NCBI GenBank assembly: GCA_934561555.1
Contig: CAKTGQ010000006.1
Location: forward strand, 61,075 to 125,074
Direction of reading: 5' to 3'
Source of the DNA: an uncultured Faecalibacterium sp.
GTDB taxonomy: Bacteria; Bacillota; Clostridia; Oscillospirales; Ruminococcaceae
DNA length: 64,000 nt
Positions within the stretch are counted from its first letter, which is position 1; every line of letters begins with the position of its first letter. The position numbers were made by a program, and so were the translations under genes. The notes under the pieces are model-generated. The model was not told where the DNA came from. It saw only the letters and a program-made list of their open reading frames with translations, and ran no database searches. This document shows, piece after piece, positions 1-64,000 of the stretch.

Positions 1-881
1 AGACCCCAACGCCGTTTGCGGAGTCCGTGCCCCTGCAAAACCTGCTGAACGCTGGTTACAGGCAGACAAGCGGTACATGGTTCAATTTGACGGCCACGAC
101 CGCAAACACCGTTACAGGAGCGTTTGAGCGCACGTTGGACGAAGCATGGCTCAAGGTAAGCTCTGGTGCGTTCGATTACAAGAGCACCGTCAAAACTGCG
201 GTTGACACGCTGGCGGATGATATGCCCTATATCACCTACCCAACCGGCCATACAGACACGCTGGAAGTAGCCGCGCGGCGAGCTATCCTCACCGGAGTCA
301 ACCAGACCGCCGGGAAGCTGCAGGACGCACGGATGCAGGAGATGGGCGTGGAGTATGTTGAGACAACGGCACACGGCGGCGCACGACCTACCCATGCAGA
401 GTGGCAGGGCAAGCGGTTCCACTTGGGCGGTGACAAGGTTCTTGACGGCAAGTTATACAAAGATTTCGTCCGGGAGACCGGCTACGGAACCGGCGCAGGG
501 CTTTGCGGCTGGAACTGCCGACACCAGTATTTTGCTTGCTTTCCAGAGCTTGGAGACCCGCCATCATGGACGCAGGAAAGCCTTGAACAGCTCAACGCCC
601 GCAACATCGAGTATAACGGACAGATGTACACCCAGTATGAGATATCCCAGATGCAGCGCGCCCGCGAGCGCAATGTGCGCAAATGGAAGCGGCGGTATCT
701 GGCAGAAGATGCCGCAGGCAGCGACACAACGGCTTCAGCAGTTCGTTTGAAAGCCGCCCGTGAAAGCCTAAAGCAATTCACCCGGGATACCGGCGGGCAG
801 CTTGACAGTGCCCGCACCATGGTTTCTGGATTTGGCCGCAGTCAAGCTGCAAAGGCCACAGCACAGGCCAGAAAAAAATAA
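1..881 (+). CDS. phage minor capsid protein, 5'-truncated by window edge
   Basis: The frame is open to the left window edge, so the true start is outside and a GTG at 27 need not be the start. About 290 residues are visible. The residues around 'TAHGGARPTHAEWQGK' and the later Cys/Trp-rich stretch (AGLCGWNCRH) match what I know of phage minor capsid protein 2, a MuF-like head protein that sits near the portal and is encoded just before the scaffold. The C-terminus is basic and Ala-rich. A strong hairpin follows the stop. The function rests on motif recall plus its place directly before scaffold and capsid genes. Confidence 0.75.
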   Translation, partial: TPTPFAESVPLQNLLNAGYRQTSGTWFNLTATTANTVTGAFERTLDEAWLKVSSGAFDYKSTVKTAVDTLADDMPYITYPTGHTDTLEVAARRAILTGVNQTAGKLQDARMQEMGVEYVETTAHGGARPTHAEWQGKRFHLGGDKVLDGKLYKDFVRETGYGTGAGLCGWNCRHQYFACFPELGDPPSWTQESLEQLNARNIEYNGQMYTQYEISQMQRARERNVRKWKRRYLAEDAAGSDTTASAVRLKAARESLKQFTRDTGGQLDSARTMVSGFGRSQAAKATAQARKK

Positions 882-884
882 CAT

Positions 885-906
885 GCAGCCTTCGGGCTGC
901 TTTTTT
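885..906 (+). terminator. hairpin with T-run after minor capsid gene
   Basis: A perfect 6-bp GC-rich stem (GCAGCC/GGCTGC) with a TTCG tetraloop is followed by six T residues. The T-run abuts the first base of the tRNA at 907. The hairpin may therefore act as a terminator or as a processing signal rather than ending the late operon. Confidence 0.7.
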
Positions 907-983
907 GTTGCTTTCGCCTAATTGGTCAGGGCCCCCGGCTCATAACCGGGCACATGTGGGTTCGAGTCCCTCAAGCAGCACCA
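907..983 (+). tRNA. phage-borne tRNA with CAU anticodon (Met or Ile2 type)
   Basis: All cloverleaf parts are present: a 7-bp acceptor stem (907-913 with 973-979, one G-U pair), U8, a 4-bp D stem with the loop GG at 924-925, a perfect 5-bp anticodon stem CCCGG/CCGGG, the loop CTCATAA with anticodon CAT at 941-943, a 5-nt variable loop, a T stem with one T-T mismatch and the TTCGA T-loop, then A and an encoded CCA at 981-983. It lies between head genes and is transcribed with them. Whether it is elongator tRNA-Met or a lysidine-modified Ile tRNA cannot be told from sequence alone. Confidence 0.85.
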
Positions 984-1081
984 CGCGGCGTCGGCGCGAA
1001 CCCCGACAAACCTGTAATTTCCAATGTGGACGCGCACCACGAGAAAAAACGCTGGTTAGGACAGAACGAAAGGAGCAAACC

Positions 1082-1621
1082 ATGAAACGAGACGAAATCA
1101 AGCAGATCATTCCCGGCATCACCACGGAGCAGCTGGACAGTATTATGAATCTGCACAGTGCGGATGTGGGCGAAAAGGTCAACAAGATCAGCACCCTCGA
1201 AGCCGAGAAAACAACCCTGACCGCCCAGCTGGAAGCCGCAAACGGCAAGCTGGAAGGTTATGACCCCGAGTGGAAGGCCAAGGCGGAGCAGGCCAAAACC
1301 GATGCAGCGAACCAGCTTGCAGAGATGCAGCGCGGTTTTGCCATTGAGAAAAAGGCCGGCGCACTCAAGTTTTCCAGTGAGAGCGCAAAAAAGGCGTTTC
1401 TCGCCGAGGCAAAAGCCCAGAATTTTGCCATGAAGGACGGCGAGATTCTTGGCTTTGACGATTACGTCAAGACCTTCAAGGCCGCAGACCCGAGCGCGAT
1501 CCTCGCAAATGGCACGTTCCCGAGATTTACCGCGTCTGCTCCGGGAACACCGGCGCAGGCATCCAACACGCACGAGGCCGCAAATGCAGCGTTCCGTTCG
1601 CTATTTGCGGAGAAAGGTTAA
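1082..1621 (+). CDS. phage scaffold / GP20-like minor structural protein
   Basis: The protein has 179 aa. It is rich in Glu, Lys and Ala, with a long predicted coiled coil at about residues 30-90 and a short hydrophobic tail, as in GP20-type scaffolding proteins that template capsid assembly and are lost on maturation. The start at 1082 is chosen because GGAG at about 1072 lies at a good distance. The longer upstream reading would run through the tRNA. It is followed 6 nt later by the major capsid gene, as expected for a scaffold. Confidence 0.8.
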   Translation: MKRDEIKQIIPGITTEQLDSIMNLHSADVGEKVNKISTLEAEKTTLTAQLEAANGKLEGYDPEWKAKAEQAKTDAANQLAEMQRGFAIEKKAGALKFSSESAKKAFLAEAKAQNFAMKDGEILGFDDYVKTFKAADPSAILANGTFPRFTASAPGTPAQASNTHEAANAAFRSLFAEKG

Positions 1622-1627
1622 ACAATT

Positions 1628-2557
1628 ATGGCAACTAACATTATTGCCCGCACCGGCGCAGAAGCCCTTATCCGGGATCAGCTGGTCAATACCATCCAGC
1701 AGGATGTTCCCAAGTCCTCCATCGTCATGCAGCTTGCAACCCGCCTTGCTAACATGACCAGCAACCAGACCAAGATTCCTGTTCTGTCCATGCTGCCGCT
1801 GGCCTACTGGGTCAACGGTGACACCGGCATGAAGCAGACCAGCAAGCAGGAATGGAAAAACGTCACCATGACTGCCGCAGAGCTGGCCGTGATCGTTCCC
1901 ATCCCTGAGGCGGTTCTTGCGGATTCCAGTTTCGACATCATGGGCGAGGTTCAGCCCCGCGTCCGCGAGGCGATGGCCGCAAAGGTTGACAGTGCAATCA
2001 TTTTCGGCAACGACAAGCCCACCGAGTGGACGACCGACATTCTGACGCAGGCCGCTGCAAACAAGGTGACCGGCCCCATCGACTACGCAAAGCTGCTGGG
2101 TGACGGCGGCATGTTCGCCAAGGTTGAGGAAGGTGGTTTCGGCGTTGATGCCGTTGTGGGCGCACTGTCCACCAAGGCACAGCTTCGCGGCCTGCTCGAC
2201 AATAACGGTCGTCCTCTGTTCCGCTCTGATATGCAGGGCGCGACCAACTACGCGCTGGACGGTGCACCGCTCTACTTCCCCGAGAACGGTGCCTTTGACG
2301 CTTCCAAGGCGCTGATGATCGCGGGCAACTTCAAAAAGATCGTCTACTCCATCCGGCAGGACGTCACCGTAAAGATTCTGGATCAGGGCGTTATTCAGGA
2401 TCCCTCTACCAAGGAGATCGTGTACAACCTCGCACAGCAGGACATGATCGCTCTGCGTGTCGTTATGCGCATGGGCTGGGCACTGCCGAACCCGTCCACC
2501 CGCCTGAACACCGATGGCAGCAAGGTGCCCTTCTCCTACATCGTCGCGGGGGAATGA
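1628..2557 (+). CDS. HK97-fold phage major capsid protein
   Basis: A protein of 309 aa with the features of HK97-type major capsid proteins of clostridial siphophages: a short N-arm, the early segment around 'LPLAYWVNGDTG', the E-loop/spine region and the ending with 'RVVMRMGWALPNP'. It forms the icosahedral shell. It is placed directly after the scaffold gene and before the connector genes. No separate protease is visible here and the N-terminal delta domain is absent, which agrees with an external scaffold. Confidence 0.88.
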   Translation: MATNIIARTGAEALIRDQLVNTIQQDVPKSSIVMQLATRLANMTSNQTKIPVLSMLPLAYWVNGDTGMKQTSKQEWKNVTMTAAELAVIVPIPEAVLADSSFDIMGEVQPRVREAMAAKVDSAIIFGNDKPTEWTTDILTQAAANKVTGPIDYAKLLGDGGMFAKVEEGGFGVDAVVGALSTKAQLRGLLDNNGRPLFRSDMQGATNYALDGAPLYFPENGAFDASKALMIAGNFKKIVYSIRQDVTVKILDQGVIQDPSTKEIVYNLAQQDMIALRVVMRMGWALPNPSTRLNTDGSKVPFSYIVAGE

Positions 2558-2578
2558 CAAGCCGGGAGGTAACCGAAA

Positions 2579-2965
2579 ATGATCTACTGCACGTTCATCG
2601 ACTATCAAGCCGCCGGAGGACAACTCGATGAAGTATCATTCTGCGTGTTTGCTGCCCGGGCTTCCCGCCTGATCGATGGCATCACGTTTGGACGCGCCGA
2701 AACGCATATAGAAGAGTGCGAACGGTGCAGAGCTGCGCTTTCGGATGCTTGCGTGCAGATCATACAGCTTCTGGAAGCGACGCAAAAAGCTGTCACGGCC
2801 AACGGCTACGCTCCCGGCGTTTCCAGTGTATCCAACGATGGGTATGCGGTCAGCTATGCAGGCACCGGCAGCATGACCGCCACCACGCAGGCAGAGGCGG
2901 CGCAGATCATGCGCAGCTGTCTCGGGCATGACCCGCACGGCCTGCTCTATCGGGGGGTGTACTGA
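2579..2965 (+). CDS. phage head-tail connector (gp6-like)
   Basis: A small protein of 128 aa starting at an ATG after GGGAGGT. It is mostly helical, as gp6-like adaptor proteins that ring the portal are, and sits directly after the capsid gene. Its stop overlaps the start of the next gene (TGATG), suggesting translational coupling. The family assignment is from position and size more than from a diagnostic motif. Confidence 0.65.
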   Translation: MIYCTFIDYQAAGGQLDEVSFCVFAARASRLIDGITFGRAETHIEECERCRAALSDACVQIIQLLEATQKAVTANGYAPGVSSVSNDGYAVSYAGTGSMTATTQAEAAQIMRSCLGHDPHGLLYRGVY

Positions 2966-3363
2966 TGAACACCCCTGTAACCATCATCAATCTGATCCAT
3001 GACACCGCCACGGACAAGGACACGCCTGTATGCTGGGTTTTCCAAAATGCAACGTGGCGGGAGACTTACGGCTCCAGCGGAAACGGTACGGCAAAAGACC
3101 CGGCAAAGACCGTACATGTCCGCATTATGGCACGAGTGGGAGAGCCGCCGTACATACCTGCATGGCAGTGGTACACGCTGCCAGCCGATGGCAAAGAAAA
3201 GGCATGGACGCTAAAACCCGGCTGGCTGCTGCTCAAGGGTGCCGTGTCGCAACTCACCCTTGCAGAGTACAGTATCCTGTGCAAACGGGGTGCGGTGCGG
3301 CTGACCGCCTTTGCAGATAACCGGGAGCAGCTTCTCCCCCACTGGCATTTACAGGGAGGCTGA
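2965..3363 (+). CDS. phage head-closure / minor capsid protein
   Basis: A protein of 132 aa whose start overlaps the upstream stop by one base. It is rich in beta-strand and Trp (VCWVFQNATW, PPYIPAWQWYT), in keeping with the beta-barrel head-closure or minor capsid 1 proteins found second after the capsid in Firmicute siphophages. Function is inferred from position between connector and tail genes. Confidence 0.6.
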   Translation: MNTPVTIINLIHDTATDKDTPVCWVFQNATWRETYGSSGNGTAKDPAKTVHVRIMARVGEPPYIPAWQWYTLPADGKEKAWTLKPGWLLLKGAVSQLTLAEYSILCKRGAVRLTAFADNREQLLPHWHLQGG

Positions 3364-3367
3364 TGCT

Positions 3368-3811
3368 ATGGCCATCGTTTACGGCAAGGACAGCACGGGG
3401 CGGCTTGTAGTACGCACCCCTATGGGCACGGTGTTCACCGCACAGGCCGGTGCAGGCCGCTGTGAGGCACGCATCCGCTGGAACAAAGACGCCGGTGCCC
3501 GCCTCGCCAACGCTATGACCACCGCCCGCTCGATGCTGATGCAGCGCATCCTGCGCGATACCGACCCTCTGGTTCCCTTTGACACCGGTATGCTGAAAAA
3601 CACCGCCCTGCTTGCCACCGACTACGACAGCGGCGAAATCATCTGGTCCACCCCCTACGCACGGCGGCAGTATTACCTGCACGAAAAAGGCGCTGCGCTG
3701 CACGGCGATAACGCTCTGCGCGGCAGCTGGTGGGCCGAGCGCAGCCGGGATGCCCACAAGATCTCGTGGGAGCAGTTCTACAAGAAAGCCGTAAAGGAGG
3801 TATCCAGATGA
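3368..3811 (+). CDS. phage minor capsid / neck protein (HK97 gp10-like position)
   Basis: A protein of 147 aa. The start at 3368 follows GGGAGG. Upstream in-frame codons lack a ribosome binding site. The region 'DPLVPFDTGMLKNTA' is typical of minor capsid 2 / gp10-like neck proteins, which share the P-x-D-TG-L motif. Its stop overlaps the next start. It probably helps join head and tail. Confidence 0.68.
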   Translation: MAIVYGKDSTGRLVVRTPMGTVFTAQAGAGRCEARIRWNKDAGARLANAMTTARSMLMQRILRDTDPLVPFDTGMLKNTALLATDYDSGEIIWSTPYARRQYYLHEKGAALHGDNALRGSWWAERSRDAHKISWEQFYKKAVKEVSR

Positions 3812-4260
3812 ACCCTGCCATTCAGGCCATGCGGGACTGGCTGCGCAGCTGCCCGCTGGTGGCAAGCGCACAGGAGGACGGCGTGGCCTTCCGCATCTCG
3901 TCCCTCAGCGCGGATACCGAGGAGTACAGCATCTCTGATATGCCCGGCGACCCTATCCTAAAGCGCTATTTTGGCGGAACTGTCCGCCTGAAAAACTATG
4001 TGCTGGCCTCCCGCGCCCTGTACAGCCCGGAGAACACCGCCCTGCAAGCCGACAACTCCGGCCTGTGGGACGAGCTGACCGACTGGGTAGAAACCCAGAA
4101 CGCCTGCCGCAACTTTCCGCAGCTGGGCGGCGGGCGCACCGTGCGCAGCGTGGCTGTCACCTCCAGCGGTTACATTCTGGAGGCCGACAGCACCACCTGC
4201 CGGGCGCAGATCCAGCTGCAACTGATCTATCACCAACCGAAAGGAGCACTTAACCCATGA
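3808..4260 (+). CDS. phage minor capsid 3 / tail terminator-like protein
   Basis: A protein of 150 aa with an excellent ribosome binding site (AAAGGAGG) before ATG 3808, overlapping the upstream stop. The sequence mixes helix and strand and lies directly before the tail tube gene, the usual place of tail-completion proteins that cap the tail tube. It ends with a 4-nt overlap with the next gene. Confidence 0.62.
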   Translation: MNPAIQAMRDWLRSCPLVASAQEDGVAFRISSLSADTEEYSISDMPGDPILKRYFGGTVRLKNYVLASRALYSPENTALQADNSGLWDELTDWVETQNACRNFPQLGGGRTVRSVAVTSSGYILEADSTTCRAQIQLQLIYHQPKGALNP

Positions 4261-4757
4261 CTGTTACCGAATGTCTGAAAGAACTCGGCATTACGCCGGG
4301 CAGCAAGGATGCCATGGAGATCATGACCGATGACTACATTCTTGCCTTCAAGACCGCCGCTTCCCAGAATGCCCCCGGCGACTACATCGTCTGTCAGGAC
4401 TGCGTGACCGAGCACTCCGGTTCCATCAACAGCACCACGCAGGATAAGCAGTATATCCGCAAAGGCAATGTGACCATAAAAACCGGCGCGCAGCGCACCT
4501 TCAACATCACCGGAGACCGCAAGCACGGCGACGCATGGCAGGACTGGGTGTTTGGTCTGGATATGCTGTTCGGCACCGGCAGCAAAGTCATCACCGAGTA
4601 TGTGTGGTTCAACCTCTACACCGGCGAGGGCGAGACCGGCCGCGCCTCGGTCATCGTAACGAGCGATGCCGCCAACGGCGCAGGCAACAACGCCGGTTTT
4701 ACTGTAAACGTGAACGGCGTGGAAAAACCCAAGACCTACACCTACAGCGCCGGATGA
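4257..4757 (+). CDS. phage major tail tube protein
   Basis: A protein of 166 aa with a beta-rich, Thr/Asn/Gly-rich sequence, including the segment around 'TGDRKHGDAWQDW' seen in tail tube proteins of Firmicute siphophages. It is expected to polymerise into the tail tube around the tape measure. It is followed by a terminator hairpin, as is common after the highly expressed tube gene, and then by tail chaperones. Confidence 0.78.
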   Translation: MTVTECLKELGITPGSKDAMEIMTDDYILAFKTAASQNAPGDYIVCQDCVTEHSGSINSTTQDKQYIRKGNVTIKTGAQRTFNITGDRKHGDAWQDWVFGLDMLFGTGSKVITEYVWFNLYTGEGETGRASVIVTSDAANGAGNNAGFTVNVNGVEKPKTYTYSAG

Positions 4758-4788
4758 GCCTATTCTGATCCCGCTTTGATAAACCCGC

Positions 4789-4816
4789 ATCCCTGCCCCG
4801 CCGGGCAGGGATATTT
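4789..4816 (+). terminator. terminator after tail tube gene
   Basis: A perfect 10-bp stem (4789-4798 with 4803-4812) and a 4-nt loop are followed by ATTTTAT. The T-run is short, so read-through into the tail chaperones is likely. The position fits attenuation of transcription after the tube gene. Confidence 0.7.
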
Positions 4817-4881
4817 TATGCCCTGCGTGAACCGTTGCCGGTTTGACCCCGGCACAGGGCTTGACTGAAAGGAGAAATATC

Positions 4882-5268
4882 ATGCTGCTTCACAATGTTG
4901 AATTCAACTTCAAGGCCACCCGCGGCACGGACTACAAGCGCTATACCCACGGTCGCAAGGCGGCGCTGGCTTCCATCAACGCACTGGACAAGGAGGACGA
5001 GGACTACATCCTCCGTATGTGCGAGATCATGGACGACTTCTTTGCCGACCTTCTGGGCGAGGACTACGCCGACCGTCTTGCGCTTGACACCGAGGACGTG
5101 GAGCCCATGCTCCAGCTGCTGAACGACTTCAATGCCGCTGCCGAGCAGCCCGCCCGCAGTGCCCTTGCCGCCGTTGCGCAGGAGCAGAGCGCGCCTCCGG
5201 TGGAGGCTGCTCCGCTCAACCGCGCACAGCGCCGCGCTGCACGCCGAAATGCCCAGCACCATGCGTGA
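4882..5268 (+). CDS. phage tail assembly chaperone (gpG-like)
   Basis: A protein of 128 aa, start chosen after AAAGGAG. It lies between tail tube and tape measure, the invariant place of the first tail chaperone. It is acidic in the middle and ends in a basic Arg/Ala-rich tail. The next gene overlaps its end in the +1 frame, the arrangement that in many siphophages gives a frameshifted gpGT product. Confidence 0.65.
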   Translation: MLLHNVEFNFKATRGTDYKRYTHGRKAALASINALDKEDEDYILRMCEIMDDFFADLLGEDYADRLALDTEDVEPMLQLLNDFNAAAEQPARSALAAVAQEQSAPPVEAAPLNRAQRRAARRNAQHHA

Positions 5269-5869
5269 GCCGCCCTTCTGCTTTCTCACCGACCCGCTGC
5301 CCCGGGACTTTGCAACTGACTTCCGGCTGTGGGTGCGCTACGATAACCTTTCTGCCCGGGCACGTACCCCGGAGGACGAGGCCGCAGTGCTGGCCTATGC
5401 GCAGCAGCACCTCGTGCATGGGGCGCTGACCCGGGAGAATCTGGATGCCTTTTTGCGCTTTTACAGCTGCGGCGAGGAGCAGCAGACCCAGCAACAGCGC
5501 AAACTTCAGCTGGTGGGCAGCACCCCGCGCGGGCTGGATTTTGCAGTGGACGGGCCGCTGCTCTGGGCGGCATTCTTGCAGGCCTACGGCATCGACCTGC
5601 ACGACCCGGCATTGCACCTGCACTGGTGGGAGTTTATGGCGCTGCTGCGCGCCCTGCCCGAGGACTGCCGCATCTGCACCATCATCGACTGGCGCACCCA
5701 CGATCTGGCCGACCTGCCAACCGATGCCGCCCGCAAGCAGTACGAAAAGATGCGCAGGCTGTACGCTCTGCCGGAGCAGGCAGGCGGTGCACAGCACCGG
5801 TATGCCACATGGGCGGACCGCAAGGCGGCTATTCTGGCGCGCAAGCAGGCCGCCGAAAAACAGCCCTGA
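5261..5869 (+). CDS. phage Gp15-like second tail chaperone
   Basis: A protein of 202 aa from ATG 5261 (an alternative ATG is at 5249). It resembles the Gp15 family: an N-terminal 'PLPRDFATDFRLWVRYDN' type start, a central 'WEFMALLRALPEDC' segment, and a basic end. It overlaps the upstream gene by 8 nt and has no clear ribosome binding site of its own, so translation probably depends on coupling or frameshifting. It precedes the tape measure by 16 nt. Confidence 0.7.
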   Translation: MREPPFCFLTDPLPRDFATDFRLWVRYDNLSARARTPEDEAAVLAYAQQHLVHGALTRENLDAFLRFYSCGEEQQTQQQRKLQLVGSTPRGLDFAVDGPLLWAAFLQAYGIDLHDPALHLHWWEFMALLRALPEDCRICTIIDWRTHDLADLPTDAARKQYEKMRRLYALPEQAGGAQHRYATWADRKAAILARKQAAEKQP

Positions 5870-5885
5870 AAGGAGGCGGTGACCC

Positions 5886-8800
5886 ATGCCGCGTGAACAT
5901 GACTGTGAGATCGTGCTGGGCGTTGTGACCGACCCCAGCGCCGCCCAGCAGGGCCTGCAGCAGCTGGAAAGCTCTGCCGAGGATACCGCCAGCAAAGCCG
6001 CCAAGGCCGCTGCACAGGCTGCCGGAAGCACCGCCGAGCAGACAGAAAAGGCCAGCACAAAGGTCAGGCAGAAGAGCAAAGAAACCTCCGACAAGGTGAG
6101 CGCGGATGCCGAAAAGGCAGGCCGCAAAACACAGCGCTCTGCCGAGGAGACCAAGGATAAGGTAGTGGCCAGTTTTCAGGCCGGACAGGTCGCCATCGTC
6201 AGCCTGATTTCTGCCGGGGCACAAAGGCTGACCAGCGCACTGGCCGGGGCGGGCAAGCAAATTTTGCAGACCGGCGTGGAATACAACAAGCAGCTAGAGA
6301 CCTACCGAACCGGCCTGACCAACCTGCTGGGCGACGCCAAAAAAGCCGATGAAGCGCTGGCTGCCATGCAGGCGGATGCAGCCCGCACTCCCTTTGACAC
6401 CGCCTCCATCGTGAAGGCAAACCAGCTGCTGATCGGTGCCGGAGAAAACGCCGCATACAGCCGCAAGACCATACTTGCGCTGGGCGATGCCGTATCTGCC
6501 ACCGGCGGCGGCTCGGCAGAGCTGCTGCGCATGGCGCAGAACCTCCAACAGGTGGCAAACGTTGGCAAGGCGTCCAGCGTGGACATTAAGCAGTTTGCGT
6601 TTGCGGGCATCAACATCTATCAGGTGCTGGCCGATTATACCGGCAAGTCCGTGCAGGACGTGCAGAATATGACCATATCCTACGACCTGCTGACGAAATC
6701 GTTGCAGGCCGCAGCAGAAGAGGGCGGACGGTATTACAACAGCATGGGAACGCAGAGTGAGACGCTCAACGGCTCACTCTCTACCCTCAAGGACAACGCC
6801 ACCCAGCTTGCCGGTGCACTGACCGAGCAGCTGGCCGCAGGCCTTGGCACGGTGGTGGAAAAGTCGAACGAAGTGGTAATCGCCATGAAGAACGGCTGGG
6901 ATACCGCCGGGCTGGACGGTCTGCTTCAGGCTGTGCGCACCACCGCGCCGGAACTTTCCGGGCTTGCAAACGTTGTGCAGTTCTGTTCCGATAACGCAAA
7001 TGTCCTTGTTGGACTGCTTGGAACAGCAGCTGGCGCACTGCTCACCTATAAAACCGCCACCGGCGTTGCCGCAGCCGCACAGGCGGCGCTCAACGCCGTG
7101 ATGAACGCCAACCCAATCGGCATCGTCATCACGCTTCTGGGTGCGCTGGCGGGCGCTCTGAGTACGGCCTACGCCACAAACGAGACCTTCCGCAACGGAT
7201 GGAACACCGCGTGGAGCGCTGTCAAGGAGCATTTCGCCGGTGTGGCTGATTTTATCCTCGATAAGCTCAACCGTATTATGGGTGTTGCAAATGGTGTTGC
7301 AAACGCCATTGCTGCCATTGGACGTGGCGAGAACCCGCTGGAAGCATACAACACGGCCTACGCCCAGACCCGGCAGGAATATGCCGCAAGCAAGGCTGCC
7401 GCCCCCAGCCGCAAGGGATCCACCGTCACCGAGGCTGACCGGCAGACCCGAAAGTCCAAGCACGACCAGCGTGTGCAGCAGGCACAGGCCGAGGCCGAAC
7501 AGGAAGAGCTGCACAGCTCCCTGAGCGGCTCAAGCGGCGGATCCGGCAGCAGCTCCGGCAGCGGCAGCAAAACCGGCAAGTCCAAGACTGAGACCGTGCT
7601 CTCCTCCACCACCCGCACGCATACCACCTACGGCCAGAACGACCTTGGCACCGTGACGCGGGAAGTGGAGACCCTGCGCGAAAAGGTCATGGACGCATCC
7701 GGTCAGATCAAAGAACGCCTGACTGAGACCACCACCGAGACCGGAAAAGAGATGGTGGACGGCATTGCCACCAGCTACACGCTGGTGACCAAAAAAGTGG
7801 ACGGCGTGACCGAGAAAGTCACAAAGTCCTACGCCGACATGTCCAAGGTGCTGACCGACACCATCAAGTCTACCTCTACCACCTACAAAAATGGAGCCAC
7901 CATCACCACCACTGACGTGAACAAAATTTATGCGGATGGCTCAAAGCACATCGAAACAACTGCGACCGAAACTGGCGAGCGCATCGTGGACGGCGTGGCC
8001 GAGACCTACACCAAGGTCACCAAGTACATCGACGGCGTGGTGGACAGCACAGAAGAATCCTGCGAGAAAATCGACAATAGCGTCCATGCAACCCGGCAGC
8101 GCATCGAGGGCTACGCGGGCGAGATCTCCACCCAGCTTTCCAGCGGCTTTTTCGGCATCGGCAAAGACCTGATTTCCGGCCTGAAGGGAAAGAACATCAG
8201 CAAGGTGGGCTTCCAGGTCGCAAAGCTGATCTTTGGCGAGGTAGACGCAGAGCAACGGAAGATTATTGTAGAATGGGCTGACAAGGCGCTGACCGCCGTC
8301 AACGACGCCTATTCCGGCGAAGGGCTGAAGGGCGTCGTAAACGTTGTTAAGGGGCTGTTCTCCGACGGCGTGACCGACAGCACCGGTGCATCCATCCAGA
8401 GCATTGGCGAGATCGTCAACGGCCTGATGGGCTCCGGCGGAGTGGGTCAGTTTCTGGGCGGCATCCTCAGCAAAATCGGCGACATCGGACAGGCCGTGGT
8501 CAGCGTTGCGGCCAAGATCGGCAGTCTGATCGCGGCTAACCCCGAGGTATTCGCGGTGCTTGCCATCGTGGCAGGCCTTGCAGGGATTGGCGCATACCTG
8601 TGGAAAAAGCACGGCAAGGGTAAGGGCGGCAGCAGCAGCGGCTCTGCCGACAACACCGACACCGTACCCACCCCCGCCCCGGCGGGCAGCTACACCCAAA
8701 GCGATACCATCACCGCCGCAGAGCTCACCCGCCGCACGCAAGCCGCCTCTGCCGCCAACCAGAGGCGCATCACCGGCACCCAGTCCGGCACCGGCACAGC

Positions 8801-8924
8801 GGCAGCGCAGCAGCGCGGGGCAAGCTTCCGCAGCGACCTGACCGCCACCTTCAACGTGGACGGCCGCGAGCTGGCGCAGACCACCGTGCAGTATTTTGAT
8901 GAGGAGCTTGGCTTCCGTAAGTAA
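5886..8924 (+). CDS. phage tape measure protein
   Basis: With 1012 aa it is the longest gene of the prophage, and it starts after AAAGGAGGCGG. It has an Ala/Lys/Glu-rich coiled-coil N-terminus, a tape-measure core at about residues 90-260, hydrophobic segments near 370-430 and 870-900, a Gly/Ser linker near 540-560 and a Thr/Lys/Val-rich part with two imperfect repeats near 616-641 and 693-718. Such proteins set tail length and help DNA enter the cell. Position after the chaperones and before the distal tail protein fits. Confidence 0.9.
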   Translation: MPREHDCEIVLGVVTDPSAAQQGLQQLESSAEDTASKAAKAAAQAAGSTAEQTEKASTKVRQKSKETSDKVSADAEKAGRKTQRSAEETKDKVVASFQAGQVAIVSLISAGAQRLTSALAGAGKQILQTGVEYNKQLETYRTGLTNLLGDAKKADEALAAMQADAARTPFDTASIVKANQLLIGAGENAAYSRKTILALGDAVSATGGGSAELLRMAQNLQQVANVGKASSVDIKQFAFAGINIYQVLADYTGKSVQDVQNMTISYDLLTKSLQAAAEEGGRYYNSMGTQSETLNGSLSTLKDNATQLAGALTEQLAAGLGTVVEKSNEVVIAMKNGWDTAGLDGLLQAVRTTAPELSGLANVVQFCSDNANVLVGLLGTAAGALLTYKTATGVAAAAQAALNAVMNANPIGIVITLLGALAGALSTAYATNETFRNGWNTAWSAVKEHFAGVADFILDKLNRIMGVANGVANAIAAIGRGENPLEAYNTAYAQTRQEYAASKAAAPSRKGSTVTEADRQTRKSKHDQRVQQAQAEAEQEELHSSLSGSSGGSGSSSGSGSKTGKSKTETVLSSTTRTHTTYGQNDLGTVTREVETLREKVMDASGQIKERLTETTTETGKEMVDGIATSYTLVTKKVDGVTEKVTKSYADMSKVLTDTIKSTSTTYKNGATITTTDVNKIYADGSKHIETTATETGERIVDGVAETYTKVTKYIDGVVDSTEESCEKIDNSVHATRQRIEGYAGEISTQLSSGFFGIGKDLISGLKGKNISKVGFQVAKLIFGEVDAEQRKIIVEWADKALTAVNDAYSGEGLKGVVNVVKGLFSDGVTDSTGASIQSIGEIVNGLMGSGGVGQFLGGILSKIGDIGQAVVSVAAKIGSLIAANPEVFAVLAIVAGLAGIGAYLWKKHGKGKGGSSSGSADNTDTVPTPAPAGSYTQSDTITAAELTRRTQAASAANQRRITGTQSGTGTAAAQQRGASFRSDLTATFNVDGRELAQTTVQYFDEELGFRK

Positions 8925-8933
8925 GGAGAGAAA

Positions 8934-9716
8934 ATGGACGAAGCGTTTTACATCGGCAGCCACCCTGCCAGCGCGTTTGGCGCGCAGCTGCTGGCCAGCT
9001 ATACGGTGGGCGGCAGCACGCTGACCCGGAGTTATGCAGTCAGCCGCACCGGCAGCCATATCACCCCCTGCGCTACCCAGTACGGCCTGCGCAGCATCAC
9101 CCTGCCGGTTGACATCTACGGCGACACCCCAGAGGACGCTGCGGCGAAGCACAGTGCCCTGACCGCCGCCCTGCTGGAAAGTCCGGTGGAGCTGTATCTG
9201 CCGGACGGCGGCATCTACACCGCCCTGCTGGAGGATCCCGGTAAGCGCACCGTATGGGACGATGCGGGCTGTTGCCTGTCCTGTACATACACGCTGTCCG
9301 GCTACAAGCACGGCCCGCTGGAGACCGTGATCACGCGAGCAGGACAGGACGATCAGCTTCTCTTTTTTGCGGCGGGCAACGCCCCGCAGATGGAGTGCCG
9401 CATCCTGACAGAGGCCTCCGGCCCCGGTGTACCGGATGTGCCGGGACAGCCGTCGGAAGAGCCGTCCGCATTTGACGCTGTGGTGCGCTACCCGGACGGC
9501 GGAAGCTGCACCATACACGGCGTAAAAAGCGGCGATGTACTCCTTGTGGACGGCATTGAGAAACAGGTGCTTGTCAACGGGCAGAACGCCTTCCGCAGCG
9601 TGACCGCCATCTCCGGCTGGCCTGTCGTTACCCCGGGCGAAAACCTCATAGCGTTCCATGCGCTTGACATGACGGACACTGAATACACCATCGAGTATTA
9701 CCCCATTTTTGTGTAA
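8934..9716 (+). CDS. phage distal tail protein (Dit)
   Basis: A beta-rich protein of 260 aa starting 9 nt after the tape measure. Position, size and the opening 'YIGSHPASAFGAQLL' followed by a ring-like N domain agree with distal tail proteins, which form the hub joining the tail tube to the baseplate. The C-terminal third contains a second beta domain that may be a carbohydrate-binding or galectin-like fold. Confidence 0.75.
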   Translation: MDEAFYIGSHPASAFGAQLLASYTVGGSTLTRSYAVSRTGSHITPCATQYGLRSITLPVDIYGDTPEDAAAKHSALTAALLESPVELYLPDGGIYTALLEDPGKRTVWDDAGCCLSCTYTLSGYKHGPLETVITRAGQDDQLLFFAAGNAPQMECRILTEASGPGVPDVPGQPSEEPSAFDAVVRYPDGGSCTIHGVKSGDVLLVDGIEKQVLVNGQNAFRSVTAISGWPVVTPGENLIAFHALDMTDTEYTIEYYPIFV

Positions 9717-9732
9717 AGGAGAATATCACGCA

Positions 9733-10821
9733 ATGCTTGCAATCCTTGCAAAGGACGGGCAGCAGACCCCGCTGGACTGCAATGACTACTGCATCGTCCA
9801 TAACTGGAACGGCTGGGAGGATACCGTAAAATTCAACATGCCCCGGGGACATGCCCAGATGCGCCTACTGACCGAGCGCACCCGCCTTGTGGAAAAGACC
9901 GAAGGGCAGCTGTACGCCGTTACCAGCATCAACACCGGCAGAAACTCAACCGCCTATGAGGCAAAGCTGGATCTGGACAGCCTGTGCACCGGGCTGCTGA
10001 AAAACTGGAACAACTACGTCAAGATCTTCTTTTTCAGCAAGGGACCGCAGTCTATGGCCGATACGGTGCGGCGCGCCCTTGCGGACGCAAAAATCTCCGG
10101 CTGGGAACTCACTGCCCCGAATGCCGACACTGAAAAGCTTGCGATTGACAGCTTTTACGGCACCGCGCTTGATCTGGTGCAAAAGGCTGTGGACGTGTGG
10201 AAGAAATACCCCGTGCGCTTTCTCGTGACAGAAACCGGCACCCGGCAGCTGCGCATCCTTGACCCCGGCTCCCGCGCTTTGTGCGGAGCATACTTCACGG
10301 ACGAGCTTAACTTGCTGGAGCAGCCCTGCTTCAAGGGCAAGGCCGACCCCGGCGACAGCTACTACACCGCCCTATATCTTGCTGGCAATGGGTGCAGCGT
10401 GGAGGTGGAGAACCACGACTACGACCCACGGGTGATCCGGCATTACGAAAGCGACAACTCCATCTCGGATAAAAATGCCCTGACCATCAAGGCGAACGCC
10501 ATGGTCAAGGCTGCGGCAGCGCCCCGGCGCTCCTACAGCTGCAAGGTGGCAGACCTTGCCCGGCTGCGGCCGGAACGCTACCAGCATCTGGCTTTTGGCC
10601 TGTACGACAAGGTGGTGCTCATGGACCGCGACCGGGGCACGAACAGCACAGTGCAGATCGCGCAGTACACGGTGTTCCCCTACTGCCCGGAAAGCAACAC
10701 CGTGCAGCTGAACAGTGTGGCGGGCACGATCTCCGCAACCAGCAAAAGCTACTCCGGCGATGTTGTACAGTACACAGACCCAGACCAAGAAACGCAGGAG
10801 GATGAAAATGCAGATTCTTAA
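9733..10821 (+). CDS. phage tail-associated protein (Tal-like minor structural protein)
   Basis: A protein of 362 aa with start at ATG 9733 after AAAGGAG. The N-terminal part resembles the baseplate hub (gp27-like) fold of Tal proteins in Firmicute siphophages. At this length it lacks the long C-terminal peptidase or lysozyme domain found in larger relatives. Its 3' end overlaps the following gene by 14 nt. It should form the tail tip under the Dit hexamer. Confidence 0.68.
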   Translation: MLAILAKDGQQTPLDCNDYCIVHNWNGWEDTVKFNMPRGHAQMRLLTERTRLVEKTEGQLYAVTSINTGRNSTAYEAKLDLDSLCTGLLKNWNNYVKIFFFSKGPQSMADTVRRALADAKISGWELTAPNADTEKLAIDSFYGTALDLVQKAVDVWKKYPVRFLVTETGTRQLRILDPGSRALCGAYFTDELNLLEQPCFKGKADPGDSYYTALYLAGNGCSVEVENHDYDPRVIRHYESDNSISDKNALTIKANAMVKAAAAPRRSYSCKVADLARLRPERYQHLAFGLYDKVVLMDRDRGTNSTVQIAQYTVFPYCPESNTVQLNSVAGTISATSKSYSGDVVQYTDPDQETQEDENADS

Positions 10822-12901
10822 AATGGACTTTCAGTCTCAGAGCACCCCGCCGGTCGTCCCTGTCATGCAGTCCGATGCACAGAGCAGGTTCATCGGCATC
10901 GCGCTCTACGATGGCGGCGCTCCCTATGCCGCCCCGGAAAACGCAGCGTACACCGTGCAGTATCACGGCCCCGGCCCCAATAATATGGGCTGGTATGACA
11001 CCATCAGCACCGGAAACAATACACACCCCGCAGTCACCGTGGATGCCTCCAACAAGCACATCGTCACGCTGGAACTGGCCGAGCAAGCGTTGCGGGTCAA
11101 TGGAAACGTCTTTATCAACCTTTGCGTGGTCACCAGCACCGGTTACATGCTGCACACCTTTCCTATCCTCTGCCGCGTCACCGGTGCGGCCTACATTGAC
11201 CCTGTGGCAGTGCGGAGCTTCTTCTATGTTACCGGCATCACAAACGATCAGTGGCTTGCCTACGTCACCGCCTGCCAGGACGCCCAGAACCGGGCAGAGG
11301 CCGCCGCCGCAACGTTTCAAACCGACCCCACCCTCTCCCTCCCCGGTAAGGCGGCGGATGCAAAAGCGACTGGAGATGCGATTGGTCAGCTAAAGGAAGA
11401 TATAGCTGACGCCGAAAAAAGAATCACCTCAAAAATGACGTTGATTGAGCCAATAAACCTATGGGGAATGAATAATATAACAGATGGCTATGTGGATCTA
11501 AATGGAAATACGCACGAATTAACTGAATTGTGCTATATGCCTTTGGATGTATATTCAGGTGATATTTTAAGACTTCTTAACTGGACAGAATCACAAAATA
11601 AATACAATACCTATTCGATGCGTTTTATTACGACATATGATGTAGATGGAAAAGCTGTTGCAAGCAGTGGTTCAGAGAATGCAAATAATTTTGTCATCCC
11701 TGATGGCATTACAAAGGTCATTATCACAATAAGTAAAAAGATTGTTTATCCTTGTCTGATGATAAATCCCGTTTCAAATCCAAAAGAACCAATTGAATTT
11801 TTTATACCTTATTATGTTGCCGATGATGGCTTTATTGATAAAGATACAATTATTGAAAAAGCAATTGATAAAATAATGGACAAAGTTAATAATTCTTTTA
11901 TCAAGTTATCACCTAGTTGCATTCTTGAAAATGGACTTTTATGGAATACAGACAGTGACAGAATGGTGGTTACATTCACTCTTGGAAGTACATCAGATGC
12001 TTTATTTGTTTGTGCGAATGCAAGCGGAATCGGAAGATTATATTATGTAAATTACAAAACAGGTAAAATTGGAACTGTCAAAAGTGATGATATAACAGTT
12101 ATTCCGACAGCATGGGGATATTTTGAAGATATTACAATACCAGCAGTAATAGGAAGAATGTACGCATTAACTATTGAAAAAAAGAATGGAACGACATTTA
12201 CGATGATATTAAAAGATTTGTCATCACTTGAAACTCAAAAATTTACTAATACAAATGACCAAGGAAGTGGCAATGGCGTTAGAACTGTGATAACAAGCGG
12301 AAGTCCGATAATTAATAACTTTATAACATTTTCAACACAAAATGCGAATCCATATATTATGTTTATTGGAGATAGTTTCATTGAAGGTAATCAGCTTACT
12401 ACAAAAAACAAAGATAGCAGATATTGTGCGTTAGTAAGAGATACTATTGCAGTAAATGGACATGATACATTTATTTATGGATTAGCTGGCAGAAACAGTA
12501 CAGATATATCAACAGCATACTACGAACAAGTGAAAGGTATTTGCAGACCAAAATATGCGTTTCTCGAAATTGGTACGAATGATAGGAATTATGACACATG
12601 GTTAAGTAACATGACAGCTTTAATCAGAGATTTAAAGAATAACGGAATCATTCCTATTCTTTGCACGTTAACACCTATTATAGGCAATCCTGAATCTTAT
12701 AATGATAACGTAATGCCTAATGTCAACGAATGGATTAAGAAAAGCGGATATAAATATGTCGATTTCAATGCAGTACTTACATCAGATGGAGTTACACAAA
12801 TTTCTAGTTATTTCTTATCCGATGGGTGTCATCCTAACATTGATGGCAATGCCGTTATGTTTGAAAAAATAAAGGTTGATGTGCCTGAACTGTTTAGTTA
12901 A
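10808..12901 (+). CDS. chimeric baseplate/receptor-binding protein with C-terminal SGNH esterase domain
   Basis: A protein of 697 aa; AGGAGG lies six bases before ATG 10808. Residues 1-195 look like a BppU-type baseplate upper protein (N-terminal beta domain, then short coiled coil) and are GC-rich like the neighbours. From about 11395 the DNA becomes strongly AT-rich to the stop. The last ~180 residues form an SGNH/GDSL hydrolase: GDS with Ser523, 'GTND' block III, and 'DGCHPN' with Asp672 and His675. The esterase probably trims acetyl or other esters from surface glycans during adsorption. The composition break indicates acquisition of a new receptor module from an AT-rich donor. Confidence 0.85.
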   Translation: MQILKMDFQSQSTPPVVPVMQSDAQSRFIGIALYDGGAPYAAPENAAYTVQYHGPGPNNMGWYDTISTGNNTHPAVTVDASNKHIVTLELAEQALRVNGNVFINLCVVTSTGYMLHTFPILCRVTGAAYIDPVAVRSFFYVTGITNDQWLAYVTACQDAQNRAEAAAATFQTDPTLSLPGKAADAKATGDAIGQLKEDIADAEKRITSKMTLIEPINLWGMNNITDGYVDLNGNTHELTELCYMPLDVYSGDILRLLNWTESQNKYNTYSMRFITTYDVDGKAVASSGSENANNFVIPDGITKVIITISKKIVYPCLMINPVSNPKEPIEFFIPYYVADDGFIDKDTIIEKAIDKIMDKVNNSFIKLSPSCILENGLLWNTDSDRMVVTFTLGSTSDALFVCANASGIGRLYYVNYKTGKIGTVKSDDITVIPTAWGYFEDITIPAVIGRMYALTIEKKNGTTFTMILKDLSSLETQKFTNTNDQGSGNGVRTVITSGSPIINNFITFSTQNANPYIMFIGDSFIEGNQLTTKNKDSRYCALVRDTIAVNGHDTFIYGLAGRNSTDISTAYYEQVKGICRPKYAFLEIGTNDRNYDTWLSNMTALIRDLKNNGIIPILCTLTPIIGNPESYNDNVMPNVNEWIKKSGYKYVDFNAVLTSDGVTQISSYFLSDGCHPNIDGNAVMFEKIKVDVPELFS

Positions 12902-12953
12902 CTAAATGAGGCTTTAGCCAACCAACCCCCACAAAATAGAAAGGACTGATATT

Positions 12954-13637
12954 ATGCTCCCTATCATGGACGTTTCCCGCTGGCAGGGCAGCATCGACTG
13001 GGACAAGGTCAAGGCAAGCGGCCTTGTCTCCGGTGTGATGCTGCGGGCGCTGGGCAACAGCCCCAAAGACAAGCCCAGCAAGCCGTACATTGACCCTACC
13101 TTTGAGCGCAACTGTGCCGAGTGCAAGCGGCTGGGTATCCCCTGCGGCGTGTACTACTACTGCAAGGCTGTCAACACGGCAGAAGCAGATACAGAACTTG
13201 CCCTGCTGCGCAAGGTGCTGACCGGCAAGACGCTGCAGCTGCCGGTGGCGGTTGACATTGAGGACGCCTATGTGCAAGCGCCGCTGAACAAGCAGACCCT
13301 GACGGACATTGCCGCCCACGCGCTTGGCACGGTAGAGCGTTGGGGCTTCTACGCCATGCTGTACACCGGGCTGTATTTCGCCCGCGACAACCTGTACATG
13401 ACCGGCGCAGCGCTCAAGCCCTACGATGTTTGGCTGGCAAGATACCCCAGTGACAAGAGCAAGAGCAAGACCAAGCCGGAGGACAAGCCCAAAACGGATT
13501 TTGCCTTTGGCTTGTGGCAGTACACCAGCACCGCCAGCGTGCCGGGCGTGAGCGGCAACGTGGACTTGAGCCACGCCTACAAGGACTACACCAAAATTAT
13601 TGCAAAGAAGGGCTTGACCCGTCTCCGGGAGGTATAA
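12954..13637 (+). CDS. phage endolysin, GH25 lysozyme
   Basis: A protein of 227 aa covering a complete GH25 muramidase domain: the opening 'MDVSRWQG' with Asp6, 'VAVDIED' with Asp101 and Glu103 as the expected catalytic acidic residues, and the 'LWQYTST' ending motif near 190. It cleaves the N-acetylmuramic acid-N-acetylglucosamine bond of peptidoglycan at lysis. No signal peptide and no separate cell-wall-binding domain are seen, so export would need the holin. GC content returns to that of the other phage genes. Confidence 0.9.
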   Translation: MLPIMDVSRWQGSIDWDKVKASGLVSGVMLRALGNSPKDKPSKPYIDPTFERNCAECKRLGIPCGVYYYCKAVNTAEADTELALLRKVLTGKTLQLPVAVDIEDAYVQAPLNKQTLTDIAAHALGTVERWGFYAMLYTGLYFARDNLYMTGAALKPYDVWLARYPSDKSKSKTKPEDKPKTDFAFGLWQYTSTASVPGVSGNVDLSHAYKDYTKIIAKKGLTRLREV

Positions 13638-14030
13638 ATGGAAATACTTTCCGAGTTTGAGGCATGGTGGGCTCCCGTCGTCATCGTCTTTGGCGTTCTG
13701 GCGTCGTTGGACAAGGCTTTTGACCTCTACAAAAAGTACAAGGGTCTTGCGCAGGCACCGGACAAAAAGCAGGACGACGAAATCTTAAAGTTGCGTAAAG
13801 AAGTTGACATGCTCAAAGATGGTTTTCTTCGCGTGCAGGATGCGCTTGCCCGCGATCTGCAGCGCTTTGAAAAAATCGACGAGTTAAGCCGTCTAAATCT
13901 TCAGGGTACATACGCTTTGCTTAAAGGGCAGCTTACCGGTGACAACGTGCCCGCCATGCAAAAAAGCATGGATGAAATTGAAGGATATCTTATGAAAGGA
14001 GCAACCAATCATGGAAGCAATGGTAACTAA
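13638..14030 (+). CDS. small phage membrane protein with coiled coil (XhlA/holin-associated type)
   Basis: A protein of 130 aa that starts immediately after the endolysin stop, using GGGAGGT. One N-terminal hydrophobic segment (residues 8-28) is followed by a charged coiled coil (about 45-85). This layout, between endolysin and holin, fits haemolysin XhlA-like or spanin-like lysis helpers. The family is not certain. It overlaps the holin gene by 20 nt. Confidence 0.5.
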   Translation: MEILSEFEAWWAPVVIVFGVLASLDKAFDLYKKYKGLAQAPDKKQDDEILKLRKEVDMLKDGFLRVQDALARDLQRFEKIDELSRLNLQGTYALLKGQLTGDNVPAMQKSMDEIEGYLMKGATNHGSNGN

Positions 14031-14352
14031 CATCGTGAGCGTTATCCCCGCATGGGCTGCGCTAGCCCTTATGCTGGGCGGCTTTATCTTCTACGCCCTG
14101 GGCTGCATCCGTCTTGGCTACGGCGCAGCGGTCAAGACGCTGGTGCTCAACCTCATTGACCAAGCAGAGCGGGAGATTCTGGGCACTAAGCGCGGCGAAG
14201 AGCGTAAGGTGTGGTGCGTCAAGATGCTGCGCAAGGCATTGGACAACAGCAAGTGGGGCGGGCTGGTCTCGTGGGCAATTACGGAAGAGACCATGAGCAA
14301 GGTGATTCAGTTTTTCTTTGATCGCGCACGAGCGGCACTGCAAAAGCAGTAA
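14011..14352 (+). CDS. phage holin, LL-H type
   Basis: A protein of 113 aa, start after AAAGGAG. It has one strong hydrophobic segment (residues 11-33), then a charged helical part with 'DQAEREILGTKRGEERK' and a C-terminal amphipathic segment 'VIQFFFDRARAALQ', the layout of LL-H family holins. It would permeabilise the membrane to release the endolysin. Location in the lysis module supports this. Confidence 0.7.
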   Translation: MEAMVTNIVSVIPAWAALALMLGGFIFYALGCIRLGYGAAVKTLVLNLIDQAEREILGTKRGEERKVWCVKMLRKALDNSKWGGLVSWAITEETMSKVIQFFFDRARAALQKQ

Positions 14353-14362
14353 GGAGGATATC

Positions 14363-14641
14363 ATGGCAAGCACTACATACGAGCATTTTGTTGACGCCAA
14401 CAAAATGTACGCCGCACAAGAGCAATTTCGTGACATCACGAAAATGGGCTACGATTTTGTTAAGGCCAACAAAATCGGGTGCTTAAAGCCCGTTTTTGCA
14501 AAAAAATCTATCATTTTTGCTCTTAATATCGCTTTTGGCGTGTCTAAGCGCAACGCGGGGCAGCTGCCGCAGCCCTTCTGGCTCGGCGTTGCTCATGGCG
14601 GCGGCTCGCGTAGTCTTTCCGCCAGCGTTGCAAGGGCTTGA
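14363..14641 (+). CDS. small phage protein of unknown function
   Basis: A protein of 92 aa, starting after AAGGAGG. I do not recognise the family. The N-terminus is polar and aromatic, and the C-terminus has 'LPQPFWLGVAHGGGSR'. The end of the frame overlaps the next ORF in the +1 frame by 47 nt. The second frame carries a sigma-like HTH, so the two might form one product by frameshifting, or be two overlapping genes. Confidence 0.5.
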   Translation: MASTTYEHFVDANKMYAAQEQFRDITKMGYDFVKANKIGCLKPVFAKKSIIFALNIAFGVSKRNAGQLPQPFWLGVAHGGGSRSLSASVARA

Positions 14642-14819
14642 TGCAGAACAGATAAAAGCTGTGATAAAACGTGCGCCGCTTGGGAGGTATGACCGGAAAA
14701 TCGCCCGGTTGCGGTACGTTGACCAGCTATGTCAAGTTGATATTGCAGCGCGTGTGCCGTATTGTCGCACATCAATTGGCAATAGGCTAAAAATCATTGA
14801 TAAAATGCTGGATATTTAA
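14595..14819 (+). CDS. small sigma-70 region 4-like HTH protein of the prophage
   Basis: A protein of 74 aa from ATG 14595. The frame is open further upstream but without a ribosome binding site. 'YDRKIARLRYVDQLCQ' followed by 'DIAARVPYCRTSIGNRLKII' reads as a helix-turn-helix like the -35-binding region of sigma factors and of phage ArpU-type late regulators. It closes the late operon before a strong terminator. Which start is used, and whether it is fused to the upstream frame, is unresolved. Confidence 0.5.
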   Translation: MAAARVVFPPALQGLDAEQIKAVIKRAPLGRYDRKIARLRYVDQLCQVDIAARVPYCRTSIGNRLKIIDKMLDI

Positions 14820-14889
14820 AAATCCCCTGCTTTGCCAAAGCCCTGCGTGCCACGCGGGGTACTTTATAGGCAAAGTGGGGGATTTTTTT
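14818..14889. terminator. large bidirectional terminator hairpin at end of phage late operon
   Basis: AAATCCCC-TGCTTTGCC on the left pairs with GGCAAAG-TGGGGGATTTTTTT on the right, with an inner hairpin (about 14841-14858). An A-run on the left and a T-run on the right allow function on both strands. It separates the rightward late genes from the leftward HTH gene that ends at 14893. Confidence 0.8.
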
Positions 14890-14892
14890 GTT

Positions 14893-15216
14893 TTACAGCA
14901 GCTTATAGTGCTCTGCCAGCAAAAAGCGGACATATGCGGGGCACTCCCTGATGCCGCCATACCAGTTCTGCACTGTGCGCCGCGGGATGCCTGCACCCTT
15001 CGCAAAGGCGGTCTGGGAAAGACCGGCAAGCAAGATCAGTTCCTTCATGGACAGGTGCGCCAACTCCCAGATGCGGGACAGCCTTGCCTTTTCGGCGTCC
15101 AGATCGACGCACCCGGCGGCATCGTCCGGTACGCTGAGGGTGACATTGCTCAAAAAAAATTCTTTTACAGCACCGGCCTCACTTGCCATAGAAAAAAGTT
15201 CACCAACGGTATACAT
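14893..15216 (-). CDS. prophage helix-turn-helix regulator
   Basis: A protein of 107 aa on the minus strand with AGGAGG before the ATG at 15216. The C-terminal half ('KELILLAGLSQTAFAKGAGIPRRTV' region, broken here for length) reads as a DNA-binding helix-turn-helix followed by 'NWYGG', as in Xre-like or recombination-associated DNA-binding proteins. The N-terminal half is acidic. Being opposite to the late operon and next to an accessory cassette, it may repress or tune accessory genes. Target unknown. Confidence 0.55.
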   Translation of the reverse strand: MYTVGELFSMASEAGAVKEFFLSNVTLSVPDDAAGCVDLDAEKARLSRIWELAHLSMKELILLAGLSQTAFAKGAGIPRRTVQNWYGGIRECPAYVRFLLAEHYKLL

Positions 15217-15284
15217 AAAACCTCCTAGATTTTTCACCCACGCTGTGGTACACTATGGATATCTCAATGTGAGGTTTCTTTCAC

Positions 15285-15324
15285 AAACTCCCCAGCCGAT
15301 GCGCGAACATCGACCGGGGAGTTT
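15285..15324. terminator. hairpin between two leftward accessory genes
   Basis: AAACTCCCC (15285-15293) pairs with GGGGAGTTT (15316-15324), with an inner 5-bp stem CGATG/CATCG. It lies between the stop of the 15328-15612 gene and the 15216 gene start and would separate their transcripts. The T-run is better on the plus strand (TTTTCTTT). Confidence 0.55.
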
Positions 15325-15327
15325 TCT

Positions 15328-15612
15328 TTACTCCATATCTTCCAGAGCTTCAAGATACTTCGGGTAAAGGTCTTCCACGACGGCCTGTCTTTCAACGTCG
15401 TCCAGATCGCCGTTCATGAACGCCTCGCCCTCTTCATCGGAGAGTTCGATACTGGTAGTGACCATCAGGTCGCGAGCATCCAGATGAGAGGTCTTGACGT
15501 CGCCATCATCGGTGATGTGCGCGTAGATCATCCAAACGCCGTTATCGTACTCAATTTCAGTACCGGTGGCCATAACCTTGGTTGCGAACTCGTCAGCAGT
15601 GAGCTTTTTCAT
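15328..15612 (-). CDS. small acidic prophage protein, unknown
   Basis: A very acidic protein of 94 aa, start chosen at 15612 behind GGAGGT. I recognise no domain. It begins 'MKKLTADEFATKVMATGTE' and ends in an Asp/Glu-rich stretch. Small acidic proteins at prophage ends can be anti-defence or DNA-mimic proteins, but nothing here proves that. It is divergent from the five-gene cassette across a 22-bp palindrome. Confidence 0.5.
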   Translation of the reverse strand: MKKLTADEFATKVMATGTEIEYDNGVWMIYAHITDDGDVKTSHLDARDLMVTTSIELSDEEGEAFMNGDLDDVERQAVVEDLYPKYLEALEDME

Positions 15613-15681
15613 AATTGTTACCTCCATGTGTCTGTGTTGTGTCTTTCACTGTCTTTTTTAAAATTTTATACGCATCGCGTG

Positions 15682-15736
15682 CAAAAAGTTCAAGCGCCCA
15701 CACAGCCCTGTTCCGTGTGGGCGCTTGAACTTTTTG
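15682..15736. repeat. perfect 22-bp inverted repeat between divergent genes
   Basis: The arm 15682-15703 is perfectly complementary to 15715-15736, with an 11-nt loop. A/T runs at both outer ends mean it could work as a bidirectional terminator, but it lies upstream of both flanking genes rather than after one. It may insulate the two divergent transcripts or bind a regulator. Confidence 0.85.
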
Positions 15737-15808
15737 TCCCTCGTTGTGCGTTCGTTGTCTTTTGTTTTCAGCTGATGCAGTACACTGGATGCACAAGGAG
15801 GGATGCAC

Positions 15809-16276
15809 ATGTTCAAGTATGATCCTTATACAGGAGATCCTATTCCACAGAGACCGGCTGGATTTGGCTGGGGATGGGATTCACCGGAAGCATATCAACG
15901 ACCTGTCAGGCAGGAGCAAAAAGAAGCGCACACGCCGTGGACGATGGTGCCTTGTCCGGCAGATGTAGACAAGGTAAGCGTGCAGCCGGGCGAAACGAAG
16001 TGGATCATGGTGCAGTCCGACCAGATTTTTGCCGTCAAGACAGCCAACGCGATGGGATATGCACCGGCGGAATACTACCGCTTTGAGCAGATAGACCCGG
16101 CGGTATTGACCGCGCCTGCATCTTTAGAAGCTGCCCAGCAGCTCACGCGAGAAGATGTTGAAAAGATCGTGGAAACGAAAGCAGCCGAAATGCTTTCACA
16201 GTATGAAACGATTTTCACGCGGCAGGCACCCGCGCAGACTGCCGTAAAGGCCAAGAAGGAGGCAACACATGAGTAA
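15809..16276 (+). CDS. accessory cassette protein 1 (phage-associated, unknown)
   Basis: A protein of 155 aa. ATG 15809 is preferred over 15803 because AAGGAGG then lies seven bases upstream. The N-terminus is rich in Pro, Gly, Tyr and Trp. The middle ('SDQIFAVKTANAMGYAP...YYRFEQI') resembles small prophage proteins of gut Firmicutes that share an 'IF-VK-D-G-RF' pattern. The C-terminus is helical. It is the first of five co-directional genes and overlaps the second by 8 nt. Function unknown. A TACACT -10-like box lies at 15781. Confidence 0.6.
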   Translation: MFKYDPYTGDPIPQRPAGFGWGWDSPEAYQRPVRQEQKEAHTPWTMVPCPADVDKVSVQPGETKWIMVQSDQIFAVKTANAMGYAPAEYYRFEQIDPAVLTAPASLEAAQQLTREDVEKIVETKAAEMLSQYETIFTRQAPAQTAVKAKKEATHE

Positions 16277-16604
16277 TCCTTTAGCAAGTCGATTAGGCGC
16301 ACAGCAAGCCCAACAGACGGCACAGGGAAACGGCCTGATGGCAAGGCTTCCCTGCGCGATAAGGCAGGCATCAAAAATGATGTCGGTCATCAAGGCGGCG
16401 CAGAATCCACAGGCTGCGCTCATGGACTACTGCAAGAAATCTGGTGCTTTCAATGGATACACAGGTTCACAGGATCCAGAAAGCATGACCCGGTGGCTGT
16501 GCGAAAAGAACGGAATACCGGTGGATGATATCCTCAATATGGTTCAAGGCTCCGGTGCACAGGGGCTTGGCAATACACTCACAAGATTTTTGAAAGGTGG
16601 CTAA
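16269..16604 (+). CDS. accessory cassette protein 2 (unknown, helical)
   Basis: A protein of 111 aa with start behind AGGAGGC inside the end of the upstream gene. The N-terminus is Gln/Ala-rich ('LGAQQAQQTAQGNG'), followed by a helical part with 'NPQAALMDYC'. Similar small 'NP'-containing helical proteins accompany the same neighbours in other gut prophages as far as I recall. No catalytic motif is visible. The gap to the next gene is only 3 nt. Confidence 0.55.
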   Translation: MSNPLASRLGAQQAQQTAQGNGLMARLPCAIRQASKMMSVIKAAQNPQAALMDYCKKSGAFNGYTGSQDPESMTRWLCEKNGIPVDDILNMVQGSGAQGLGNTLTRFLKGG

Positions 16605-16607
16605 ACT

Positions 16608-17219
16608 ATGGCTATGGATGATTCTATGAGCTTCGGCGGCGGTGGCATCTGGATCTTCGGTCTGCTTGTCCTTCTGGCTCTTCTGTTCGGCGGTAATGGA
16701 AACGGCCTGTTCGGTGGCAATCGCGGCCCCATGTTCCCGCCCAACGTTGCAACCTCTGGTGATGTTCAGCGTGCGACCGATTTCGCAGCACTGGAACGTC
16801 AGAACAACGAAAGCGTTGCTGCTACCCGGCAGGGCGTTTATGATGTTGCTGCAGCCGTAAAGGATGGAAACTACAACATTCTGGGCGAACTGCGCGACCT
16901 CGAAAGCGCTTCCAACGCTGGTTTTGCACAGCAGCAGGTTTGCTGCTGCGAGACCAACCGCAATATTGATTCTGTCCGCTACGACATGAGCAATTTTGCG
17001 GCTGCGATCAAAGAGAACCAGACCGCAGGCATTCAGAAGGTGCTGGATCAGCTGGCAACCAACCGATACAGCGATCTGGAGCGGGCATACAACCAGCAGG
17101 CTATACAGCTGGCCGTTTGCGGCATCCCCAAATCCTCCCCCTATGGCTATCAGCTCTCCCCCGCATGGGGTCCTGCTCCCGGCTATGGACCCGGCCCATT
17201 CTGGGGCAATGCAGCCTGA
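16608..17219 (+). CDS. accessory cassette protein 3, Gly-rich membrane-anchored protein
   Basis: A protein of 203 aa. The Gly-rich start is followed by one hydrophobic segment (about residues 14-28, 'IWIFGLLVLLALLFGG'), a Gly/Asn-rich stretch, then a long helical domain with the triple-Cys motif 'CCCETNRNIDSVRY' and a Pro/Gly/Tyr-rich end. I recognise this layout from many Firmicute prophages, always without known function. A Cys cluster might bind metal or crosslink. The gene ends at a strong terminator. Confidence 0.6.
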   Translation: MAMDDSMSFGGGGIWIFGLLVLLALLFGGNGNGLFGGNRGPMFPPNVATSGDVQRATDFAALERQNNESVAATRQGVYDVAAAVKDGNYNILGELRDLESASNAGFAQQQVCCCETNRNIDSVRYDMSNFAAAIKENQTAGIQKVLDQLATNRYSDLERAYNQQAIQLAVCGIPKSSPYGYQLSPAWGPAPGYGPGPFWGNAA

Positions 17220-17248
17220 TATGCCCTAAGATTCCGCTATAACAGCGC

Positions 17249-17283
17249 AGCCCCCACGGCAAACGCTGTGGGGGCTTTTTTTT
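17249..17283 (+). terminator. terminator after cassette gene 3
   Basis: A 9-bp GC-rich stem (17249-17257 with 17268-17276), a 10-nt loop and a run of eight T residues form a canonical intrinsic terminator. The last two cassette genes may therefore be expressed by read-through or from their own promoter. Confidence 0.85.
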
Positions 17284-17306
17284 ACAAAAGAAAGGAGTAA
17301 AACACC

Positions 17307-17756
17307 ATGATGAACTGCATGAAAAACCCGCACTATAAGAGCGCCGTCGAGACGTACAACACAGCAACCCAGACCCTCACAACTACCCCTGCCCCGCTTG
17401 GGCTGACCGGCACGGTTCTCACAAACACCGGCGTCTCTCTTTCCCCAGAGCAAGCGGCAATAAAAATCAATAACAGCGGTCTGTATCAGGCATCTGCAAA
17501 CATCCAGGCGCTTGCAAGTGCCGCAGGAAACATCACAATTGCCCTGTACCTTGATGGTGTCCTACTGCCCGAAACGCAGCGTACTGTGACCGCAGCCGCA
17601 AACGATACAGTCTCTGTGACCACAAACATGCTCCGGAGCGTACCGTGCAGCTGCAACACCCACACATTACAGCTCTATGGGTGGGTCGTGGGTGCCGCTG
17701 CCGCAGAAGTGACCTTCGCGCAGCTTGCAGTAGTCAAAGAAGCAGGGAGGGCATAA
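17307..17756 (+). CDS. accessory cassette protein 4, BclA/TNF-like jelly-roll candidate
   Basis: A Thr/Ala/Val-rich protein of 149 aa with starts at 17307 or 17310 behind AAAGGAG. The pattern of alternating strands ('GLYQASANIQALASAAGNITIALYLDG', split in the protein by short turns) resembles the C-terminal trimeric domain of BclA-like exosporium and phage head-fibre proteins. It may decorate the virion. The assignment is structural guesswork from strand pattern. Confidence 0.5.
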   Translation: MMNCMKNPHYKSAVETYNTATQTLTTTPAPLGLTGTVLTNTGVSLSPEQAAIKINNSGLYQASANIQALASAAGNITIALYLDGVLLPETQRTVTAAANDTVSVTTNMLRSVPCSCNTHTLQLYGWVVGAAAAEVTFAQLAVVKEAGRA

Positions 17757-17760
17757 AGCC

Positions 17761-18102
17761 ATGATGGACGAAAAAAAACTGTCCGGATTCAAAAAAACGC
17801 TGATACAGGCCGCAAAACAGATGGCAGAAGAGTACAGCGACGCAATGAACTACGCGGATTTTGCGGTCGAGTACAGATCTGTGTGCCCTTCTGCAGCAGC
17901 GGAATGGTACAAGCTTTCCGGTGATGAAATCGAGCACGCCGAAATCAACTCCCGCATCGGACAGAAGGTGCTTTCCATTGTCGAAACAGAAGATGCTGCA
18001 GCAGCGGCAGACCTTCGCAGCATGTGGGCGATGGCTGAAGAGCTTGTTTCCGGTCTGCACGAATCTGTCATAAAACAGCGAGCGGCCTATGTAAAGCAAT
18101 AA
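17761..18102 (+). CDS. accessory cassette protein 5, ferritin-like four-helix candidate
   Basis: An all-helical protein of 113 aa starting 4 nt after the previous gene. 'EYSDAMNYADFAVEY' and 'YKLSGDEIEHAEI' place Glu and His residues as in ferritin-like or haemerythrin-like bundles (E-x-x-H pattern 'EIEHAEI'), so metal binding is possible. It is the last gene before the prophage end and is followed by a strong terminator. Function unknown. Confidence 0.55.
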   Translation: MMDEKKLSGFKKTLIQAAKQMAEEYSDAMNYADFAVEYRSVCPSAAAEWYKLSGDEIEHAEINSRIGQKVLSIVETEDAAAAADLRSMWAMAEELVSGLHESVIKQRAAYVKQ

Positions 18103-18171
18103 CAAAAAGAAAATGTGCTTTTTTACATATCAACCAGATGCAGGGGAAGATCAAGTAAGAGTACATAGCAG

Positions 18172-18210
18172 CAGCACCGGGGAGCCTGACGGTTCCTCGG
18201 TGCTGTTTTT
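18172..18210 (+). terminator. terminator at the right end of the prophage
   Basis: A 15-bp stem (18172-18186 with 18191-18205, two G-U pairs), TGAC loop and TTTTT tail. It ends rightward transcription before the ssrA gene, which reads in the opposite direction. Confidence 0.85.
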
Positions 18211-18229
18211 GCGTTTATGAAGCTGTTTT

Positions 18230-18311
18230 TCAGCGGTGTGTTACCAAAAATGTTACCATGATAAAGAAAAGAACGTCAATTCTCAATGAAATGACGTTCT
18301 TTTTGCGTGGT
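18230..18311. other. probable prophage attachment region at ssrA 3' end
   Basis: Phage genes stop here and the 3' end of the tmRNA gene (CCA end at 18308) begins, a common target of tyrosine integrases. Two direct copies of TGTTACC (18238 and 18251 regions), separated by a short A-rich spacer, could be integrase arm sites. The other att copy and the integrase lie outside the window, so the core repeat cannot be defined here. Confidence 0.5.
18270..18304. terminator. bidirectional terminator next to ssrA
   Basis: AGAACGTCA (18270-18278) pairs with TGACGTTCT (18292-18300), followed by TTTTT on the plus strand and by a T-rich tract on the minus strand. It would end the tmRNA transcript after 3' processing. 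Confidence 0.7.
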
Positions 18312-18658
18312 GGAGGCGATGGGAGTCGAACCCATGTCCGAAAAGAGCTCAGTGTAGGTGTCTCCGGGTGCAGGCGATCTACAACATTCCCGCCGCGCCA
18401 CGCCGATCGTCAGGCTAGCGCTTTGGTAGCTTCATGAGTTCCTGCCGGTCCGCAAAGCTTAGGTCCGTTCAGGTGCTGTGTCTAAAGGACGCCCCGGCCC
18501 CACACGACACAAGAGTGGGCGGAACGCGCAGCACTCAGGCTGCGAGCAACTGATAATTATTGTTGTCAGTTAATTTTTTTGGAGGAGTTATAGAGCAGTT
18601 CCCCCACTGCTACCCGCTGCCCAGACCTCGCTCCCCCCGTCGAAACCTTTACGCCCCC
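18308..18658 (-). ncRNA. ssrA: transfer-messenger RNA (tmRNA)
   Basis: About 351 nt on the minus strand. The 5' end GGGGGCG pairs with 3' CGCCTCC before ACCA to form the tRNA-like acceptor stem. The T-arm reads TGGGTTCGACTCCCA. The tag frame, read leftward from about 18575, ends in ...NNYQLLAA followed by a stop at about 18538. tmRNA rescues ribosomes stalled on broken mRNA, adding a degradation tag, together with SmpB encoded just upstream. The 3' end is the probable phage attachment site. Confidence 0.93.
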
Positions 18659-18731
18659 TTATAAAGCACATCTTGCGATGTGCGGAAAGCTTGGTTTTCT
18701 GCGGTGAGCCGCAGTCTGCAATTTGGAATGC

Positions 18732-19214
18732 TCAATAATACTTGCCGTTGGACTTCACAGCCCGGTCAATGGAGCGCTTTGCATCGCGCTGGGCGGCATC
18801 GGCACGCTTGTCGTACAGCTTTTTGCCCTTGCACAAGCCCACTTCCATTTTTACGCGGCCATGCTTGAAGTAAAGCGAGAGCGGTACCAGCGTATAGCCC
18901 TGCAGCTTGCACTGCTGGTGCAGACGCCGGATCTCACTTTTGTGCGCCAGAAGCCGCCGGACGCGCATGGGATCCTGATTGAACAGGTTGCCGTGGTCGT
19001 AGGGGCTGATGTGCATCCCCTTTACCAGCAGCTCGCCGTTTTCAATATCCACCCAGCTGTCCTTCAAGTTGACCCCGCCGGCCCGCAGGCTTTTCACCTC
19101 GGTGCCCTTGAGTTCCACACCGGTCTCCAGCGCTTCCAGAACAAAATACTCGTGGCGCGCTTCGCGGTTGGTGGCGATGGTCTTGGTCGCCGGGCGCTCC
19201 TTTGTGGGTGCCAT
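18732..19214 (-). CDS. smpB: tmRNA-binding protein SmpB
   Basis: A protein of 160 aa, the normal length, with the family signatures 'NREARHEYFVLE', 'GVELKGTEVKSLRAG', 'VNLKDSWV' and a basic C-terminal tail ending 'DRAVKSNGKYY' that enters the empty mRNA channel. It binds tmRNA and brings it to stalled ribosomes. It lies directly upstream of ssrA on the same strand, a common Firmicute arrangement, and has its own promoter at about 19252-19279. Confidence 0.97.
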   Translation of the reverse strand: MAPTKERPATKTIATNREARHEYFVLEALETGVELKGTEVKSLRAGGVNLKDSWVDIENGELLVKGMHISPYDHGNLFNQDPMRVRRLLAHKSEIRRLHQQCKLQGYTLVPLSLYFKHGRVKMEVGLCKGKKLYDKRADAAQRDAKRSIDRAVKSNGKYY

Positions 19215-19251
19215 GCTGCGCGCCTCCTTTCTCCGTTCCGTTTGTTGTTTC

Positions 19252-19279
19252 AGTATACCATTTTTTCAGGGTAATGCAA
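19252..19279 (-). promoter_or_regulatory. promoter of smpB
   Basis: On the minus strand TTGCAT, a 16-nt spacer and TATACT lie about 40 nt before the smpB start. Confidence 0.65.
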
Positions 19280-19316
19280 GGGCTGTTTCTGACAGAATTG
19301 TAAATTTTTTACGAGT

Positions 19317-19916
19317 TTACAGCTCTCCGCGGCCGGAAAGCGCCCGGTACAGGGTGGTCTCGTCCGCATATTCCAGGCTGGCGCCCACCGGCAGACCGGA
19401 AGCAAGCCGGGTGACCCGGATGCCCAGCGGCTTGATGAGCTTTGCCAGATACATGGCGGTGGCTTCGCCCTCCACGGTGGGGTTCATGGCCATGATGACC
19501 TCCTTCACCGTGTCGTCCTTCAGCCGCGCCAACAGCTCCTTGACGGTCAGCTGCTCTGCGCCCACACCGGCAAGCGGATCCAGCAGGCCGTGCAGCACAT
19601 GGTACAGGCCGTTATACTCCCGGGTGCGCTCAAAAGCCTGCACGTCCCGGGGCTTTTCCACCACGCAGATCACCGAGGTGTCCCGCTTGGCGCTAGCACA
19701 CACCGGGCACAGGTCAGCGTCCGTGTAGTTCTGGCAGATGCGGCACCGGTGCAGCCGGGTGTGTGCGCCGCGGATGGCATCGGCCAGCGCCGCAGCGTCC
19801 TTATCCGACATACTCAGCACCTGATAGGCCATGCGGGTAGCACCTTTGCGGCCCACGCCCTGAAACTTGCCGAACTCCTCGATCAGCTTTTCCAGCGGTG
19901 CGGCAGTGTAGTCCAT
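19317..19916 (-). CDS. recR: recombination protein RecR
   Basis: A protein of 199 aa, full length. N-terminal helix-hairpin-helix ('FGKFQGVGRKGATRMAYQVL'), a Cys4 zinc finger (Cys58, 61, 70, 73), then a Toprim domain beginning 'VICVVEKPRDVQAFE' and the C-terminal Walker-like end. With RecO it loads RecA during gap repair. It follows ybaB and dnaX in the conserved dnaX-ybaB-recR operon. Confidence 0.97.
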   Translation of the reverse strand: MDYTAAPLEKLIEEFGKFQGVGRKGATRMAYQVLSMSDKDAAALADAIRGAHTRLHRCRICQNYTDADLCPVCASAKRDTSVICVVEKPRDVQAFERTREYNGLYHVLHGLLDPLAGVGAEQLTVKELLARLKDDTVKEVIMAMNPTVEGEATAMYLAKLIKPLGIRVTRLASGLPVGASLEYADETTLYRALSGRGEL

Positions 19917-19935
19917 GGTATCTCCCCTTCCCGGC

Positions 19936-20274
19936 TCAGAGACCCGGAATGTTCAGGCCGCCGGTCAGCTTGCCCATCTCGGCTTCGGCGGTCTCGTCCA
20001 CCTGCTTCACGGTGGCGTTGATGGCAGCAGCTACCATGTCCTCCAGCATCTCGATATCGTCCGGGTCCACGGCCTCGGGCTTGATGGTGATGGACAGCAC
20101 CTCGTGCTTGCCGTTCATCTTCACGGTCACCATCTCACCGGCGGCACTGCCGGTGTACTCGGCGACTTCCAGCTCGGCCTGCTTGCTCTTCATGTCCTCC
20201 TGCATCTTCTGAGCCTGACGCATCAGGGCGTTCATATCGGGGCGGCCGTAGCCTGCGGGCATTCTTGCTTTCAT
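19936..20274 (-). CDS. YbaB/EbfC nucleoid-associated protein
   Basis: A protein of 112 aa from ATG 20274, chosen because AAAGGAG lies upstream. An upstream in-frame ATG lacks one. The family pattern is clear: 'MNALMRQAQKMQEDM' helix, 'VKMNGKHEVLSITI' strands and 'EMLEDMVAAAINATVKQ'. The dimer binds DNA. It lies between dnaX and recR as in most bacteria. Confidence 0.95.
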   Translation of the reverse strand: MKARMPAGYGRPDMNALMRQAQKMQEDMKSKQAELEVAEYTGSAAGEMVTVKMNGKHEVLSITIKPEAVDPDDIEMLEDMVAAAINATVKQVDETAEAEMGKLTGGLNIPGL

Positions 20275-20304
20275 AATGGTATTCTCCTTTATTATAGACA
20301 ATTT

Positions 20305-22164
<1,860 letters not shown>

Positions 22165-22244
22165 GGTGATCTCTCCCCTTTCCCGGCCTTTGCGGCAAAA
22201 ATAAAAGGACAGCGCTCGACGGGGTTTTGTCCCCGCCTTGCGTA

Positions 22245-22367
22245 ACTCGGCATACGGATGCAGGCTTACTGAAACGCACGAACGCACTGCTTAAGGCTGC
22301 TTGGTTCCCCACCTGACCTGGTTCACAGCGAGCCCATCGTACAGGACCCGCATCCGTATGCCGAACC
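22245..22367 (-). ncRNA. ffs: signal recognition particle RNA
   Basis: The minus strand carries the conserved domain IV: 'GAACCAGGTCAGGTG', a GGAA tetraloop and 'CCAAGCAGCC', which binds Ffh. The arms 22248-22260 and 22351-22363 close the rod. Weaker pairing continues outward (22207-22215 with 22377-22385), so the precursor may reach about 180 nt. The RNA targets ribosomes with nascent membrane proteins. It has a strong promoter at 22411-22439 and lies just before dnaX. Confidence 0.92.
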
Positions 22368-22410
22368 ACGCAGCAGGCGCTGTCCGACACATCCTTGTGG
22401 ATGCTAAGAT

Positions 22411-22439
22411 ATTGTACCATAAACCCCGCTGGATTGCAA
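22411..22439 (-). promoter_or_regulatory. promoter of SRP RNA
   Basis: Minus-strand TTGCAA (22434-22439), a spacer of exactly 17 nt and TACAAT (22411-22416). Confidence 0.8.
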
Positions 22440-22451
22440 GAGGGGGCAAAC

Positions 22452-22478
22452 AAAAAGGAGAAGCCCGAAGGCTTCTCC
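22452..22478 (-). terminator. terminator of pta
   Basis: On the minus strand a 9-bp stem GGAGAAGCC/GGCTTCTCC with a TTCG loop is followed by TTTTTGTTT. It ends pta transcription just before the SRP promoter. Confidence 0.9.
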
Positions 22479-22497
22479 TCGTTTGTGCTAAAACTGT

Positions 22498-23523
22498 TTA
22501 GGACTGGCAAGCGGTGATCAGGCTCATCTTGTACACCTCGTCTGCGTTGCAGCCGCGGGACAGATCGTTGATGGGAGCGTTCAGACCCTGCAGGATGGGG
22601 CCGTAGGCAGCATAGCCGCCCAGACGCTGTGCGATCTTATAGCCGATGTTGCCGGCCTCGATGCAGGGGAAGATGAAGGTGTTGGCCTGACCAGCAACCT
22701 TGCTGCCCTTGCACTTGACCTGTGCCACTTCGGGAGCAACGGCTGCGTCAAACTGCAGCTCGCCGTCCACAGCCAGCTCGGGGTCCATCTCCTGTGCCTT
22801 GATGGTGGCGTCATGGCTCAGTGCCACGGTGCCGCCCTTGCCGGAGCCCTTGGTGGAGAAGCTCAGCACAGCCACCTTCGGGTCGATGCCGAACAGCTTT
22901 GCGGTGCGGGCAGTCTCCACAGCCACCTCTGCCAGCTTGGAAGCGGCAGAGACCTTGACCTCGCCGGTAGCCTTATCGACGGTATCGGTGTAATCAATGT
23001 TGACAGCGCAGTCGCCCATGGCAATGCGCTTCAGGCCCTCTTCGCCGCAGTCGCGGTCCAGAATAAAGCAGGAGCTCACCAGATGTGCGCCCTTCTTGGT
23101 CTTGACCAGCTGCAGTGCGGGACGGATGGTGTCGGCGGTGGAGTAGGTAGCGCCGCCCAGCAGGCAGTCTGCCTTGCCCATCTTCACCAGCATGGTGCCG
23201 AAGTAGTTGGACTTCTTCAGCAGAGCTGCGCACTCCTCTGCGGACTGCTTGCCCTTGCGCAGCTCCACCATGGTGCTGACCATCTCATCGAAACCGGCGT
23301 AGTTCTCCGGGTCGATGATCTCGGCAGCGGAAATATCAAAGTTACCGGCGGCGGCAGCAGCCTTGCACTCTGCCTCGTTGCCCACCATAACGACCTTCAG
23401 CACGCCCTCGGCCAGCAGCTTGCTTGCGGCCTCCAGAATGCGGGGGTCATTGCCCTCGGTGAACACGATCGTCTTGGGATTTGCCTTCAGCTGTGCTACC
23501 AGCGGTGCAAACATATCAGCCAT
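22498..23523 (-). CDS. pta: phosphate acetyltransferase
   Basis: A protein of 341 aa; start at 23523 behind GGAGGTAATC. Typical Pta sequence: 'IVFTEGNDPRILEAA', 'LLGGATYSTADTIRPALQ', 'VLSFSTKGSG' and the end 'LQGLNAPINDLSRGC' with the substrate-binding Ser/Arg. It interconverts acetyl-CoA and acetyl phosphate. No acetate kinase gene is adjacent. In this organism type it would serve acetate uptake or butyrate-linked metabolism. Own promoter and terminator, so monocistronic. Confidence 0.95.
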   Translation of the reverse strand: MADMFAPLVAQLKANPKTIVFTEGNDPRILEAASKLLAEGVLKVVMVGNEAECKAAAAAGNFDISAAEIIDPENYAGFDEMVSTMVELRKGKQSAEECAALLKKSNYFGTMLVKMGKADCLLGGATYSTADTIRPALQLVKTKKGAHLVSSCFILDRDCGEEGLKRIAMGDCAVNIDYTDTVDKATGEVKVSAASKLAEVAVETARTAKLFGIDPKVAVLSFSTKGSGKGGTVALSHDATIKAQEMDPELAVDGELQFDAAVAPEVAQVKCKGSKVAGQANTFIFPCIEAGNIGYKIAQRLGGYAAYGPILQGLNAPINDLSRGCNADEVYKMSLITACQS

Positions 23524-23597
23524 TGTGATTACCTCCGAAATTGCTTTCCAAAATTTGCCTCCCGTGTCTGTTGGACACAAGGATGCCTTTCTTCTTT

Positions 23598-23625
23598 ATT
23601 CTAGCACAGACGGCAAAAAGTTCAA
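23598..23625 (-). promoter_or_regulatory. promoter of pta
   Basis: Minus-strand TTGAAC, 16-nt spacer, TAGAAT, about 75 nt before the start codon. Confidence 0.7.
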
Positions 23626-23719
23626 GACAAAATTGTGTTTTTGTGCTATATTTTAGGGGAGAAAGCCTTGTTTTATTTGTGAATAAAATATCATACTGTT
23701 TTTAAAGGAGATGTTCTCC

Positions 23720-24292
23720 ATGGATATGGATACTTTAAAGGCTGAATGCCTTGCCTGCACCCGGTGTGAGCTGTGTGCCACCCGGACGAACGTGGTGTTC
23801 GGGCAGGGCGTGCCGGACGCCGAGGTGCTGTTTGTGGGCGAGGGCCCCGGCCAGAGCGAGGACGAGCAGGGTCTGCCCTTTGTGGGGCGCAGCGGCCAGC
23901 TGCTGGACAAATACCTGTTTGCCATCGACCTTGACCGCGCAAAGAACTGCTATATCGCCAACATCGTCAAGTGCCGCCCGCCTCAGAACCGTGACCCCCT
24001 GCCCGCCGAGAGCGAAGCCTGTATGCCGTGGCTGCGGGAGCAGTTCCGGCTGATCCAGCCTAAGATCGTGGTCTGCCTTGGGCGCGTTGCCGCTCAGCGT
24101 ATGATCCGGCAGGATTTTTCCGTCACCCGGGAGCATGGGCAGATCATAAACAAGGGCGGTATCCTGTTCATGGGCACCTTCCACCCCGCCGCCCTGCTGC
24201 GCCAGCCCCAGAACAAGCCCGAAGCCTTTGCGGATTTTACCGTGCTGCGGGACACCATTGCCGCCGTGTGCGAGCATACCTATAATAGGTAA
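23720..24292 (+). CDS. family 4 uracil-DNA glycosylase
   Basis: A protein of 190 aa. ATG 23720 is preferred because 23711 would touch the ribosome binding site. Fe-S ligands fit the family spacing: Cys13, Cys16, Cys85, Cys101. Motif 1 'GEGPGQSEDEQGLPFVG' and motif 3 'THP-like' segment 'GTFHPAALLRQP' are present. It removes uracil from DNA in base-excision repair. Monocistronic, followed by a weak hairpin. Confidence 0.95.
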   Translation: MDMDTLKAECLACTRCELCATRTNVVFGQGVPDAEVLFVGEGPGQSEDEQGLPFVGRSGQLLDKYLFAIDLDRAKNCYIANIVKCRPPQNRDPLPAESEACMPWLREQFRLIQPKIVVCLGRVAAQRMIRQDFSVTREHGQIINKGGILFMGTFHPAALLRQPQNKPEAFADFTVLRDTIAAVCEHTYNR

Positions 24293-24311
24293 GGACAGGA
24301 ACCAACCGCGC

Positions 24312-24350
24312 CGCTTTTGCATACTGTAAAGCAAAAGCGAGGTGTTTTTG
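24312..24350 (+). terminator. hairpin between UDG and P-loop gene
   Basis: CGCTTTTGC (24312-24320) pairs with GCAAAAGCG (24331-24339), followed by AGGTGTTTTTG. The same stretch contains the ribosome binding site (GAGGTG) of the next gene, so it may act as an attenuator or mask that site. Confidence 0.45.
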
Positions 24351-24351
24351 T

Positions 24352-25437
24352 ATGGAGAGTTCCGTGCATCCTTCTGTGGATTTCTTTTTGGGCGCTACAA
24401 CGCCCGCCGGGTTCAAGGGCTACTTTGCGCCGCTGCGCCGGGAGCCCGGGATGCAGCTGGTGCTGCTCAAAAGCGGCCCGGGCTGCGGCAAGTCTACCCT
24501 GATGAAGCGGCTGGCGCGCGCCGCACAGGATAAAGGCGAACCCATCCAGCGCATCCACTGCGCCAGTGACCCCGACAGTCTGGACGGGGTGGTGTTCCTG
24601 CGGCAGAAACGCGCCATCATCGACGCCACCGCGCCCCATGTGGTGGAACCGGAAGCCCCCGGCGCAGACGAGCGGGTGCTGAGCTTGTACCACACCATCG
24701 ACGCCGATGCCCTGCACCCTCACAAAGACGAGGTGACCGCCCTGTTTGCCCGCAACCAGCTGCTGCGCAGCCGGGCGGCGCGGTATGTAGCCTCGGCGGG
24801 CAGCCTGCTGCTGGACAGCCGCCGCGCCGAAGCGTGCAGCGCCAACTTTGAAAAAGTGCGCCGCTACGTCAAGCGGCTGTGCACCCGCCTGTTGCCCCGC
24901 ACCGAGGAGATGGGCTCCGAAGAGCTGCGGCTGCTCTCGGCCATCACGCCCAAGGGTGAGGTGTTCTATCAGGGCACGGTACAGGCGCTGGCAGACCGGT
25001 GCATCCTTTTCCGGGACGACTACGGGGCCGTGTCCCGCCTGCTGCTGGAACTCATCCGCGCCGAAGCGCTGGCGCGGGGCTACCACATCATCACCTGTCC
25101 CTGCGCCATGCACCCGGAGGACAAGATTGACCACATTATCATCCCCTCCCTGCGGCTGGCGTTCCTGACCGATAATCGCTGGCATCCGGTGCGGCTGTCC
25201 GCCGCGCAGACCGTGCGGTGCAGCCGTTTTGTGGACAGGGAGAACCTTTCCGCCTGCCGGGCACGGCTGCGCTTCAACGAACGCGCCGCCGCTGAGCTGC
25301 TGGAACAGGCCTGTGCCCTGATGGCGCAGGCAAAGAGCTGCCACGATGAATTGGAGACCTACTACCGCACTGCCGTGGACTTTGCACAGGTGGATACCGC
25401 AGCCGCCCAGTGCATGGAACTGTTCGGGGTAGGATAA
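24352..25437 (+). CDS. P-loop ATPase of unknown role (PRK06851-like)
   Basis: A protein of 361 aa with an early Walker A motif 'SGPGCGKST' near residues 42-50 and a second nucleotide-like region near 220-270 ('GYHIITCPCAMHPEDKIDHIII'). It matches what I remember of a conserved uncharacterised Firmicute ATPase family of the same length. It is followed after 27 nt by a nuclease-helicase gene on the same strand, so a shared role in nucleic-acid metabolism is possible but not shown. Confidence 0.65.
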   Translation: MESSVHPSVDFFLGATTPAGFKGYFAPLRREPGMQLVLLKSGPGCGKSTLMKRLARAAQDKGEPIQRIHCASDPDSLDGVVFLRQKRAIIDATAPHVVEPEAPGADERVLSLYHTIDADALHPHKDEVTALFARNQLLRSRAARYVASAGSLLLDSRRAEACSANFEKVRRYVKRLCTRLLPRTEEMGSEELRLLSAITPKGEVFYQGTVQALADRCILFRDDYGAVSRLLLELIRAEALARGYHIITCPCAMHPEDKIDHIIIPSLRLAFLTDNRWHPVRLSAAQTVRCSRFVDRENLSACRARLRFNERAAAELLEQACALMAQAKSCHDELETYYRTAVDFAQVDTAAAQCMELFGVG

Positions 25438-25464
25438 CGCAAACTACAACGGAGGTGAAACGCC

Positions 25465-27954
25465 TTGGCAAGCATCCATCTGCCCATCCGGCAGCTGGTG
25501 GAGTTTTTGCTGCGCACCGGCAGCATTGACAGCCGCTTTACCGGCTTTGACCGCGCCAACGAGGGCGCACGCATCCACCGCAAGCTGCAAAAGGCCGCCG
25601 GGGAGGGCTATCAGGCCGAGGTGTTCCTCAGCGCCGAGCGGGAAGCCTGCGGCATCGCCTTTACGCTGGAAGGCCGGGCAGACGGCATTTTCACCGACGA
25701 AAACGGCACCATGACCATCGACGAGATCAAGACCACCACTGTCCCTTATGAGGAGATCACCGAGGAGCTGAACCCCTGCCACTGGGCGCAGGGCATGGTA
25801 TATGCCGCCATTTACAGCAGCCGACAGGGACTGGAAGCGCTGGCGGTGCGGCTGACCTATTACCAAGTTGATACCGACCAGATTCTGCGCTTTACCCGGC
25901 AGTTCACCCGGCAGCAGCTGGAGCAATTTTTGCAGCAGCTTTTAACGCAGTACGCCCCGTGGGCGCAGCGGCAGCTGGACTGGGACACCCGGCGCAGCCA
26001 GAGCCTTGCGGCGCTGCAATTTCCCTTTGCGGAGTACCGCCCCGGGCAGCGGGCGCTGGCGGGCGAAGTGTACCGCGCCTGCCGCGCCGGGAAAAGCGCC
26101 GACCGCAAGGGCGGCACCCGCGTTTTTTGCCAGGCGCCTACCGGTATCGGCAAAACCATGAGTGCCCTCTTCCCTGCCCTGAAAGCCATGAGCGAGGGCT
26201 GCGGCGCAAAGCTGTTCTACCTGACCGCCCGCAACACCACCCAAGCCGCCGCCGAGGACGCGGTGGCGCGGCTGCGTGCCGCACAGCCCGGTCTTGCCCT
26301 GCGCAGCGTGACCCTGACCGCCAAGGAAAAGGCCTGTCTGCACCCGGACGCCGAAGGGCACCCCGCCTGCCTGCCGGAGGTGTGTCCCTTTGCCAGCGGC
26401 TACTACGACCGCCGCAAGGACGCGCTGGCGGCTCTGCTGGACGGCAGCGGCAGTTTCAGCCGCGCCGTGCTGGCAGACACCGCCCGGCAGTTCTCGGTAT
26501 GTCCCTTTGAGCTGGGGCTTGATTTGAGCGAGTGGTGCGATGTGGTCATCGGAGACTACAACTATCTGTTTGACCCTGTAGTGCACCTCAAGCGCTTTTT
26601 CGATGCCGCCGGGGACTGGCTGTTCCTCATTGACGAGGCGCACAACCTGCCGGACAGAGCCCGCGCCATGTACTCGGCGCAGTTTGCCAAAAGCAGCCTG
26701 ACCGAAGCGAAGCGGGCGCTGGGCAAGGGCAAAAGCAGCCTGAAAACCGCGCTGACCAAGGCGGATAAAGTCTTTCTGGCGGCGCGCAAGGCCTGCGCAC
26801 AGGCTGCGCCCCGTATAGGCGCAGAACTTGCCGGGGAAACCGAGCCTGCACAGGTGAGCCTTTTGCCCGCCGAAGCCGCCCCGGATTTTGCCCTGCCGCA
26901 GCCGCTGTACGCCCGGGACGGCACCGTGTTTTTGCAGCAGCTGCCCGCCGCTTTGCCCGCTGCCCTGCGGGCGGTGCACACCCCTTTGCAGGATTGGCTG
27001 GAACAGAACCCCGAGGACCCCGCCCACGCGCAGCTGCTGGAGTTATACTTTGCCTTGCAGGACATCGCCCGCGCGGCTGACCGGTACGACAGCCATTTTG
27101 TCACCCAACTCACCGCCCGGGGCAGTGAGTTGGAACTGCACCTGCTCTGCCTAGACCCCGCGCCCTTTGTGGACGCCAGTCTGGCGGCAGGGCGCAGCGC
27201 GGCGCTGTTCAGTGCCACCTTGGCCCCGCCCGCTTTCTACCGCACTGTGCTGGGCTGCGCCGATGCCCGGGCGGTGGCGCTGCCAAGCCCTTTCCCGCCG
27301 AAAAATCTGGGGCTGTTCTGTCTGTCGGGCATCTCCACCCGCTACCGCCAGCGGGAAGCCAGTGTGCCCGCCGTAGCGGATGCGCTGGCGGCGCTGGCAA
27401 AGGGCAGGACCGGCAACTATCTGGCGTTTTTCCCCAGCTACGCCTATTTGCAGCAGGTATACGAAGCCTTTGCCGCCCGCTGGCCGGACATTCCCACCCT
27501 TGTGCAGCAGCGCAGCTTAGATGATGCCGGGCGCGCGGAGTTTCTGGCGCAGTTCGTGCCCCGCCCCGCCGAGACACTGCTGGGCTTTGCCGTGATGGGC
27601 GGCATCTTCGGCGAGGGGGTAGACCTTGTGGGCGACCGGCTCATTGGCTGCGCCATCGTGGGCGTAGGTCTGCCGCAGGTGAACCCCCGGCAGGAGATGC
27701 TGCGCCGCTATTACGAGGAGCAGTCCGGCTGCGGCTTCGACTACGCCTACCGCTACCCGGGCATGAACAAGGTACTGCAGGCCGCCGGGCGGGTGGTGCG
27801 CACCCCGCAGGACAAGGGCGTGGTGCTGCTTTTGGACGACCGCTTTGCGCAGCCCGACACCGCCCGTTTGTTCCCGCCGCACTGGCGGCACATCCAGTAT
27901 CTGCCCGGCACCGCCGCGCTGGAAACGGCACTGGCAGCGTTCTGGGATGTATAA
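25465..27954 (+). CDS. RecB-like nuclease fused to XPD/DinG-type helicase
   Basis: A protein of 829 aa starting with TTG at 25465 behind GGAGGTG; no ATG is better placed. Residues 1-170 form a PD-(D/E)XK nuclease: 'GARIHRK' with His38, Asp73 and Glu87-x-Lys89. From 180 on there is a superfamily 2 helicase: Walker A 'APTGIGKT' near 224-231, four Cys that can hold an Fe-S cluster ('KACLHP', 'ACLPEVC', 'SVCPFEL'), and a DEAH box at about 390-393. The C-terminal half contains 'GIFGEGVDLVGD' and 'QAAGRVVRTPQDKG'. It probably unwinds and cuts DNA in repair. It forms a two-gene unit with the upstream ATPase. Confidence 0.9.
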   Translation: MASIHLPIRQLVEFLLRTGSIDSRFTGFDRANEGARIHRKLQKAAGEGYQAEVFLSAEREACGIAFTLEGRADGIFTDENGTMTIDEIKTTTVPYEEITEELNPCHWAQGMVYAAIYSSRQGLEALAVRLTYYQVDTDQILRFTRQFTRQQLEQFLQQLLTQYAPWAQRQLDWDTRRSQSLAALQFPFAEYRPGQRALAGEVYRACRAGKSADRKGGTRVFCQAPTGIGKTMSALFPALKAMSEGCGAKLFYLTARNTTQAAAEDAVARLRAAQPGLALRSVTLTAKEKACLHPDAEGHPACLPEVCPFASGYYDRRKDALAALLDGSGSFSRAVLADTARQFSVCPFELGLDLSEWCDVVIGDYNYLFDPVVHLKRFFDAAGDWLFLIDEAHNLPDRARAMYSAQFAKSSLTEAKRALGKGKSSLKTALTKADKVFLAARKACAQAAPRIGAELAGETEPAQVSLLPAEAAPDFALPQPLYARDGTVFLQQLPAALPAALRAVHTPLQDWLEQNPEDPAHAQLLELYFALQDIARAADRYDSHFVTQLTARGSELELHLLCLDPAPFVDASLAAGRSAALFSATLAPPAFYRTVLGCADARAVALPSPFPPKNLGLFCLSGISTRYRQREASVPAVADALAALAKGRTGNYLAFFPSYAYLQQVYEAFAARWPDIPTLVQQRSLDDAGRAEFLAQFVPRPAETLLGFAVMGGIFGEGVDLVGDRLIGCAIVGVGLPQVNPRQEMLRRYYEEQSGCGFDYAYRYPGMNKVLQAAGRVVRTPQDKGVVLLLDDRFAQPDTARLFPPHWRHIQYLPGTAALETALAAFWDV

Positions 27955-27960
27955 AACTGC

Positions 27961-27997
27961 AAAAGGAGTTGTTGCATTATGCGCAACAACTCCTTTT
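27961..27997. terminator. bidirectional terminator between convergent genes
   Basis: A 15-bp stem AAAAGGAGTTGTTGC with its complement at 27983-27997. A and T ends serve both the helicase gene and the leftward cobalamin gene. Confidence 0.85.
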
Positions 27998-28006
27998 ACT
28001 ATGCCC

Positions 28007-28522
28007 TTAATACTCCACGCCCTTCCGTGCGGCGATGCCCTTCTGGTAGGGGTGGCGGCGGCAGCACATCTCGGTAAGGTAATCTGCGGCGTCCAGCATC
28101 CACCCGGGGGCTGCGTGGGCAGTCAGGACGCACTCCTGCCCGGCGGGGCGGTGCAGCACCGCCTGCTGCAGCAGGTCTTTGTCCACCATGTCCAGCTCCC
28201 ACGCGCTGCCGGCTTCGTCCAGCACCAGCATATCACAGGGCTGCGCCAGCGCCGCCGCAAGGTTTTTGTTCTGCAAAGCGCGGGTAGCGGCCTTTTCGGC
28301 TTCGTTCATCTGAAAGACGAATTTCTGCCCGGCCTTGCCCCGGTAAACGGTGGCACCCAGCTGCTCCAGCAGCGGGATCTCCCCGCTCTGACCACCCTTT
28401 AAAAACTGCACGATGACCACACGCTTTCCGCTGCCCAGTGCCCGCAATGCCAGCCCCATGGCGGCTGTGGTCTTGCCCTTGCCGTCGCCGTAATACAGAT
28501 GCAAAAGTCCTAAGCTTTCCAT
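28007..28522 (-). CDS. cobO: cob(I)yrinic acid a,c-diamide adenosyltransferase (CobA/CobO type)
   Basis: A protein of 171 aa with P-loop 'GDGKGKTTAAMG' at 12-23, 'VVIVQFLKG', 'DMLVLDEAG' and the diagnostic end 'HPYQKGIAARKGVEY'. It transfers adenosine from ATP to cobalt in corrinoids. No other cobalamin genes are near, so it may serve scavenged B12. It follows glyA on the minus strand with a terminator between them. Confidence 0.93.
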   Translation of the reverse strand: MESLGLLHLYYGDGKGKTTAAMGLALRALGSGKRVVIVQFLKGGQSGEIPLLEQLGATVYRGKAGQKFVFQMNEAEKAATRALQNKNLAAALAQPCDMLVLDEAGSAWELDMVDKDLLQQAVLHRPAGQECVLTAHAAPGWMLDAADYLTEMCCRRHPYQKGIAARKGVEY

Positions 28523-28547
28523 CGTTCTTCTCCTTTTTTTGTAACAA

Positions 28548-28593
28548 AAGGCATCCGCAGCCCTGCGCTTGGCAAAACGGCTGCGGATGCCTT
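28548..28593 (-). terminator. terminator after glyA
   Basis: A 13-bp stem AAGGCATCCGCAG with CTGCGGATGCCTT, loop of about 20 nt, and TTTTGTT on the minus strand side. It separates glyA from the cobalamin gene. Confidence 0.7.
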
Positions 28594-28611
28594 GTTATTT
28601 ACACCTTGCTT

Positions 28612-29865
28612 TTACTGGTACAGCGGAAACTCCCGGGTCAGGCGCAGGACGCGCTCGCTGATCTCGTCCTTCTTTGCCTCATAGTGCCAGATGCAGTCTG
28701 CAATGCAGTCCGCGATCACCTGCATCTCGGCTGCGCCCATGCCGCGGGTGGTGACAGCCGGGGTGCCCAGACGCACGCCGGAGGTCACAAAGGGGCTGCG
28801 GGTCTCGCCGGGGACGGTGTTCTTGTTGGCGGTGATGTGCACGCTGTCCAAGCGCTGCTCCAGGTCCTTACCGGTGCACTCCTCGTCCCGCAGGTCAATG
28901 AGCATCAGGTGGTTGTCGGTGCCGCCGGATACCAGCTTGACCCCGCGCTGCTGCAATGCTGCCGCCAGTGCCTGCGCATTTTCTACGATCTTGCGGGCAT
29001 ATTCCTTGAACTCCGGCTTCAGTGCCTCGCCAAAGCAGACGGCCTTTGCTGCAATCACGTGCTCCAGCGGGCCGCCCTGCGTGCCGGGGAATACTGCCGA
29101 GTTAATGCGCTTGGCAATGATGGGGTTGTTGGTCAAAATCAGGCCGCCGCGGGGTCCGCGCAGGGTCTTGTGGGTGGTGGTGGTCACCACGTCGGCGTAG
29201 GGTACGGGGCTCTGGTGCTGACCGCCCGCCACCAGACCGGCAATGTGTGCCATATCCACCATCAGGTATGCGCCGTAGCCGTGGGCGATTTCAGCAAGCT
29301 TTTCAAAGTCGATGGCGCGGGGGTAGGCGGAAGCGCCCGCCACCAGCATCTTGGGGCGCACCTTGCGCACCTGCTTTTCCAGCTCGGCGTAGTCGATCAC
29401 GCCGTCTACGCCGACGCCGTAGGAGATAAAGTGGTAGTTTTTACCGGACATATTCACCGGGGAACCATGGGTCAGGTGACCGCCCTGCGAAAGGTCCATG
29501 CCCATAACGGTATCGCCCAGCTCCAACAGGGCAAAATACACGGCAAGGTTGGCCTGTGCGCCGGAATGGGGCTGGACGTTGGCGTACTTTGCCCCGAACA
29601 GCTGGCAGGCGCGCTGGATGGCAATGTTCTCCACCTCGTCCACATAGACGCAGCCGCCGTAGTAGCGCTTGCCGGGCAGACCCTCGGCGTACTTGTTGGT
29701 CAGCACGCTGCCCATGGCTGCCATCACGGCGGGCGAAACGATGTTCTCGCTGGCGATCAGCTCAATGTTCTCGCGCTGACGGGTCAGCTCCCGCTCCATG
29801 GCTGCGCCCAGTTCCGGGTCGGCTGCATTGACCATGCCAATGGTGTCCATCATATCCTTGTACAT
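28612..29865 (-). CDS. glyA: serine hydroxymethyltransferase
   Basis: A protein of 417 aa, start at 29865 behind GAGAGGGG. Signatures: '[16 protein letters not shown]', '[14 protein letters not shown]', the PLP-binding '[14 protein letters not shown]' with Lys233, and '[15 protein letters not shown]'. It converts serine and tetrahydrofolate into glycine and methylene-THF, the main one-carbon source. It diverges from three folate genes, forming a one-carbon locus. Confidence 0.97.
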
Positions 29866-29941
29866 TTTACTTGCCCCTCTCCACAAAATGTTGTAGGTTC
29901 TCTCAGCGCAGCGCCCGCACGGCGTCTGCTGCTGTAAGATA

Positions 29942-29970
29942 ATCATAGCAGAAAGCGGCGGCGGCTTCAA
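29942..29970 (-). promoter_or_regulatory. promoter of glyA
   Basis: Minus-strand TTGAAG (29965-29970), 17-nt spacer, TATGAT (29942-29947), leaving a leader of about 70 nt with no riboswitch that I recognise. Confidence 0.75.
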
Positions 29971-29990
29971 TCCTCTTTTCGCCAAAAGGC

Positions 29991-30019
29991 TTGCTTTTTT
30001 TGTCTGAAGTGTTTATTAT
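29991..30019 (+). promoter_or_regulatory. promoter of the folate operon
   Basis: TTGCTT (29991-29996), 17-nt spacer, TATTAT (30014-30019), about 75 nt before the 30096 start and back to back with the glyA promoter. Confidence 0.7.
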
Positions 30020-30095
30020 GTTTGTATAAAAATGCGCTGTCGATTTTGTATATTTTTCAAGTATCCTCTTTCACAGGTGAAGCGAGGTGTTTTGT

Positions 30096-30668
30096 ATGAC
30101 CATTGCCGAGGAAAAACAGGCGCAGCGCGCCGCAGGCCGTGCCGCCCGCAAAGCGCTGGATGCGCCGCAGCGCGCCGCCGCCAACGCGGCGCTGTGCCGC
30201 CGGGTGCTGGAGCTGGACGCCTACCGCACTGCCCATACTCTTTTGCTCTACGCAGCCTTTGGGGGCGAAGCCGACCTTGCCGCCGTAGCCGCCGAAGCCG
30301 CCCGGCAGGGCAAAACGGTGGCGTACCCGGTGTGCGGCGAGGGCTTTACCCTTACCGCAGCCGTGCCGGGCGCGGACGGCTGGGCGGTGGGGCAGTACGG
30401 CATCCGCACGCCGGTGCCGGAACGTTCTGCGCTTTTGCAGCCGGAGCAGTTGGATCTGGTGCTGGTGCCCTGCACCGCCTTTGACGCAGACTGCTACCGG
30501 GTGGGCATGGGCAAGGGCTACTACGACCGCTACCTGCCCCGCTGCACCCGGGCGGTGAAGATCGGCATTGCATTGGAAGTTCAGCGCGTCCCCCGCGCCG
30601 CCGTGGACGCCCACGACCAGCGGCTGGACGCCTTTGTAACAGAGAGGGGTATCTACACATGGAAATGA
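30096..30668 (+). CDS. 5-formyltetrahydrofolate cyclo-ligase
   Basis: A protein of 190 aa, start at ATG 30096. It has the family pattern: basic N-terminus 'AQRAAGRAARKAL', 'GIRTPVPE', 'DLVLVPCTAFD' and the signature 'RVGMGKGYYDRYLPR' that binds ATP and folate. It turns 5-formyl-THF into methenyl-THF. It overlaps the next gene by 10 nt, so the two are translated together. Confidence 0.95.
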   Translation: MTIAEEKQAQRAAGRAARKALDAPQRAAANAALCRRVLELDAYRTAHTLLLYAAFGGEADLAAVAAEAARQGKTVAYPVCGEGFTLTAAVPGADGWAVGQYGIRTPVPERSALLQPEQLDLVLVPCTAFDADCYRVGMGKGYYDRYLPRCTRAVKIGIALEVQRVPRAAVDAHDQRLDAFVTERGIYTWK

Positions 30669-31294
30669 ACGATTTAAGCTGCGCACAGTTTCTGGCACAG
30701 CTTGCCAGCAAAGCACCCACGCCGGGCGGCGGCGGCACGGCCGCGCTGGTAGGCGCTGCCGGTGTGGCGTTGGGCAACATGGTGGGCTGCCTGACCACCG
30801 GCAAGAAGAAGTACGCCGCCGTGGAGGCGGACATTCAGGCACTGAACACCCGGGCTGAAGCCCTGCGGCTGGAGCTGGAAGCGCTGGTACAGGCCGATGC
30901 CGATGCCTTTGCGCCGCTGGCTGCGGCCTACGGCCTTCCCAAGGACACCCCGGAGCAGGCCGCGCACAAGGCCGCTGTGCTGGAAGCCGCCCTGAACGGT
31001 GCAAGCGACGTGCCGCTGCAAATTATGGAAAAATGCGCCGCGGGCATCGCGCTGGCGGGGCAGTATGCCGCCAAGGGCAGCGTGCTGGCGGTATCGGACG
31101 CAGGCTGCGCCGCCGTGCTGTGCAAAGCCGCCTTGCAGGCCGCAAGCCTGAATGTGTTCATCAATACGAAACTGATGGCAGACCGCGCCCGCGCCGCCGC
31201 ACTGGACGCCCGGGCAGACGCATTGCTGGCAGAGTTTGTGCCCCGGGCAGACGAAATATTCACCGCCGTCAGCGGGAAACTCCGCAATAAATAA
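30659..31294 (+). CDS. methenyl-THF cyclohydrolase of the FchA / formiminocyclodeaminase family
   Basis: A protein of 211 aa, all helical, with 'PTPGGGGTAALVGAAGVALGNMV' (the folate-binding glycine segment), 'LTTGKKKY' and 'DADAFAPLAAAYGLPKDT', as in the cyclodeaminase half of FTCD and in clostridial FchA. It probably hydrolyses methenyl-THF to 10-formyl-THF. This agrees with the neighbouring FolD, which lacks residues needed for that step. Confidence 0.85.
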   Translation: MEMNDLSCAQFLAQLASKAPTPGGGGTAALVGAAGVALGNMVGCLTTGKKKYAAVEADIQALNTRAEALRLELEALVQADADAFAPLAAAYGLPKDTPEQAAHKAAVLEAALNGASDVPLQIMEKCAAGIALAGQYAAKGSVLAVSDAGCAAVLCKAALQAASLNVFINTKLMADRARAAALDARADALLAEFVPRADEIFTAVSGKLRNK

Positions 31295-31316
31295 TATCAT
31301 AAATGAGGGAAAGTAT

Positions 31317-32177
31317 ATGGCAATGATTTTAAAGGGTGCGCCGGTGGTGGCCGCCATGAACGAGCGCAACGCGGCACTCTGCGAGCAGCTGAAGGCAAAA
31401 GGCATCACCCCCACGCTGGCCGTGGTGCGTGTGGGCGAGCGGGAGGATGACCTCTCCTACGAGCGGGGCGTGATGACCCGCTGCGGCAAGGTAGGCGTTG
31501 CCGTCCGGCAGTTCGTGCTGCCCGCCGACGCCACGCAGGAGCAGCTGCTCCGGGTGTTGGACGAGGTAAACACCGACGACGGCATCCACGGCTGTCTGCT
31601 GTTCCGCCCGCTGCCCAAGCAGTTCGATGACCGCACCGTCCGCGCCGCCCTGCGCCCGGAAAAGGACATCGACGGCATCACGGACGGTTCGCTTGCCGGA
31701 GTGTTCACCAACACCGATTTAGGCTATGCTCCCTGCACCGCGCAGGCCTGCATGGAAATTTTGAAGTATTATAATGTTCCTCTTTCCGGCAGGCGTGCCG
31801 TGGTGGTAGGACGCAGCCTTGTGGTGGGCAAGCCCGCCGCCATGATGCTGGACCGGGAGAACGCCACCGTCACCCTGTGCAACTCCCGCACCCGGAACCT
31901 GCCGGAGGTGTGCAGGCAGGCCGACATCGTGGTGATAGCCATGGGCAAAATGGCCGCTGTGGGCGCGGACTGCCTGCGGGCAGGCCAGACGGTCGTGGAC
32001 GTGGGCATCCATGTGAACGAGGAGGGCAAACTCTGCGGTGACGTGCAGTTTGCCGCCGCAGAGCCGGTGGTGGACGCCATCACCCCCGTGCCCGGCGGCG
32101 TGGGCACCGTGACCACCTCGGTGCTGGTAGGCCATGTGGTGCAGGCGGCGTGCAAAAAGGCCGGAGTGGAGTGCTGA
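31317..32177 (+). CDS. folD: FolD-family methylene-THF dehydrogenase, probably without cyclohydrolase activity
   Basis: A protein of 286 aa, start at ATG 31317 behind GAGGG. The fold is clear: 'PEKDIDGIT', 'PCTAQACMEIL', 'AVVVGRSLVVGKPAAMML' (NADP site) and 'DAITPVPGGVGTVTTSVL'. In the ungapped alignment to E. coli and human FolD the Tyr of the active site is kept (Tyr48) but the catalytic Lys four residues on is Val52, and the Gln of 'VQLPLP' is Phe96. Those residues serve the cyclohydrolase reaction. A dehydrogenase-only enzyme paired with the FchA-like neighbour is inferred. Confidence 0.92.
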   Translation: MAMILKGAPVVAAMNERNAALCEQLKAKGITPTLAVVRVGEREDDLSYERGVMTRCGKVGVAVRQFVLPADATQEQLLRVLDEVNTDDGIHGCLLFRPLPKQFDDRTVRAALRPEKDIDGITDGSLAGVFTNTDLGYAPCTAQACMEILKYYNVPLSGRRAVVVGRSLVVGKPAAMMLDRENATVTLCNSRTRNLPEVCRQADIVVIAMGKMAAVGADCLRAGQTVVDVGIHVNEEGKLCGDVQFAAAEPVVDAITPVPGGVGTVTTSVLVGHVVQAACKKAGVEC

Positions 32178-32190
32178 CATTTTAGGATAG

Positions 32191-32232
32191 AACAAGCCCG
32201 GAAAGTCTGCGGACTTTCCGGGCTTGTTTTTT
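32191..32232. terminator. terminator after folD (shared hairpin core)
   Basis: A 17-bp perfect stem (32191-32207 with 32212-32228), 4-nt loop TGCG, T-run to 32232. It serves folD and the convergent MraY-like gene. The core CCGGAAAGTC...GACTTTCCGG recurs at 34811-34833. Confidence 0.9.
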
Positions 32233-32251
32233 CACAGAAGAGGCGTGCCGC

Positions 32252-33205
32252 TTAGCCCCGCACAAGGAGCAGCAGCAGAGCCGAGGCCACGCACTGCAAA
32301 ATCAGCCAGCGGGCTACCACCTGCTCGTCGCTCCAGCCCTTGCGCTTGCGCACATGGTCGTGAAGGGGGGTCAGGGTGTTTTTCAGGATCCAGATGTGCA
32401 GAAAACGCTTCAGGCTGATCTTCAAAATGCCCAAGCTGCCGTCCGCGATGAACACGATGGCCGCCAGCAGGAAGGCGAAGGGGTGGCCGCACTTGAGGGA
32501 CAGCATGGCGATGAAAAAGCCCATGGCGCGGCTGCCGGCATCGCCCATCAGCAGGCTGGAGGGCTTGGCGTTGAGCCACAGGTAGGCCAGCAGCGCACCG
32601 ATAAACACCACACCGGCAGTGGCATAGGTACCCAGCTCGGTCTTATAGGCCAGCAGGTAGGTGCCGATGGTCACCACTGCCAGACTGGCGGAAAGGCCGT
32701 CCACACCATCAGTGCAGTTGACCACGTTGATGCTTGCCCAGATCAGGATAACGATGAGCAGCAGGTACACCGCGTAGGGCAGGGTGAAGCTCCACTGCAA
32801 AAAGTGCACGCCGCAGCCGTTGAAGTTCAGGTAGGTGACGCCCGCCAGCACCGCAATAACAAAATCAATGATGCCCTTTTTGTACTCGTTCCACGCAGTC
32901 TCGGCGGCATCGTCCAGATAGCCGGAGAGCATGGAAGCAATCAGCAGCACGTTATACACCACATACTCGGTGGTGAAGGGCAGAAACGCCAGCGACACCA
33001 GCGCGATGCACAGCACAAAGATCAATCCAGAGCCCCGTGCCTTGCCCTTGGAAAGCTCGCCGTTCACCGCAAAGGCGCGGCCATGGTCGTGGGGCAGTTT
33101 ATCACGGAAAATGGAATCCGTCAGGGCGGTCAGGGCAAACGCCAGCAAAAATGCCATGGCATCCACGCCCCGCTGCCCGATGACAGAGGTGAGCATTTGG
33201 ATCAT
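32252..33205 (-). CDS. divergent MraY-family phospho-MurNAc-pentapeptide transferase
   Basis: An integral membrane protein of 317 aa with about ten hydrophobic segments. MraY motifs are present: 'GYLDDAAE', 'VVNCTDGVDGLSA', 'LMGDAGSRAMG' and 'KGWSDEQVVARW'. Two are altered: the usual TMGG motif reads RGSG and the HHH motif reads HDH ('PLHDHVRKRKG'). It should move phospho-sugar from a UDP precursor to undecaprenyl phosphate. It stands alone, not in a cell-division cluster, so it is either the sole MraY of this lineage or a paralogue. Confidence 0.8.
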   Translation of the reverse strand: MIQMLTSVIGQRGVDAMAFLLAFALTALTDSIFRDKLPHDHGRAFAVNGELSKGKARGSGLIFVLCIALVSLAFLPFTTEYVVYNVLLIASMLSGYLDDAAETAWNEYKKGIIDFVIAVLAGVTYLNFNGCGVHFLQWSFTLPYAVYLLLIVILIWASINVVNCTDGVDGLSASLAVVTIGTYLLAYKTELGTYATAGVVFIGALLAYLWLNAKPSSLLMGDAGSRAMGFFIAMLSLKCGHPFAFLLAAIVFIADGSLGILKISLKRFLHIWILKNTLTPLHDHVRKRKGWSDEQVVARWLILQCVASALLLLLVRG

Positions 33206-33244
33206 AAGATAACATTCCTCTTTCTTTCTGTATAGTACGTTGTG

Positions 33245-33273
33245 AGTGTATCACGCCCTAGACCAAAAATCAA
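33245..33273 (-). promoter_or_regulatory. promoter of the MraY-like gene
   Basis: Minus-strand TTGATT, 17-nt spacer, TACACT (33245-33250). Confidence 0.6.
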
Positions 33274-33298
33274 TCCCGGCGGCAAAATTCGCTGCGGA

Positions 33299-33327
33299 TT
33301 GACTTTTCTCCTGCCGCTCTTTATAAT
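33299..33327 (+). promoter_or_regulatory. promoter of the MATE gene
   Basis: TTGACT (33299-33304), 17-nt spacer, TATAAT (33322-33327), about 40 nt before the start codon. Near-consensus. Confidence 0.85.
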
Positions 33328-33369
33328 AGTATGTTAGTCTGTATTTTCACCCGCAACGCAGGAGGTTCC

Positions 33370-34788
33370 ATGTCCATTACCCTTGAGCAGCTCTCTGCCC
33401 GGATGCGGCAGGGCGAGCAGGTGCCGCTGCGCCACACCGCACAGGTGGCGCTGACGCTGAGCATCCCATCCATTTTGCAACAGATCGTAGTTACCGCCAT
33501 GGAGTACATCGACGCAGCCATGGTGGGGCATATCGGCGCCGCCGCAACAGCCTCCATTGGCATCGTCAGTTCCAGCACATGGCTGCTGCACGGGATGCTG
33601 GCGGGGCTGTGCATGGCGTTTTCCATTCAGGTGGCGCAGTATCTGGGCGCAGACCGCCAGCAGGACGCCCGGGGTGTTTTGCGGCAGTCCATGCTGTTCA
33701 ATCTGGTGGTGGGGCTTGCCGCAGCGGCCTTCGGCGTGGGCATCAGCCGGTTTCTGCCCGGTTGGCTGGGCGCAGACACGGCGCTGCAGGCAAACGCCTC
33801 GGCCTATTTTGCCATCTGGTCGGCTTCCCTGCCCTTCATCATGGCTATGGGCACCTACGCCGCCATGCTGCGCTCCACCGGCGATGCCCTGACCCCCGGC
33901 CTGATCAGCGTGTTCTCCTGCGTGTTGGATATCATCTTCAACTTTTTCCTCATCAACCCCACGCGGGAAATGACGGTGTTCGGTCAAAACCTCACGGTCT
34001 GGGGTCTGGGCTGGGGCGTACCGGGCGCGGCGCTGGGCACAGCCCTTGCCAACGCCGTGGGCGGCACATTAGCGCTGGGCGTTCTGCTGCTGCGGGACGG
34101 CCCGCTGTGCATCCGCAAGCCCGGCGCGTGGCGCATTACCCGCGCCTGCCTGCACAACGTGTGGAAGGTGGGCGCACCGCTGGCGGCAGAGCGCGCCGCT
34201 CTGTCCTCGGCACAGGTGCTGCTGGTGCGCATCGTGTCCGGGCTGGGCACGACCGCCATTGCCGCCAACAGTCTGGGTGTCAGCGCCGAGAGCCTGTGTT
34301 ACATGGCGGGCTACGGCATTCAGGACGCCGCCCTTGCGCTGGTGGGACAGGCCGTGGGCGCAAACCGCCGGGACATGGCAAAGCGCTTTGCATGGCTGTG
34401 CACCGCCATGGGCATGGGCATCATGGCATTGACCGGCGTGGGGCTTTATGTGTTTGCCCCGCAGCTGATGGGCATTTTTACCGCCGACGCCGCCGTCATT
34501 GCGCTGGGCGCGCGGGTGCTGCGCATCGAAGCCTTTGCCGAGCCCATGTTCGGGGCAAGCATCGTGGCCAGCGGCTCCATGCAGGGCGCGGGCGACAGTA
34601 CCGGCTGCTTTGTGCTGAACCTTATCAGCATGTGGGGCGTGCGGCTGACCTTGGCTGTTCTGCTGGCTCCCCGCTTTGGGCTGGTGGGCGTATGGGCAGC
34701 CATGTGCGCGGAGCTTTGCACCCGCGGCGCACTGTTTTTGCTGCGCATGGCGCGAGGCAAATGGCTGGATAAAGGCGCGCTGGCGTAA
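33370..34788 (+). CDS. MATE family multidrug/Na+ efflux transporter
   Basis: A protein of 472 aa, start behind AGGAGG. Twelve hydrophobic segments in two halves with the MATE features 'IPSILQQIVVTAMEYIDAAMVGHIG' at the N-terminus and 'SLGVSAESLCYMAGYGIQDAA' in the second half. It exports cationic compounds or metabolites using an ion gradient. Substrate cannot be told. Single gene between a promoter and a terminator. Confidence 0.93.
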   Translation: MSITLEQLSARMRQGEQVPLRHTAQVALTLSIPSILQQIVVTAMEYIDAAMVGHIGAAATASIGIVSSSTWLLHGMLAGLCMAFSIQVAQYLGADRQQDARGVLRQSMLFNLVVGLAAAAFGVGISRFLPGWLGADTALQANASAYFAIWSASLPFIMAMGTYAAMLRSTGDALTPGLISVFSCVLDIIFNFFLINPTREMTVFGQNLTVWGLGWGVPGAALGTALANAVGGTLALGVLLLRDGPLCIRKPGAWRITRACLHNVWKVGAPLAAERAALSSAQVLLVRIVSGLGTTAIAANSLGVSAESLCYMAGYGIQDAALALVGQAVGANRRDMAKRFAWLCTAMGMGIMALTGVGLYVFAPQLMGIFTADAAVIALGARVLRIEAFAEPMFGASIVASGSMQGAGDSTGCFVLNLISMWGVRLTLAVLLAPRFGLVGVWAAMCAELCTRGALFLLRMARGKWLDKGALA

Positions 34789-34805
34789 AGTTTTTATAAA
34801 TTCAA

Positions 34806-34840
34806 AGAGCCGGAAAGTCCGCGGACTTTCCGGCTCTCTT
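34806..34840. terminator. bidirectional terminator between MATE gene and ribU
   Basis: A 14-bp perfect stem (34806-34819 with 34824-34837), loop CGCG. It shares its core with the folD terminator. Confidence 0.85.
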
Positions 34841-34851
34841 GTTTCAGCAGC

Positions 34852-35451
34852 TTACTTGCGGCCGTGCAGGATGGGAGACAGGGGCTTATAGATCAGCAGG
34901 CACAGCACGGCGTCCAGCAGACCCTTGACCAGCGTGAAGGGCATATTGAAGATCACAAGGCACTTAATCAGGCTGTCGGCAGAGGGCAGGATAGCCTGAT
35001 ACATCCCCAGAATGGCTTCCAGCGGCATGTGATAGAACTGCACATAGGCCGGGTAGGTGATGAAGTAGTTGGAGGGCACGCTGAACACCGCCATGGCGGC
35101 AGCACCGGCGATGGCACCCAGAATAGCGGTCTTGCGGCTCTTGCTGCGCTTGTAGACAAAGCCCGCCACAGCGGAGAACACAGCGCCCAGCATAAAGTTG
35201 CACAGCTCACCCACGCAGGCGGTAGAGGTGCCCTTGATGATGATGTGCAGCAGGTTCTTCATAAAGCTGATGACCACGCCGTACACCGGACCCAGTGCAA
35301 AGGCACCCAGCAGGGCGGGCAGGTCGGAGAAGTCCATCTTAACGAAGGACGGGATGAGCATCGGCAGCGGGAACTCGATGAACATCAGGATAAAGGCGAC
35401 CGCGCTGAGCATGGCAGCAACGGTCAGGTTGTGGGTGGTATTCTTTTTCAT
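34852..35451 (-). CDS. ribU: riboflavin ECF transporter S component RibU
   Basis: A protein of 199 aa, start at 35451 behind GGGGAGG. About six hydrophobic segments; 'PSFVKMDFSDLPALLGAFALGP' and 'LLHIIIKGTSTACVGEL' are typical of RibU. It binds riboflavin and works with a shared energy-coupling module encoded elsewhere. An FMN riboswitch with terminator sits in its leader, which confirms the substrate. Confidence 0.96.
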   Translation of the reverse strand: MKKNTTHNLTVAAMLSAVAFILMFIEFPLPMLIPSFVKMDFSDLPALLGAFALGPVYGVVISFMKNLLHIIIKGTSTACVGELCNFMLGAVFSAVAGFVYKRSKSRKTAILGAIAGAAAMAVFSVPSNYFITYPAYVQFYHMPLEAILGMYQAILPSADSLIKCLVIFNMPFTLVKGLLDAVLCLLIYKPLSPILHGRK

Positions 35452-35535
35452 GGTAGTTGTCCTCCCCGGGGTATACGCCCCGTTCAAATTTGTTCGGAAA
35501 GCCCTTTTCGCGCTGGATCGAACCGGAAAGACAAA

Positions 35536-35577
35536 CCAAAAAGCGCCCTGCTGCAACCAAAAACTGCAACAGGGCGC
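35536..35577 (-). terminator. riboswitch expression-platform terminator
   Basis: Minus strand: 13-bp stem (35543-35555 with 35565-35577, one mismatch) followed by TTTTTGGTTT. It lies between FMN aptamer and ribU, as expected of a transcription-terminating riboswitch. Confidence 0.85.
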
Positions 35578-35596
35578 ACAGACGCAATTTGCCTGC

Positions 35597-35709
35597 CGTT
35601 TCTTGCATCCGGACTATACCGTTGGTCCCGGAGTTGCACCGGGTCAGCACCCTTGCGGGTGGTCGCGGACTTTACCGCCAGTGGGGAATTGCACCCCGCC
35701 CTGAAACGA
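35597..35709 (-). promoter_or_regulatory. FMN riboswitch (RFN element)
   Basis: On the minus strand the conserved parts run in order: 'CAGGGCGGGGTGCAATTCCC', 'ACTGGCGGTAAAGTC', a variable hairpin, 'GGTGCAACTCCGGGACCAAC', then 'AGTCCGGATGCAAGAAACG' at the 3' end. FMN binding would favour the downstream terminator and shut off ribU. Confidence 0.96.
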
Positions 35710-35811
35710 ACTTTCTGACCAAGAGTATAGCGCGGCCGGGCGGCGCTGTCAAGCCCCCTTTCCAAAAAGTTTGCGCATTTTTTATCAAAGTGCATTTTCA
35801 CCTTTCTTTCC

Positions 35812-35840
35812 TTGCCCCGGGCGGCAGAGTATGCTATTAT
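35812..35840 (+). promoter_or_regulatory. promoter of the mscS-like gene
   Basis: TTGCCC (35812-35817), 17-nt spacer, TATTAT (35835-35840). Confidence 0.75.
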
Positions 35841-35874
35841 AAAATGCGTTGTGAAAAAACACAGGAGGTTTTCC

Positions 35875-36966
35875 ATGATTTTCTCGATCCGTAACCTTGG
35901 CTTCGAGCTGGGCTCGCTGCTGCTGGAGGGCTGGGCAGCCTTTGCCGCCCGGGTGGTATGCGCAGCGCTGCTGCTGGTGCTTGGCTGGCTGGCGCGGCAG
36001 CTTTTGTCCCGTAAGGTGTGCCCTGCCCTGCTGCGCCGCAGCTGGCGGCTGGCAGGTACGCCCATTCTGCTGCGCAGCTTTGCCGTGCCGGTGCAGAGGC
36101 TCACCCTTGCAGCGTTCATTTATGCCGCAGCAGCCAGCCTGCCGTGGGCAATTGCCGGCGTGAGCAAGTTTCTGCTCATGGTCTTTGAACTTGCCGCCAC
36201 CTATTTTGTGTGTCAGGGGCTGTACGCCGCCGCCGATATCACCGACCTTTTGCTGGCGAACTGCGGCGAGGAGGTGCGCGCCAACCGCACCCTGACCACC
36301 CTGCTGAACAAGGTATACAAAATTTTCATCGTGGTGCTGGGCGTTATGACCATGGCACAGGAGACCGGCCTGCCGGTGGGCAGTATCGTAGCCAGCGCGG
36401 GTCTTGCCGGTCTGACCATCTCTCTGGCGGCGCAGGACAGCGCCAAAAACCTGTTCAGCGGGCTGGTTATTCTGCTGGACCGTCCGTTTTCCATCGGCGA
36501 CTGGATCACCGTGGGCGATGTTTCCGGCGAGGTGGTGGACATCAACTTCCGCTCCACCAAAGTCCGTGCACTGGATAACTCGGTGTACATCCTGACGAAC
36601 AGCACGGTCAGCTCTGCCACCATCAACAACGGCACCCTGCGCAACAAGCGGCTGTACCGCTTTACCCTCGGGGTCACCTACGACACCACCCGTCCCCAGC
36701 TGGAACAGCTGATGGCAGACCTGACCGCCATGCTCACGGCCAGCCCCTACACCTACGAGGACTCGGTGCTGGTCAAGCTGAACGGCTTTGGGGCTTCCAG
36801 CATCGACCTGCTGGTTTCCGCCTACCTGCGCACTGCCGACACCACCCGCTTTTTGCAGATGCAGAACGACTTGAACCTCGACCTGATGGACGTGATGCAG
36901 AAAAACGGCGTGGACTTCGCCTTCCCCTCCACCACCGTGTATCTGGAAAAGAACAGCGAAAACTAA
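35875..36966 (+). CDS. MscS-family mechanosensitive channel
   Basis: A protein of 363 aa, start at ATG 35875 behind AGGAGG. Four to five N-terminal hydrophobic segments; the pore helix and beta domain show 'IVASAGLAGLTISLAAQDSAKNLFSG' and 'RPFSIGDWITVGDVSGEVVDI', the classic MscS signature. It opens on membrane tension to release solutes at osmotic downshock. Single gene with own promoter and terminator-like hairpin. Confidence 0.95.
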   Translation: MIFSIRNLGFELGSLLLEGWAAFAARVVCAALLLVLGWLARQLLSRKVCPALLRRSWRLAGTPILLRSFAVPVQRLTLAAFIYAAAASLPWAIAGVSKFLLMVFELAATYFVCQGLYAAADITDLLLANCGEEVRANRTLTTLLNKVYKIFIVVLGVMTMAQETGLPVGSIVASAGLAGLTISLAAQDSAKNLFSGLVILLDRPFSIGDWITVGDVSGEVVDINFRSTKVRALDNSVYILTNSTVSSATINNGTLRNKRLYRFTLGVTYDTTRPQLEQLMADLTAMLTASPYTYEDSVLVKLNGFGASSIDLLVSAYLRTADTTRFLQMQNDLNLDLMDVMQKNGVDFAFPSTTVYLEKNSEN

Positions 36967-36993
36967 AAAACGGAAGTCTATTTCTATTTCATA

Positions 36994-37021
36994 TTTGCCG
37001 CGGCCCACAGGCCGCGGCAAA
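36994..37021 (+). terminator. hairpin after mscS-like gene
   Basis: An 11-bp perfect GC-rich stem (36994-37004 with 37011-37021) followed by CGCATTTTC. The T-run is weak. Confidence 0.55.
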
Positions 37022-37059
37022 CGCATTTTCACGGACTAAATCAAAGAGCGCCGGTTTTA

Positions 37060-37090
37060 TTGTAAAAATCAGGCGCTTTTGCCCTATAAT
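37060..37090 (+). promoter_or_regulatory. candidate promoter of the MFS gene
   Basis: TTGTAA and a perfect TATAAT (37085-37090) with a long 19-nt spacer, about 85 nt before the start codon. Confidence 0.5.
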
Positions 37091-37175
37091 TTCCCGTCCG
37101 GTCATGTTATTCTTATAGTGCACCCCCATACACTGCGGGACACGCCATCAAATCATCTGTGGAGGAATCGTTCCC

Positions 37176-38336
37176 ATGACACAGCTTTTGCTGCCTATTA
37201 TTTACCTAGCTTTTATCAGCCTTGGTCTGCCGGATTCCCTGCTGGGGTCGGCATGGCCCACCATGTACCCCCAGCTGGGCGTCCCATTCTCCTACGCGGG
37301 CATCCTGTCCATGATCATCTCGCTGGGCACCATCGTTTCCAGCCTGAACAGCGACCGGCTCACCCGGGCGCTGGGCACGGGCAAAGTGACCGCCCTCAGC
37401 GTAGGTATGACCGCTGCGGCACTGTTCGGTTTCTCGGTCTCCGGCCAGTTCTGGATGCTCTGCCTGTGGGCTGTCCCCTACGGTCTGGGCGCGGGCAGCG
37501 TGGATGCCGCCCTGAACAACTACGTTGCCCTGCATTACGAAAGCCGCCACATGAGCTGGCTGCACTGTATGTGGGGCGTGGGCACCACCATCGGCCCTGT
37601 GGTGATGGGCGCAGCGCTTTCCGGCGGGCTGAGCTGGAACAGCGGTTACCGGTACATCGCCCTGTTCCAGATCGCGCTTACCGCCGTGCTTTTTTGCAGC
37701 CTGCCCCTGTGGCATAAACGCCCGGACGCCGCCCCGGACGGCACCGTGCCCAAGGCGCTGACCCTGCCGCAGGTGTTTGCGCTGCCGGGCGCGAAGGAAG
37801 TGATGCTCTGTTTCTTCTGCTACTGCGCACTGGAGACCACTGCCGGGCTTTGGGCAAGCAGCTACCTGACCCTTGTGCGGCAGGTGCCCGCCCAGACGGC
37901 CGCCAGCTTTGCCAGCCTGTTTTATATCGGCATCACGGTGGGACGGGGCGCCTGCGGCTTTCTGACCTTAAAGCTGAGCGATGACCAGATGATCCGTCTG
38001 GGGTTTGCGGTGCTGGGCGTGGGCATTGCCGCCCTGCTGCTGCCCGGTGCGCAGGTGTTGTCGCTTGCCGGGCTTGTGCTGGTAGGGCTGGGCTGTGCGC
38101 CCATCTACCCCAGCGTCATCCACTCCACCCCGGCGCACTTCGGCGCACAGAATTCTCAGGCCGTCATCGGCGTCCAGATGAGCAGCGCCTACGTGGGTAA
38201 TCTGGTCATGCCGCCGCTGTTCGGTGTGCTCGCCAATAACATCACCCCGGCGCTGTTCCCCTTCTACCTGCTGGTAGTTCTGGTGCTGATGGCGCTGATG
38301 CACCGGCAGCTGGTGCGCAAAACGGCGCACGCATAA
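37176..38336 (+). CDS. major facilitator superfamily permease
   Basis: A protein of 386 aa with twelve hydrophobic segments. 'AFISLGLPDSLLGSAWPTMYPQL' at the N-terminus and 'LHCMWGVGTTIGPVVMG' are typical of the FucP-like sugar/unknown-substrate branch of Firmicute MFS proteins. Start is behind GTGGAGGAATC. Substrate unknown. Single gene ending at a strong convergent terminator. Confidence 0.9.
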   Translation: MTQLLLPIIYLAFISLGLPDSLLGSAWPTMYPQLGVPFSYAGILSMIISLGTIVSSLNSDRLTRALGTGKVTALSVGMTAAALFGFSVSGQFWMLCLWAVPYGLGAGSVDAALNNYVALHYESRHMSWLHCMWGVGTTIGPVVMGAALSGGLSWNSGYRYIALFQIALTAVLFCSLPLWHKRPDAAPDGTVPKALTLPQVFALPGAKEVMLCFFCYCALETTAGLWASSYLTLVRQVPAQTAASFASLFYIGITVGRGACGFLTLKLSDDQMIRLGFAVLGVGIAALLLPGAQVLSLAGLVLVGLGCAPIYPSVIHSTPAHFGAQNSQAVIGVQMSSAYVGNLVMPPLFGVLANNITPALFPFYLLVVLVLMALMHRQLVRKTAHA

Positions 38337-38358
38337 CACAGACTGTTCCGTTACGCAA

Positions 38359-38422
38359 AAAAGCATCTGCAATGGTCGCTTCTGAATGTTTCAGGATAGC
38401 AGCGATTCTTGCAGATGCTTTT
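38359..38422. terminator. bidirectional terminator between MFS and PH-domain genes
   Basis: AAAAGCATCTGCAA (38359-38372) pairs with TTGCAGATGCTTTT (38409-38422), with inner pairing around AGCGATT. Confidence 0.8.
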
Positions 38423-38436
38423 GTTTTCAGTTTCTC

Positions 38437-38814
38437 TTACAAAATGCGGGCGCTGATGGCGTTTGCTACCTGAAACAGGTCTTTCTGCCCGACAAAGCCG
38501 AACTTGGCCTCGTGGCCGTCCGCAAAGCAGACCGTCAGCTGGGACGTCTGCAGCGGGTCACCGAAGCCCGCCGTCTGGATGCCGTAGTGCAGCACCTTGC
38601 GGTAAGGCAGTACAAAAAGCTGCTGCCGCGTGCCCGTGACCCCCTGCATATCCACCATGATGATGCGGTGGCTGGTAAACACCACCTGATCGCGCACCGT
38701 CTTGTACGCGCCCACGATCTGCTCGCCCTCCAACAGCAGGGCGTTGATATTTTTACAGATATCCTTCTCCTGCAGACGGATAAGGTTCTCCATCGGTTTA
38801 TCGCGGAATTCCAT
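38437..38814 (-). CDS. bacterial PH domain protein
   Basis: A protein of 125 aa covering one bPH_1-type domain: 'LLLEGEQIVGAYKTVRDQVVFTSHRIIMVD' and 'LFVLPYRKVLHYGIQTAG', ending in the capping helix 'LFQVANAISARIL'. It is cytoplasmic, with no signal peptide. Members form rings but the role is unknown. Single gene. Confidence 0.9.
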   Translation of the reverse strand: MEFRDKPMENLIRLQEKDICKNINALLLEGEQIVGAYKTVRDQVVFTSHRIIMVDMQGVTGTRQQLFVLPYRKVLHYGIQTAGFGDPLQTSQLTVCFADGHEAKFGFVGQKDLFQVANAISARIL

Positions 38815-38900
38815 AGCAGCGTTCCCCTTTCAGCGTTTTATGGCTCTATTGTAGCATTTCCGCCGCCGGTTGGCAAGACGGCTGTGCAGGGCAAAAAGAA

Positions 38901-38930
38901 AAGACCCGAACCGTTCAAGGTTCAGGTCTT
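38901..38930 (-). terminator. terminator of tRNA-Gly
   Basis: 12-bp stem with one G-U pair and loop TTGAAC, then TTTTCTTTTT on the minus strand, two bases after the tRNA 3' end. Confidence 0.85.
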
Positions 38931-38931
38931 G

Positions 38932-39006
38932 TGGAGCGGGTAATGGGAATCGAACCCACCTCCTCAGCTTGGAAGGCTGATATACTAGCCGATGTACTAT
39001 ACCCGC
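38932..39006 (-). tRNA. tRNA-Gly (UCC)
   Basis: 75 nt with encoded CCA. Acceptor stem GCGGGTA/TACCCGC; anticodon loop CTTCCAA gives TCC. T-arm GGTGGGTTCGATTCCCAT. A promoter with TATAAT lies just upstream and a terminator just downstream, so it is transcribed alone. Confidence 0.95.
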
Positions 39007-39019
39007 AATTGCAGAAAGA

Positions 39020-39048
39020 ATTATACCATAACTTTCCGCAAATGTCCA
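39020..39048 (-). promoter_or_regulatory. promoter of tRNA-Gly
   Basis: Minus-strand TGGACA (39043-39048), 17-nt spacer, TATAAT (39020-39025). Confidence 0.75.
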
Positions 39049-39135
39049 GCATGAATTTAGTGGTTGCAAAGCTGCAAACGCTTTGCAGCCTGTCCCCTGT
39101 GAGCGGGAGCGGCATTTGTACATTTTGCCATCCTC

Positions 39136-39262
39136 GCCCTCTCAGTCTTTGCTTCGCAAGTCCAGCTCTCCCAAAGGGAGAGCCAAGAGCACTACCGGAA
39201 ACTTCCTCATTACGCCTAATGGCTCGGCCCCCCAAGGGGCGCCTTTTGGCACTGCCGTAAGA
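39136..39262. repeat. probable dispersed intergenic repeat between two tRNAs
   Basis: The stretch begins GCCCTCTCAGTC, contains the inverted repeat GCTCTCCC-AAA-GGGAGAGC (39165-39183), then ACTACCGGAAACTTC and a second GC-rich inverted segment CCCCCCAAGGGGCGCC. This layout (GCCCTCTCAG... GGGAGAGCC ... GGAAACTTC) is one I associate with abundant intergenic repeats in Faecalibacterium-type genomes. It encodes nothing. Only one copy is in this window. Confidence 0.6.
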
Positions 39263-39275
39263 GACACGCAAACAA

Positions 39276-39307
39276 AAAAGCACTGCACATCTCTGTGCAG
39301 TGCTTTT
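39276..39307 (-). terminator. terminator of tRNA-Ala
   Basis: 10-bp stem AGCACTGCAC/GTGCAGTGCT extended by A-T pairs, loop of 6 nt, T-run on the minus strand. Confidence 0.85.
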
Positions 39308-39312
39308 CTTTC

Positions 39313-39388
<76 letters not shown>

Positions 39389-39421
39389 AAATGTTTGGCC
39401 TCGTGCCTGACGACATGGGTT

Positions 39422-39450
39422 ATTATACCAGCCGGAGTGACGCTTGTCAA
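39422..39450 (-). promoter_or_regulatory. promoter of tRNA-Ala
   Basis: Minus-strand TTGACA (39445-39450), exactly 17 nt, TATAAT (39422-39427): full consensus. Confidence 0.9.
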
Positions 39451-39559
39451 CGGTTTTTTATAAAAATTTATTCTCTTTTTTCAGCGGCGCAGTGCACCCG
39501 GGAGCTTTTGACGCAGCTGCGTTTTTCCCGGGGCTGCTCTGCTGCAAAAGGCTGCTGCA

Positions 39560-41167
39560 TTACCTGTCCCATTTGTCGCACAGGGCGTTGATCTGGTCGG
39601 CAAATTTTGCCAGATCCTTATTTGCGCCGCCCTCGTTGTGCTCGATGACCCGCAGCAGGCGCTTGCCGGCGCTGAGCAGCCGCTGGAACACGGTAGCGGC
39701 GCGGTTTGCACCCTCACCTGTCCTCTGCTCTACGCGGACCTTCGTGCCCTCCTGCAGGCAGACTGCACCCTCGGCACCGATGGCCCACTGCGCACCGTTG
39801 TAGGGTGCACAGGCGGTAAAACCCTGCTCGGTCAGAGTGTCCACAAAGCGGTTCTCCACCTCGTCCTCGCCGTGGATCACGAACACCCGCCGGGGCTTTT
39901 CCGTAAAGGCGTTCACCCAGCGCAGCAGACCGTCCTTGTCGGCGTGGCCGGACATTCCGGTCAGCTGACAGATCTCCGCCTTTACCTCAATGGGCTCGCC
40001 GAACAGTTTGACCGAGTCTGTCCCCTCGATGAGGGTTCGTCCCAAGGTGCCCACAGCCTGAAAGCCCACGAACAGGATGGTGCATTCCGGCCGCCACAGG
40101 TTGTGCTTGAGGTGGTGGCGGATGCGTCCGGCTTCGCACATACCGCTGGCGGAAAGGATGACCTTGGGCGTGCGGTCGGTGTTGATCATGCGGGAGTCGT
40201 CGCTGGTCACGCTGATGCGCAGCCCCGGCACGTTGATGGGGTCGATACCCTTTTCCAGCAGAGCGCGGGTCTGGGCGTCAAAGCAGTCGGGGTCTGTATC
40301 CCGGAAGATGCGGGTGGCTTCGGTGGCCAGCGGGCTGTCGATGTAGACCGGGAAGTTGCCGTGCCCCTTGACCAGTCCTTTTTCCTTGATCTCCCGCAGA
40401 AAATACAGCATCTCCTGCGTGCGTCCCACCGCAAAGCTGGGCACTACCACGTTGCCGCCCCGGTCAAAGGTGCGCTGCAAAATTTTTGCCAGCTCTGCCA
40501 CATAGTCCGGCCGGGGGTCGTGGTTGCGGTCGCCGTAGGTGGACTCCATGAACACATAGTCCGCCTGCTGGATATAGGTGGGGTCTTTGATGATGGGCTG
40601 CTCCAGATTGCCGATATCGCCGGAGAACACCAGCTTTGTGGTGGTGCTGCCCTCGGTGATCCACAGCTCGATGCTGGCAGAGCCCAGCAGGTGTCCCACG
40701 TCCACAAAGCGTGCCTCGATGCCCGGGGCAAGCTCAATGCGCTTGTCGTACTCCACACCCCGGAACAGGCGGCAGGCGGCTTCGGCATCCTGTATGGTGT
40801 ACATGGGCTCTACCGGCTCTGCGCCGGAGCGCTTGCCCTTGCGGTTCTTCCACTCGGCTTCAAATTCCTGGATATGCGCCGAGTCCCGCAGCATGATGCC
40901 GCACAGCTCCACCGTTGGGATGGTGGCGTAGATCCTGCCCCGGAAGCCGTTGTGCGCCAGCAGCGGCAAGAGGCCGGTATGGTCGATATGGGCATGGGTG
41001 ATGAGCACAAAGTCGATCTCGCCGGGGGCTACGGGCAGGGGCTGGTTTTCGTACACATTTTTACCCTGCTCCATGCCGTAGTCGATGAGAAACCGCTGCC
41101 CTGCCGCTTCCAGCATGGTGCAGCTGCCGGTCACCTCGTGGTTCGCGCCTAAAAATGTCAGCTTCAA
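39560..41167 (-). CDS. MBL-fold beta-CASP RNA-processing-type hydrolase
   Basis: A protein of 535 aa starting with TTG at 41167 behind GGAGGTG. Metallo-beta-lactamase motif 'THAHIDHTG', 'GHLLGSASIEL', then beta-CASP features 'ESTYGDRNHD', 'VPSFAVGRTQEML', 'SASGMCEAGRI' and 'LTGMSGHADKDG', as in CPSF-73-like bacterial exonuclease proteins. Residues beyond about 455 form an extra C-terminal tail. It is probably an RNA-degrading metal enzyme, although the substrate is not shown. It is a single gene between tRNA-Ala and bipA. Confidence 0.88.
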   Translation of the reverse strand: MKLTFLGANHEVTGSCTMLEAAGQRFLIDYGMEQGKNVYENQPLPVAPGEIDFVLITHAHIDHTGLLPLLAHNGFRGRIYATIPTVELCGIMLRDSAHIQEFEAEWKNRKGKRSGAEPVEPMYTIQDAEAACRLFRGVEYDKRIELAPGIEARFVDVGHLLGSASIELWITEGSTTTKLVFSGDIGNLEQPIIKDPTYIQQADYVFMESTYGDRNHDPRPDYVAELAKILQRTFDRGGNVVVPSFAVGRTQEMLYFLREIKEKGLVKGHGNFPVYIDSPLATEATRIFRDTDPDCFDAQTRALLEKGIDPINVPGLRISVTSDDSRMINTDRTPKVILSASGMCEAGRIRHHLKHNLWRPECTILFVGFQAVGTLGRTLIEGTDSVKLFGEPIEVKAEICQLTGMSGHADKDGLLRWVNAFTEKPRRVFVIHGEDEVENRFVDTLTEQGFTACAPYNGAQWAIGAEGAVCLQEGTKVRVEQRTGEGANRAATVFQRLLSAGKRLLRVIEHNEGGANKDLAKFADQINALCDKWDR

Positions 41168-41290
41168 TGCAAAACACCTCCGGTTCGTTTTATGGCTTTA
41201 GTATAGCATATTTTTAAGGTACACGCCGCACAAATCTGCGGGAAGTTTGCGGGCATAATGCCGAATTGCAGAAAAAATTTTTATACAATC

Positions 41291-41318
41291 TTGACAAACC
41301 ACCCCGTTCTGTTATAAA
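41291..41318 (+). promoter_or_regulatory. promoter of bipA
   Basis: TTGACA (41291-41296), 16-nt spacer, TATAAA (41313-41318), about 60 nt before the start codon. Confidence 0.75.
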
Positions 41319-41381
41319 CTTAGGTTTGTATGACGTTCGTTCGTATTTTATGAGTCTTTTCAAATAGAGAGGTAGAAATTT

Positions 41382-43205
41382 ATGGTTCGTAACGATTTGC
41401 GCAACGTTGCCATTATCGCTCACGTTGACCACGGCAAGACCACCCTGGTGGATGCCCTGCTGCGTCAGAGCGGCGCTTTCCGCGACAATCAGGCCGTGGC
41501 CGAGCGCGTGATGGACAGCGGCGATATCGAGCGTGAGCGCGGCATCACCATTCTGGCAAAGAACTGCTCCTGCACCTACAAGGGCGTTAAGATCAACATC
41601 GTCGACACCCCGGGCCACGCCGACTTTGGCGGCGAGGTGGAGCGCGTGCTGAAGATGGTCAACGGCGTGCTGCTGCTGGTGGACGCTGCCGAGGGCTGCA
41701 TGCCCCAGACCCGCTTTGTGCTGCAGAAGGCTCTGCAGCAGAACCTGAGCCTGGTGGTGGCTATCAACAAGATCGACCGTCCCGATGCCCGCATCAAGGA
41801 AGTCATCGATGAGGTGCTGTACCTGCTGATGGATCTGGGCGCTACCGACGAGCAGCTGGAGTGCCCCATCCTGTTCTGCTGCGGCCGTCAGGGCACTGCA
41901 AGCCTTGACCCCGATGTGCCCGGCACCGACCTGATCCCCCTGTTCGACACCCTGCTGGACACCATTCAGCCGCCGGAGGGCGACCCCGAGGCTCCCTTCC
42001 AGATGCTGGTGTCCTCTGTGGACTACAACGAGTTCGTGGGCCGTATCGGCATCGGCCGCATCCAGAACGGCGTTGCCAAGGTGGGCGAGGAAGTCGTCGT
42101 CTGCGACTGGCACAACCCCGACCTGAAGATGCGCGGCCGCCTGACCAAGCTGTACGACTTCCAGGCAAACGGCCGTCAGCCCTGCGATAACATCACCGCA
42201 GGCGATATCGTGGCCTTCTCCGGTCTGCCGGATGTGACCATCGGCAACACCCTGTGCAGCCCCGCTCAGATCGAGCCGCTGCCCTTCGTCAAGATCAACG
42301 ATCCCACTGTGGAGATGACCTTCTCCGTTAACGACAGCCCGCTGGCAGGCCGCGAGGGCAAGTACGTCACCAGCCGCCAGATCCGCGACCGTCTGCAGAA
42401 GGAGCTGCTGAAGGACGTGGCTCTGAAGGTGGAGGACTCCCCCACGACCGATTCCTTCCGCGTCATGGGCCGTGGTGAGATGCACCTGTCTATCCTGATC
42501 GAGACCATGCGCCGCGAGGGCTACGAGCTGCAGGTCTCTCCCCCGCACGTTCTGACCAAGGTCATCGACGGCAAGACCTACGAGCCTATGGAGCACGTTG
42601 TTATCGACGTGCCTACCCAGTATCAGGGCGCTGTCATGACCGGTCTGGGTCAGCGCAAGGCACTGCTGCAGCAGATCGAGTCTCTGGGCACCGACCGTGT
42701 CCGTCTGGAGTTCCGTATGCCCAGCCGCGGCCTGTTCGGCTACCGCAACCAGTTCCTGACCGATACCCACGGCGAGGGCATCATCAACCAGATCTTTGAC
42801 GGCTACGACGTCTGGGCTGGCATGATCGCCAACCGCTCCACCGGCTCTCTGGTCAGCTTTGAGACCGGCGACGCCGTCACCTACGGCCTGTACAACGCCC
42901 AGCAGCGCGGCACCCTGCTTGTGGGTGCCGGCGAGAAGGTGTACGAGGGTATGGTCATCGGCTACACCGCTTCCGGCGAGGATGTGGACGTGAACGTCTG
43001 CAAGACCAAGCACCTGACCAATACCCGCGCTTCCGGCTCTGACGATGCTCTGCGCCTGATCCCCATCAGCAAGCTGAGCCTTGAGGGCTGCTTGGAGTTC
43101 CTTGCTCAGGACGAGCTGCTGGAGGTCACCCCGGAGAATCTGCGCATCCGCAAGCAGATCCTGAACCACGACCAGCGCATGAAGGCCAAGAGCAAGCTGA
43201 AGTAA
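41382..43205 (+). CDS. typA: ribosome-binding GTPase TypA/BipA
   Basis: A protein of 607 aa, full length. G1 'AHVDHGKTTLVD', switch 'ERGITILAKN', G3 'DTPGHADFGGEVER', G4 'NKIDRPDA', then domains II, III, V and the BipA C-terminal domain ('MPSRGLFGYRNQFL'). It acts in ribosome assembly and stress growth. Codon use is strongly biased to C-ending codons, indicating high expression. Single gene with strong promoter and terminator. Confidence 0.98.
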   Translation: MVRNDLRNVAIIAHVDHGKTTLVDALLRQSGAFRDNQAVAERVMDSGDIERERGITILAKNCSCTYKGVKINIVDTPGHADFGGEVERVLKMVNGVLLLVDAAEGCMPQTRFVLQKALQQNLSLVVAINKIDRPDARIKEVIDEVLYLLMDLGATDEQLECPILFCCGRQGTASLDPDVPGTDLIPLFDTLLDTIQPPEGDPEAPFQMLVSSVDYNEFVGRIGIGRIQNGVAKVGEEVVVCDWHNPDLKMRGRLTKLYDFQANGRQPCDNITAGDIVAFSGLPDVTIGNTLCSPAQIEPLPFVKINDPTVEMTFSVNDSPLAGREGKYVTSRQIRDRLQKELLKDVALKVEDSPTTDSFRVMGRGEMHLSILIETMRREGYELQVSPPHVLTKVIDGKTYEPMEHVVIDVPTQYQGAVMTGLGQRKALLQQIESLGTDRVRLEFRMPSRGLFGYRNQFLTDTHGEGIINQIFDGYDVWAGMIANRSTGSLVSFETGDAVTYGLYNAQQRGTLLVGAGEKVYEGMVIGYTASGEDVDVNVCKTKHLTNTRASGSDDALRLIPISKLSLEGCLEFLAQDELLEVTPENLRIRKQILNHDQRMKAKSKLK

Positions 43206-43234
43206 GCCTACAAAACATCCTTATAGCACATTGG

Positions 43235-43275
43235 CAGCGCAGAAGCACCTACGGGCGTTTCTGCGCTGTTTTTTT
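43235..43275 (+). terminator. terminator of typA
   Basis: 10-bp stem CAGCGCAGAA/TTCTGCGCTG and seven T residues. Confidence 0.9.
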
Positions 43276-43315
43276 GTTTCCAACAAATTTCCCCATGCTT
43301 TTTTGCAAAAATGGC

Positions 43316-43344
43316 TTGCAAAAGCGCAGCGACTGCGGTATAAT
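43316..43344 (+). promoter_or_regulatory. promoter of tRNA-Asn
   Basis: TTGCAA (43316-43321), 17-nt spacer, TATAAT (43339-43344), 22 nt before the tRNA. Confidence 0.85.
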
Positions 43345-43365
43345 ACTTCTTGCAGTCACTGATAT

Positions 43366-43442
43366 GCCTCTTTAGCTCAGTCGGTTAGAGCACCTGACTG
43401 TTAATCAGGGTGTCGCCTGTTCGAGTCAGGCAAGAGGCGCCA
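43366..43442 (+). tRNA. tRNA-Asn (GUU)
   Basis: 77 nt with encoded CCA. Acceptor GCCTCTT/AAGAGGC; D-arm GCTC/GAGC; stem CCTGA/TCAGG around CTGTTAA gives anticodon GTT; T-arm CCTGTTCGAGTCAGG. Own promoter and terminator. Confidence 0.96.
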
Positions 43443-43444
43443 GC

Positions 43445-43475
43445 AAAGCGATGGATATTTTTCCATCGCTTTTTT
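43445..43475 (+). terminator. terminator of tRNA-Asn
   Basis: 11-bp stem AAAGCGATGGA/TCCATCGCTTT with T-run. Confidence 0.88.
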
Positions 43476-43528
43476 GTTTTTCTGTATCTTTTTTCACCCA
43501 TTCTTAACGGTTCTTAAAAAATATCGCC

Positions 43529-43557
43529 TTGAAGAACCCTAGTGGATGTGGTATACT
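43529..43557 (+). promoter_or_regulatory. promoter of the peptide-export locus
   Basis: TTGAAG (43529-43534), 17-nt spacer, TATACT (43552-43557). The start point would be near 43564, about 200 nt before the ABC gene. Confidence 0.75.
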
Positions 43558-43612
43558 TTTATAGGTTTATAGATGCAGAAAAGCTGCATAACTTTCCTGC
43601 ATCCACAGACAG

Positions 43613-43657
43613 GCGCTCCCCCGGTCAGAAGGCTGCCGTGCAGGAGCGCAGTTTTTT
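43613..43657 (+). terminator. attenuator-like terminator in the leader of the ABC gene
   Basis: GCGCTCC (43613-43619) pairs with GGAGCGC (43643-43649), then AGTTTTTT. It lies between promoter and coding region, so it should lower or gate expression. Smaller hairpins precede it (ATGCAGAAAAGCTGCAT at 43573-43589). No riboswitch class was recognised. Confidence 0.65.
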
Positions 43658-43763
43658 CGTTGGTCAAATCAGCAGGCAGGCCGGTGGCTTTGTGCGGCAA
43701 ACACGGGGCGGCAGGGCGGCTTGGTGTCGTTTGAATAAATCTTGAGAGTAAAAGGAAACATCT

Positions 43764-46100
43764 ATGCGTTATACCTACGTCCGGCAGCACGATACCACCG
43801 ACTGTGCGGCTGCCTGTCTGGCCATGGTGTGCCTGCACTACAAAAAGGAAGTTACCATCACCCGTCTGCGGGATATGATGGGCACCGACCTGAAAGGCAC
43901 CAACCTTGTAGGCCTGCAAAAAGCCGCCAATGAGCTTGGTTTTACCACCGCCGCAGTCCGCGTGGACCGTGAAAACTTCCTGAGCGATTTCTCGCTTCCC
44001 TGCATTGCACAGGTCATCACCGACCAGGGCTTGGCCCACTTTGTTGTGGTGTTCAAAAAGACCACCATCAAGGACGACGGCGCGCGCCGCAAGCACATGC
44101 TGCAGGACGCCGAGGCTCGCAAAGAAGAAGAGGAAAAGGGCAAAAAGCATAAGTGCAAGGATTACGTCATCATCGGCGACCCCGGCACCGAGCTGAAAAA
44201 GATCAGTCTGGACGAGTTCTATAAGAACTTTACCGGTGTTCTGCTGCTTTTGAACCCCACCTCGGAGTTCAAGGGCGGCAAAATCGAAAAAGGCGGCATG
44301 ATGAAGCGGTATATCAACCTGCTGCTGCCCCAGAAAAAGCTGTTCTTCTACGCCATCCTCAGCTCGGTCATCACTACCATTCTGGGCATCGCGTCTTCCA
44401 TGTTCAATAAGATCCTGATGGACGAGGTGCTGCCCTACGGGCTGAACAACCTGTTGGTCACATTGATCTTAGTGTTCAGTGTGGTCAGCATCACCAGTAC
44501 CCTGATCGGCTTTGTGCGCCAATGGGTGCTGATCCATCTGTCTATCAAGATCGATATCCCGCTGATGCTGGGTTACTTCGGGCACATCTTCAACCTGCCC
44601 ATGAAGTTCTTTGCCACCCGCAAGACCGGTGATATCACCACCCGTTACTCGGACGCAAACACCATCAAGTCCATCTTTACCAGCATTGCACTGAGCCTTG
44701 TGATGGATATCTCCATGGCTGTCATCACCGGCATCATCCTGTTCCGCATGAACGCTATGCTGTTCTCCATTTCGCTGTTCATGGCGCTGGTCAGCATCCT
44801 GCTGGTGCTGATCTACAAGCAGCCCTATAAAAAGATCAACGAAGAGAGCATGGCGCAGTCTGCCGCGCTGAACAGCCAGATGATCGAGAGCCTGCGCGGC
44901 ATCGAGACCGTCAAGTGCAACGCCAACGAGCAGACCGAGCTGGACAATCTGGAACGCGAGTACATGAAGAGCCTGAAGATCAGCCTGCGTTCCAGCCGCA
45001 TCAGCACCACGCAGAGTCTGATCTCCTCCTTCATCTCCACCGGCTTCAGTATGCTGACCACCTATGTGGGCATCACGCAGGTGCTGAACGGCGAGATGAC
45101 GCTGGGCGGCTTTATGGCCTTCAGCACCCTGTCCGGCTACTTCACCTCCCCTTTGAGCAACCTGATCGGTCTGCAGATGGAGATTCAGGAGGCCAGCATC
45201 TCCATGAAGCGTCTGACCGAGATCATGGACTATCCCTCTGAGTACGAGACCGCCGAAGGCGTGGAACAGAGCGAACTGGACAAGGTGGAGGGCGATATCG
45301 AGTTCAAGGACGTCACCTTCCGCTACGGCAACCGTGCCCCCGCGCTGGATCACGTCAGCTTCACCATTCCCGCCGGTAAAAAGGTGGCGCTGGTGGGCGG
45401 CAGCGGCAGCGGCAAATCCACCATTACCAAGCTGCTGCTGAAGTACTACGACCCTGAGGACGGCGAGATCGACATAAACGGCGCAAATCTGGCCGAGTAC
45501 ACCAACAGTTCGGTGCGCCGCGCCATTGCCTATGTGCCCCAGAACATCGAGCTGTTCAGCAAGACCATCTACGACAACATCCGCATCTCCCGCATGGATG
45601 CCACACTGGACGAGGTGAAGGAAGCTGCCAAGAAGGCCGACGCCCACGAATTTATCCGCCACCTGCCGTTGCAGTATAACACCTATCTGGAGGAAGCCGG
45701 TAACGGCCTGTCCGGCGGTGAGAAGCAGCGTATCGCACTGGCACGCGCCTTCCTGAAGGACTCCAACCTGTACATTCTGGACGAATCCACCAGTAATCTG
45801 GACTTTGCCACCGAGACGCTGATCTTCAACATGATCTACGAGCAACTGGCAGACCGTTCCATGCTGATCGTGGCGCACCGCCTTTCCACCATCCGTGACT
45901 GTGACCTGATCCTTGTGATGGATCACGGCAAGATCGTGGAGCGCGGCACCCATGATGAACTGCTGGCAAAGGATGGCCGCTATGCCGAGCTGTGGAATAT
46001 GCAGCAGGGCATCTTCCGCAAGCGCAAGGAAGAGCCCGCTCCGCAAATGCCTTCCGCTGTGGTAGAAGAGGACGACGACGGCGAGTCCATCACCTACTGA
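43764..46100 (+). CDS. peptidase-containing ABC transporter (C39 bacteriocin-type exporter)
   Basis: A protein of 778 aa, start behind AAAGGAAAC. N-terminal C39 peptidase with Gln8, Cys14, His92 and Asp139 in place. Between His and Asp lies a charged insert (about 98-132) rich in Lys and Glu. Six membrane segments span about 185-465. ATPase: Walker A 'GGSGSGKST' near 545, 'LSGGEKQR' near 650, 'DESTSNLD' near 673, and 'AHRLST'. It should cut a double-glycine leader and export the peptide. The C-terminal tail is acidic. A terminator follows before the next gene. Confidence 0.95.
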   Translation: MRYTYVRQHDTTDCAAACLAMVCLHYKKEVTITRLRDMMGTDLKGTNLVGLQKAANELGFTTAAVRVDRENFLSDFSLPCIAQVITDQGLAHFVVVFKKTTIKDDGARRKHMLQDAEARKEEEEKGKKHKCKDYVIIGDPGTELKKISLDEFYKNFTGVLLLLNPTSEFKGGKIEKGGMMKRYINLLLPQKKLFFYAILSSVITTILGIASSMFNKILMDEVLPYGLNNLLVTLILVFSVVSITSTLIGFVRQWVLIHLSIKIDIPLMLGYFGHIFNLPMKFFATRKTGDITTRYSDANTIKSIFTSIALSLVMDISMAVITGIILFRMNAMLFSISLFMALVSILLVLIYKQPYKKINEESMAQSAALNSQMIESLRGIETVKCNANEQTELDNLEREYMKSLKISLRSSRISTTQSLISSFISTGFSMLTTYVGITQVLNGEMTLGGFMAFSTLSGYFTSPLSNLIGLQMEIQEASISMKRLTEIMDYPSEYETAEGVEQSELDKVEGDIEFKDVTFRYGNRAPALDHVSFTIPAGKKVALVGGSGSGKSTITKLLLKYYDPEDGEIDINGANLAEYTNSSVRRAIAYVPQNIELFSKTIYDNIRISRMDATLDEVKEAAKKADAHEFIRHLPLQYNTYLEEAGNGLSGGEKQRIALARAFLKDSNLYILDESTSNLDFATETLIFNMIYEQLADRSMLIVAHRLSTIRDCDLILVMDHGKIVERGTHDELLAKDGRYAELWNMQQGIFRKRKEEPAPQMPSAVVEEDDDGESITY

Positions 46101-46184
46101 CCGCACAGCATCCGCAGCCTTTGCCCGGATGCAGCATAAGCTTTTTTCCGCCCGGCGGAAAACCGAAGAATGCCTCGTTATGGT

Positions 46185-46218
46185 GTGCCCGGAGGCAGAC
46201 GCTTCCGGGCACCTTTTT
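46185..46218 (+). terminator. terminator after the ABC exporter
   Basis: 9-bp stem GTGCCCGGA/TCCGGGCAC and CTTTTTG. The downstream three genes need read-through or a promoter between 46219 and 46264, where no clear one is seen. Confidence 0.8.
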
Positions 46219-46264
46219 GTTTCGGCTCACATTTAAAAAATAACAGGATTAGGGGTAATTTATT

Positions 46265-46720
46265 ATGAACAAGATCGAAGTTGCTGAAAACAAGACCCTC
46301 AAGCTGACCAATGTCCTCTCCCGCACTCTGCACCCGGAGGAGCTGGCCAACCTGCCGGTCATCCTGACCCAGATGCAGAACTTTATGAAGAGCAACGGCG
46401 CACAGCCTATCGGCCCGCTGGTGCAGGCGATCAAGCCCAGTACCGGCCCGGATCAGATGCCGGAGATGTACATGATGCAGCAGGCCACCCAGATGATCCC
46501 CAACATGGAGCCCGGCTACCACATGGACGCTGTGCTGCGGGTAAAGAACTGCCTGTACGCCCACTACACCGGCCCGCTGGGCCAAAGCCAGCTGGCCTCC
46601 TCCAAGCTGCAGATCCTTGCTTTTGAGAACGACATCAAGATGACCGGCAGCAGCTACACCATCTATGTCAATCAGGACGATGACGACAGCGTGATCGACG
46701 TGTTTATGGAGACCAAATAA
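46265..46720 (+). CDS. GyrI-like / effector-binding-domain protein in export locus
   Basis: A protein of 151 aa with AGGGGT upstream. No signal peptide and no double-glycine leader. The second half ('AVLRVKNCLYAHYTGPLGQSQ' pattern followed by 'SSYTIYVNQDD') resembles the GyrI/SOUL-like effector-binding fold that holds small hydrophobic ligands. It may sense or chaperone the exported product. The family call is tentative. It is separated by 2 nt from the HlyD gene, so the two are co-expressed. Confidence 0.5.
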   Translation: MNKIEVAENKTLKLTNVLSRTLHPEELANLPVILTQMQNFMKSNGAQPIGPLVQAIKPSTGPDQMPEMYMMQQATQMIPNMEPGYHMDAVLRVKNCLYAHYTGPLGQSQLASSKLQILAFENDIKMTGSSYTIYVNQDDDDSVIDVFMETK

Positions 46721-46722
46721 TT

Positions 46723-47835
46723 ATGACGACAACCATTCAGAACCTTTCGGATCTGCAGGATCGCCGGATCATGATGGACAAAAAGCTGCCCCCCTATGGG
46801 TACGCCTTTGTCATTCTGACCGGCCTGTTCATGATCTTTTTGGTGATCTGGAGCACCCAGACCAACCGCATCTATGTCAGCCAGAACAGCGGTGTGGTGC
46901 AGGCCGCCAACAAGACTTACATCATGTCCAGCTACTCCGGCTCCATCACCGAGCTGTATGTCTCCGAGGGCAGCTATGTGAACGAGGGCGACCTGATCGC
47001 CCGGCTGAAGAGCACCGATCTGGATATGCAGAAGGACAACCTGCAAAGCCAGCTGGATATCTACCAGAAGCAGCTGAATCAGTACAACAAGCTGCTCAAG
47101 TGCATTCAGGACGACACTAACTACTTCGACGAGGCCAACGCCGACGATCAGCCCTATTACTACCAGTACCAGACCTATAAAAGTCAGGTATCGCAAAAGA
47201 CCTTTGACGCCACCACCTATCAGGCTGCCGGTTACTCCGACACCCAGATCAAGGCTCTGATGGAGCAGAACCAGAGCGAACTGGAAGCTCTGTACTACTC
47301 CACCATGCAGTCCATCTCCCAGAGCATCAACAGCGCACAGGTCAATGTCGACAACCTGCAGGCACAGATGGATTCTTTGAACACCGGCGCCAACGATTAC
47401 TTCATCTACGCGCCCACCTCCGGCGTGATCCACATGGACACCCCCTACAAGGAGGGCATGGTGCTGAGCGCCGGTTCCGCACTGGCTACCGTTGCCAGCG
47501 AGAACGATGATCTGGAGATCATGGCCATGGTGACGGTGAACGATCGTCCCCTGCTGCACGTCGGAGACCCCTGCAAGATCGCCATTACCGGCTTGTCGGA
47601 GTACTCCTATGGCACGCTGACCGGCACCGTCACCTCCATTGACAGCGATGTGACCTCCAGCAGCAGCGCTTCCTATTACAAGATGACCATCAAACCCGAC
47701 GCCACCTATGTGGTAAGCCGCAGCGGCGACAAGGTGGATCTTTCCAACGGTATGAGCGTAACCGCCCGCGTGGAATACGATCAGGTCACCTATTTTGAGT
47801 ATGCCATGGAGGCTCTGGGCGTGCTGTTCCGCTAA
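46723..47835 (+). CDS. HlyD-family membrane fusion/adaptor protein
   Basis: A protein of 370 aa. Short cytoplasmic start, one membrane segment (about 27-45), a split biotinyl-lipoyl domain ('SSYSGSITELYVSEGSYVNEGDLIARL' and 'IYAPTSGVIHMDTPYKEGMVL'), a helical hairpin rich in Gln and Tyr (about 105-220), and a beta-barrel. Such proteins join C39-type ABC exporters to carry peptides across the Gram-positive wall. Its neighbours fit that role. Confidence 0.9.
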   Translation: MTTTIQNLSDLQDRRIMMDKKLPPYGYAFVILTGLFMIFLVIWSTQTNRIYVSQNSGVVQAANKTYIMSSYSGSITELYVSEGSYVNEGDLIARLKSTDLDMQKDNLQSQLDIYQKQLNQYNKLLKCIQDDTNYFDEANADDQPYYYQYQTYKSQVSQKTFDATTYQAAGYSDTQIKALMEQNQSELEALYYSTMQSISQSINSAQVNVDNLQAQMDSLNTGANDYFIYAPTSGVIHMDTPYKEGMVLSAGSALATVASENDDLEIMAMVTVNDRPLLHVGDPCKIAITGLSEYSYGTLTGTVTSIDSDVTSSSSASYYKMTIKPDATYVVSRSGDKVDLSNGMSVTARVEYDQVTYFEYAMEALGVLFR

Positions 47836-47897
47836 TACGGACTGCTCAGCACGGCAGAATGTCCCCTTTTACAACACCCCAAAGAGGTACAAACAAC

Positions 47898-49421
47898 ATG
47901 ATTCGAACCGCAAAGAAACTGGCCGCCTGTGTGCTGATGCTGGGTGTGCTGCTATGCGGCACCGCACTGAGCGCTGCCGCCGCCAGCCTGCCGCTTGAGC
48001 AGCAGAACGGCGTTTCACTGCCATGGCTCAAGGATGTGCCCGCCGAGAGCATTGCCACCGGCAGCTACTCTGCCAATATGCTGCTGGGCGCTTCCCAGCA
48101 GTTATCCCCCGTGGTCAAGCCCAGTTACAGCACCGACACTGTGGTCTTTCTGACTGATGACAGCAGTGTGCTGACCGTAAGCAGCAGCGGCGTGGTACAG
48201 GCTGTGGGCGTTGGCACTGCCACCGTTACGGCAGCCGCCGGTAACCAGATCTGCGCCTACACCATCGTGGTGTCCATGGACTCTTCCATGATCGTGACCG
48301 AGATGGACCTTGCCCTCTCCTCCAACACCATCTATGTGGGCAACTCGGTGTCGGCTTCGCTGCAGGTGCGCCCCAGCTCTGCTTCCAACTACGCCACCGT
48401 CACCCTGACCTCCTCTAACGAGAAGGTGGCCACAGTGAACAGCTTTGGCCGCGTGACCGGTGTAGCCCCCGGCAAAGCCACCATTACCGCTACCTGCGGC
48501 TCGGTGGTAGCCACCACCACCGTTACGGTGCTTGCCCTGCCCACGGATTCCTCCACCAGCACAAGCAGCACTACATCCAACAACAGCGGACAGGTGATTA
48601 CCCCCAGCACCAACTACATTGTGCTCAAGCCCGGTGCCACCCGCACCATCACGGCTAAAGCTACCCCCGCCAGTGCATCCCAGTCCTTCACCTTCAAGTC
48701 CGGCAACAGCAGCATTGCCACGGTCAGCCCCACGGGTGTGGTCACGGCGGTAGGCACCGGCTCTACCTCCATTACCATCTCCAACGGCAAGGCCACTGCC
48801 ATGGTCACGGTCATCGTGAACCGCTCGGCAGCTGCCTCCTCCGGCAGCGACAGCAGCAATGACAGCACTGATACCCCAGACGACAACAACACCATCCCGC
48901 TGGATCCTGTGGTGCAGACCATTCAGGACAGCACGGAGGATCAGGTGGTGTTCGCCCAGTCCGAGGTGCCCACCGTGACCGGCGAGATTCTGAACGCCCT
49001 GCGCACCACCGGCAAGACTCTGTGCGTGGTGGGCGACGGCTACACCCTGAACATTTCCGGCAAGGACGTGAAGAGCACCACCAGCGAGATCGACACCGCC
49101 ATCACCTTCACCGAGAGCGAAGAGGGGTTGGAGTTCGAGCTGGACAACGGCCGTACTCTTCCCTGCGCGGTGCAGCTGGAGTTGGACGTGAGCACTTACT
49201 CCCGCCTGTACCTGTACAACACCATCAGCAACAAGTGGCAGTATCTGAACAGCTACAAGGACGGCGTCATCACCGCCGACACGGCCGGACGCTACCTGCT
49301 GACCAACCAGAACCTGCGGTTCGGTGATATCAACTGGACCTTCTTTATCGCAGGCGGCGTGGTGGTTATCATCATCGCCATTGCTTACATCGTGCTCAAA
49401 AAACGCTACTGGTTCTGGTAA
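47898..49421 (+). CDS. cell-surface protein with bacterial Ig-like (Big2) domains and C-terminal membrane anchor
   Basis: A protein of 507 aa, start at ATG 47898 behind AAAGAGG. Signal peptide (about 1-29, 'LMLGVLLCGTALSAAAA'). Three Big2 domains at roughly 65-140, 145-225 and 240-320, each with the 'VATV...G.VTGV..G.ATIT' pattern. A Ser/Asp linker follows near 325-345, then a beta-rich domain and a membrane segment (about 480-500) with a basic end. It sits outside the cell, anchored. Its place after an exporter and adaptor suggests a surface partner of the export system. Confidence 0.85.
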   Translation: MIRTAKKLAACVLMLGVLLCGTALSAAAASLPLEQQNGVSLPWLKDVPAESIATGSYSANMLLGASQQLSPVVKPSYSTDTVVFLTDDSSVLTVSSSGVVQAVGVGTATVTAAAGNQICAYTIVVSMDSSMIVTEMDLALSSNTIYVGNSVSASLQVRPSSASNYATVTLTSSNEKVATVNSFGRVTGVAPGKATITATCGSVVATTTVTVLALPTDSSTSTSSTTSNNSGQVITPSTNYIVLKPGATRTITAKATPASASQSFTFKSGNSSIATVSPTGVVTAVGTGSTSITISNGKATAMVTVIVNRSAAASSGSDSSNDSTDTPDDNNTIPLDPVVQTIQDSTEDQVVFAQSEVPTVTGEILNALRTTGKTLCVVGDGYTLNISGKDVKSTTSEIDTAITFTESEEGLEFELDNGRTLPCAVQLELDVSTYSRLYLYNTISNKWQYLNSYKDGVITADTAGRYLLTNQNLRFGDINWTFFIAGGVVVIIIAIAYIVLKKRYWFW

Positions 49422-49447
49422 GCGCCCCCACTCTTCCCGCATATAAC

Positions 49448-49490
49448 AAACCGCCCGCTGCACAAAATGCTGTGCAGTGGGCGGTTTTAT
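49448..49490 (+). terminator. terminator of the export locus
   Basis: 17-bp stem with one G-T pair (49448-49464 with 49471-49487) and TTTTATCTTTT. Confidence 0.88.
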
Positions 49491-49536
49491 CTTTTCAAGG
49501 GGAAAATCCTCTCCCTAAAGAGCATCTCTTCTTGTG

Positions 49537-49577
49537 AAAAAGTGGTTCAGAAACGCCCGCAGGCGTTTCTGAACCAC
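49537..49577 (-). terminator. terminator of glmS
   Basis: Perfect 16-bp inverted repeat (49542-49557 with 49562-49577), loop of 4 nt, TTTTT on the minus strand. It lies about 70 nt after the glmS stop. Confidence 0.85.
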
Positions 49578-49648
49578 AGTAAAAATCATCTTTCCTCTGA
49601 ATATGGTCAGAGCACAGCGGAGACCATTCTAAATCCTATTCTCCCCTG

Positions 49649-51469
49649 TTACTCCACCGTTACGCTCTTAGCAAGGTTGCGGGGCTTATCCACGTCGCAG
49701 CCGCGCAGCACAGCCATGTAGTAGGCGAACAGCTGCAAGGGTACGATAAGCTGCAACGGCATCAGGATGTCGTCGTACTCGTCCAAGCGGATGACCTCAG
49801 TGGCAACGCCCTCCGGCACTTCCGCGTCCTTGGTGGTGAACAGCAGCACCCGCGCGCCGCGGCTGCGGGTCTCCTTGGCGTTGGAGATGGTCTTTTCGTA
49901 GACGTTCTTCTGGGTCGCCAGCGCAATCACCGGCACGCCGTCCGTGACCAGACTAATGGTTCCATGCTTCAGCTCGCCTGCGGCGTAGGCATCCGAGTGC
50001 ACATAGCTGATTTCCTTCAGCTTCAGGCTGCCTTCCAGCGAAAGGGCGTAGTCGAACCCGCGCCCGATGAAAAAGCAGCTCTGGGTGTTTACATAGCGGC
50101 TGGCAAGGTACTTGATCTGCTCGCAGTCTGCCAGACGGGGCTTGATGACCTCCGGCGCGTGCAGCAGCTGGGCGGTGTAGTACTTGGTCTTTTCCTCGGT
50201 CAGCCGCCCCCGCGCGTATGCCAGACGCAGGGCAAACAGGTACAGCACGCACAGCTGCACCATATACGCCTTGGTGGACGCTACCGCGATCTCCGGCCCG
50301 GCGTAGGTGTACATGACGTAATCCGCTGCCCGTGCAATGCTGCTGCCCACCACATTCACGATGGCCAGCACTGGCACGCCCCGGCTCTTAGCCAGCTTGA
50401 GGGCAGCCAGCGTATCACTGGTCTCACCGGACTGGCTGATAATGATGACCAGATCTTCCGGCTTCAGGATGGGGTCACGGTAACGGAACTCGCTGGCGAT
50501 GTCCACCTCTGCGGGCACCCGCGCCAGCGCCTCGATGGCGGTCTTGCCCACCATACCGGCGTGCATGGCCGTACCGCAGCCCACCAGATGCACCGTGCCG
50601 ATGCTGCGCAGCTTTTCGTCCGTCAATTCCGGGATGCGCAGCTCCGGCAGGCCGTTCTCCACCCGGGGGCTGACCGTTGCTGTGATGGCGGCGGGCTCCT
50701 CGTTGATCTCCTTGAGCATAAAGTGGGGGTAGCCGCCCTTTTCGGCAGCCTCCATGTCCCAATCTGCGGTCAGCTTTTCGCGCTCCACCGCCTCGCCGAA
50801 CTCGTTATAGAAGCGGATGTCCTGTGCCGTGCACACAGCCATGTCCCCTTCTTCCAGCACGCTGTACCGGCGGGTGTACTTGAGCAGCGCCGGAATATCG
50901 GACGCCACAAAGTTTTCGCCCTCGCCCCAGCCCACGATAAGCGGGCTTTCCCGCTTGACCGCAAAGATGGTGTCCGGGTAGTCCTTGAACAGCACCGCCA
51001 GCGCGTAGCTGCCCCGCACCTTGGCAAGCGCAGCCTGCAAAGCCTGCAGCGGCTCGCCCTGATAGCAGCTGTCGATGAGCTTTACCAGCACCTCGGTGTC
51101 GGTCTCGCTGGCAAAGGTGTAGCCTTTTGCAATAAGGCGCTCCTTCAGCGCGCCGTAGTTTTCAATGATGCCGTTGTGCACGATGCTGACCCGGGGCGTG
51201 GAGTGCGGGTGGCTGTTCACGTCACTGGGCTCGCCGTGGGTCGCCCAGCGGGTATGACCGATGCCGCAGCTGCTCTGGGGCAGCGGCAGCTCTTCCAGCT
51301 TGCTGCGCAGGGTGGAGAGCCGCCCCTTGCTTTTGACCACACGGATCCCGTCCCGCTGGGTAAGCGCCACACCGGCAGAATCGTACCCGCGGTACTCCAG
51401 TTTTTCCAAACCGTCCAGCAGCACCTGCTGAGCGCTGCGCATACCAACATAACCTACAATGCCACACAT
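49649..51469 (-). CDS. glmS: glutamine-fructose-6-phosphate aminotransferase
   Basis: A protein of 606 aa, full length, start behind GGAGGTATTTT. Class II glutaminase with the N-terminal catalytic Cys2 ('MCGIVGYVG'), 'HTRWATHGEP', 'HNGIIENY', then two SIS domains ('SQSGETSDTLAALK', 'ASTKAYMVQL') and the end 'KPRNLAKSVTVE'. It makes glucosamine-6-phosphate for the cell wall. Its leader carries a glmS ribozyme that senses the product. Confidence 0.98.
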   Translation of the reverse strand: MCGIVGYVGMRSAQQVLLDGLEKLEYRGYDSAGVALTQRDGIRVVKSKGRLSTLRSKLEELPLPQSSCGIGHTRWATHGEPSDVNSHPHSTPRVSIVHNGIIENYGALKERLIAKGYTFASETDTEVLVKLIDSCYQGEPLQALQAALAKVRGSYALAVLFKDYPDTIFAVKRESPLIVGWGEGENFVASDIPALLKYTRRYSVLEEGDMAVCTAQDIRFYNEFGEAVEREKLTADWDMEAAEKGGYPHFMLKEINEEPAAITATVSPRVENGLPELRIPELTDEKLRSIGTVHLVGCGTAMHAGMVGKTAIEALARVPAEVDIASEFRYRDPILKPEDLVIIISQSGETSDTLAALKLAKSRGVPVLAIVNVVGSSIARAADYVMYTYAGPEIAVASTKAYMVQLCVLYLFALRLAYARGRLTEEKTKYYTAQLLHAPEVIKPRLADCEQIKYLASRYVNTQSCFFIGRGFDYALSLEGSLKLKEISYVHSDAYAAGELKHGTISLVTDGVPVIALATQKNVYEKTISNAKETRSRGARVLLFTTKDAEVPEGVATEVIRLDEYDDILMPLQLIVPLQLFAYYMAVLRGCDVDKPRNLAKSVTVE

Positions 51470-51564
51470 ACAAAATACCTCCAGACCGACTGCGGCGCGC
51501 CGAAATGCGCTGCTGCACAGTCAGTTTCCTCTATCAAAGTCTATGTTCTTGTATGGCTTTCTTT

Positions 51565-51707
51565 GCAGGGTTCTGTTTCGGTATTGCTGCCGGTTTTTGC
51601 CCTGTTCTGCGGCTGGTATAGCCCTCAGCCGGAGAAACATCCGCCGAATCTTTCGATGATTCCTCTCCTCGTCACCCTCACGGCTGTCACCCGTGTGGCC
51701 CGGCGCT
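51565..51707 (-). promoter_or_regulatory. glmS self-cleaving ribozyme
   Basis: On the minus strand the cleavage-site segment AAAGCGCCGGGCC (cut before G at 51706) is followed by 'GGTGACGAGGAGAGG', 'ATCGAAAGATTCGGCGGATG', 'TCTCCGGCTG' and a 3' P4 stem CAGGG/CCCTG (51566-51606 region). These match the ordered core of the glmS ribozyme, which cuts its own mRNA when glucosamine-6-phosphate is bound. It lies 95 nt before the glmS start. Confidence 0.93.
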
Positions 51708-51755
51708 TTGCGTCAGCTTGCGGTACACATTCCTTCTTTCAATGATATTTGGGGC

Positions 51756-52316
51756 TCAGTGCATCCCCAGCATTTTATGCAGTTTGGGTTGCCACTTCAG
51801 CTTGTACAGCAGCAGCAGATTGCACAGTGCACGGTCGTAAAGGGCAAACGCCACGTTGCCCATACCCAGCGTGAGCAGGGTCATTGCCAGCGCGGTGGTG
51901 CGCAGCTCCTGCGAAACGCTGCCCGCCGGCACCAGCACCAGCAGCAGGCCGTACATGGCCAGCACCGCCGCATTGCACAGCAGCAGCTTGCACACCAGCT
52001 GCAATGCCCGGGGGCGGATGCGGTCGAATTTCGGCTTGACCAGCGGGTAATAGCCCAGCAGCACGGTGAAGATCAGGGCGATCTCCTTATCCGGCACAAA
52101 GAGCAGCCCCAGCAGGCTGACGGCTGCGTAGGCCGTCCACGCCATGGTGATGCCGCACTCCATGCACACCGTTGCAATGAGAAAGCTGGCCACCGCCGGT
52201 GCAATGAACATGGCAATGGGGATGATAGTGCCCAGCAGCATCAGTGCTACGCACAGTGCCGCCGCCATGCCGCAATAGGCCATGGCCCAGCTTTTGCTTT
52301 TTCGTTTCTGCTTCAT
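51756..52316 (-). CDS. membrane protein of unknown function
   Basis: A protein of 186 aa with start at 52316 behind GGGAGATCC, overlapping the upstream stop by 4 nt (ATGA). Five hydrophobic segments with 'GMAAALCVALMLLGTIIPIAMFIAPAV' near the start, similar to small S-component-like or ComEC-unrelated transport proteins of clostridia. Substrate unknown. It is coupled to the DUF5685 gene and precedes the glmS leader. Confidence 0.6.
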   Translation of the reverse strand: MKQKRKSKSWAMAYCGMAAALCVALMLLGTIIPIAMFIAPAVASFLIATVCMECGITMAWTAYAAVSLLGLLFVPDKEIALIFTVLLGYYPLVKPKFDRIRPRALQLVCKLLLCNAAVLAMYGLLLVLVPAGSVSQELRTTALAMTLLTLGMGNVAFALYDRALCNLLLLYKLKWQPKLHKMLGMH

Positions 52317-53182
52317 GGGATCTCCCATTTTTCGGTGTCTGCATCCTGTTCCAGCGGGTAGACCGCGTGCTGCAGGCCCAGGATCATGATATTGTTCAGC
52401 AGGGTGTCGTTCAGCTTGAGATCCAGCATCTTGTACGCCCGCATCAGGTCGTTGACCGCAGCCAGCGCCTGCCGCCGGGCGTTCTCCATGGCGGCAGCCT
52501 GCCCGTTGAGCTCGTTGACCACAAACACGTTGTACTGGCCGTTGCGGCGGTCGGCCTCAAAGCGCTCGGCCTTATCCAGCAGATAGAAGATGCGGCCGAT
52601 ACAGCTGCCAATGTACCGCATACTCTTGCGCTGGTTGTGGTCATCCGTAGCCAGCGTGGAGTACAGCGCACCGTAGATGTTGCTCATGGGTTCGGCGGCA
52701 AGGGCGTAGTTTTTGGCGCTCAGGTTCATCTGCACCACCGCCTGCTCCCGCTCCTGCGCAAACAGCCGTTCCAGTGCCGGGTTCTCCTGCCGCGCTTTCT
52801 CGTAGGCGCGGCGCAGCAGCAGCTTGTCCACTGCGCGGCGCAAGCGCTTTGCGGGGCGCAGCTCACTGTACTTGCGGTCCTGCAGGTTATGCCAGCCCAT
52901 CAGGATCTCCACCTGCGCCGCCTGCCGGATGCCCAGCGTCTGGCACATCATGCTGCGCTGGAACGGCGTACCGGGCACCCGCTGCCGTTTGCAGGTGGGC
53001 ATGCGCCCCGCCAGACTGTCGGACAGGATGGCAAACAGCACCCCGTTGGTGCGCAGCAGATGGCAGGCGTAGAAGCCGTAGGACTTATACATCTGCCGCC
53101 GCACCCCCCGGAGATAACGCATATAGGTGTTGTAGTCCCGGATCGTCAGTTCCGGCAGATAGGGCCGCATCCGTCCCTTCAT
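52313..53182 (-). CDS. DUF5685-like protein
   Basis: A protein of 289 aa with AAAGGA upstream. The N-terminal pattern 'PYLPELTIRDYNTYMRYLRGVRRQMYKSYG' and the later 'MRYIGSCIGRIFYLLDKAERFEAD' resemble DUF5685, a clostridial family with many conserved Cys in other members. Here few of those Cys remain (Cys40, 64, 79 region). Function unknown. It forms a two-gene operon with the membrane protein. Confidence 0.65.
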   Translation of the reverse strand: MKGRMRPYLPELTIRDYNTYMRYLRGVRRQMYKSYGFYACHLLRTNGVLFAILSDSLAGRMPTCKRQRVPGTPFQRSMMCQTLGIRQAAQVEILMGWHNLQDRKYSELRPAKRLRRAVDKLLLRRAYEKARQENPALERLFAQEREQAVVQMNLSAKNYALAAEPMSNIYGALYSTLATDDHNQRKSMRYIGSCIGRIFYLLDKAERFEADRRNGQYNVFVVNELNGQAAAMENARRQALAAVNDLMRAYKMLDLKLNDTLLNNIMILGLQHAVYPLEQDADTEKWEIP

Positions 53183-53235
53183 AAGAGCCAGCCATCCTTT
53201 CTGTACAGTTTTTGTATCCTGCGGTCAATAAGGTT

Positions 53236-53264
53236 AGTATAATCCTTTTTGTTCGGCAACGCAA
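53236..53264 (-). promoter_or_regulatory. promoter of the DUF5685 operon
   Basis: Minus-strand TTGCGT, 17-nt spacer, TATACT (53236-53241). Confidence 0.65.
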
Positions 53265-53330
53265 CTGCCGGATGCAAAAACTGCCGTAATTTGTCATTAT
53301 GCCGAATTTTGTGAAATCGTTTTCTCCAAC

Positions 53331-53384
53331 AAAAAAACACCCGCAGACCGTCTCTTTTGTGCAAAAGACAGTCTGCGGGTGTTT
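53331..53384 (-). terminator. terminator of the methyltransferase gene
   Basis: AAACACCCGCAGAC (53335-53348) pairs with GTCTGCGGGTGTTT (53371-53384), with an inner stem TCTTTTG/CAAAAGA. Seven T residues follow on the minus strand. Confidence 0.88.
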
Positions 53385-53454
53385 GTGGCGGATTTTCCCG
53401 GAAAAAGACACACTTTTCCAGTGCAATGTCTGCCGGGTGGGCGGTCAAATGCCC

Positions 53455-54651
53455 TTACTTCTTATCAAAATGGGTGCGCTTGCCATCAAAGCCGGACTTC
53501 GGCATGGGCTTTGCCACCTTTTCGGTCTTGGGTGCGTTATAGTACATATACAGCTGGCAGGGGATCATGCCGTTGTACATTTTGCGGCGCTTGTTGGCGC
53601 GCTTGCCGTAGTGCACTTCAAAGTCCATATCGGCGGTAATGGCGTACAGACCGGCACAGGGGCTGGCTTCCATCTGCTGTCCCAGCGTGCGCGCCAGCTT
53701 GGCAGCGCCCTCAATGGTGCCCAGACGCTCGCCGTACGGAGGATTCGTCAGCACGATGGCTTCCGGCTTTGCGGCAAAGGTGGCAACATCCGCCACCTCA
53801 AAGTGGCAGCGGTTCTCCACACCCGCCAGCTTGGCGTTAGCGTTGGCCTGTGCCACGGCGGCGGGGTCGATATCGTAGCCGAAGGCCTCAAAGCCCACGT
53901 CCAGCTTGGACTCTGCCAGTGCCTTCTGGCGCTGCTCTGCCCACAGCGCGGCGGGCACAAAGCTGTAACGCTCGGCGGCAAAGCGGCGCTTCAGACCCGG
54001 GGCGATGTTCATGGCCTTCTGTGCGGCTTCGATCAGCAGCGTGCCGCTGCCGCAGAAGGGGTCCTCCACCAGACTGTCGCGGCGCACACGGCCAAGGTCG
54101 GCGATGGTAGCCGCCAACGTCTCGCGCAGGGGGGCTTCCATAGCGTTGCGGCGGTAGCCGCGCTTGTGCAAGCCCTCGCCGGTGGTGTCCAGCATGATCT
54201 CGCACACATTTTTGCGCAGCATAAAGCGCACCTTGTACTCCACGCCGCTCTCGGGCAGCACGGTGGTACGGTGGCCCTTCATCAGGCGCTTGACCACCGC
54301 CTTTTTGATGACACTCTGGCAGGCGGGGATGCTGGTCAGCTGGCTGTTCAGGGAAGAGCCGGTGACCGGGAAGGCGGCGTCTGCGGGCAGGAACTCCTCC
54401 CACGGAATAGAATACACGCCATCGAACAGCTCATCGAAGGTGGTGGCCTTATAGCGCGCCAGCAGCAGCATCACGCGCTCCACGGTGCGCAGGTTAAGGT
54501 TTGCAGCGGCGATCATCTCAGCCCCGCCGCAGAAGCTCAGACGGCCATCCTCCACCCGGATGTTCTCTGCGCCGATGCGGGTCAGCTCAAATTTAGCGGT
54601 GGATTCGCACCCGAAAAAGCAGGGCGCGATCAGTTCAAATTTTGCGGGCAT
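53455..54651 (-). CDS. THUMP-domain class I RNA methyltransferase (RlmL/YpsC-like)
   Basis: A protein of 398 aa, start at 54651 behind AAAGGAAC. N-terminal THUMP region (about 40-160), then methyltransferase motifs: 'DPFCGSGTLLIEAAQ' (SAM binding), 'GYDIDPAAVAQANANAKLAG', and 'VLTNPPYGERLG', the NPPY catalytic motif for N2-guanine methylation. It likely makes m2G in 23S rRNA. It ends at a strong terminator. Confidence 0.93.
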   Translation of the reverse strand: MPAKFELIAPCFFGCESTAKFELTRIGAENIRVEDGRLSFCGGAEMIAAANLNLRTVERVMLLLARYKATTFDELFDGVYSIPWEEFLPADAAFPVTGSSLNSQLTSIPACQSVIKKAVVKRLMKGHRTTVLPESGVEYKVRFMLRKNVCEIMLDTTGEGLHKRGYRRNAMEAPLRETLAATIADLGRVRRDSLVEDPFCGSGTLLIEAAQKAMNIAPGLKRRFAAERYSFVPAALWAEQRQKALAESKLDVGFEAFGYDIDPAAVAQANANAKLAGVENRCHFEVADVATFAAKPEAIVLTNPPYGERLGTIEGAAKLARTLGQQMEASPCAGLYAITADMDFEVHYGKRANKRRKMYNGMIPCQLYMYYNAPKTEKVAKPMPKSGFDGKRTHFDKK

Positions 54652-54745
54652 GGTAGTTCCTTTCTGTTCTGTACCGAAAAAACAGACCTGTCCGACCGGG
54701 GACAGGCCTGCCTGTGTTCCTTGTGATCCCAGCTGATGCGATGGC

Positions 54746-55294
54746 TCAGCGGCCACGGCGGCTGCGGGGCGCATAGCCGCCGCCCCGGCGGTTATTGGTC
54801 TCGTGATCCAGATCCGCCATCTTCTCCTCGCTCTGGCTCTTGAAGCGGCTCATCATATCCTCAAAGCTCAGGTTGTCGGAGCGGGCGGGTGCCTTGGGCT
54901 GCCATACGCGGGGTGTAGCCTCCCGGGCAGGACCACGGCCGCCTTCACGGGGGGCACGGCCTGCGCCGCGACCGCCGGAGCGTCCGCCCTCCTGCCCATT
55001 GCGGAAGCCGCCCGGACGGGGGCCGCCTGCGCGTCCTTCCCGGGGCTGACGCGGAGCCGGGGGCAGCAGCCGCTTGATGGACAGCGCGATCTTGCCGTCC
55101 GGTGCAATGTTGATGACCTGCACCTTTACTTCATCGCCATCGTGCAGCACAGTGTTGATATCCTGCACGAACTCGTTGGATACCTCGGAAATGTGGACCA
55201 TGCCGACACGCCCCTCCGGCAGCGCAACAAATGCGCCAAAGGGCTTTACACCGGTCACGCGGCCTTCGAATACGTTCCCTACCTCAATTGCCAA
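54746..55294 (-). CDS. S1 RNA-binding domain protein (YabR-like) with RG-rich tail
   Basis: A protein of 182 aa starting with TTG at 55294 behind AAGGAG. S1 domain at 1-75 ('GNVFEGRVTGVKPFGAFVALPEGRVGMVHISEVS' pattern). Residues 76-135 are Arg/Gly/Pro-rich, then 'SFEDMMSRFKSQSEEKMADL', a conserved end motif of YabR-like proteins. It probably binds ribosomes or RNA. Next to divIC as in Bacillus. Confidence 0.9.
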   Translation of the reverse strand: MAIEVGNVFEGRVTGVKPFGAFVALPEGRVGMVHISEVSNEFVQDINTVLHDGDEVKVQVINIAPDGKIALSIKRLLPPAPRQPREGRAGGPRPGGFRNGQEGGRSGGRGAGRAPREGGRGPAREATPRVWQPKAPARSDNLSFEDMMSRFKSQSEEKMADLDHETNNRRGGGYAPRSRRGR

Positions 55295-55339
55295 AACTCA
55301 ATACTCCTTGTTTTCCAAAACTCTTGACCTGCCGCGCGG

Positions 55340-55645
55340 TCAGTTACCGGTCACATCCACAAAGATGCGCTCGTTGGGTGCGGCGTAGTTGTAAGAGTCG
55401 CGTGCGACCCATTCGGTGATCTGGTCGGCATCGCCGTTCAGTACGCGCTGCAGTTCCTGATTTTCCGTCTGTTGCTGCGCCACCTGTTCGTTCAGTGTTT
55501 CCAGTTCTGCCCGCTTGGAGCTGATGGTGACCTGATTGGAGATATAAGCCGCCAGCATACTCAGCAAAAGCAGCACGAAAAACAGGCGGAACGCCATAGT
55601 GACCACTGCATTTTTTCTGCGCTTTTTGCGTCCCGTATTCGTCAT
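55340..55645 (-). CDS. divIC: septum formation initiator DivIC/FtsB-like
   Basis: A protein of 101 aa, start at 55645 behind AGGAG. Basic cytoplasmic start, one membrane segment (about 16-35), coiled coil (about 40-70), and the short DivIC end 'DQITEWVARDSYNYAAPNERIF'. It links early and late division proteins. Gene order with yabQ upstream and the S1 gene downstream matches Bacillus. Confidence 0.9.
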   Translation of the reverse strand: MTNTGRKKRRKNAVVTMAFRLFFVLLLLSMLAAYISNQVTISSKRAELETLNEQVAQQQTENQELQRVLNGDADQITEWVARDSYNYAAPNERIFVDVTGN

Positions 55646-55691
55646 TGCCTTACGCTCCTGTCTGAACAGCAGACCTTCTGCGTCTGTTCTC

Positions 55692-56165
55692 TTACTTTGA
55701 TACGTTTGAATTATACAACAATGCCCGCTGGTTTGGCAAGTTCTTTTTGGATTTTTTTGCGGTTCTTTCCGCGTTCCGGCGTAATTTGCGGGCAGTTTTG
55801 GCCGCAGCACGGCGGCGGCGCACAGGCTGCACCGCAAAACGGTGCAAAATACGGCCGGGCAGGCGCAAAACAGCCCGTATCCCCCGCCCCAGCGCCCGCA
55901 GCGGGACGCCCAGCACCCCGGCAGTGCAAAGGGCAGCGGCAAAGGCTGCCAGCACCATGTACCACCGCAGCACGCCTGCTTTGCTGTACCCGGCGGCGTA
56001 GCTCTGGCACGCCAGCAGCACCGCGCCGGAAAGCAGCACGTCCGGCACAAAAGCCGCCCTGCCCCGCACCGGCAAAAACGCCCGCACCGCACCAAGGGCT
56101 GTGCCCAGCGCAGCACAGGCGGCTGCTTCCTGCAAGAGCCGAGCGGGCAGCAGAACCTGTACCAT
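55692..56165 (-). CDS. yabQ: YabQ-like spore cortex membrane protein
   Basis: A protein of 157 aa with ATG 56165 overlapping the yabP stop (TGATG). Hydrophobic segments at about 15-30, 38-55 and 60-85 carry the YabQ-type pattern, followed by a basic Arg/Lys-rich tail. In Bacillus YabQ is needed for spore cortex. Identification depends strongly on the gene order yabP-yabQ-divIC. The tail is unusually Arg/Ala-rich. Confidence 0.75.
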   Translation of the reverse strand: MVQVLLPARLLQEAAACAALGTALGAVRAFLPVRGRAAFVPDVLLSGAVLLACQSYAAGYSKAGVLRWYMVLAAFAAALCTAGVLGVPLRALGRGIRAVLRLPGRILHRFAVQPVRRRRAAAKTARKLRRNAERTAKKSKKNLPNQRALLYNSNVSK

Positions 56166-56443
56166 CAGCGCAGCAGCCGGTGCCAGAAGCCCCCGGCTGC
56201 GCGGGCGGCGGTATATTCCAGCCCATCGAACCGCCCGGTCAGCTTTGCCTCCCCGGCTTCCAAGTCCAGCATCTGCATACTGATCTGCGCACCGGACAGG
56301 TGCAGAATGCCCTTGCCGGTCTCCAGCGCGGCGCTTTCGGCGCTGCAATGCAGCACCCGCTGCACCCCGGTGACGGTCAGCCTGCTGCGGCTTTCCAAGA
56401 TCAGGTCATGGGGCAGCGGCGGCTTTGCGGCAGCTTTTTCCAT
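56165..56443 (-). CDS. yabP: YabP-family sporulation protein
   Basis: A protein of 92 aa, full family length. 'PHDLILESRSRLTVTGVQRVLHC' and 'TGKGILHLSGAQISMQMLDLEAGEAKLTGRFDGLEY' (split by a few residues) give the YabP fold. In spore formers it acts in the mother cell. It lies between rqcP and yabQ. Confidence 0.88.
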   Translation of the reverse strand: MEKAAAKPPLPHDLILESRSRLTVTGVQRVLHCSAESAALETGKGILHLSGAQISMQMLDLEAGEAKLTGRFDGLEYTAARAAGGFWHRLLR

Positions 56444-56488
56444 AGGCAGTCCCCCTCTGCCAGCATTGTATGCAGGCAGGGCGGGCAG

Positions 56489-56734
56489 TTATTCCGCGAT
56501 CACCTCGTACATCTCGCGGGCAACGTCTTTCGTGCGGGGCTCTACATCCGAGAGCACCCGCACCTTGATGGGACGGTTGCCGAAGGTAACCTCAATGATG
56601 TCCCCGGCGTTGACGGCCTGACTGGCCTTGGCCACCTTGCCGTTGATGAGGATGCGGCCTGCATCCGCCACCTCGTTTGCCACGGTACGGCGCTTGATGA
56701 GGCGGGAGACCTTGAGATATTTATCCAGACGCAT
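56489..56734 (-). CDS. rqcP: S4-domain protein RqcP (YabO)
   Basis: An S4 RNA-binding domain of 81 aa: 'MRLDKYLKVSRLIKRRTVANE' and 'GRILINGKVAKASQAVNAGDIIEV'. It helps add Ala tails in ribosome-associated quality control. Start is behind AAAGGAAT. Conserved place between HU and yabP. Confidence 0.94.
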   Translation of the reverse strand: MRLDKYLKVSRLIKRRTVANEVADAGRILINGKVAKASQAVNAGDIIEVTFGNRPIKVRVLSDVEPRTKDVAREMYEVIAE

Positions 56735-56806
56735 TTGGGTATTCCTTTCTTTTCAGCAAAAAAGCCGCCGCACCTTGTGCAGGCAGCGGCGGCGTGACAG
56801 AACCGA

Positions 56807-57076
56807 TTACAGGGTGTCCTTCAGGGACTTGCCGGGCTTGAACACGATGCTGCGGGAAGCAGCGATGGTGATGGGCTCGCGGGTGCGGGGGTTGATGCCC
56901 TGACGTTCGGCGCGCTCGCGCACCTCAAAGGTGCCGAAGCCGGAGATGGTGATCTTTTCGCCCTCGGTCATTGCCTTGCCCAGTGCCTCAAAAACAGCGT
57001 TGACAGCCTGCTCGGCATTCTTCTTGTTCATTTCGGTGTTTGCCGCAACCTGTGCGATCAAGTCGGTCTTGGTCAT
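56807..57076 (-). CDS. hup: HU-family DNA-binding protein
   Basis: A protein of 89 aa. Start at 57076 is favoured because GGAGG lies at normal distance; an in-frame ATG at 57091 overlaps that site. Complete HU: 'MTKTDLIAQVAANTEMNKK', 'KITISGFGTFEVRERAERQG', 'NPRTREPI', 'SRSIVFKPGKSLKD'. It compacts and bends DNA. Part of the mazG-HU-rqcP order. Confidence 0.97.
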   Translation of the reverse strand: MTKTDLIAQVAANTEMNKKNAEQAVNAVFEALGKAMTEGEKITISGFGTFEVRERAERQGINPRTREPITIAASRSIVFKPGKSLKDTL

Positions 57077-57131
57077 ATTATTTGCCTCCATCTGATTTTT
57101 GTCTTAAGTTCTCTCGTTCTATCGGAGCAGG

Positions 57132-57857
57132 TCATTCGACCTGAGTACCGCGTTGTTCCTGTTCCAGACACTGCTGTGCAAAGCGCTTGGACGCAAAGGT
57201 CAGTGCTTCCTCTGCATCCACACCCGCAAGCCGGGCGGCGTTCACCGCTGCAAGCAGCAGCTGACCGGCGGCTTCCTGCTTTGCGGCGTCGTCTGCCGTG
57301 GCAAAGCTCTGCACGGCGGCTTCCAGCTGGTGCTGCGCTGCGGCTGCATCCTGCTGCCCAAAACCATGCCCGGCGGCACGCTTTTGCAGCTTTTGCGCCC
57401 GCATGAGCGCAGGCAGCGTAGCGGGCACGGTGGCCAGCTCATCGGCAAGGGTGGTGCGTCCCTTTTCCTTATTTTTGAGCGCATCCCAGCCATTTATACC
57501 GGCGTTTTCTGCTGCGGAGGATGCAAAGATGTTGGGATGCCGGAACACCAGCTTTTCGCAGACATTGCGGCATACATCCTCAAAGGTAAAGCGTCCCCGC
57601 TCTTCCTCCATGGCGGCGTGGAACACCACCTGCATCAGCACGTCCCCCAGCTCCTCCCGGAGCAGCACGGCGTCGTCTGCGTCAATAGCTTCCAGCGCCT
57701 CGCAGGTCTCTTCCAGAAAGTTTTTGCGGATGGAAGCATGGGTCTGCACCTTGTCCCACGGGCAGCCGTTTTCCGGGTCCCGCAGGATGCGGATCACCTG
57801 TAACAGCTGCTCCGCTGTATAGGGCGGCCGTGGGTTCCAGTCCAGCACACGTTCCAT
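57132..57857 (-). CDS. mazG: nucleoside triphosphate pyrophosphohydrolase MazG
   Basis: A protein of 241 aa with two MazG domains. First: 'LRDPENGCPWDKVQTHASI', 'NFLEETCEALEAID', 'EELGDVLMQVVFHA'. Second: 'ADELATVPATLPALMRAQKLQKRAAGHGF'. It degrades abnormal NTPs. The Bacillus relative YabN has an extra N-terminal tetrapyrrole methylase domain, absent here. It starts the cluster, with a strong promoter at 57882-57910. Confidence 0.95.
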   Translation of the reverse strand: MERVLDWNPRPPYTAEQLLQVIRILRDPENGCPWDKVQTHASIRKNFLEETCEALEAIDADDAVLLREELGDVLMQVVFHAAMEEERGRFTFEDVCRNVCEKLVFRHPNIFASSAAENAGINGWDALKNKEKGRTTLADELATVPATLPALMRAQKLQKRAAGHGFGQQDAAAAQHQLEAAVQSFATADDAAKQEAAGQLLLAAVNAARLAGVDAEEALTFASKRFAQQCLEQEQRGTQVE

Positions 57858-57881
57858 CTCCTTTTTGAAAAGATATTGTAG

Positions 57882-57910
57882 ATTCTACCGCAGCCATTGC
57901 GTTTTTTCAA
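57882..57910 (-). promoter_or_regulatory. promoter of the mazG cluster
   Basis: Minus-strand TTGAAA (57905-57910), 17-nt spacer, TAGAAT (57882-57887). Confidence 0.8.
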
Positions 57911-57961
57911 GCAAAAAGCCGCAATTTTCCCGCTTTGTTCATGGTTTTCTGCGCTTTTCAC

Positions 57962-57982
57962 AAAAACAGGACGGCGTCCTGT
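57962..57982 (-). terminator. terminator of the zinc-ribbon gene
   Basis: 7-bp stem ACAGGAC/GTCCTGT with 3-nt loop and TTTTT on the minus strand. Confidence 0.7.
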
Positions 57983-58022
57983 GGGGGATACCGCCCTGTT
58001 GCAAACTTTTCCGGTTACGGGC

Positions 58023-58448
58023 TTACAGCTGTGCGCCGCACTTATTGCAGAACAGTGCATCATCCGAGACGGGTGCGCCGCACTGCGGGCAGGTCTTGCG
58101 GACAGGCTGGGCGGGCTGTTCCGGGGCGGCGGCTTCTGCCTCCTCCATAGGGGCTTCGTAGTCCACCTCGGCGGCTTCAGCCGGGGTCAGGGTAGCCTTC
58201 AGGCGGGTGATCTCCTGCTCGATGGTATCGATCATTTCGATGTATTTATCCACCAGCGGCTGGTTTTCCTCCTTGCCCTTTGCAAGGCTGTACACCAGTG
58301 CGCCCAGCTGACGCTGTGCCTTGAGCAGCTTCCCCTGCTCGTTGACCAGCAGCGCCTGCGTCTTGCCCTTTTCGGCCAGATCCATGGCGGCGTTCTTGCC
58401 CTTTTCGGCATATTCCAGACCCATTGCTTTGATCTTGTTAAAATCCAT
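58023..58448 (-). CDS. coiled-coil protein with C-terminal zinc ribbon
   Basis: A protein of 141 aa, start at 58448 behind GAGGTG. N-terminal helical/coiled-coil part (about 1-85) with 'EKGKNAAMDLAEKGKTQAL', an acidic Ala/Glu/Pro linker (about 90-115), then a zinc ribbon 'CPQCGAPVSDDALFCNKCGAQL' split as CPQC and CNKC. Such proteins are common in clostridia; role unknown. Monocistronic. Confidence 0.8.
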   Translation of the reverse strand: MDFNKIKAMGLEYAEKGKNAAMDLAEKGKTQALLVNEQGKLLKAQRQLGALVYSLAKGKEENQPLVDKYIEMIDTIEQEITRLKATLTPAEAAEVDYEAPMEEAEAAAPEQPAQPVRKTCPQCGAPVSDDALFCNKCGAQL

Positions 58449-58529
58449 AATAGACACCTCTCTTATTCTGGCAGTATATTCTCTGCAGATGGCGGCGCAT
58501 CCTGTGCGCCATACCGGGGTCGTATTCCC

Positions 58530-58558
58530 ATTATAGCGCAGCGTTATGGCAATTGCAA
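58530..58558 (-). promoter_or_regulatory. promoter of the zinc-ribbon gene
   Basis: Minus-strand TTGCAA (58553-58558), 17-nt spacer, TATAAT (58530-58535). Confidence 0.85.
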
Positions 58559-58624
58559 CGAATGCACCGCAATTTTTACAGTTTGGTGCTGGTTTGGAAA
58601 CAAATTTTACGCATTTTTCACCGG

Positions 58625-59560
58625 TTAGGTGCGGCTGCCGTAGAACTCGCACAGCATACTGTCGGCGGGCAGCAGCTCCAGCGGCAGCGGGTCCACCTGC
58701 TCAAAGCGGCGGGCGGTCTCGTCCCACAGCTCGGCGTTGTGGCCTTCCAGCGTGAACTGGCGGCGCACCTCGCCCAGCAGCCGGGAGATCAGTCCCAGCT
58801 CATAGGTAAAGGAGGTGTCCAGCAAAAAGTCTGCGGTGGTCTTGAAGCCCTTGATATAGCGCGTTTCACCGTCCAGCACCCTGTCCCACATGGAAAGGGT
58901 CTTGGCGGGGCTGCGGCCGCGGGCGGCGGCATCCCGCAGGGTGCGGCGGCACAGGCGGATGTCCTGCGTATTGATGACCCGGCGCCCGTCAATGCAGTAT
59001 TCCTCCCGCAGACCGGCGTAGATGCGGTAGATCTGGTCGTCCGGCACAAGGCCGGTCAGCTCCGGGTTGAGGGCGTGGATGCCCTCCACGATGCACACAC
59101 CGCCCTGCAGGTCGATGGGCTCCACCGCAGCAGCGCGCTGCTCGGTGGCAAAATCGTAGATGGGCAGCTCGGTCCTGCCGGTCTCGCTGAGCTGGCGCAG
59201 GCACTGCTTGATGAGGGGCAGATCCAGCGTTTCTAGGTTTTCGTAGTCCAGCGTGCCGTCCGGCATTTTGGGGTAGTAGGCAGCACCCTTAAAAAAGTTA
59301 TCCAGACTGACCACCTGTGCCGGGGTGCCCTGCTGCACCAGAGCCTTTGCCAGACAGTGGGCGCTGGTAGTCTTGCCGCTGGCTGAGGGGCCGGTCAGCA
59401 TAACGATCTTTGCCCCGGAGCCGCGCACCTTCTGGGCGGCATACTGCACCCGCCGGGCGTAGCTGTTCTCGCTCAGCTGTGCCAGCGCCTGCGGGCTGCG
59501 GGCTGCTACGTTATAGAGATCTACTTCAACCAGTCGTTTCGGTACCCAGATCGTGATCAT
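58625..59560 (-). CDS. uridine kinase-like nucleoside kinase
   Basis: A protein of 311 aa from ATG 59560, overlapping the hemZ end by 35 nt. P-loop 'GPSASGKTT' at 57-65, 'VVSLDNFFKG', 'ETLDLPLI', 'CIVEGIHALNPEL' and 'RRTLRDAAARGRS' are all phosphoribulokinase/uridine kinase features. Firmicute relatives often carry a TGS-type N-terminal domain of over 200 aa, which is missing here. Likely phosphorylates a nucleoside. Substrate uncertain. Confidence 0.85.
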   Translation of the reverse strand: MITIWVPKRLVEVDLYNVAARSPQALAQLSENSYARRVQYAAQKVRGSGAKIVMLTGPSASGKTTSAHCLAKALVQQGTPAQVVSLDNFFKGAAYYPKMPDGTLDYENLETLDLPLIKQCLRQLSETGRTELPIYDFATEQRAAAVEPIDLQGGVCIVEGIHALNPELTGLVPDDQIYRIYAGLREEYCIDGRRVINTQDIRLCRRTLRDAAARGRSPAKTLSMWDRVLDGETRYIKGFKTTADFLLDTSFTYELGLISRLLGEVRRQFTLEGHNAELWDETARRFEQVDPLPLELLPADSMLCEFYGSRT

Positions 59561-60995
59561 AAAACTCAGCCACTCCTTTTTTCCGTTCCAGTACCTCCGC
59601 AAAGCGCTGGATATACTCGTTCGGATACTTGAAATTGAAGATGCGCTGCATCCGTTTGCCCCCATCGGCCACCAGTTTGGTGCTGCCGCCTGCACCCGCC
59701 GAGAGGATGGTCTGGACTTCCTCCATGATATAGATATTATAGTAACCCTCGTGACCCGGCTTGCACCAGCCCACGTTTTCCAGATTTTGCAGCGTATTCT
59801 TCTGCCGGTAGAGGTAATAGGGGCGGTAGCCCGCTTCGGCCAGCAGATGGCATTTTTCCAGCATGGCGGCTACGTCCGCGTAGTCGTTCTCCTTCTGATC
59901 CTCGATGACGATGCGGGAAGCCCGCTTGAGGGTAAGGGTGTGGACGGTGATATTCTCCGGCTGCAAGGCAATGGCCTGCCGCAGGCTGTGCTCAAAGCCC
60001 TCCACCGTATCCCCGGGCAGACCGGCAATGAGGTCCATGTTGATGTCCTCGTGCCCGGCGCGGCGGGCATCGGCGTAGCAATCCAGAATATCCTGTGCCG
60101 AGTGCTTGCGGCCAATGTTTGCCAGCACCGCGTCCGAGAAGGTCTGCGGGTTGATGGAGATGCGGGTAGCGCCGTATTCCTTGATGACCGCCAGCTTTTC
60201 GGCATCGGTGCAGTCCGGGCGGCCCGCCTCCACGGTATATTCTACGACCTTGCTCAGGTCAAAATTCTCCCGCACGGTGCCCATGAGCTGCCGCAGCTGG
60301 GCAGCGGAAAGGCTGGTGGGCGTGCCGCCGCCGATGTAGATGCTGCACAAGGTCAGCCCGGCACGCTCGGCCTGCACCCGGATCTCCGCCACCTCTTTGC
60401 ACAGGCAGTCCACATAGGGCTGCACCAGCTTGCGGTCGCGGTCCAGATTGCAGCTGACAAAGCTGCAATAGCTGCACCGGGAGGGACAGAACGGGATACC
60501 GATATACAGACTATACGTCTTGGGAGCGCTGCCCAGCTGCAAAATAGGCTCCTGCAGGTCGGCAATTTCCTTCGCCATTTCGTATTTTTGCTCCGAGCAG
60601 TCGAATCGCTGCAAAAAGAAGCGGTCGATCTGCTCTGCGCTCCACCCGGCGGCGCGCTTGTCGTGGATCAGGCGCACCGGGCGCACACCGGTCATTTTGC
60701 CCCAGGGCGGGCGGATGCCCGTCCACTGGCGCAGCAGGTCATAGGTCAGGCTTGCAAGGGCAAACTCCGGCGTTTCGCCGCCCTGCTCCACCGGCAGCGG
60801 CAGCGGGGCTTCCAGCGTTTTGCTCTTTTCTCCCTGCCGCACCAGCACCCGCAGACCGGTATCGGTCTTTTCTGCCCACAGACAGTCCTCGGCGGATTCC
60901 GGCGGGGTCAGGGTCAGGGGTGCCATGGGGTAAAACAGGCGGGCAAGGTGCTCCACCTCGTACCCGGAGGGCAGCCCAGTGATATAGATCTTCAT
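59526..60995 (-). CDS. hemZ: oxygen-independent coproporphyrinogen III dehydrogenase-like radical SAM protein HemZ
   Basis: A protein of 489 aa with a HemZ N-domain (1-155, 'GVRPVRLIHDKRAAGWSAEQI') and a radical SAM core with Cys170, Cys174, Cys177 ('PFCPSRCSYC'), 'SIYIGGGTPTSLSA', 'EAGRPD', and 'INMDLIAGLPGDT'. It is expected to act on coproporphyrinogen. No other heme genes are near, so the true substrate may differ. It overlaps the nucleoside kinase gene. Confidence 0.9.
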   Translation of the reverse strand: MKIYITGLPSGYEVEHLARLFYPMAPLTLTPPESAEDCLWAEKTDTGLRVLVRQGEKSKTLEAPLPLPVEQGGETPEFALASLTYDLLRQWTGIRPPWGKMTGVRPVRLIHDKRAAGWSAEQIDRFFLQRFDCSEQKYEMAKEIADLQEPILQLGSAPKTYSLYIGIPFCPSRCSYCSFVSCNLDRDRKLVQPYVDCLCKEVAEIRVQAERAGLTLCSIYIGGGTPTSLSAAQLRQLMGTVRENFDLSKVVEYTVEAGRPDCTDAEKLAVIKEYGATRISINPQTFSDAVLANIGRKHSAQDILDCYADARRAGHEDINMDLIAGLPGDTVEGFEHSLRQAIALQPENITVHTLTLKRASRIVIEDQKENDYADVAAMLEKCHLLAEAGYRPYYLYRQKNTLQNLENVGWCKPGHEGYYNIYIMEEVQTILSAGAGGSTKLVADGGKRMQRIFNFKYPNEYIQRFAEVLERKKGVAEFYDHDLGTETTG

Positions 60996-61007
60996 GTCGT
61001 TCTCTCT

Positions 61008-61625
61008 TTAAAAAATGTCGTTGCCGCCGCGCAGGGCGCTGCGGATATAGTAATTATTGTCCAGCTCCGCGCCAAAGGTAGAAAATTCGCCGTGGCCGGG
61101 CAGCACCTGTGTTTCGCGGGGGATGGGCAGCTGTGCCAGCTTGCGCAGGCTGTCTGCCATCTGTGCGCTGCTGCCGCCCTCCAGATCGGTGCGGCCGATG
61201 CTGCCCGCAAACAGCGTATCGCCGCAGAACAGATGCTCACCGCACAGCAGCACCACGCTGCCGGGGGTGTGGCCGGGGGTGTGCCACGCGGTAAAACGCA
61301 GCTCGTCCACCGTGATCTGCTCCCCTTCTGTATAGCCGCAGTCCGCAGCGGAAAGCGGGTACATCCGGTCCCCGGCAAGGTCTGCCTTTTCGCAGTAGAG
61401 GGTGGCGTTCCACTCCGCCTTCAACGCGGCAGCGCTGCCCACATGGTCGTAGTGGCCGTGGGTGCACAGGATGGTGGTGAGGGTGGCATTGTGCTGCTTT
61501 AAAATTTCATCGTAGCTCTGCACCTCTGCCGCCGGGTCGATGACCACGGCATGGCCTGCATCGGAAATGAGCAGAAAGGTGTTGGTATACAGCGGCGGTG
61601 CCGCAGGAATGTGAAAGCCTTGCAT
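61008..61625 (-). CDS. glyoxalase II-like MBL-fold hydrolase
   Basis: A protein of 205 aa, start at 61625 behind AAGGAG. Metal motif 'CTHGHYDHVGS', 'HTPGHTPGSVVL', 'GDTLFAGSIGRTDL' and 'LPGHGEFSTFG' make a complete YcbL/glyoxalase II-type active site. It likely hydrolyses thioesters. It sits 2 nt after dtd and 12 nt before hemZ, inside a tight relA-dtd-MBL-hemZ run, an order often seen in Firmicutes. Confidence 0.92.
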   Translation of the reverse strand: MQGFHIPAAPPLYTNTFLLISDAGHAVVIDPAAEVQSYDEILKQHNATLTTILCTHGHYDHVGSAAALKAEWNATLYCEKADLAGDRMYPLSAADCGYTEGEQITVDELRFTAWHTPGHTPGSVVLLCGEHLFCGDTLFAGSIGRTDLEGGSSAQMADSLRKLAQLPIPRETQVLPGHGEFSTFGAELDNNYYIRSALRGGNDIF

Positions 61626-61627
61626 GG

Positions 61628-62089
61628 TTACTCCTTCTTTTTCCACTCGTCGGTGTCAATGATGATGGTGCAGGGACCCTCGTTCACCAGCGACACCTGC
61701 ATGTGGGCACCGAACTCGCCGTGCTGCACGTCCTTGAGGCCGTGCTTAGCCATCTCGGCAAGGAACAGCTCGTAGGCATCCACCGAGAGGGGCGGCTTTG
61801 CAGCCTTGATAAAGCTGGGACGGTAGCCCTTTTTGGTGTCGCCGTAAAGGGTGAACTGGCTGACCACCAGCGCGGAATAGCCCAGATCCCGGGCACTCAG
61901 GTTCAGCTTGCCCTCCGCATCCGGGAAAATGCGCAGACCCGCGCATTTATCGGCAAGCTTGGGCACGATGTCCAGCGTGTCGGTGTCCTTGACCCCCAGC
62001 AGGATCATGATTCCAGGGCCGATGGTGCGGGGCTCGCCGCCTTCCACCCGCACACTGGCGGAGGATACGGCCTGAATGACTGCTCGCAT
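61628..62089 (-). CDS. dtd: D-aminoacyl-tRNA deacylase
   Basis: A protein of 153 aa, full length. 'MRAVIQAVSSASVRV', the catalytic 'VSQFTLYGD' and the cis-proline 'NEGPCTIII' motif. It removes D-amino acids from tRNA. It lies 4 nt after the RelA stop, as in Bacillus. Confidence 0.97.
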   Translation of the reverse strand: MRAVIQAVSSASVRVEGGEPRTIGPGIMILLGVKDTDTLDIVPKLADKCAGLRIFPDAEGKLNLSARDLGYSALVVSQFTLYGDTKKGYRPSFIKAAKPPLSVDAYELFLAEMAKHGLKDVQHGEFGAHMQVSLVNEGPCTIIIDTDEWKKKE

Positions 62090-62093
62090 TGCG

Positions 62094-64000
<1,907 letters not shown>

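Follow-up and report, generated by a model that had tools for sequence, protein, structure and literature searches.

A recurrent five-gene prophage cassette as a candidate late display module of gut phages

Five small genes (g1 to g5) at the end of a prophage in an uncultured Faecalibacterium sp. are probably a phage surface or envelope device. Our tentative reading, which we hold at somewhat under an even chance, is that they are one form of a conserved late module that serves phages for display at the surface or envelope, because the predicted fold of g4, the anchor-like g3, the genomic neighborhoods, the sigma-like neighbor, and a hairpin within the cassette all fit it. The virion is placed slightly ahead of the late host envelope as the location of this device. 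The computed basis consists of the synteny, the selection on relatives, the usual presence of a sigma-like gene upstream, the frequent hairpin between g3 and g4, and the fold of g4.

Organization of the cassette

The five co-directional open reading frames (ORFs) are present in the window (i.e., the whole stretch of 64,000 nucleotides that was analyzed) at the place and on the strand given by an earlier sequence-only reading (Table 1). The single 8-nt overlap that it reported is the one between g1 and g2, and the gaps are 3 nt between g2 and g3, 87 nt between g3 and g4, and 4 nt between g4 and g5. The longest ORF of g1 is 15803-16276; translation probably starts at 15809 rather than 15803, because this start is better spaced from an AAGGAGG box and the relatives begin with MF or MY. 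The elements follow each other in the order lysis region, sigma-like helix-turn-helix (HTH) gene, hairpin, two minus-strand ORFs, hairpin, g1 to g5, hairpin, and tmRNA gene. The cassette thus lies beyond the lysis genes (the GH25 lysin and two holin-like small ORFs), as had been claimed. It had also been described as opposite two regulators; both minus-strand ORFs are there, and only the one nearer the sigma-like gene is HTH-like.

Table 1. Features in and around the cassette
Feature	Coordinates	Strand	Description
GH25 lysin	12954-13637		Lysis region, upstream of the cassette
Two further small ORFs			Lysis region; holin-like by reading of the sequence
Sigma-70-region-4-like HTH gene	14595..14819	+	Upstream of the cassette; family HMM; start 14595 or 14628
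Strong hairpin	14818-14887		Ends the sigma-like gene; -43.6 kcal/mol for 81 nt folded
HTH-like ORF	14893-15237	-	Opposite the cassette
ORF without assigned family	15328-15627	-	Opposite the cassette
Strong symmetrical hairpin	15681..15737		Upstream of g1; T-flanked on both strands; -40.7 kcal/mol for 15675-15745
g1	15809..16276	+	Pro/Tyr/Gln-rich N terminus, conserved middle, helical-looking C terminus
g2	16269..16604	+	Small Gln/Met/Asn-rich protein; overlaps g1
g3	16608..17219	+	Gly-rich hydrophobic N terminus, helical-looking body, CCCETN motif
Membrane-like segment of g3	16632..16688	+	Residues 9-27; Kyte-Doolittle mean 2.28 over 19 residues
CCCETN motif of g3	16941..16958	+	From the sequence
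Terminator-like hairpin	17249..17276	+	In the 87-nt gap after g3; stem of 12 bp followed by a T tail
g4	17307..17756	+	Predicted TNF/C1q-like jelly roll, 149 residues
g5	17761..18102	+	Predicted three-helix protein with E24, E56, H59
Terminator-like hairpin	18170..18207	+	After g5
tmRNA gene	18308-18658	-	After g5

The cassette had been credited with its own -10-like box near 15781, which was not borne out: a sigma-70 scan shows no site just upstream of g1, and a single operon with its own sigma-70 promoter is not supported either. A separate transcription unit is still likely, because strong hairpins end the sigma-like gene and precede g1. The hairpin preceding g1 is absent from the list of the simple hairpin scan, which has a loop limit of 8. 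The Sigma70_r4 family is matched by 12 of 20 scanned members of the sigma-like family, and the member in the window has no Pfam match and a weak match to phrog_36 (E = 0.0027).

The five genes are not one plain operon, because a terminator-like hairpin occupies the 87-nt gap. Of 41 records, 14 (the window included) have such a hairpin in the 150 nt that follow g3; a first version of the count, which used another scan size, gave 14 of 45. The 14 are a minority, and some of them are mutually related (L007, L024, and L037 have similar hairpins), while most differ in sequence. By comparison, no such hairpin follows g1 (0 of 39), g2 (0 of 32), or g4 (0 of 34), and among random segments drawn from these records 29 of 880 have one. 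In filamentous phages, a terminator separates the major from the minor coat gene, and by analogy the hairpin suggests that g1 to g3 may be made in excess over g4 and g5.

Recurrence, synteny, and selection

A search of viral contigs with the pattern CCCETNRNID yielded 48 stretches, and family HMMs seeded by gene position were iterated on 54 records (the 48 stretches, the window, L001 to L004, and L053), so that the families were grouped on records picked by one motif. These HMMs gave matches for g1 (44 records), g2 (39), g4 (30), and g4b (14). The genes occur in the order sigma-like, g1, g2, g3, sometimes a gene of 60 to 85 residues, g4 or g4b, and a member of one of four slot-5 families. Eight near-duplicates (recognized from agreement of offsets and sequences rather than from a calculated identity), two Segz_1 records, and the window were dropped from the counts. 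Among the remaining records with enough flank, g1 was in place in 34 of 37, g2 in 27 of 37, a g4-type gene in 33 of 37, a g5-type gene in 29 of 30, and the sigma-like gene in 25 of 34. Since the way the records were selected guarantees g3, and these loci also served to train the HMMs, the counts call for independent tests.

A tblastn search with g1 of L005 led to 11 phage records, of which 10 have g3 downstream. In Dulem 33, Dulem 35, MT835739, and MT838775, g3 lies downstream on the same strand by coordinates; in L003 and Butyrivibrio virus Ceridwen it was recognized by HMM, L003 being also in the HMM training set; and in four of the remaining five records g3 follows closely, whereas the last one stops inside g1. 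Ceridwen, whose recorded host is B. fibrisolvens DSM 3071, carries g1 to g4 in order. A second g1 motif scan gave 29 stretches; the 4 that had been found before all contain g3, and the other 25 lack any g1-to-g5 match. As a control, the HMMs detected no g1 to g5 in 25 unrelated viral loci, in which there was one weak sigma-like match.

Among 291 genomes from the same class as the nearest one, g1 was matched at four places in three genomes, one match being weak. At three of these places, two of which belong to a single genome, g3 and g4 follow g1; g2 is recognized at two of the three, and one g3 copy is divided between two frames (L067). The fourth place, a match of E = 5e-4 within a frame of 637 residues, shows none of these genes. 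Three further g3 matches in the same genomes cover only the hydrophobic stretch.

Relatives of the module genes are under purifying selection: dN/dS was 0.03 to 0.31 in 34 of 49 gene pairs (g1 to g4, g5b, and gX; the other 15 were dS-saturated) from five related viral records (L007, L024, L032, L037, and L048), a set from which the window is absent. Because gene order is conserved and dN/dS is low in relatives, the cassette is more than a chance arrangement, and adjacency of five unrelated genes by chance was rejected on the synteny seen from two directions (g3 first and g1 first). The proposed resemblance to gene groups of other gut phages is thereby supported: neighborhood searches from both g3 and g1 found the genes co-occurring, and they did not prove to be homologs of unrelated known structural genes.

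In the genome and viral collections, the subfamily to which the window belongs is rare. Single-protein scans of viral contigs with the window's g1, g3, and g5 gave no match, the g3 alignment picked out a single locus (L004) in the species-genome scan, g5 was found in none of 61 near genomes, and tblastn on annotated phages with the window proteins returned eight records for g3, one for g1, and none for g5. A large protein database held 296 homologs of g3 and 53 of g1 (both at E <= 1e-3, with the window proteins as queries) and 34 of g5. Given these few scan matches against the database relatives and the wider recurrence, the subfamily of the window is narrow, whereas the module taken broadly is common.

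Proteins of the module

About 55 residues in the middle of g1 are conserved, as judged by eye from the alignment. A profile search gave no PHROG match for g1 of the window, and its L003 relative matches phrog_21718. No curated family was matched by g2 in profile searches that included Pfam and PHROG.

The match of the window g3 to phrog_16490 spans most of its length (E = 3.8e-16; residues 9-168 of 203), and PHROG 9288 is matched at E = 0.0027. The g3 of L003 matches both PHROG 9288 (6.9e-12) and PHROG 16490 (9.1e-8), which links the gut and enterobacterial families independently of the HMM, in which Segz_1 had been included. These PHROGs are listed as single families of unknown function without a module, whereas g3 here sits in a module. 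The earlier description of g3 as a Gly-rich membrane protein agrees with its composition and with a membrane-like segment predicted by Kyte-Doolittle hydropathy; a value of 1.6 is reached by 30 of 44 family members in this hydropathy scan. Such a segment is unusual for a surface protein of a capsid or tail, and it would fit a role in the host envelope equally well. The CCC of the motif is invariant in the g3 alignment, most viral rows of which were chosen by this very motif. At least two Cys residues occur within the last 30 residues of 39 of 42 members, and the window g3 is without this C-terminal cluster. PDB sequence searches (g1, the g3 profile, g4, the Bacteroides g3, and the gene next to the latter) gave no match below an E value of 0.09.

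The predicted structure of g4 (a single-chain model) is a confident beta-sandwich jelly roll, and its top structural matches, tied within 1 Z, are BxpB/ExsF, BclA heads, and EDA-A1, so that model and matches agree with the BclA/TNF-like jelly roll proposed from the sequence. The nearest known systems are the Bacillus exosporium protein ExsFA/BxpB and the C-terminal domain of BclA (BclA_C; PF18573), against which the window g4 scores 23.4 bits, under the Pfam gathering cutoff of 38. Unlike BclA, g4 is phage-encoded, sits with g3, and has no collagen-like Gly-X-Y stalk in its 149-residue translation. Phage spike and tail-fiber knobs come further down among the matches (the phi812 central spike, 9eul, and the short tail fiber of cyanophage A-1(L), 8ke9); these knobs are domains of long tail proteins, whereas g4 is free-standing. 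The slot-4 families g4 and g4b have no detectable sequence relation, and treating them as one family was rejected on a profile comparison. The only Pfam match of g4b is weak (Lac_Phage_Head, 0.019) and occurs in 1 of 14 members.

A single-chain AF2 model of g5 (pLDDT, 97.2) consists of three helices, and its PDB structural matches are generic bundles. E24, E56, and H59 are nearly invariant in 17 sequences, 9 of which are close relatives; one homolog has Arg in place of the motif His. Ferritin-like proteins and rubrerythrins are defined by a four-helix bundle with two ExxH-type metal motifs; the window g5 has three predicted helices and one ExxH motif. The suggestion that g5 is ferritin-like stands in part: 5 of 17 slot-5 relatives match the Pfam family Rubrerythrin (PF02915; best E, 2.7e-9), and the window g5 has no match to it in a Pfam scan. 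Taken singly, L004, L011, and L043 pass the Rubrerythrin cutoff and L017 falls just short, the matches of all four lying mainly over the first helix pair. Thus, g5 is possibly ferritin-derived, but not a ferritin. TreTu_C was matched by more slot-5 members (9 of 17; best E, 0.001) and was taken as chance. The alternative slot-5 proteins of L009 and L066 match DUF7841 (PF25223; 1.5e-20 and 1.9e-19) and are distinct from the window g5, and a comparison of g5 with g5b did not support merging them into one family.

Distribution and alternative explanations

The g3 relative of Segz_1 matches 177 phage records, mostly of enterobacterial phages, and that of a Bacteroides phage matches 53, among them records of crAss-like phages and four records from two viruses assigned to Methanomassiliicoccales. 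The genes next to g3 differ among the enterobacterial phages, so that only g3 is common there; in phages of the crAss-like and Bacteroides groups, the HMMs recognize no more than g3 and a g5d-like gene (E, 2e-26 to 7e-4), and a comparison did not show the genes after g3 to be g4b relatives. The g3 relative of the T5-like phage vaffelhjerte is broken by stop codons, and together with the split frames in L067 this indicates that g3 may be dispensable. These broken copies and the position of the module outside the tail operon in the window count against the display reading, as do the restriction of the hairpin to a minority of records and the rarity of the window's subfamily. The phage crAss001, for which virion proteomics and a structural atlas (PMC10172136) exist, also counts against it, with no g3 match by tblastn or by an HMM search of half of its genome.

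The neighborhoods bear on a late host-envelope module, in which g3 would sit in the host membrane and, with g4 and g5, block superinfection or tune lysis, with no part in the virion. We regard this as a realistic second possibility, to which the membrane-like segment of most g3 proteins and the proximity of lysis genes in the window lend weight. By eye, the cassette of L066 follows ORFs resembling a holin and a lysin, and that of L001 is near lysis genes; Pfam families in the upstream flanks include Amidase_2 (4), GH25 (3), and holin (3) among the 65 proteins scanned of 154 called at 34 loci. Against it, the g4 heads resemble exposed binding domains, and elsewhere it is terminase, coat, or tail-fiber genes that adjoin. 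One small gene separates the coat gene from the g3 relative in Segz_1, and the relatives in pSf-1 and eiAU follow tail or tail-fiber genes; in KurtStettler, the relative is the C-terminal part of an ORF annotated as a putative lateral tail fiber chaperone. In cr124_1, it lies five genes before the annotated large terminase. In L050, the cassette precedes a gene read by eye as a small terminase and, two genes on, a large terminase gene, as identified from a PDB match (E = 4.7e-14) and from annotated phage relatives; the cassette of L003 lies between ORFs read by eye as minor-head and scaffold-like. No terminase family was found at 1e-5 in the Pfam scans of the upstream flanks or of the downstream flanks (50 proteins scanned of 108 called).

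It is improbable that the genes are a lysogenic-conversion cassette (moron) of the prophage that alters the host surface or metal and oxygen handling. Its place at the prophage end beside a tmRNA gene, the hairpins that set it apart as a unit, the Rubrerythrin matches of some slot-5 relatives, and Phage_integrase (3) and Resolvase (3) among the downstream proteins scanned would suit such a cassette. However, g1 is matched in only 3 of the 291 genomes (one weakly), the scan shows no sigma-70 site just upstream of it, and the window g5 has neither a Rubrerythrin match nor a second ExxH motif. Moreover, certain enterobacterial and crAss-like phages, which are not known as temperate, also have g3 relatives, and this weakens the benefit to lysogens proposed in the sequence-only reading. 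A head-assembly or DNA-ejection accessory, with g3 as an internal membrane-inserting virion protein and the others acting in assembly, is very improbable: the Gly-rich hydrophobic segment and helical-looking body of g3 and the adjoining coat or terminase genes in Segz_1, L050, and cr124_1 would suit it, but it leaves the TNF-like g4 unexplained and g3 is broken in a T5-like phage.

In the preferred reading, that of a late display module, a late regulator would switch the unit on, and the hairpin after g3 would make g1 to g3 abundant and g4 and g5 scarcer. The g3 protein, with g1 and g2, might form a membrane- or virion-attached base; g4 might trimerize and serve as the exposed head that binds, in the manner of BclA/ExsF and phage spike knobs; and g5 and the other helical slot-5 proteins may be accessory or assembly factors. 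A bolder version, which we consider rather unlikely, is an undescribed modular phage surface organelle with a Cys-rich g3 anchor, swappable slot-4 beta heads and slot-5 helical partners, and a stoichiometry set by the terminator. Gut phages with Firmicutes-type hosts would have the whole unit in common, and its g3 part would extend to phages of Bacteroidota, to those of Proteobacteria, and to viruses assigned to gut archaea.

Literature and significance

Searches of the open-access literature (prophage BclA/ferritin-like, Faecalibacterium, TNF-like, head fiber, the PHROG ids, and the motif) found no description of the module, and those for the PHROG ids and the motif found no paper. None of the searched terms occurs in PMC13370021. 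PMC8008677 treats ferritin-like enzymes in Gratiaviridae, and the passages covered in PMC6235969 (virion proteins of crAss001), PMC8143477 (B. uniformis phages), PMC3025963 (eiAU), PMC4276943 (9g), and PMC6266253 (Vid5) contain no virion proteomics of a module member; PMC8594841 was also covered. The statement in the sequence-only reading that such gene groups are always without function agrees with this survey, in which no stated function was found for the set. Existing annotations of its parts are "hypothetical," "spike protein/glycoprotein," "outer capsid protein/viral fiber," and "putative lateral tail fiber chaperone."

The module thus recurs in many gut phages with conserved order and under purifying selection, yet its annotations are hypothetical or guesses. 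Because Ceridwen carries g1 to g4, the question is open to testing in a named phage-host pair. If the module serves display or adhesion, it could matter for the persistence of gut phages at surfaces or for their choice of host; if it is an envelope device, it would represent a common exclusion or lysis-control system.

Relatives of g3 in other viruses

In the enterobacterial phages, the relative of g3 (i.e., the Gly-rich cassette protein with a membrane-like segment and the CCCETN motif) has three other small genes behind it (e.g., L053 [phage Segz_1] 10416-11530); in Segz_1 and eiAU, their products measure approximately 120, 160, and 87 residues. The first of these three genes is annotated as a putative pyrophosphatase in Escherichia phage KurtStettler, where the g3 relative itself makes up the C-terminal portion of a 510-residue ORF (L054 3499-5031) annotated as a putative lateral tail fiber chaperone; the N-terminal portion of this ORF is similar to the end of a tail fiber carrying a chaperone-like domain. 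The g3 companion set in enterobacterial phages is a different one. A g3 relative is also encoded by vir335, a virus assigned to Methanomassiliicoccales archaea (L065 4632-5555), whose record itself labels this protein phrog_16490.

In the T5-like Salmonella phage vaffelhjerte (L057 4294-5009), g3 looks dispensable because in-frame stops break up the relative and only a 330-nt ORF is annotated. In one bacterial-genome copy of the cassette (L067 2371-3604; genome G187, C171), g3 is divided into two ORFs and is therefore broken or mis-sequenced.

Genes flanking the cassette and the prophage end

The features bordering the cassette are listed in the table. A family of small sigma-like helix-turn-helix (HTH) proteins was located 5' of the cassette in 25 of the 34 testable records; in the window, the 5' end of its gene overlaps the tail end of an ORF at 14363-14643. 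Family searches with the acidic ORF product returned no convincing match. Five records carry a small ORF immediately 5' of g1, the first cassette gene, whose C, H, and D/N positions are suggestive of papain/C39-like peptidases; a Pfam scan of the Ceridwen copy gave no match.

Features near the cassette in the window and in other records
Feature	Record	Coordinates	Strand	Remark
Putative tail receptor-binding protein gene	Window	10715-12901	+	Profile matches of C-terminal part
Small sigma-70-region-4-like HTH gene	Window	14595-14819	+	
Acidic 99-residue ORF	Window	15328-15627	-	Opposite strand to cassette
Small ORF 5' of g1	L062 (Butyrivibrio virus Ceridwen)	18531-18908		
Small ORF 5' of g1	L067 (bacterial genome)	4468-4842		
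Small ORF 5' of g1	L068	2925-3305		
Small ORF 5' of g1	L103	2959-3357		
Small ORF 5' of g1	L105	3135-3350		

Beyond the cassette, the prophage end (18210-18310) adjoins the tmRNA gene at its 3' end, and GTTACC is present twice near 18239-18257; the second attachment site falls beyond the window limits. At the tail gene, the C-terminal part of the product weakly matched phrog_6102, a phage lipase family (1.9e-6), and its match to acetylxylan esterase AxeA1 (0.0013) was far under the cut-off. This product may be an esterase that acts on acetylated surface glycans.
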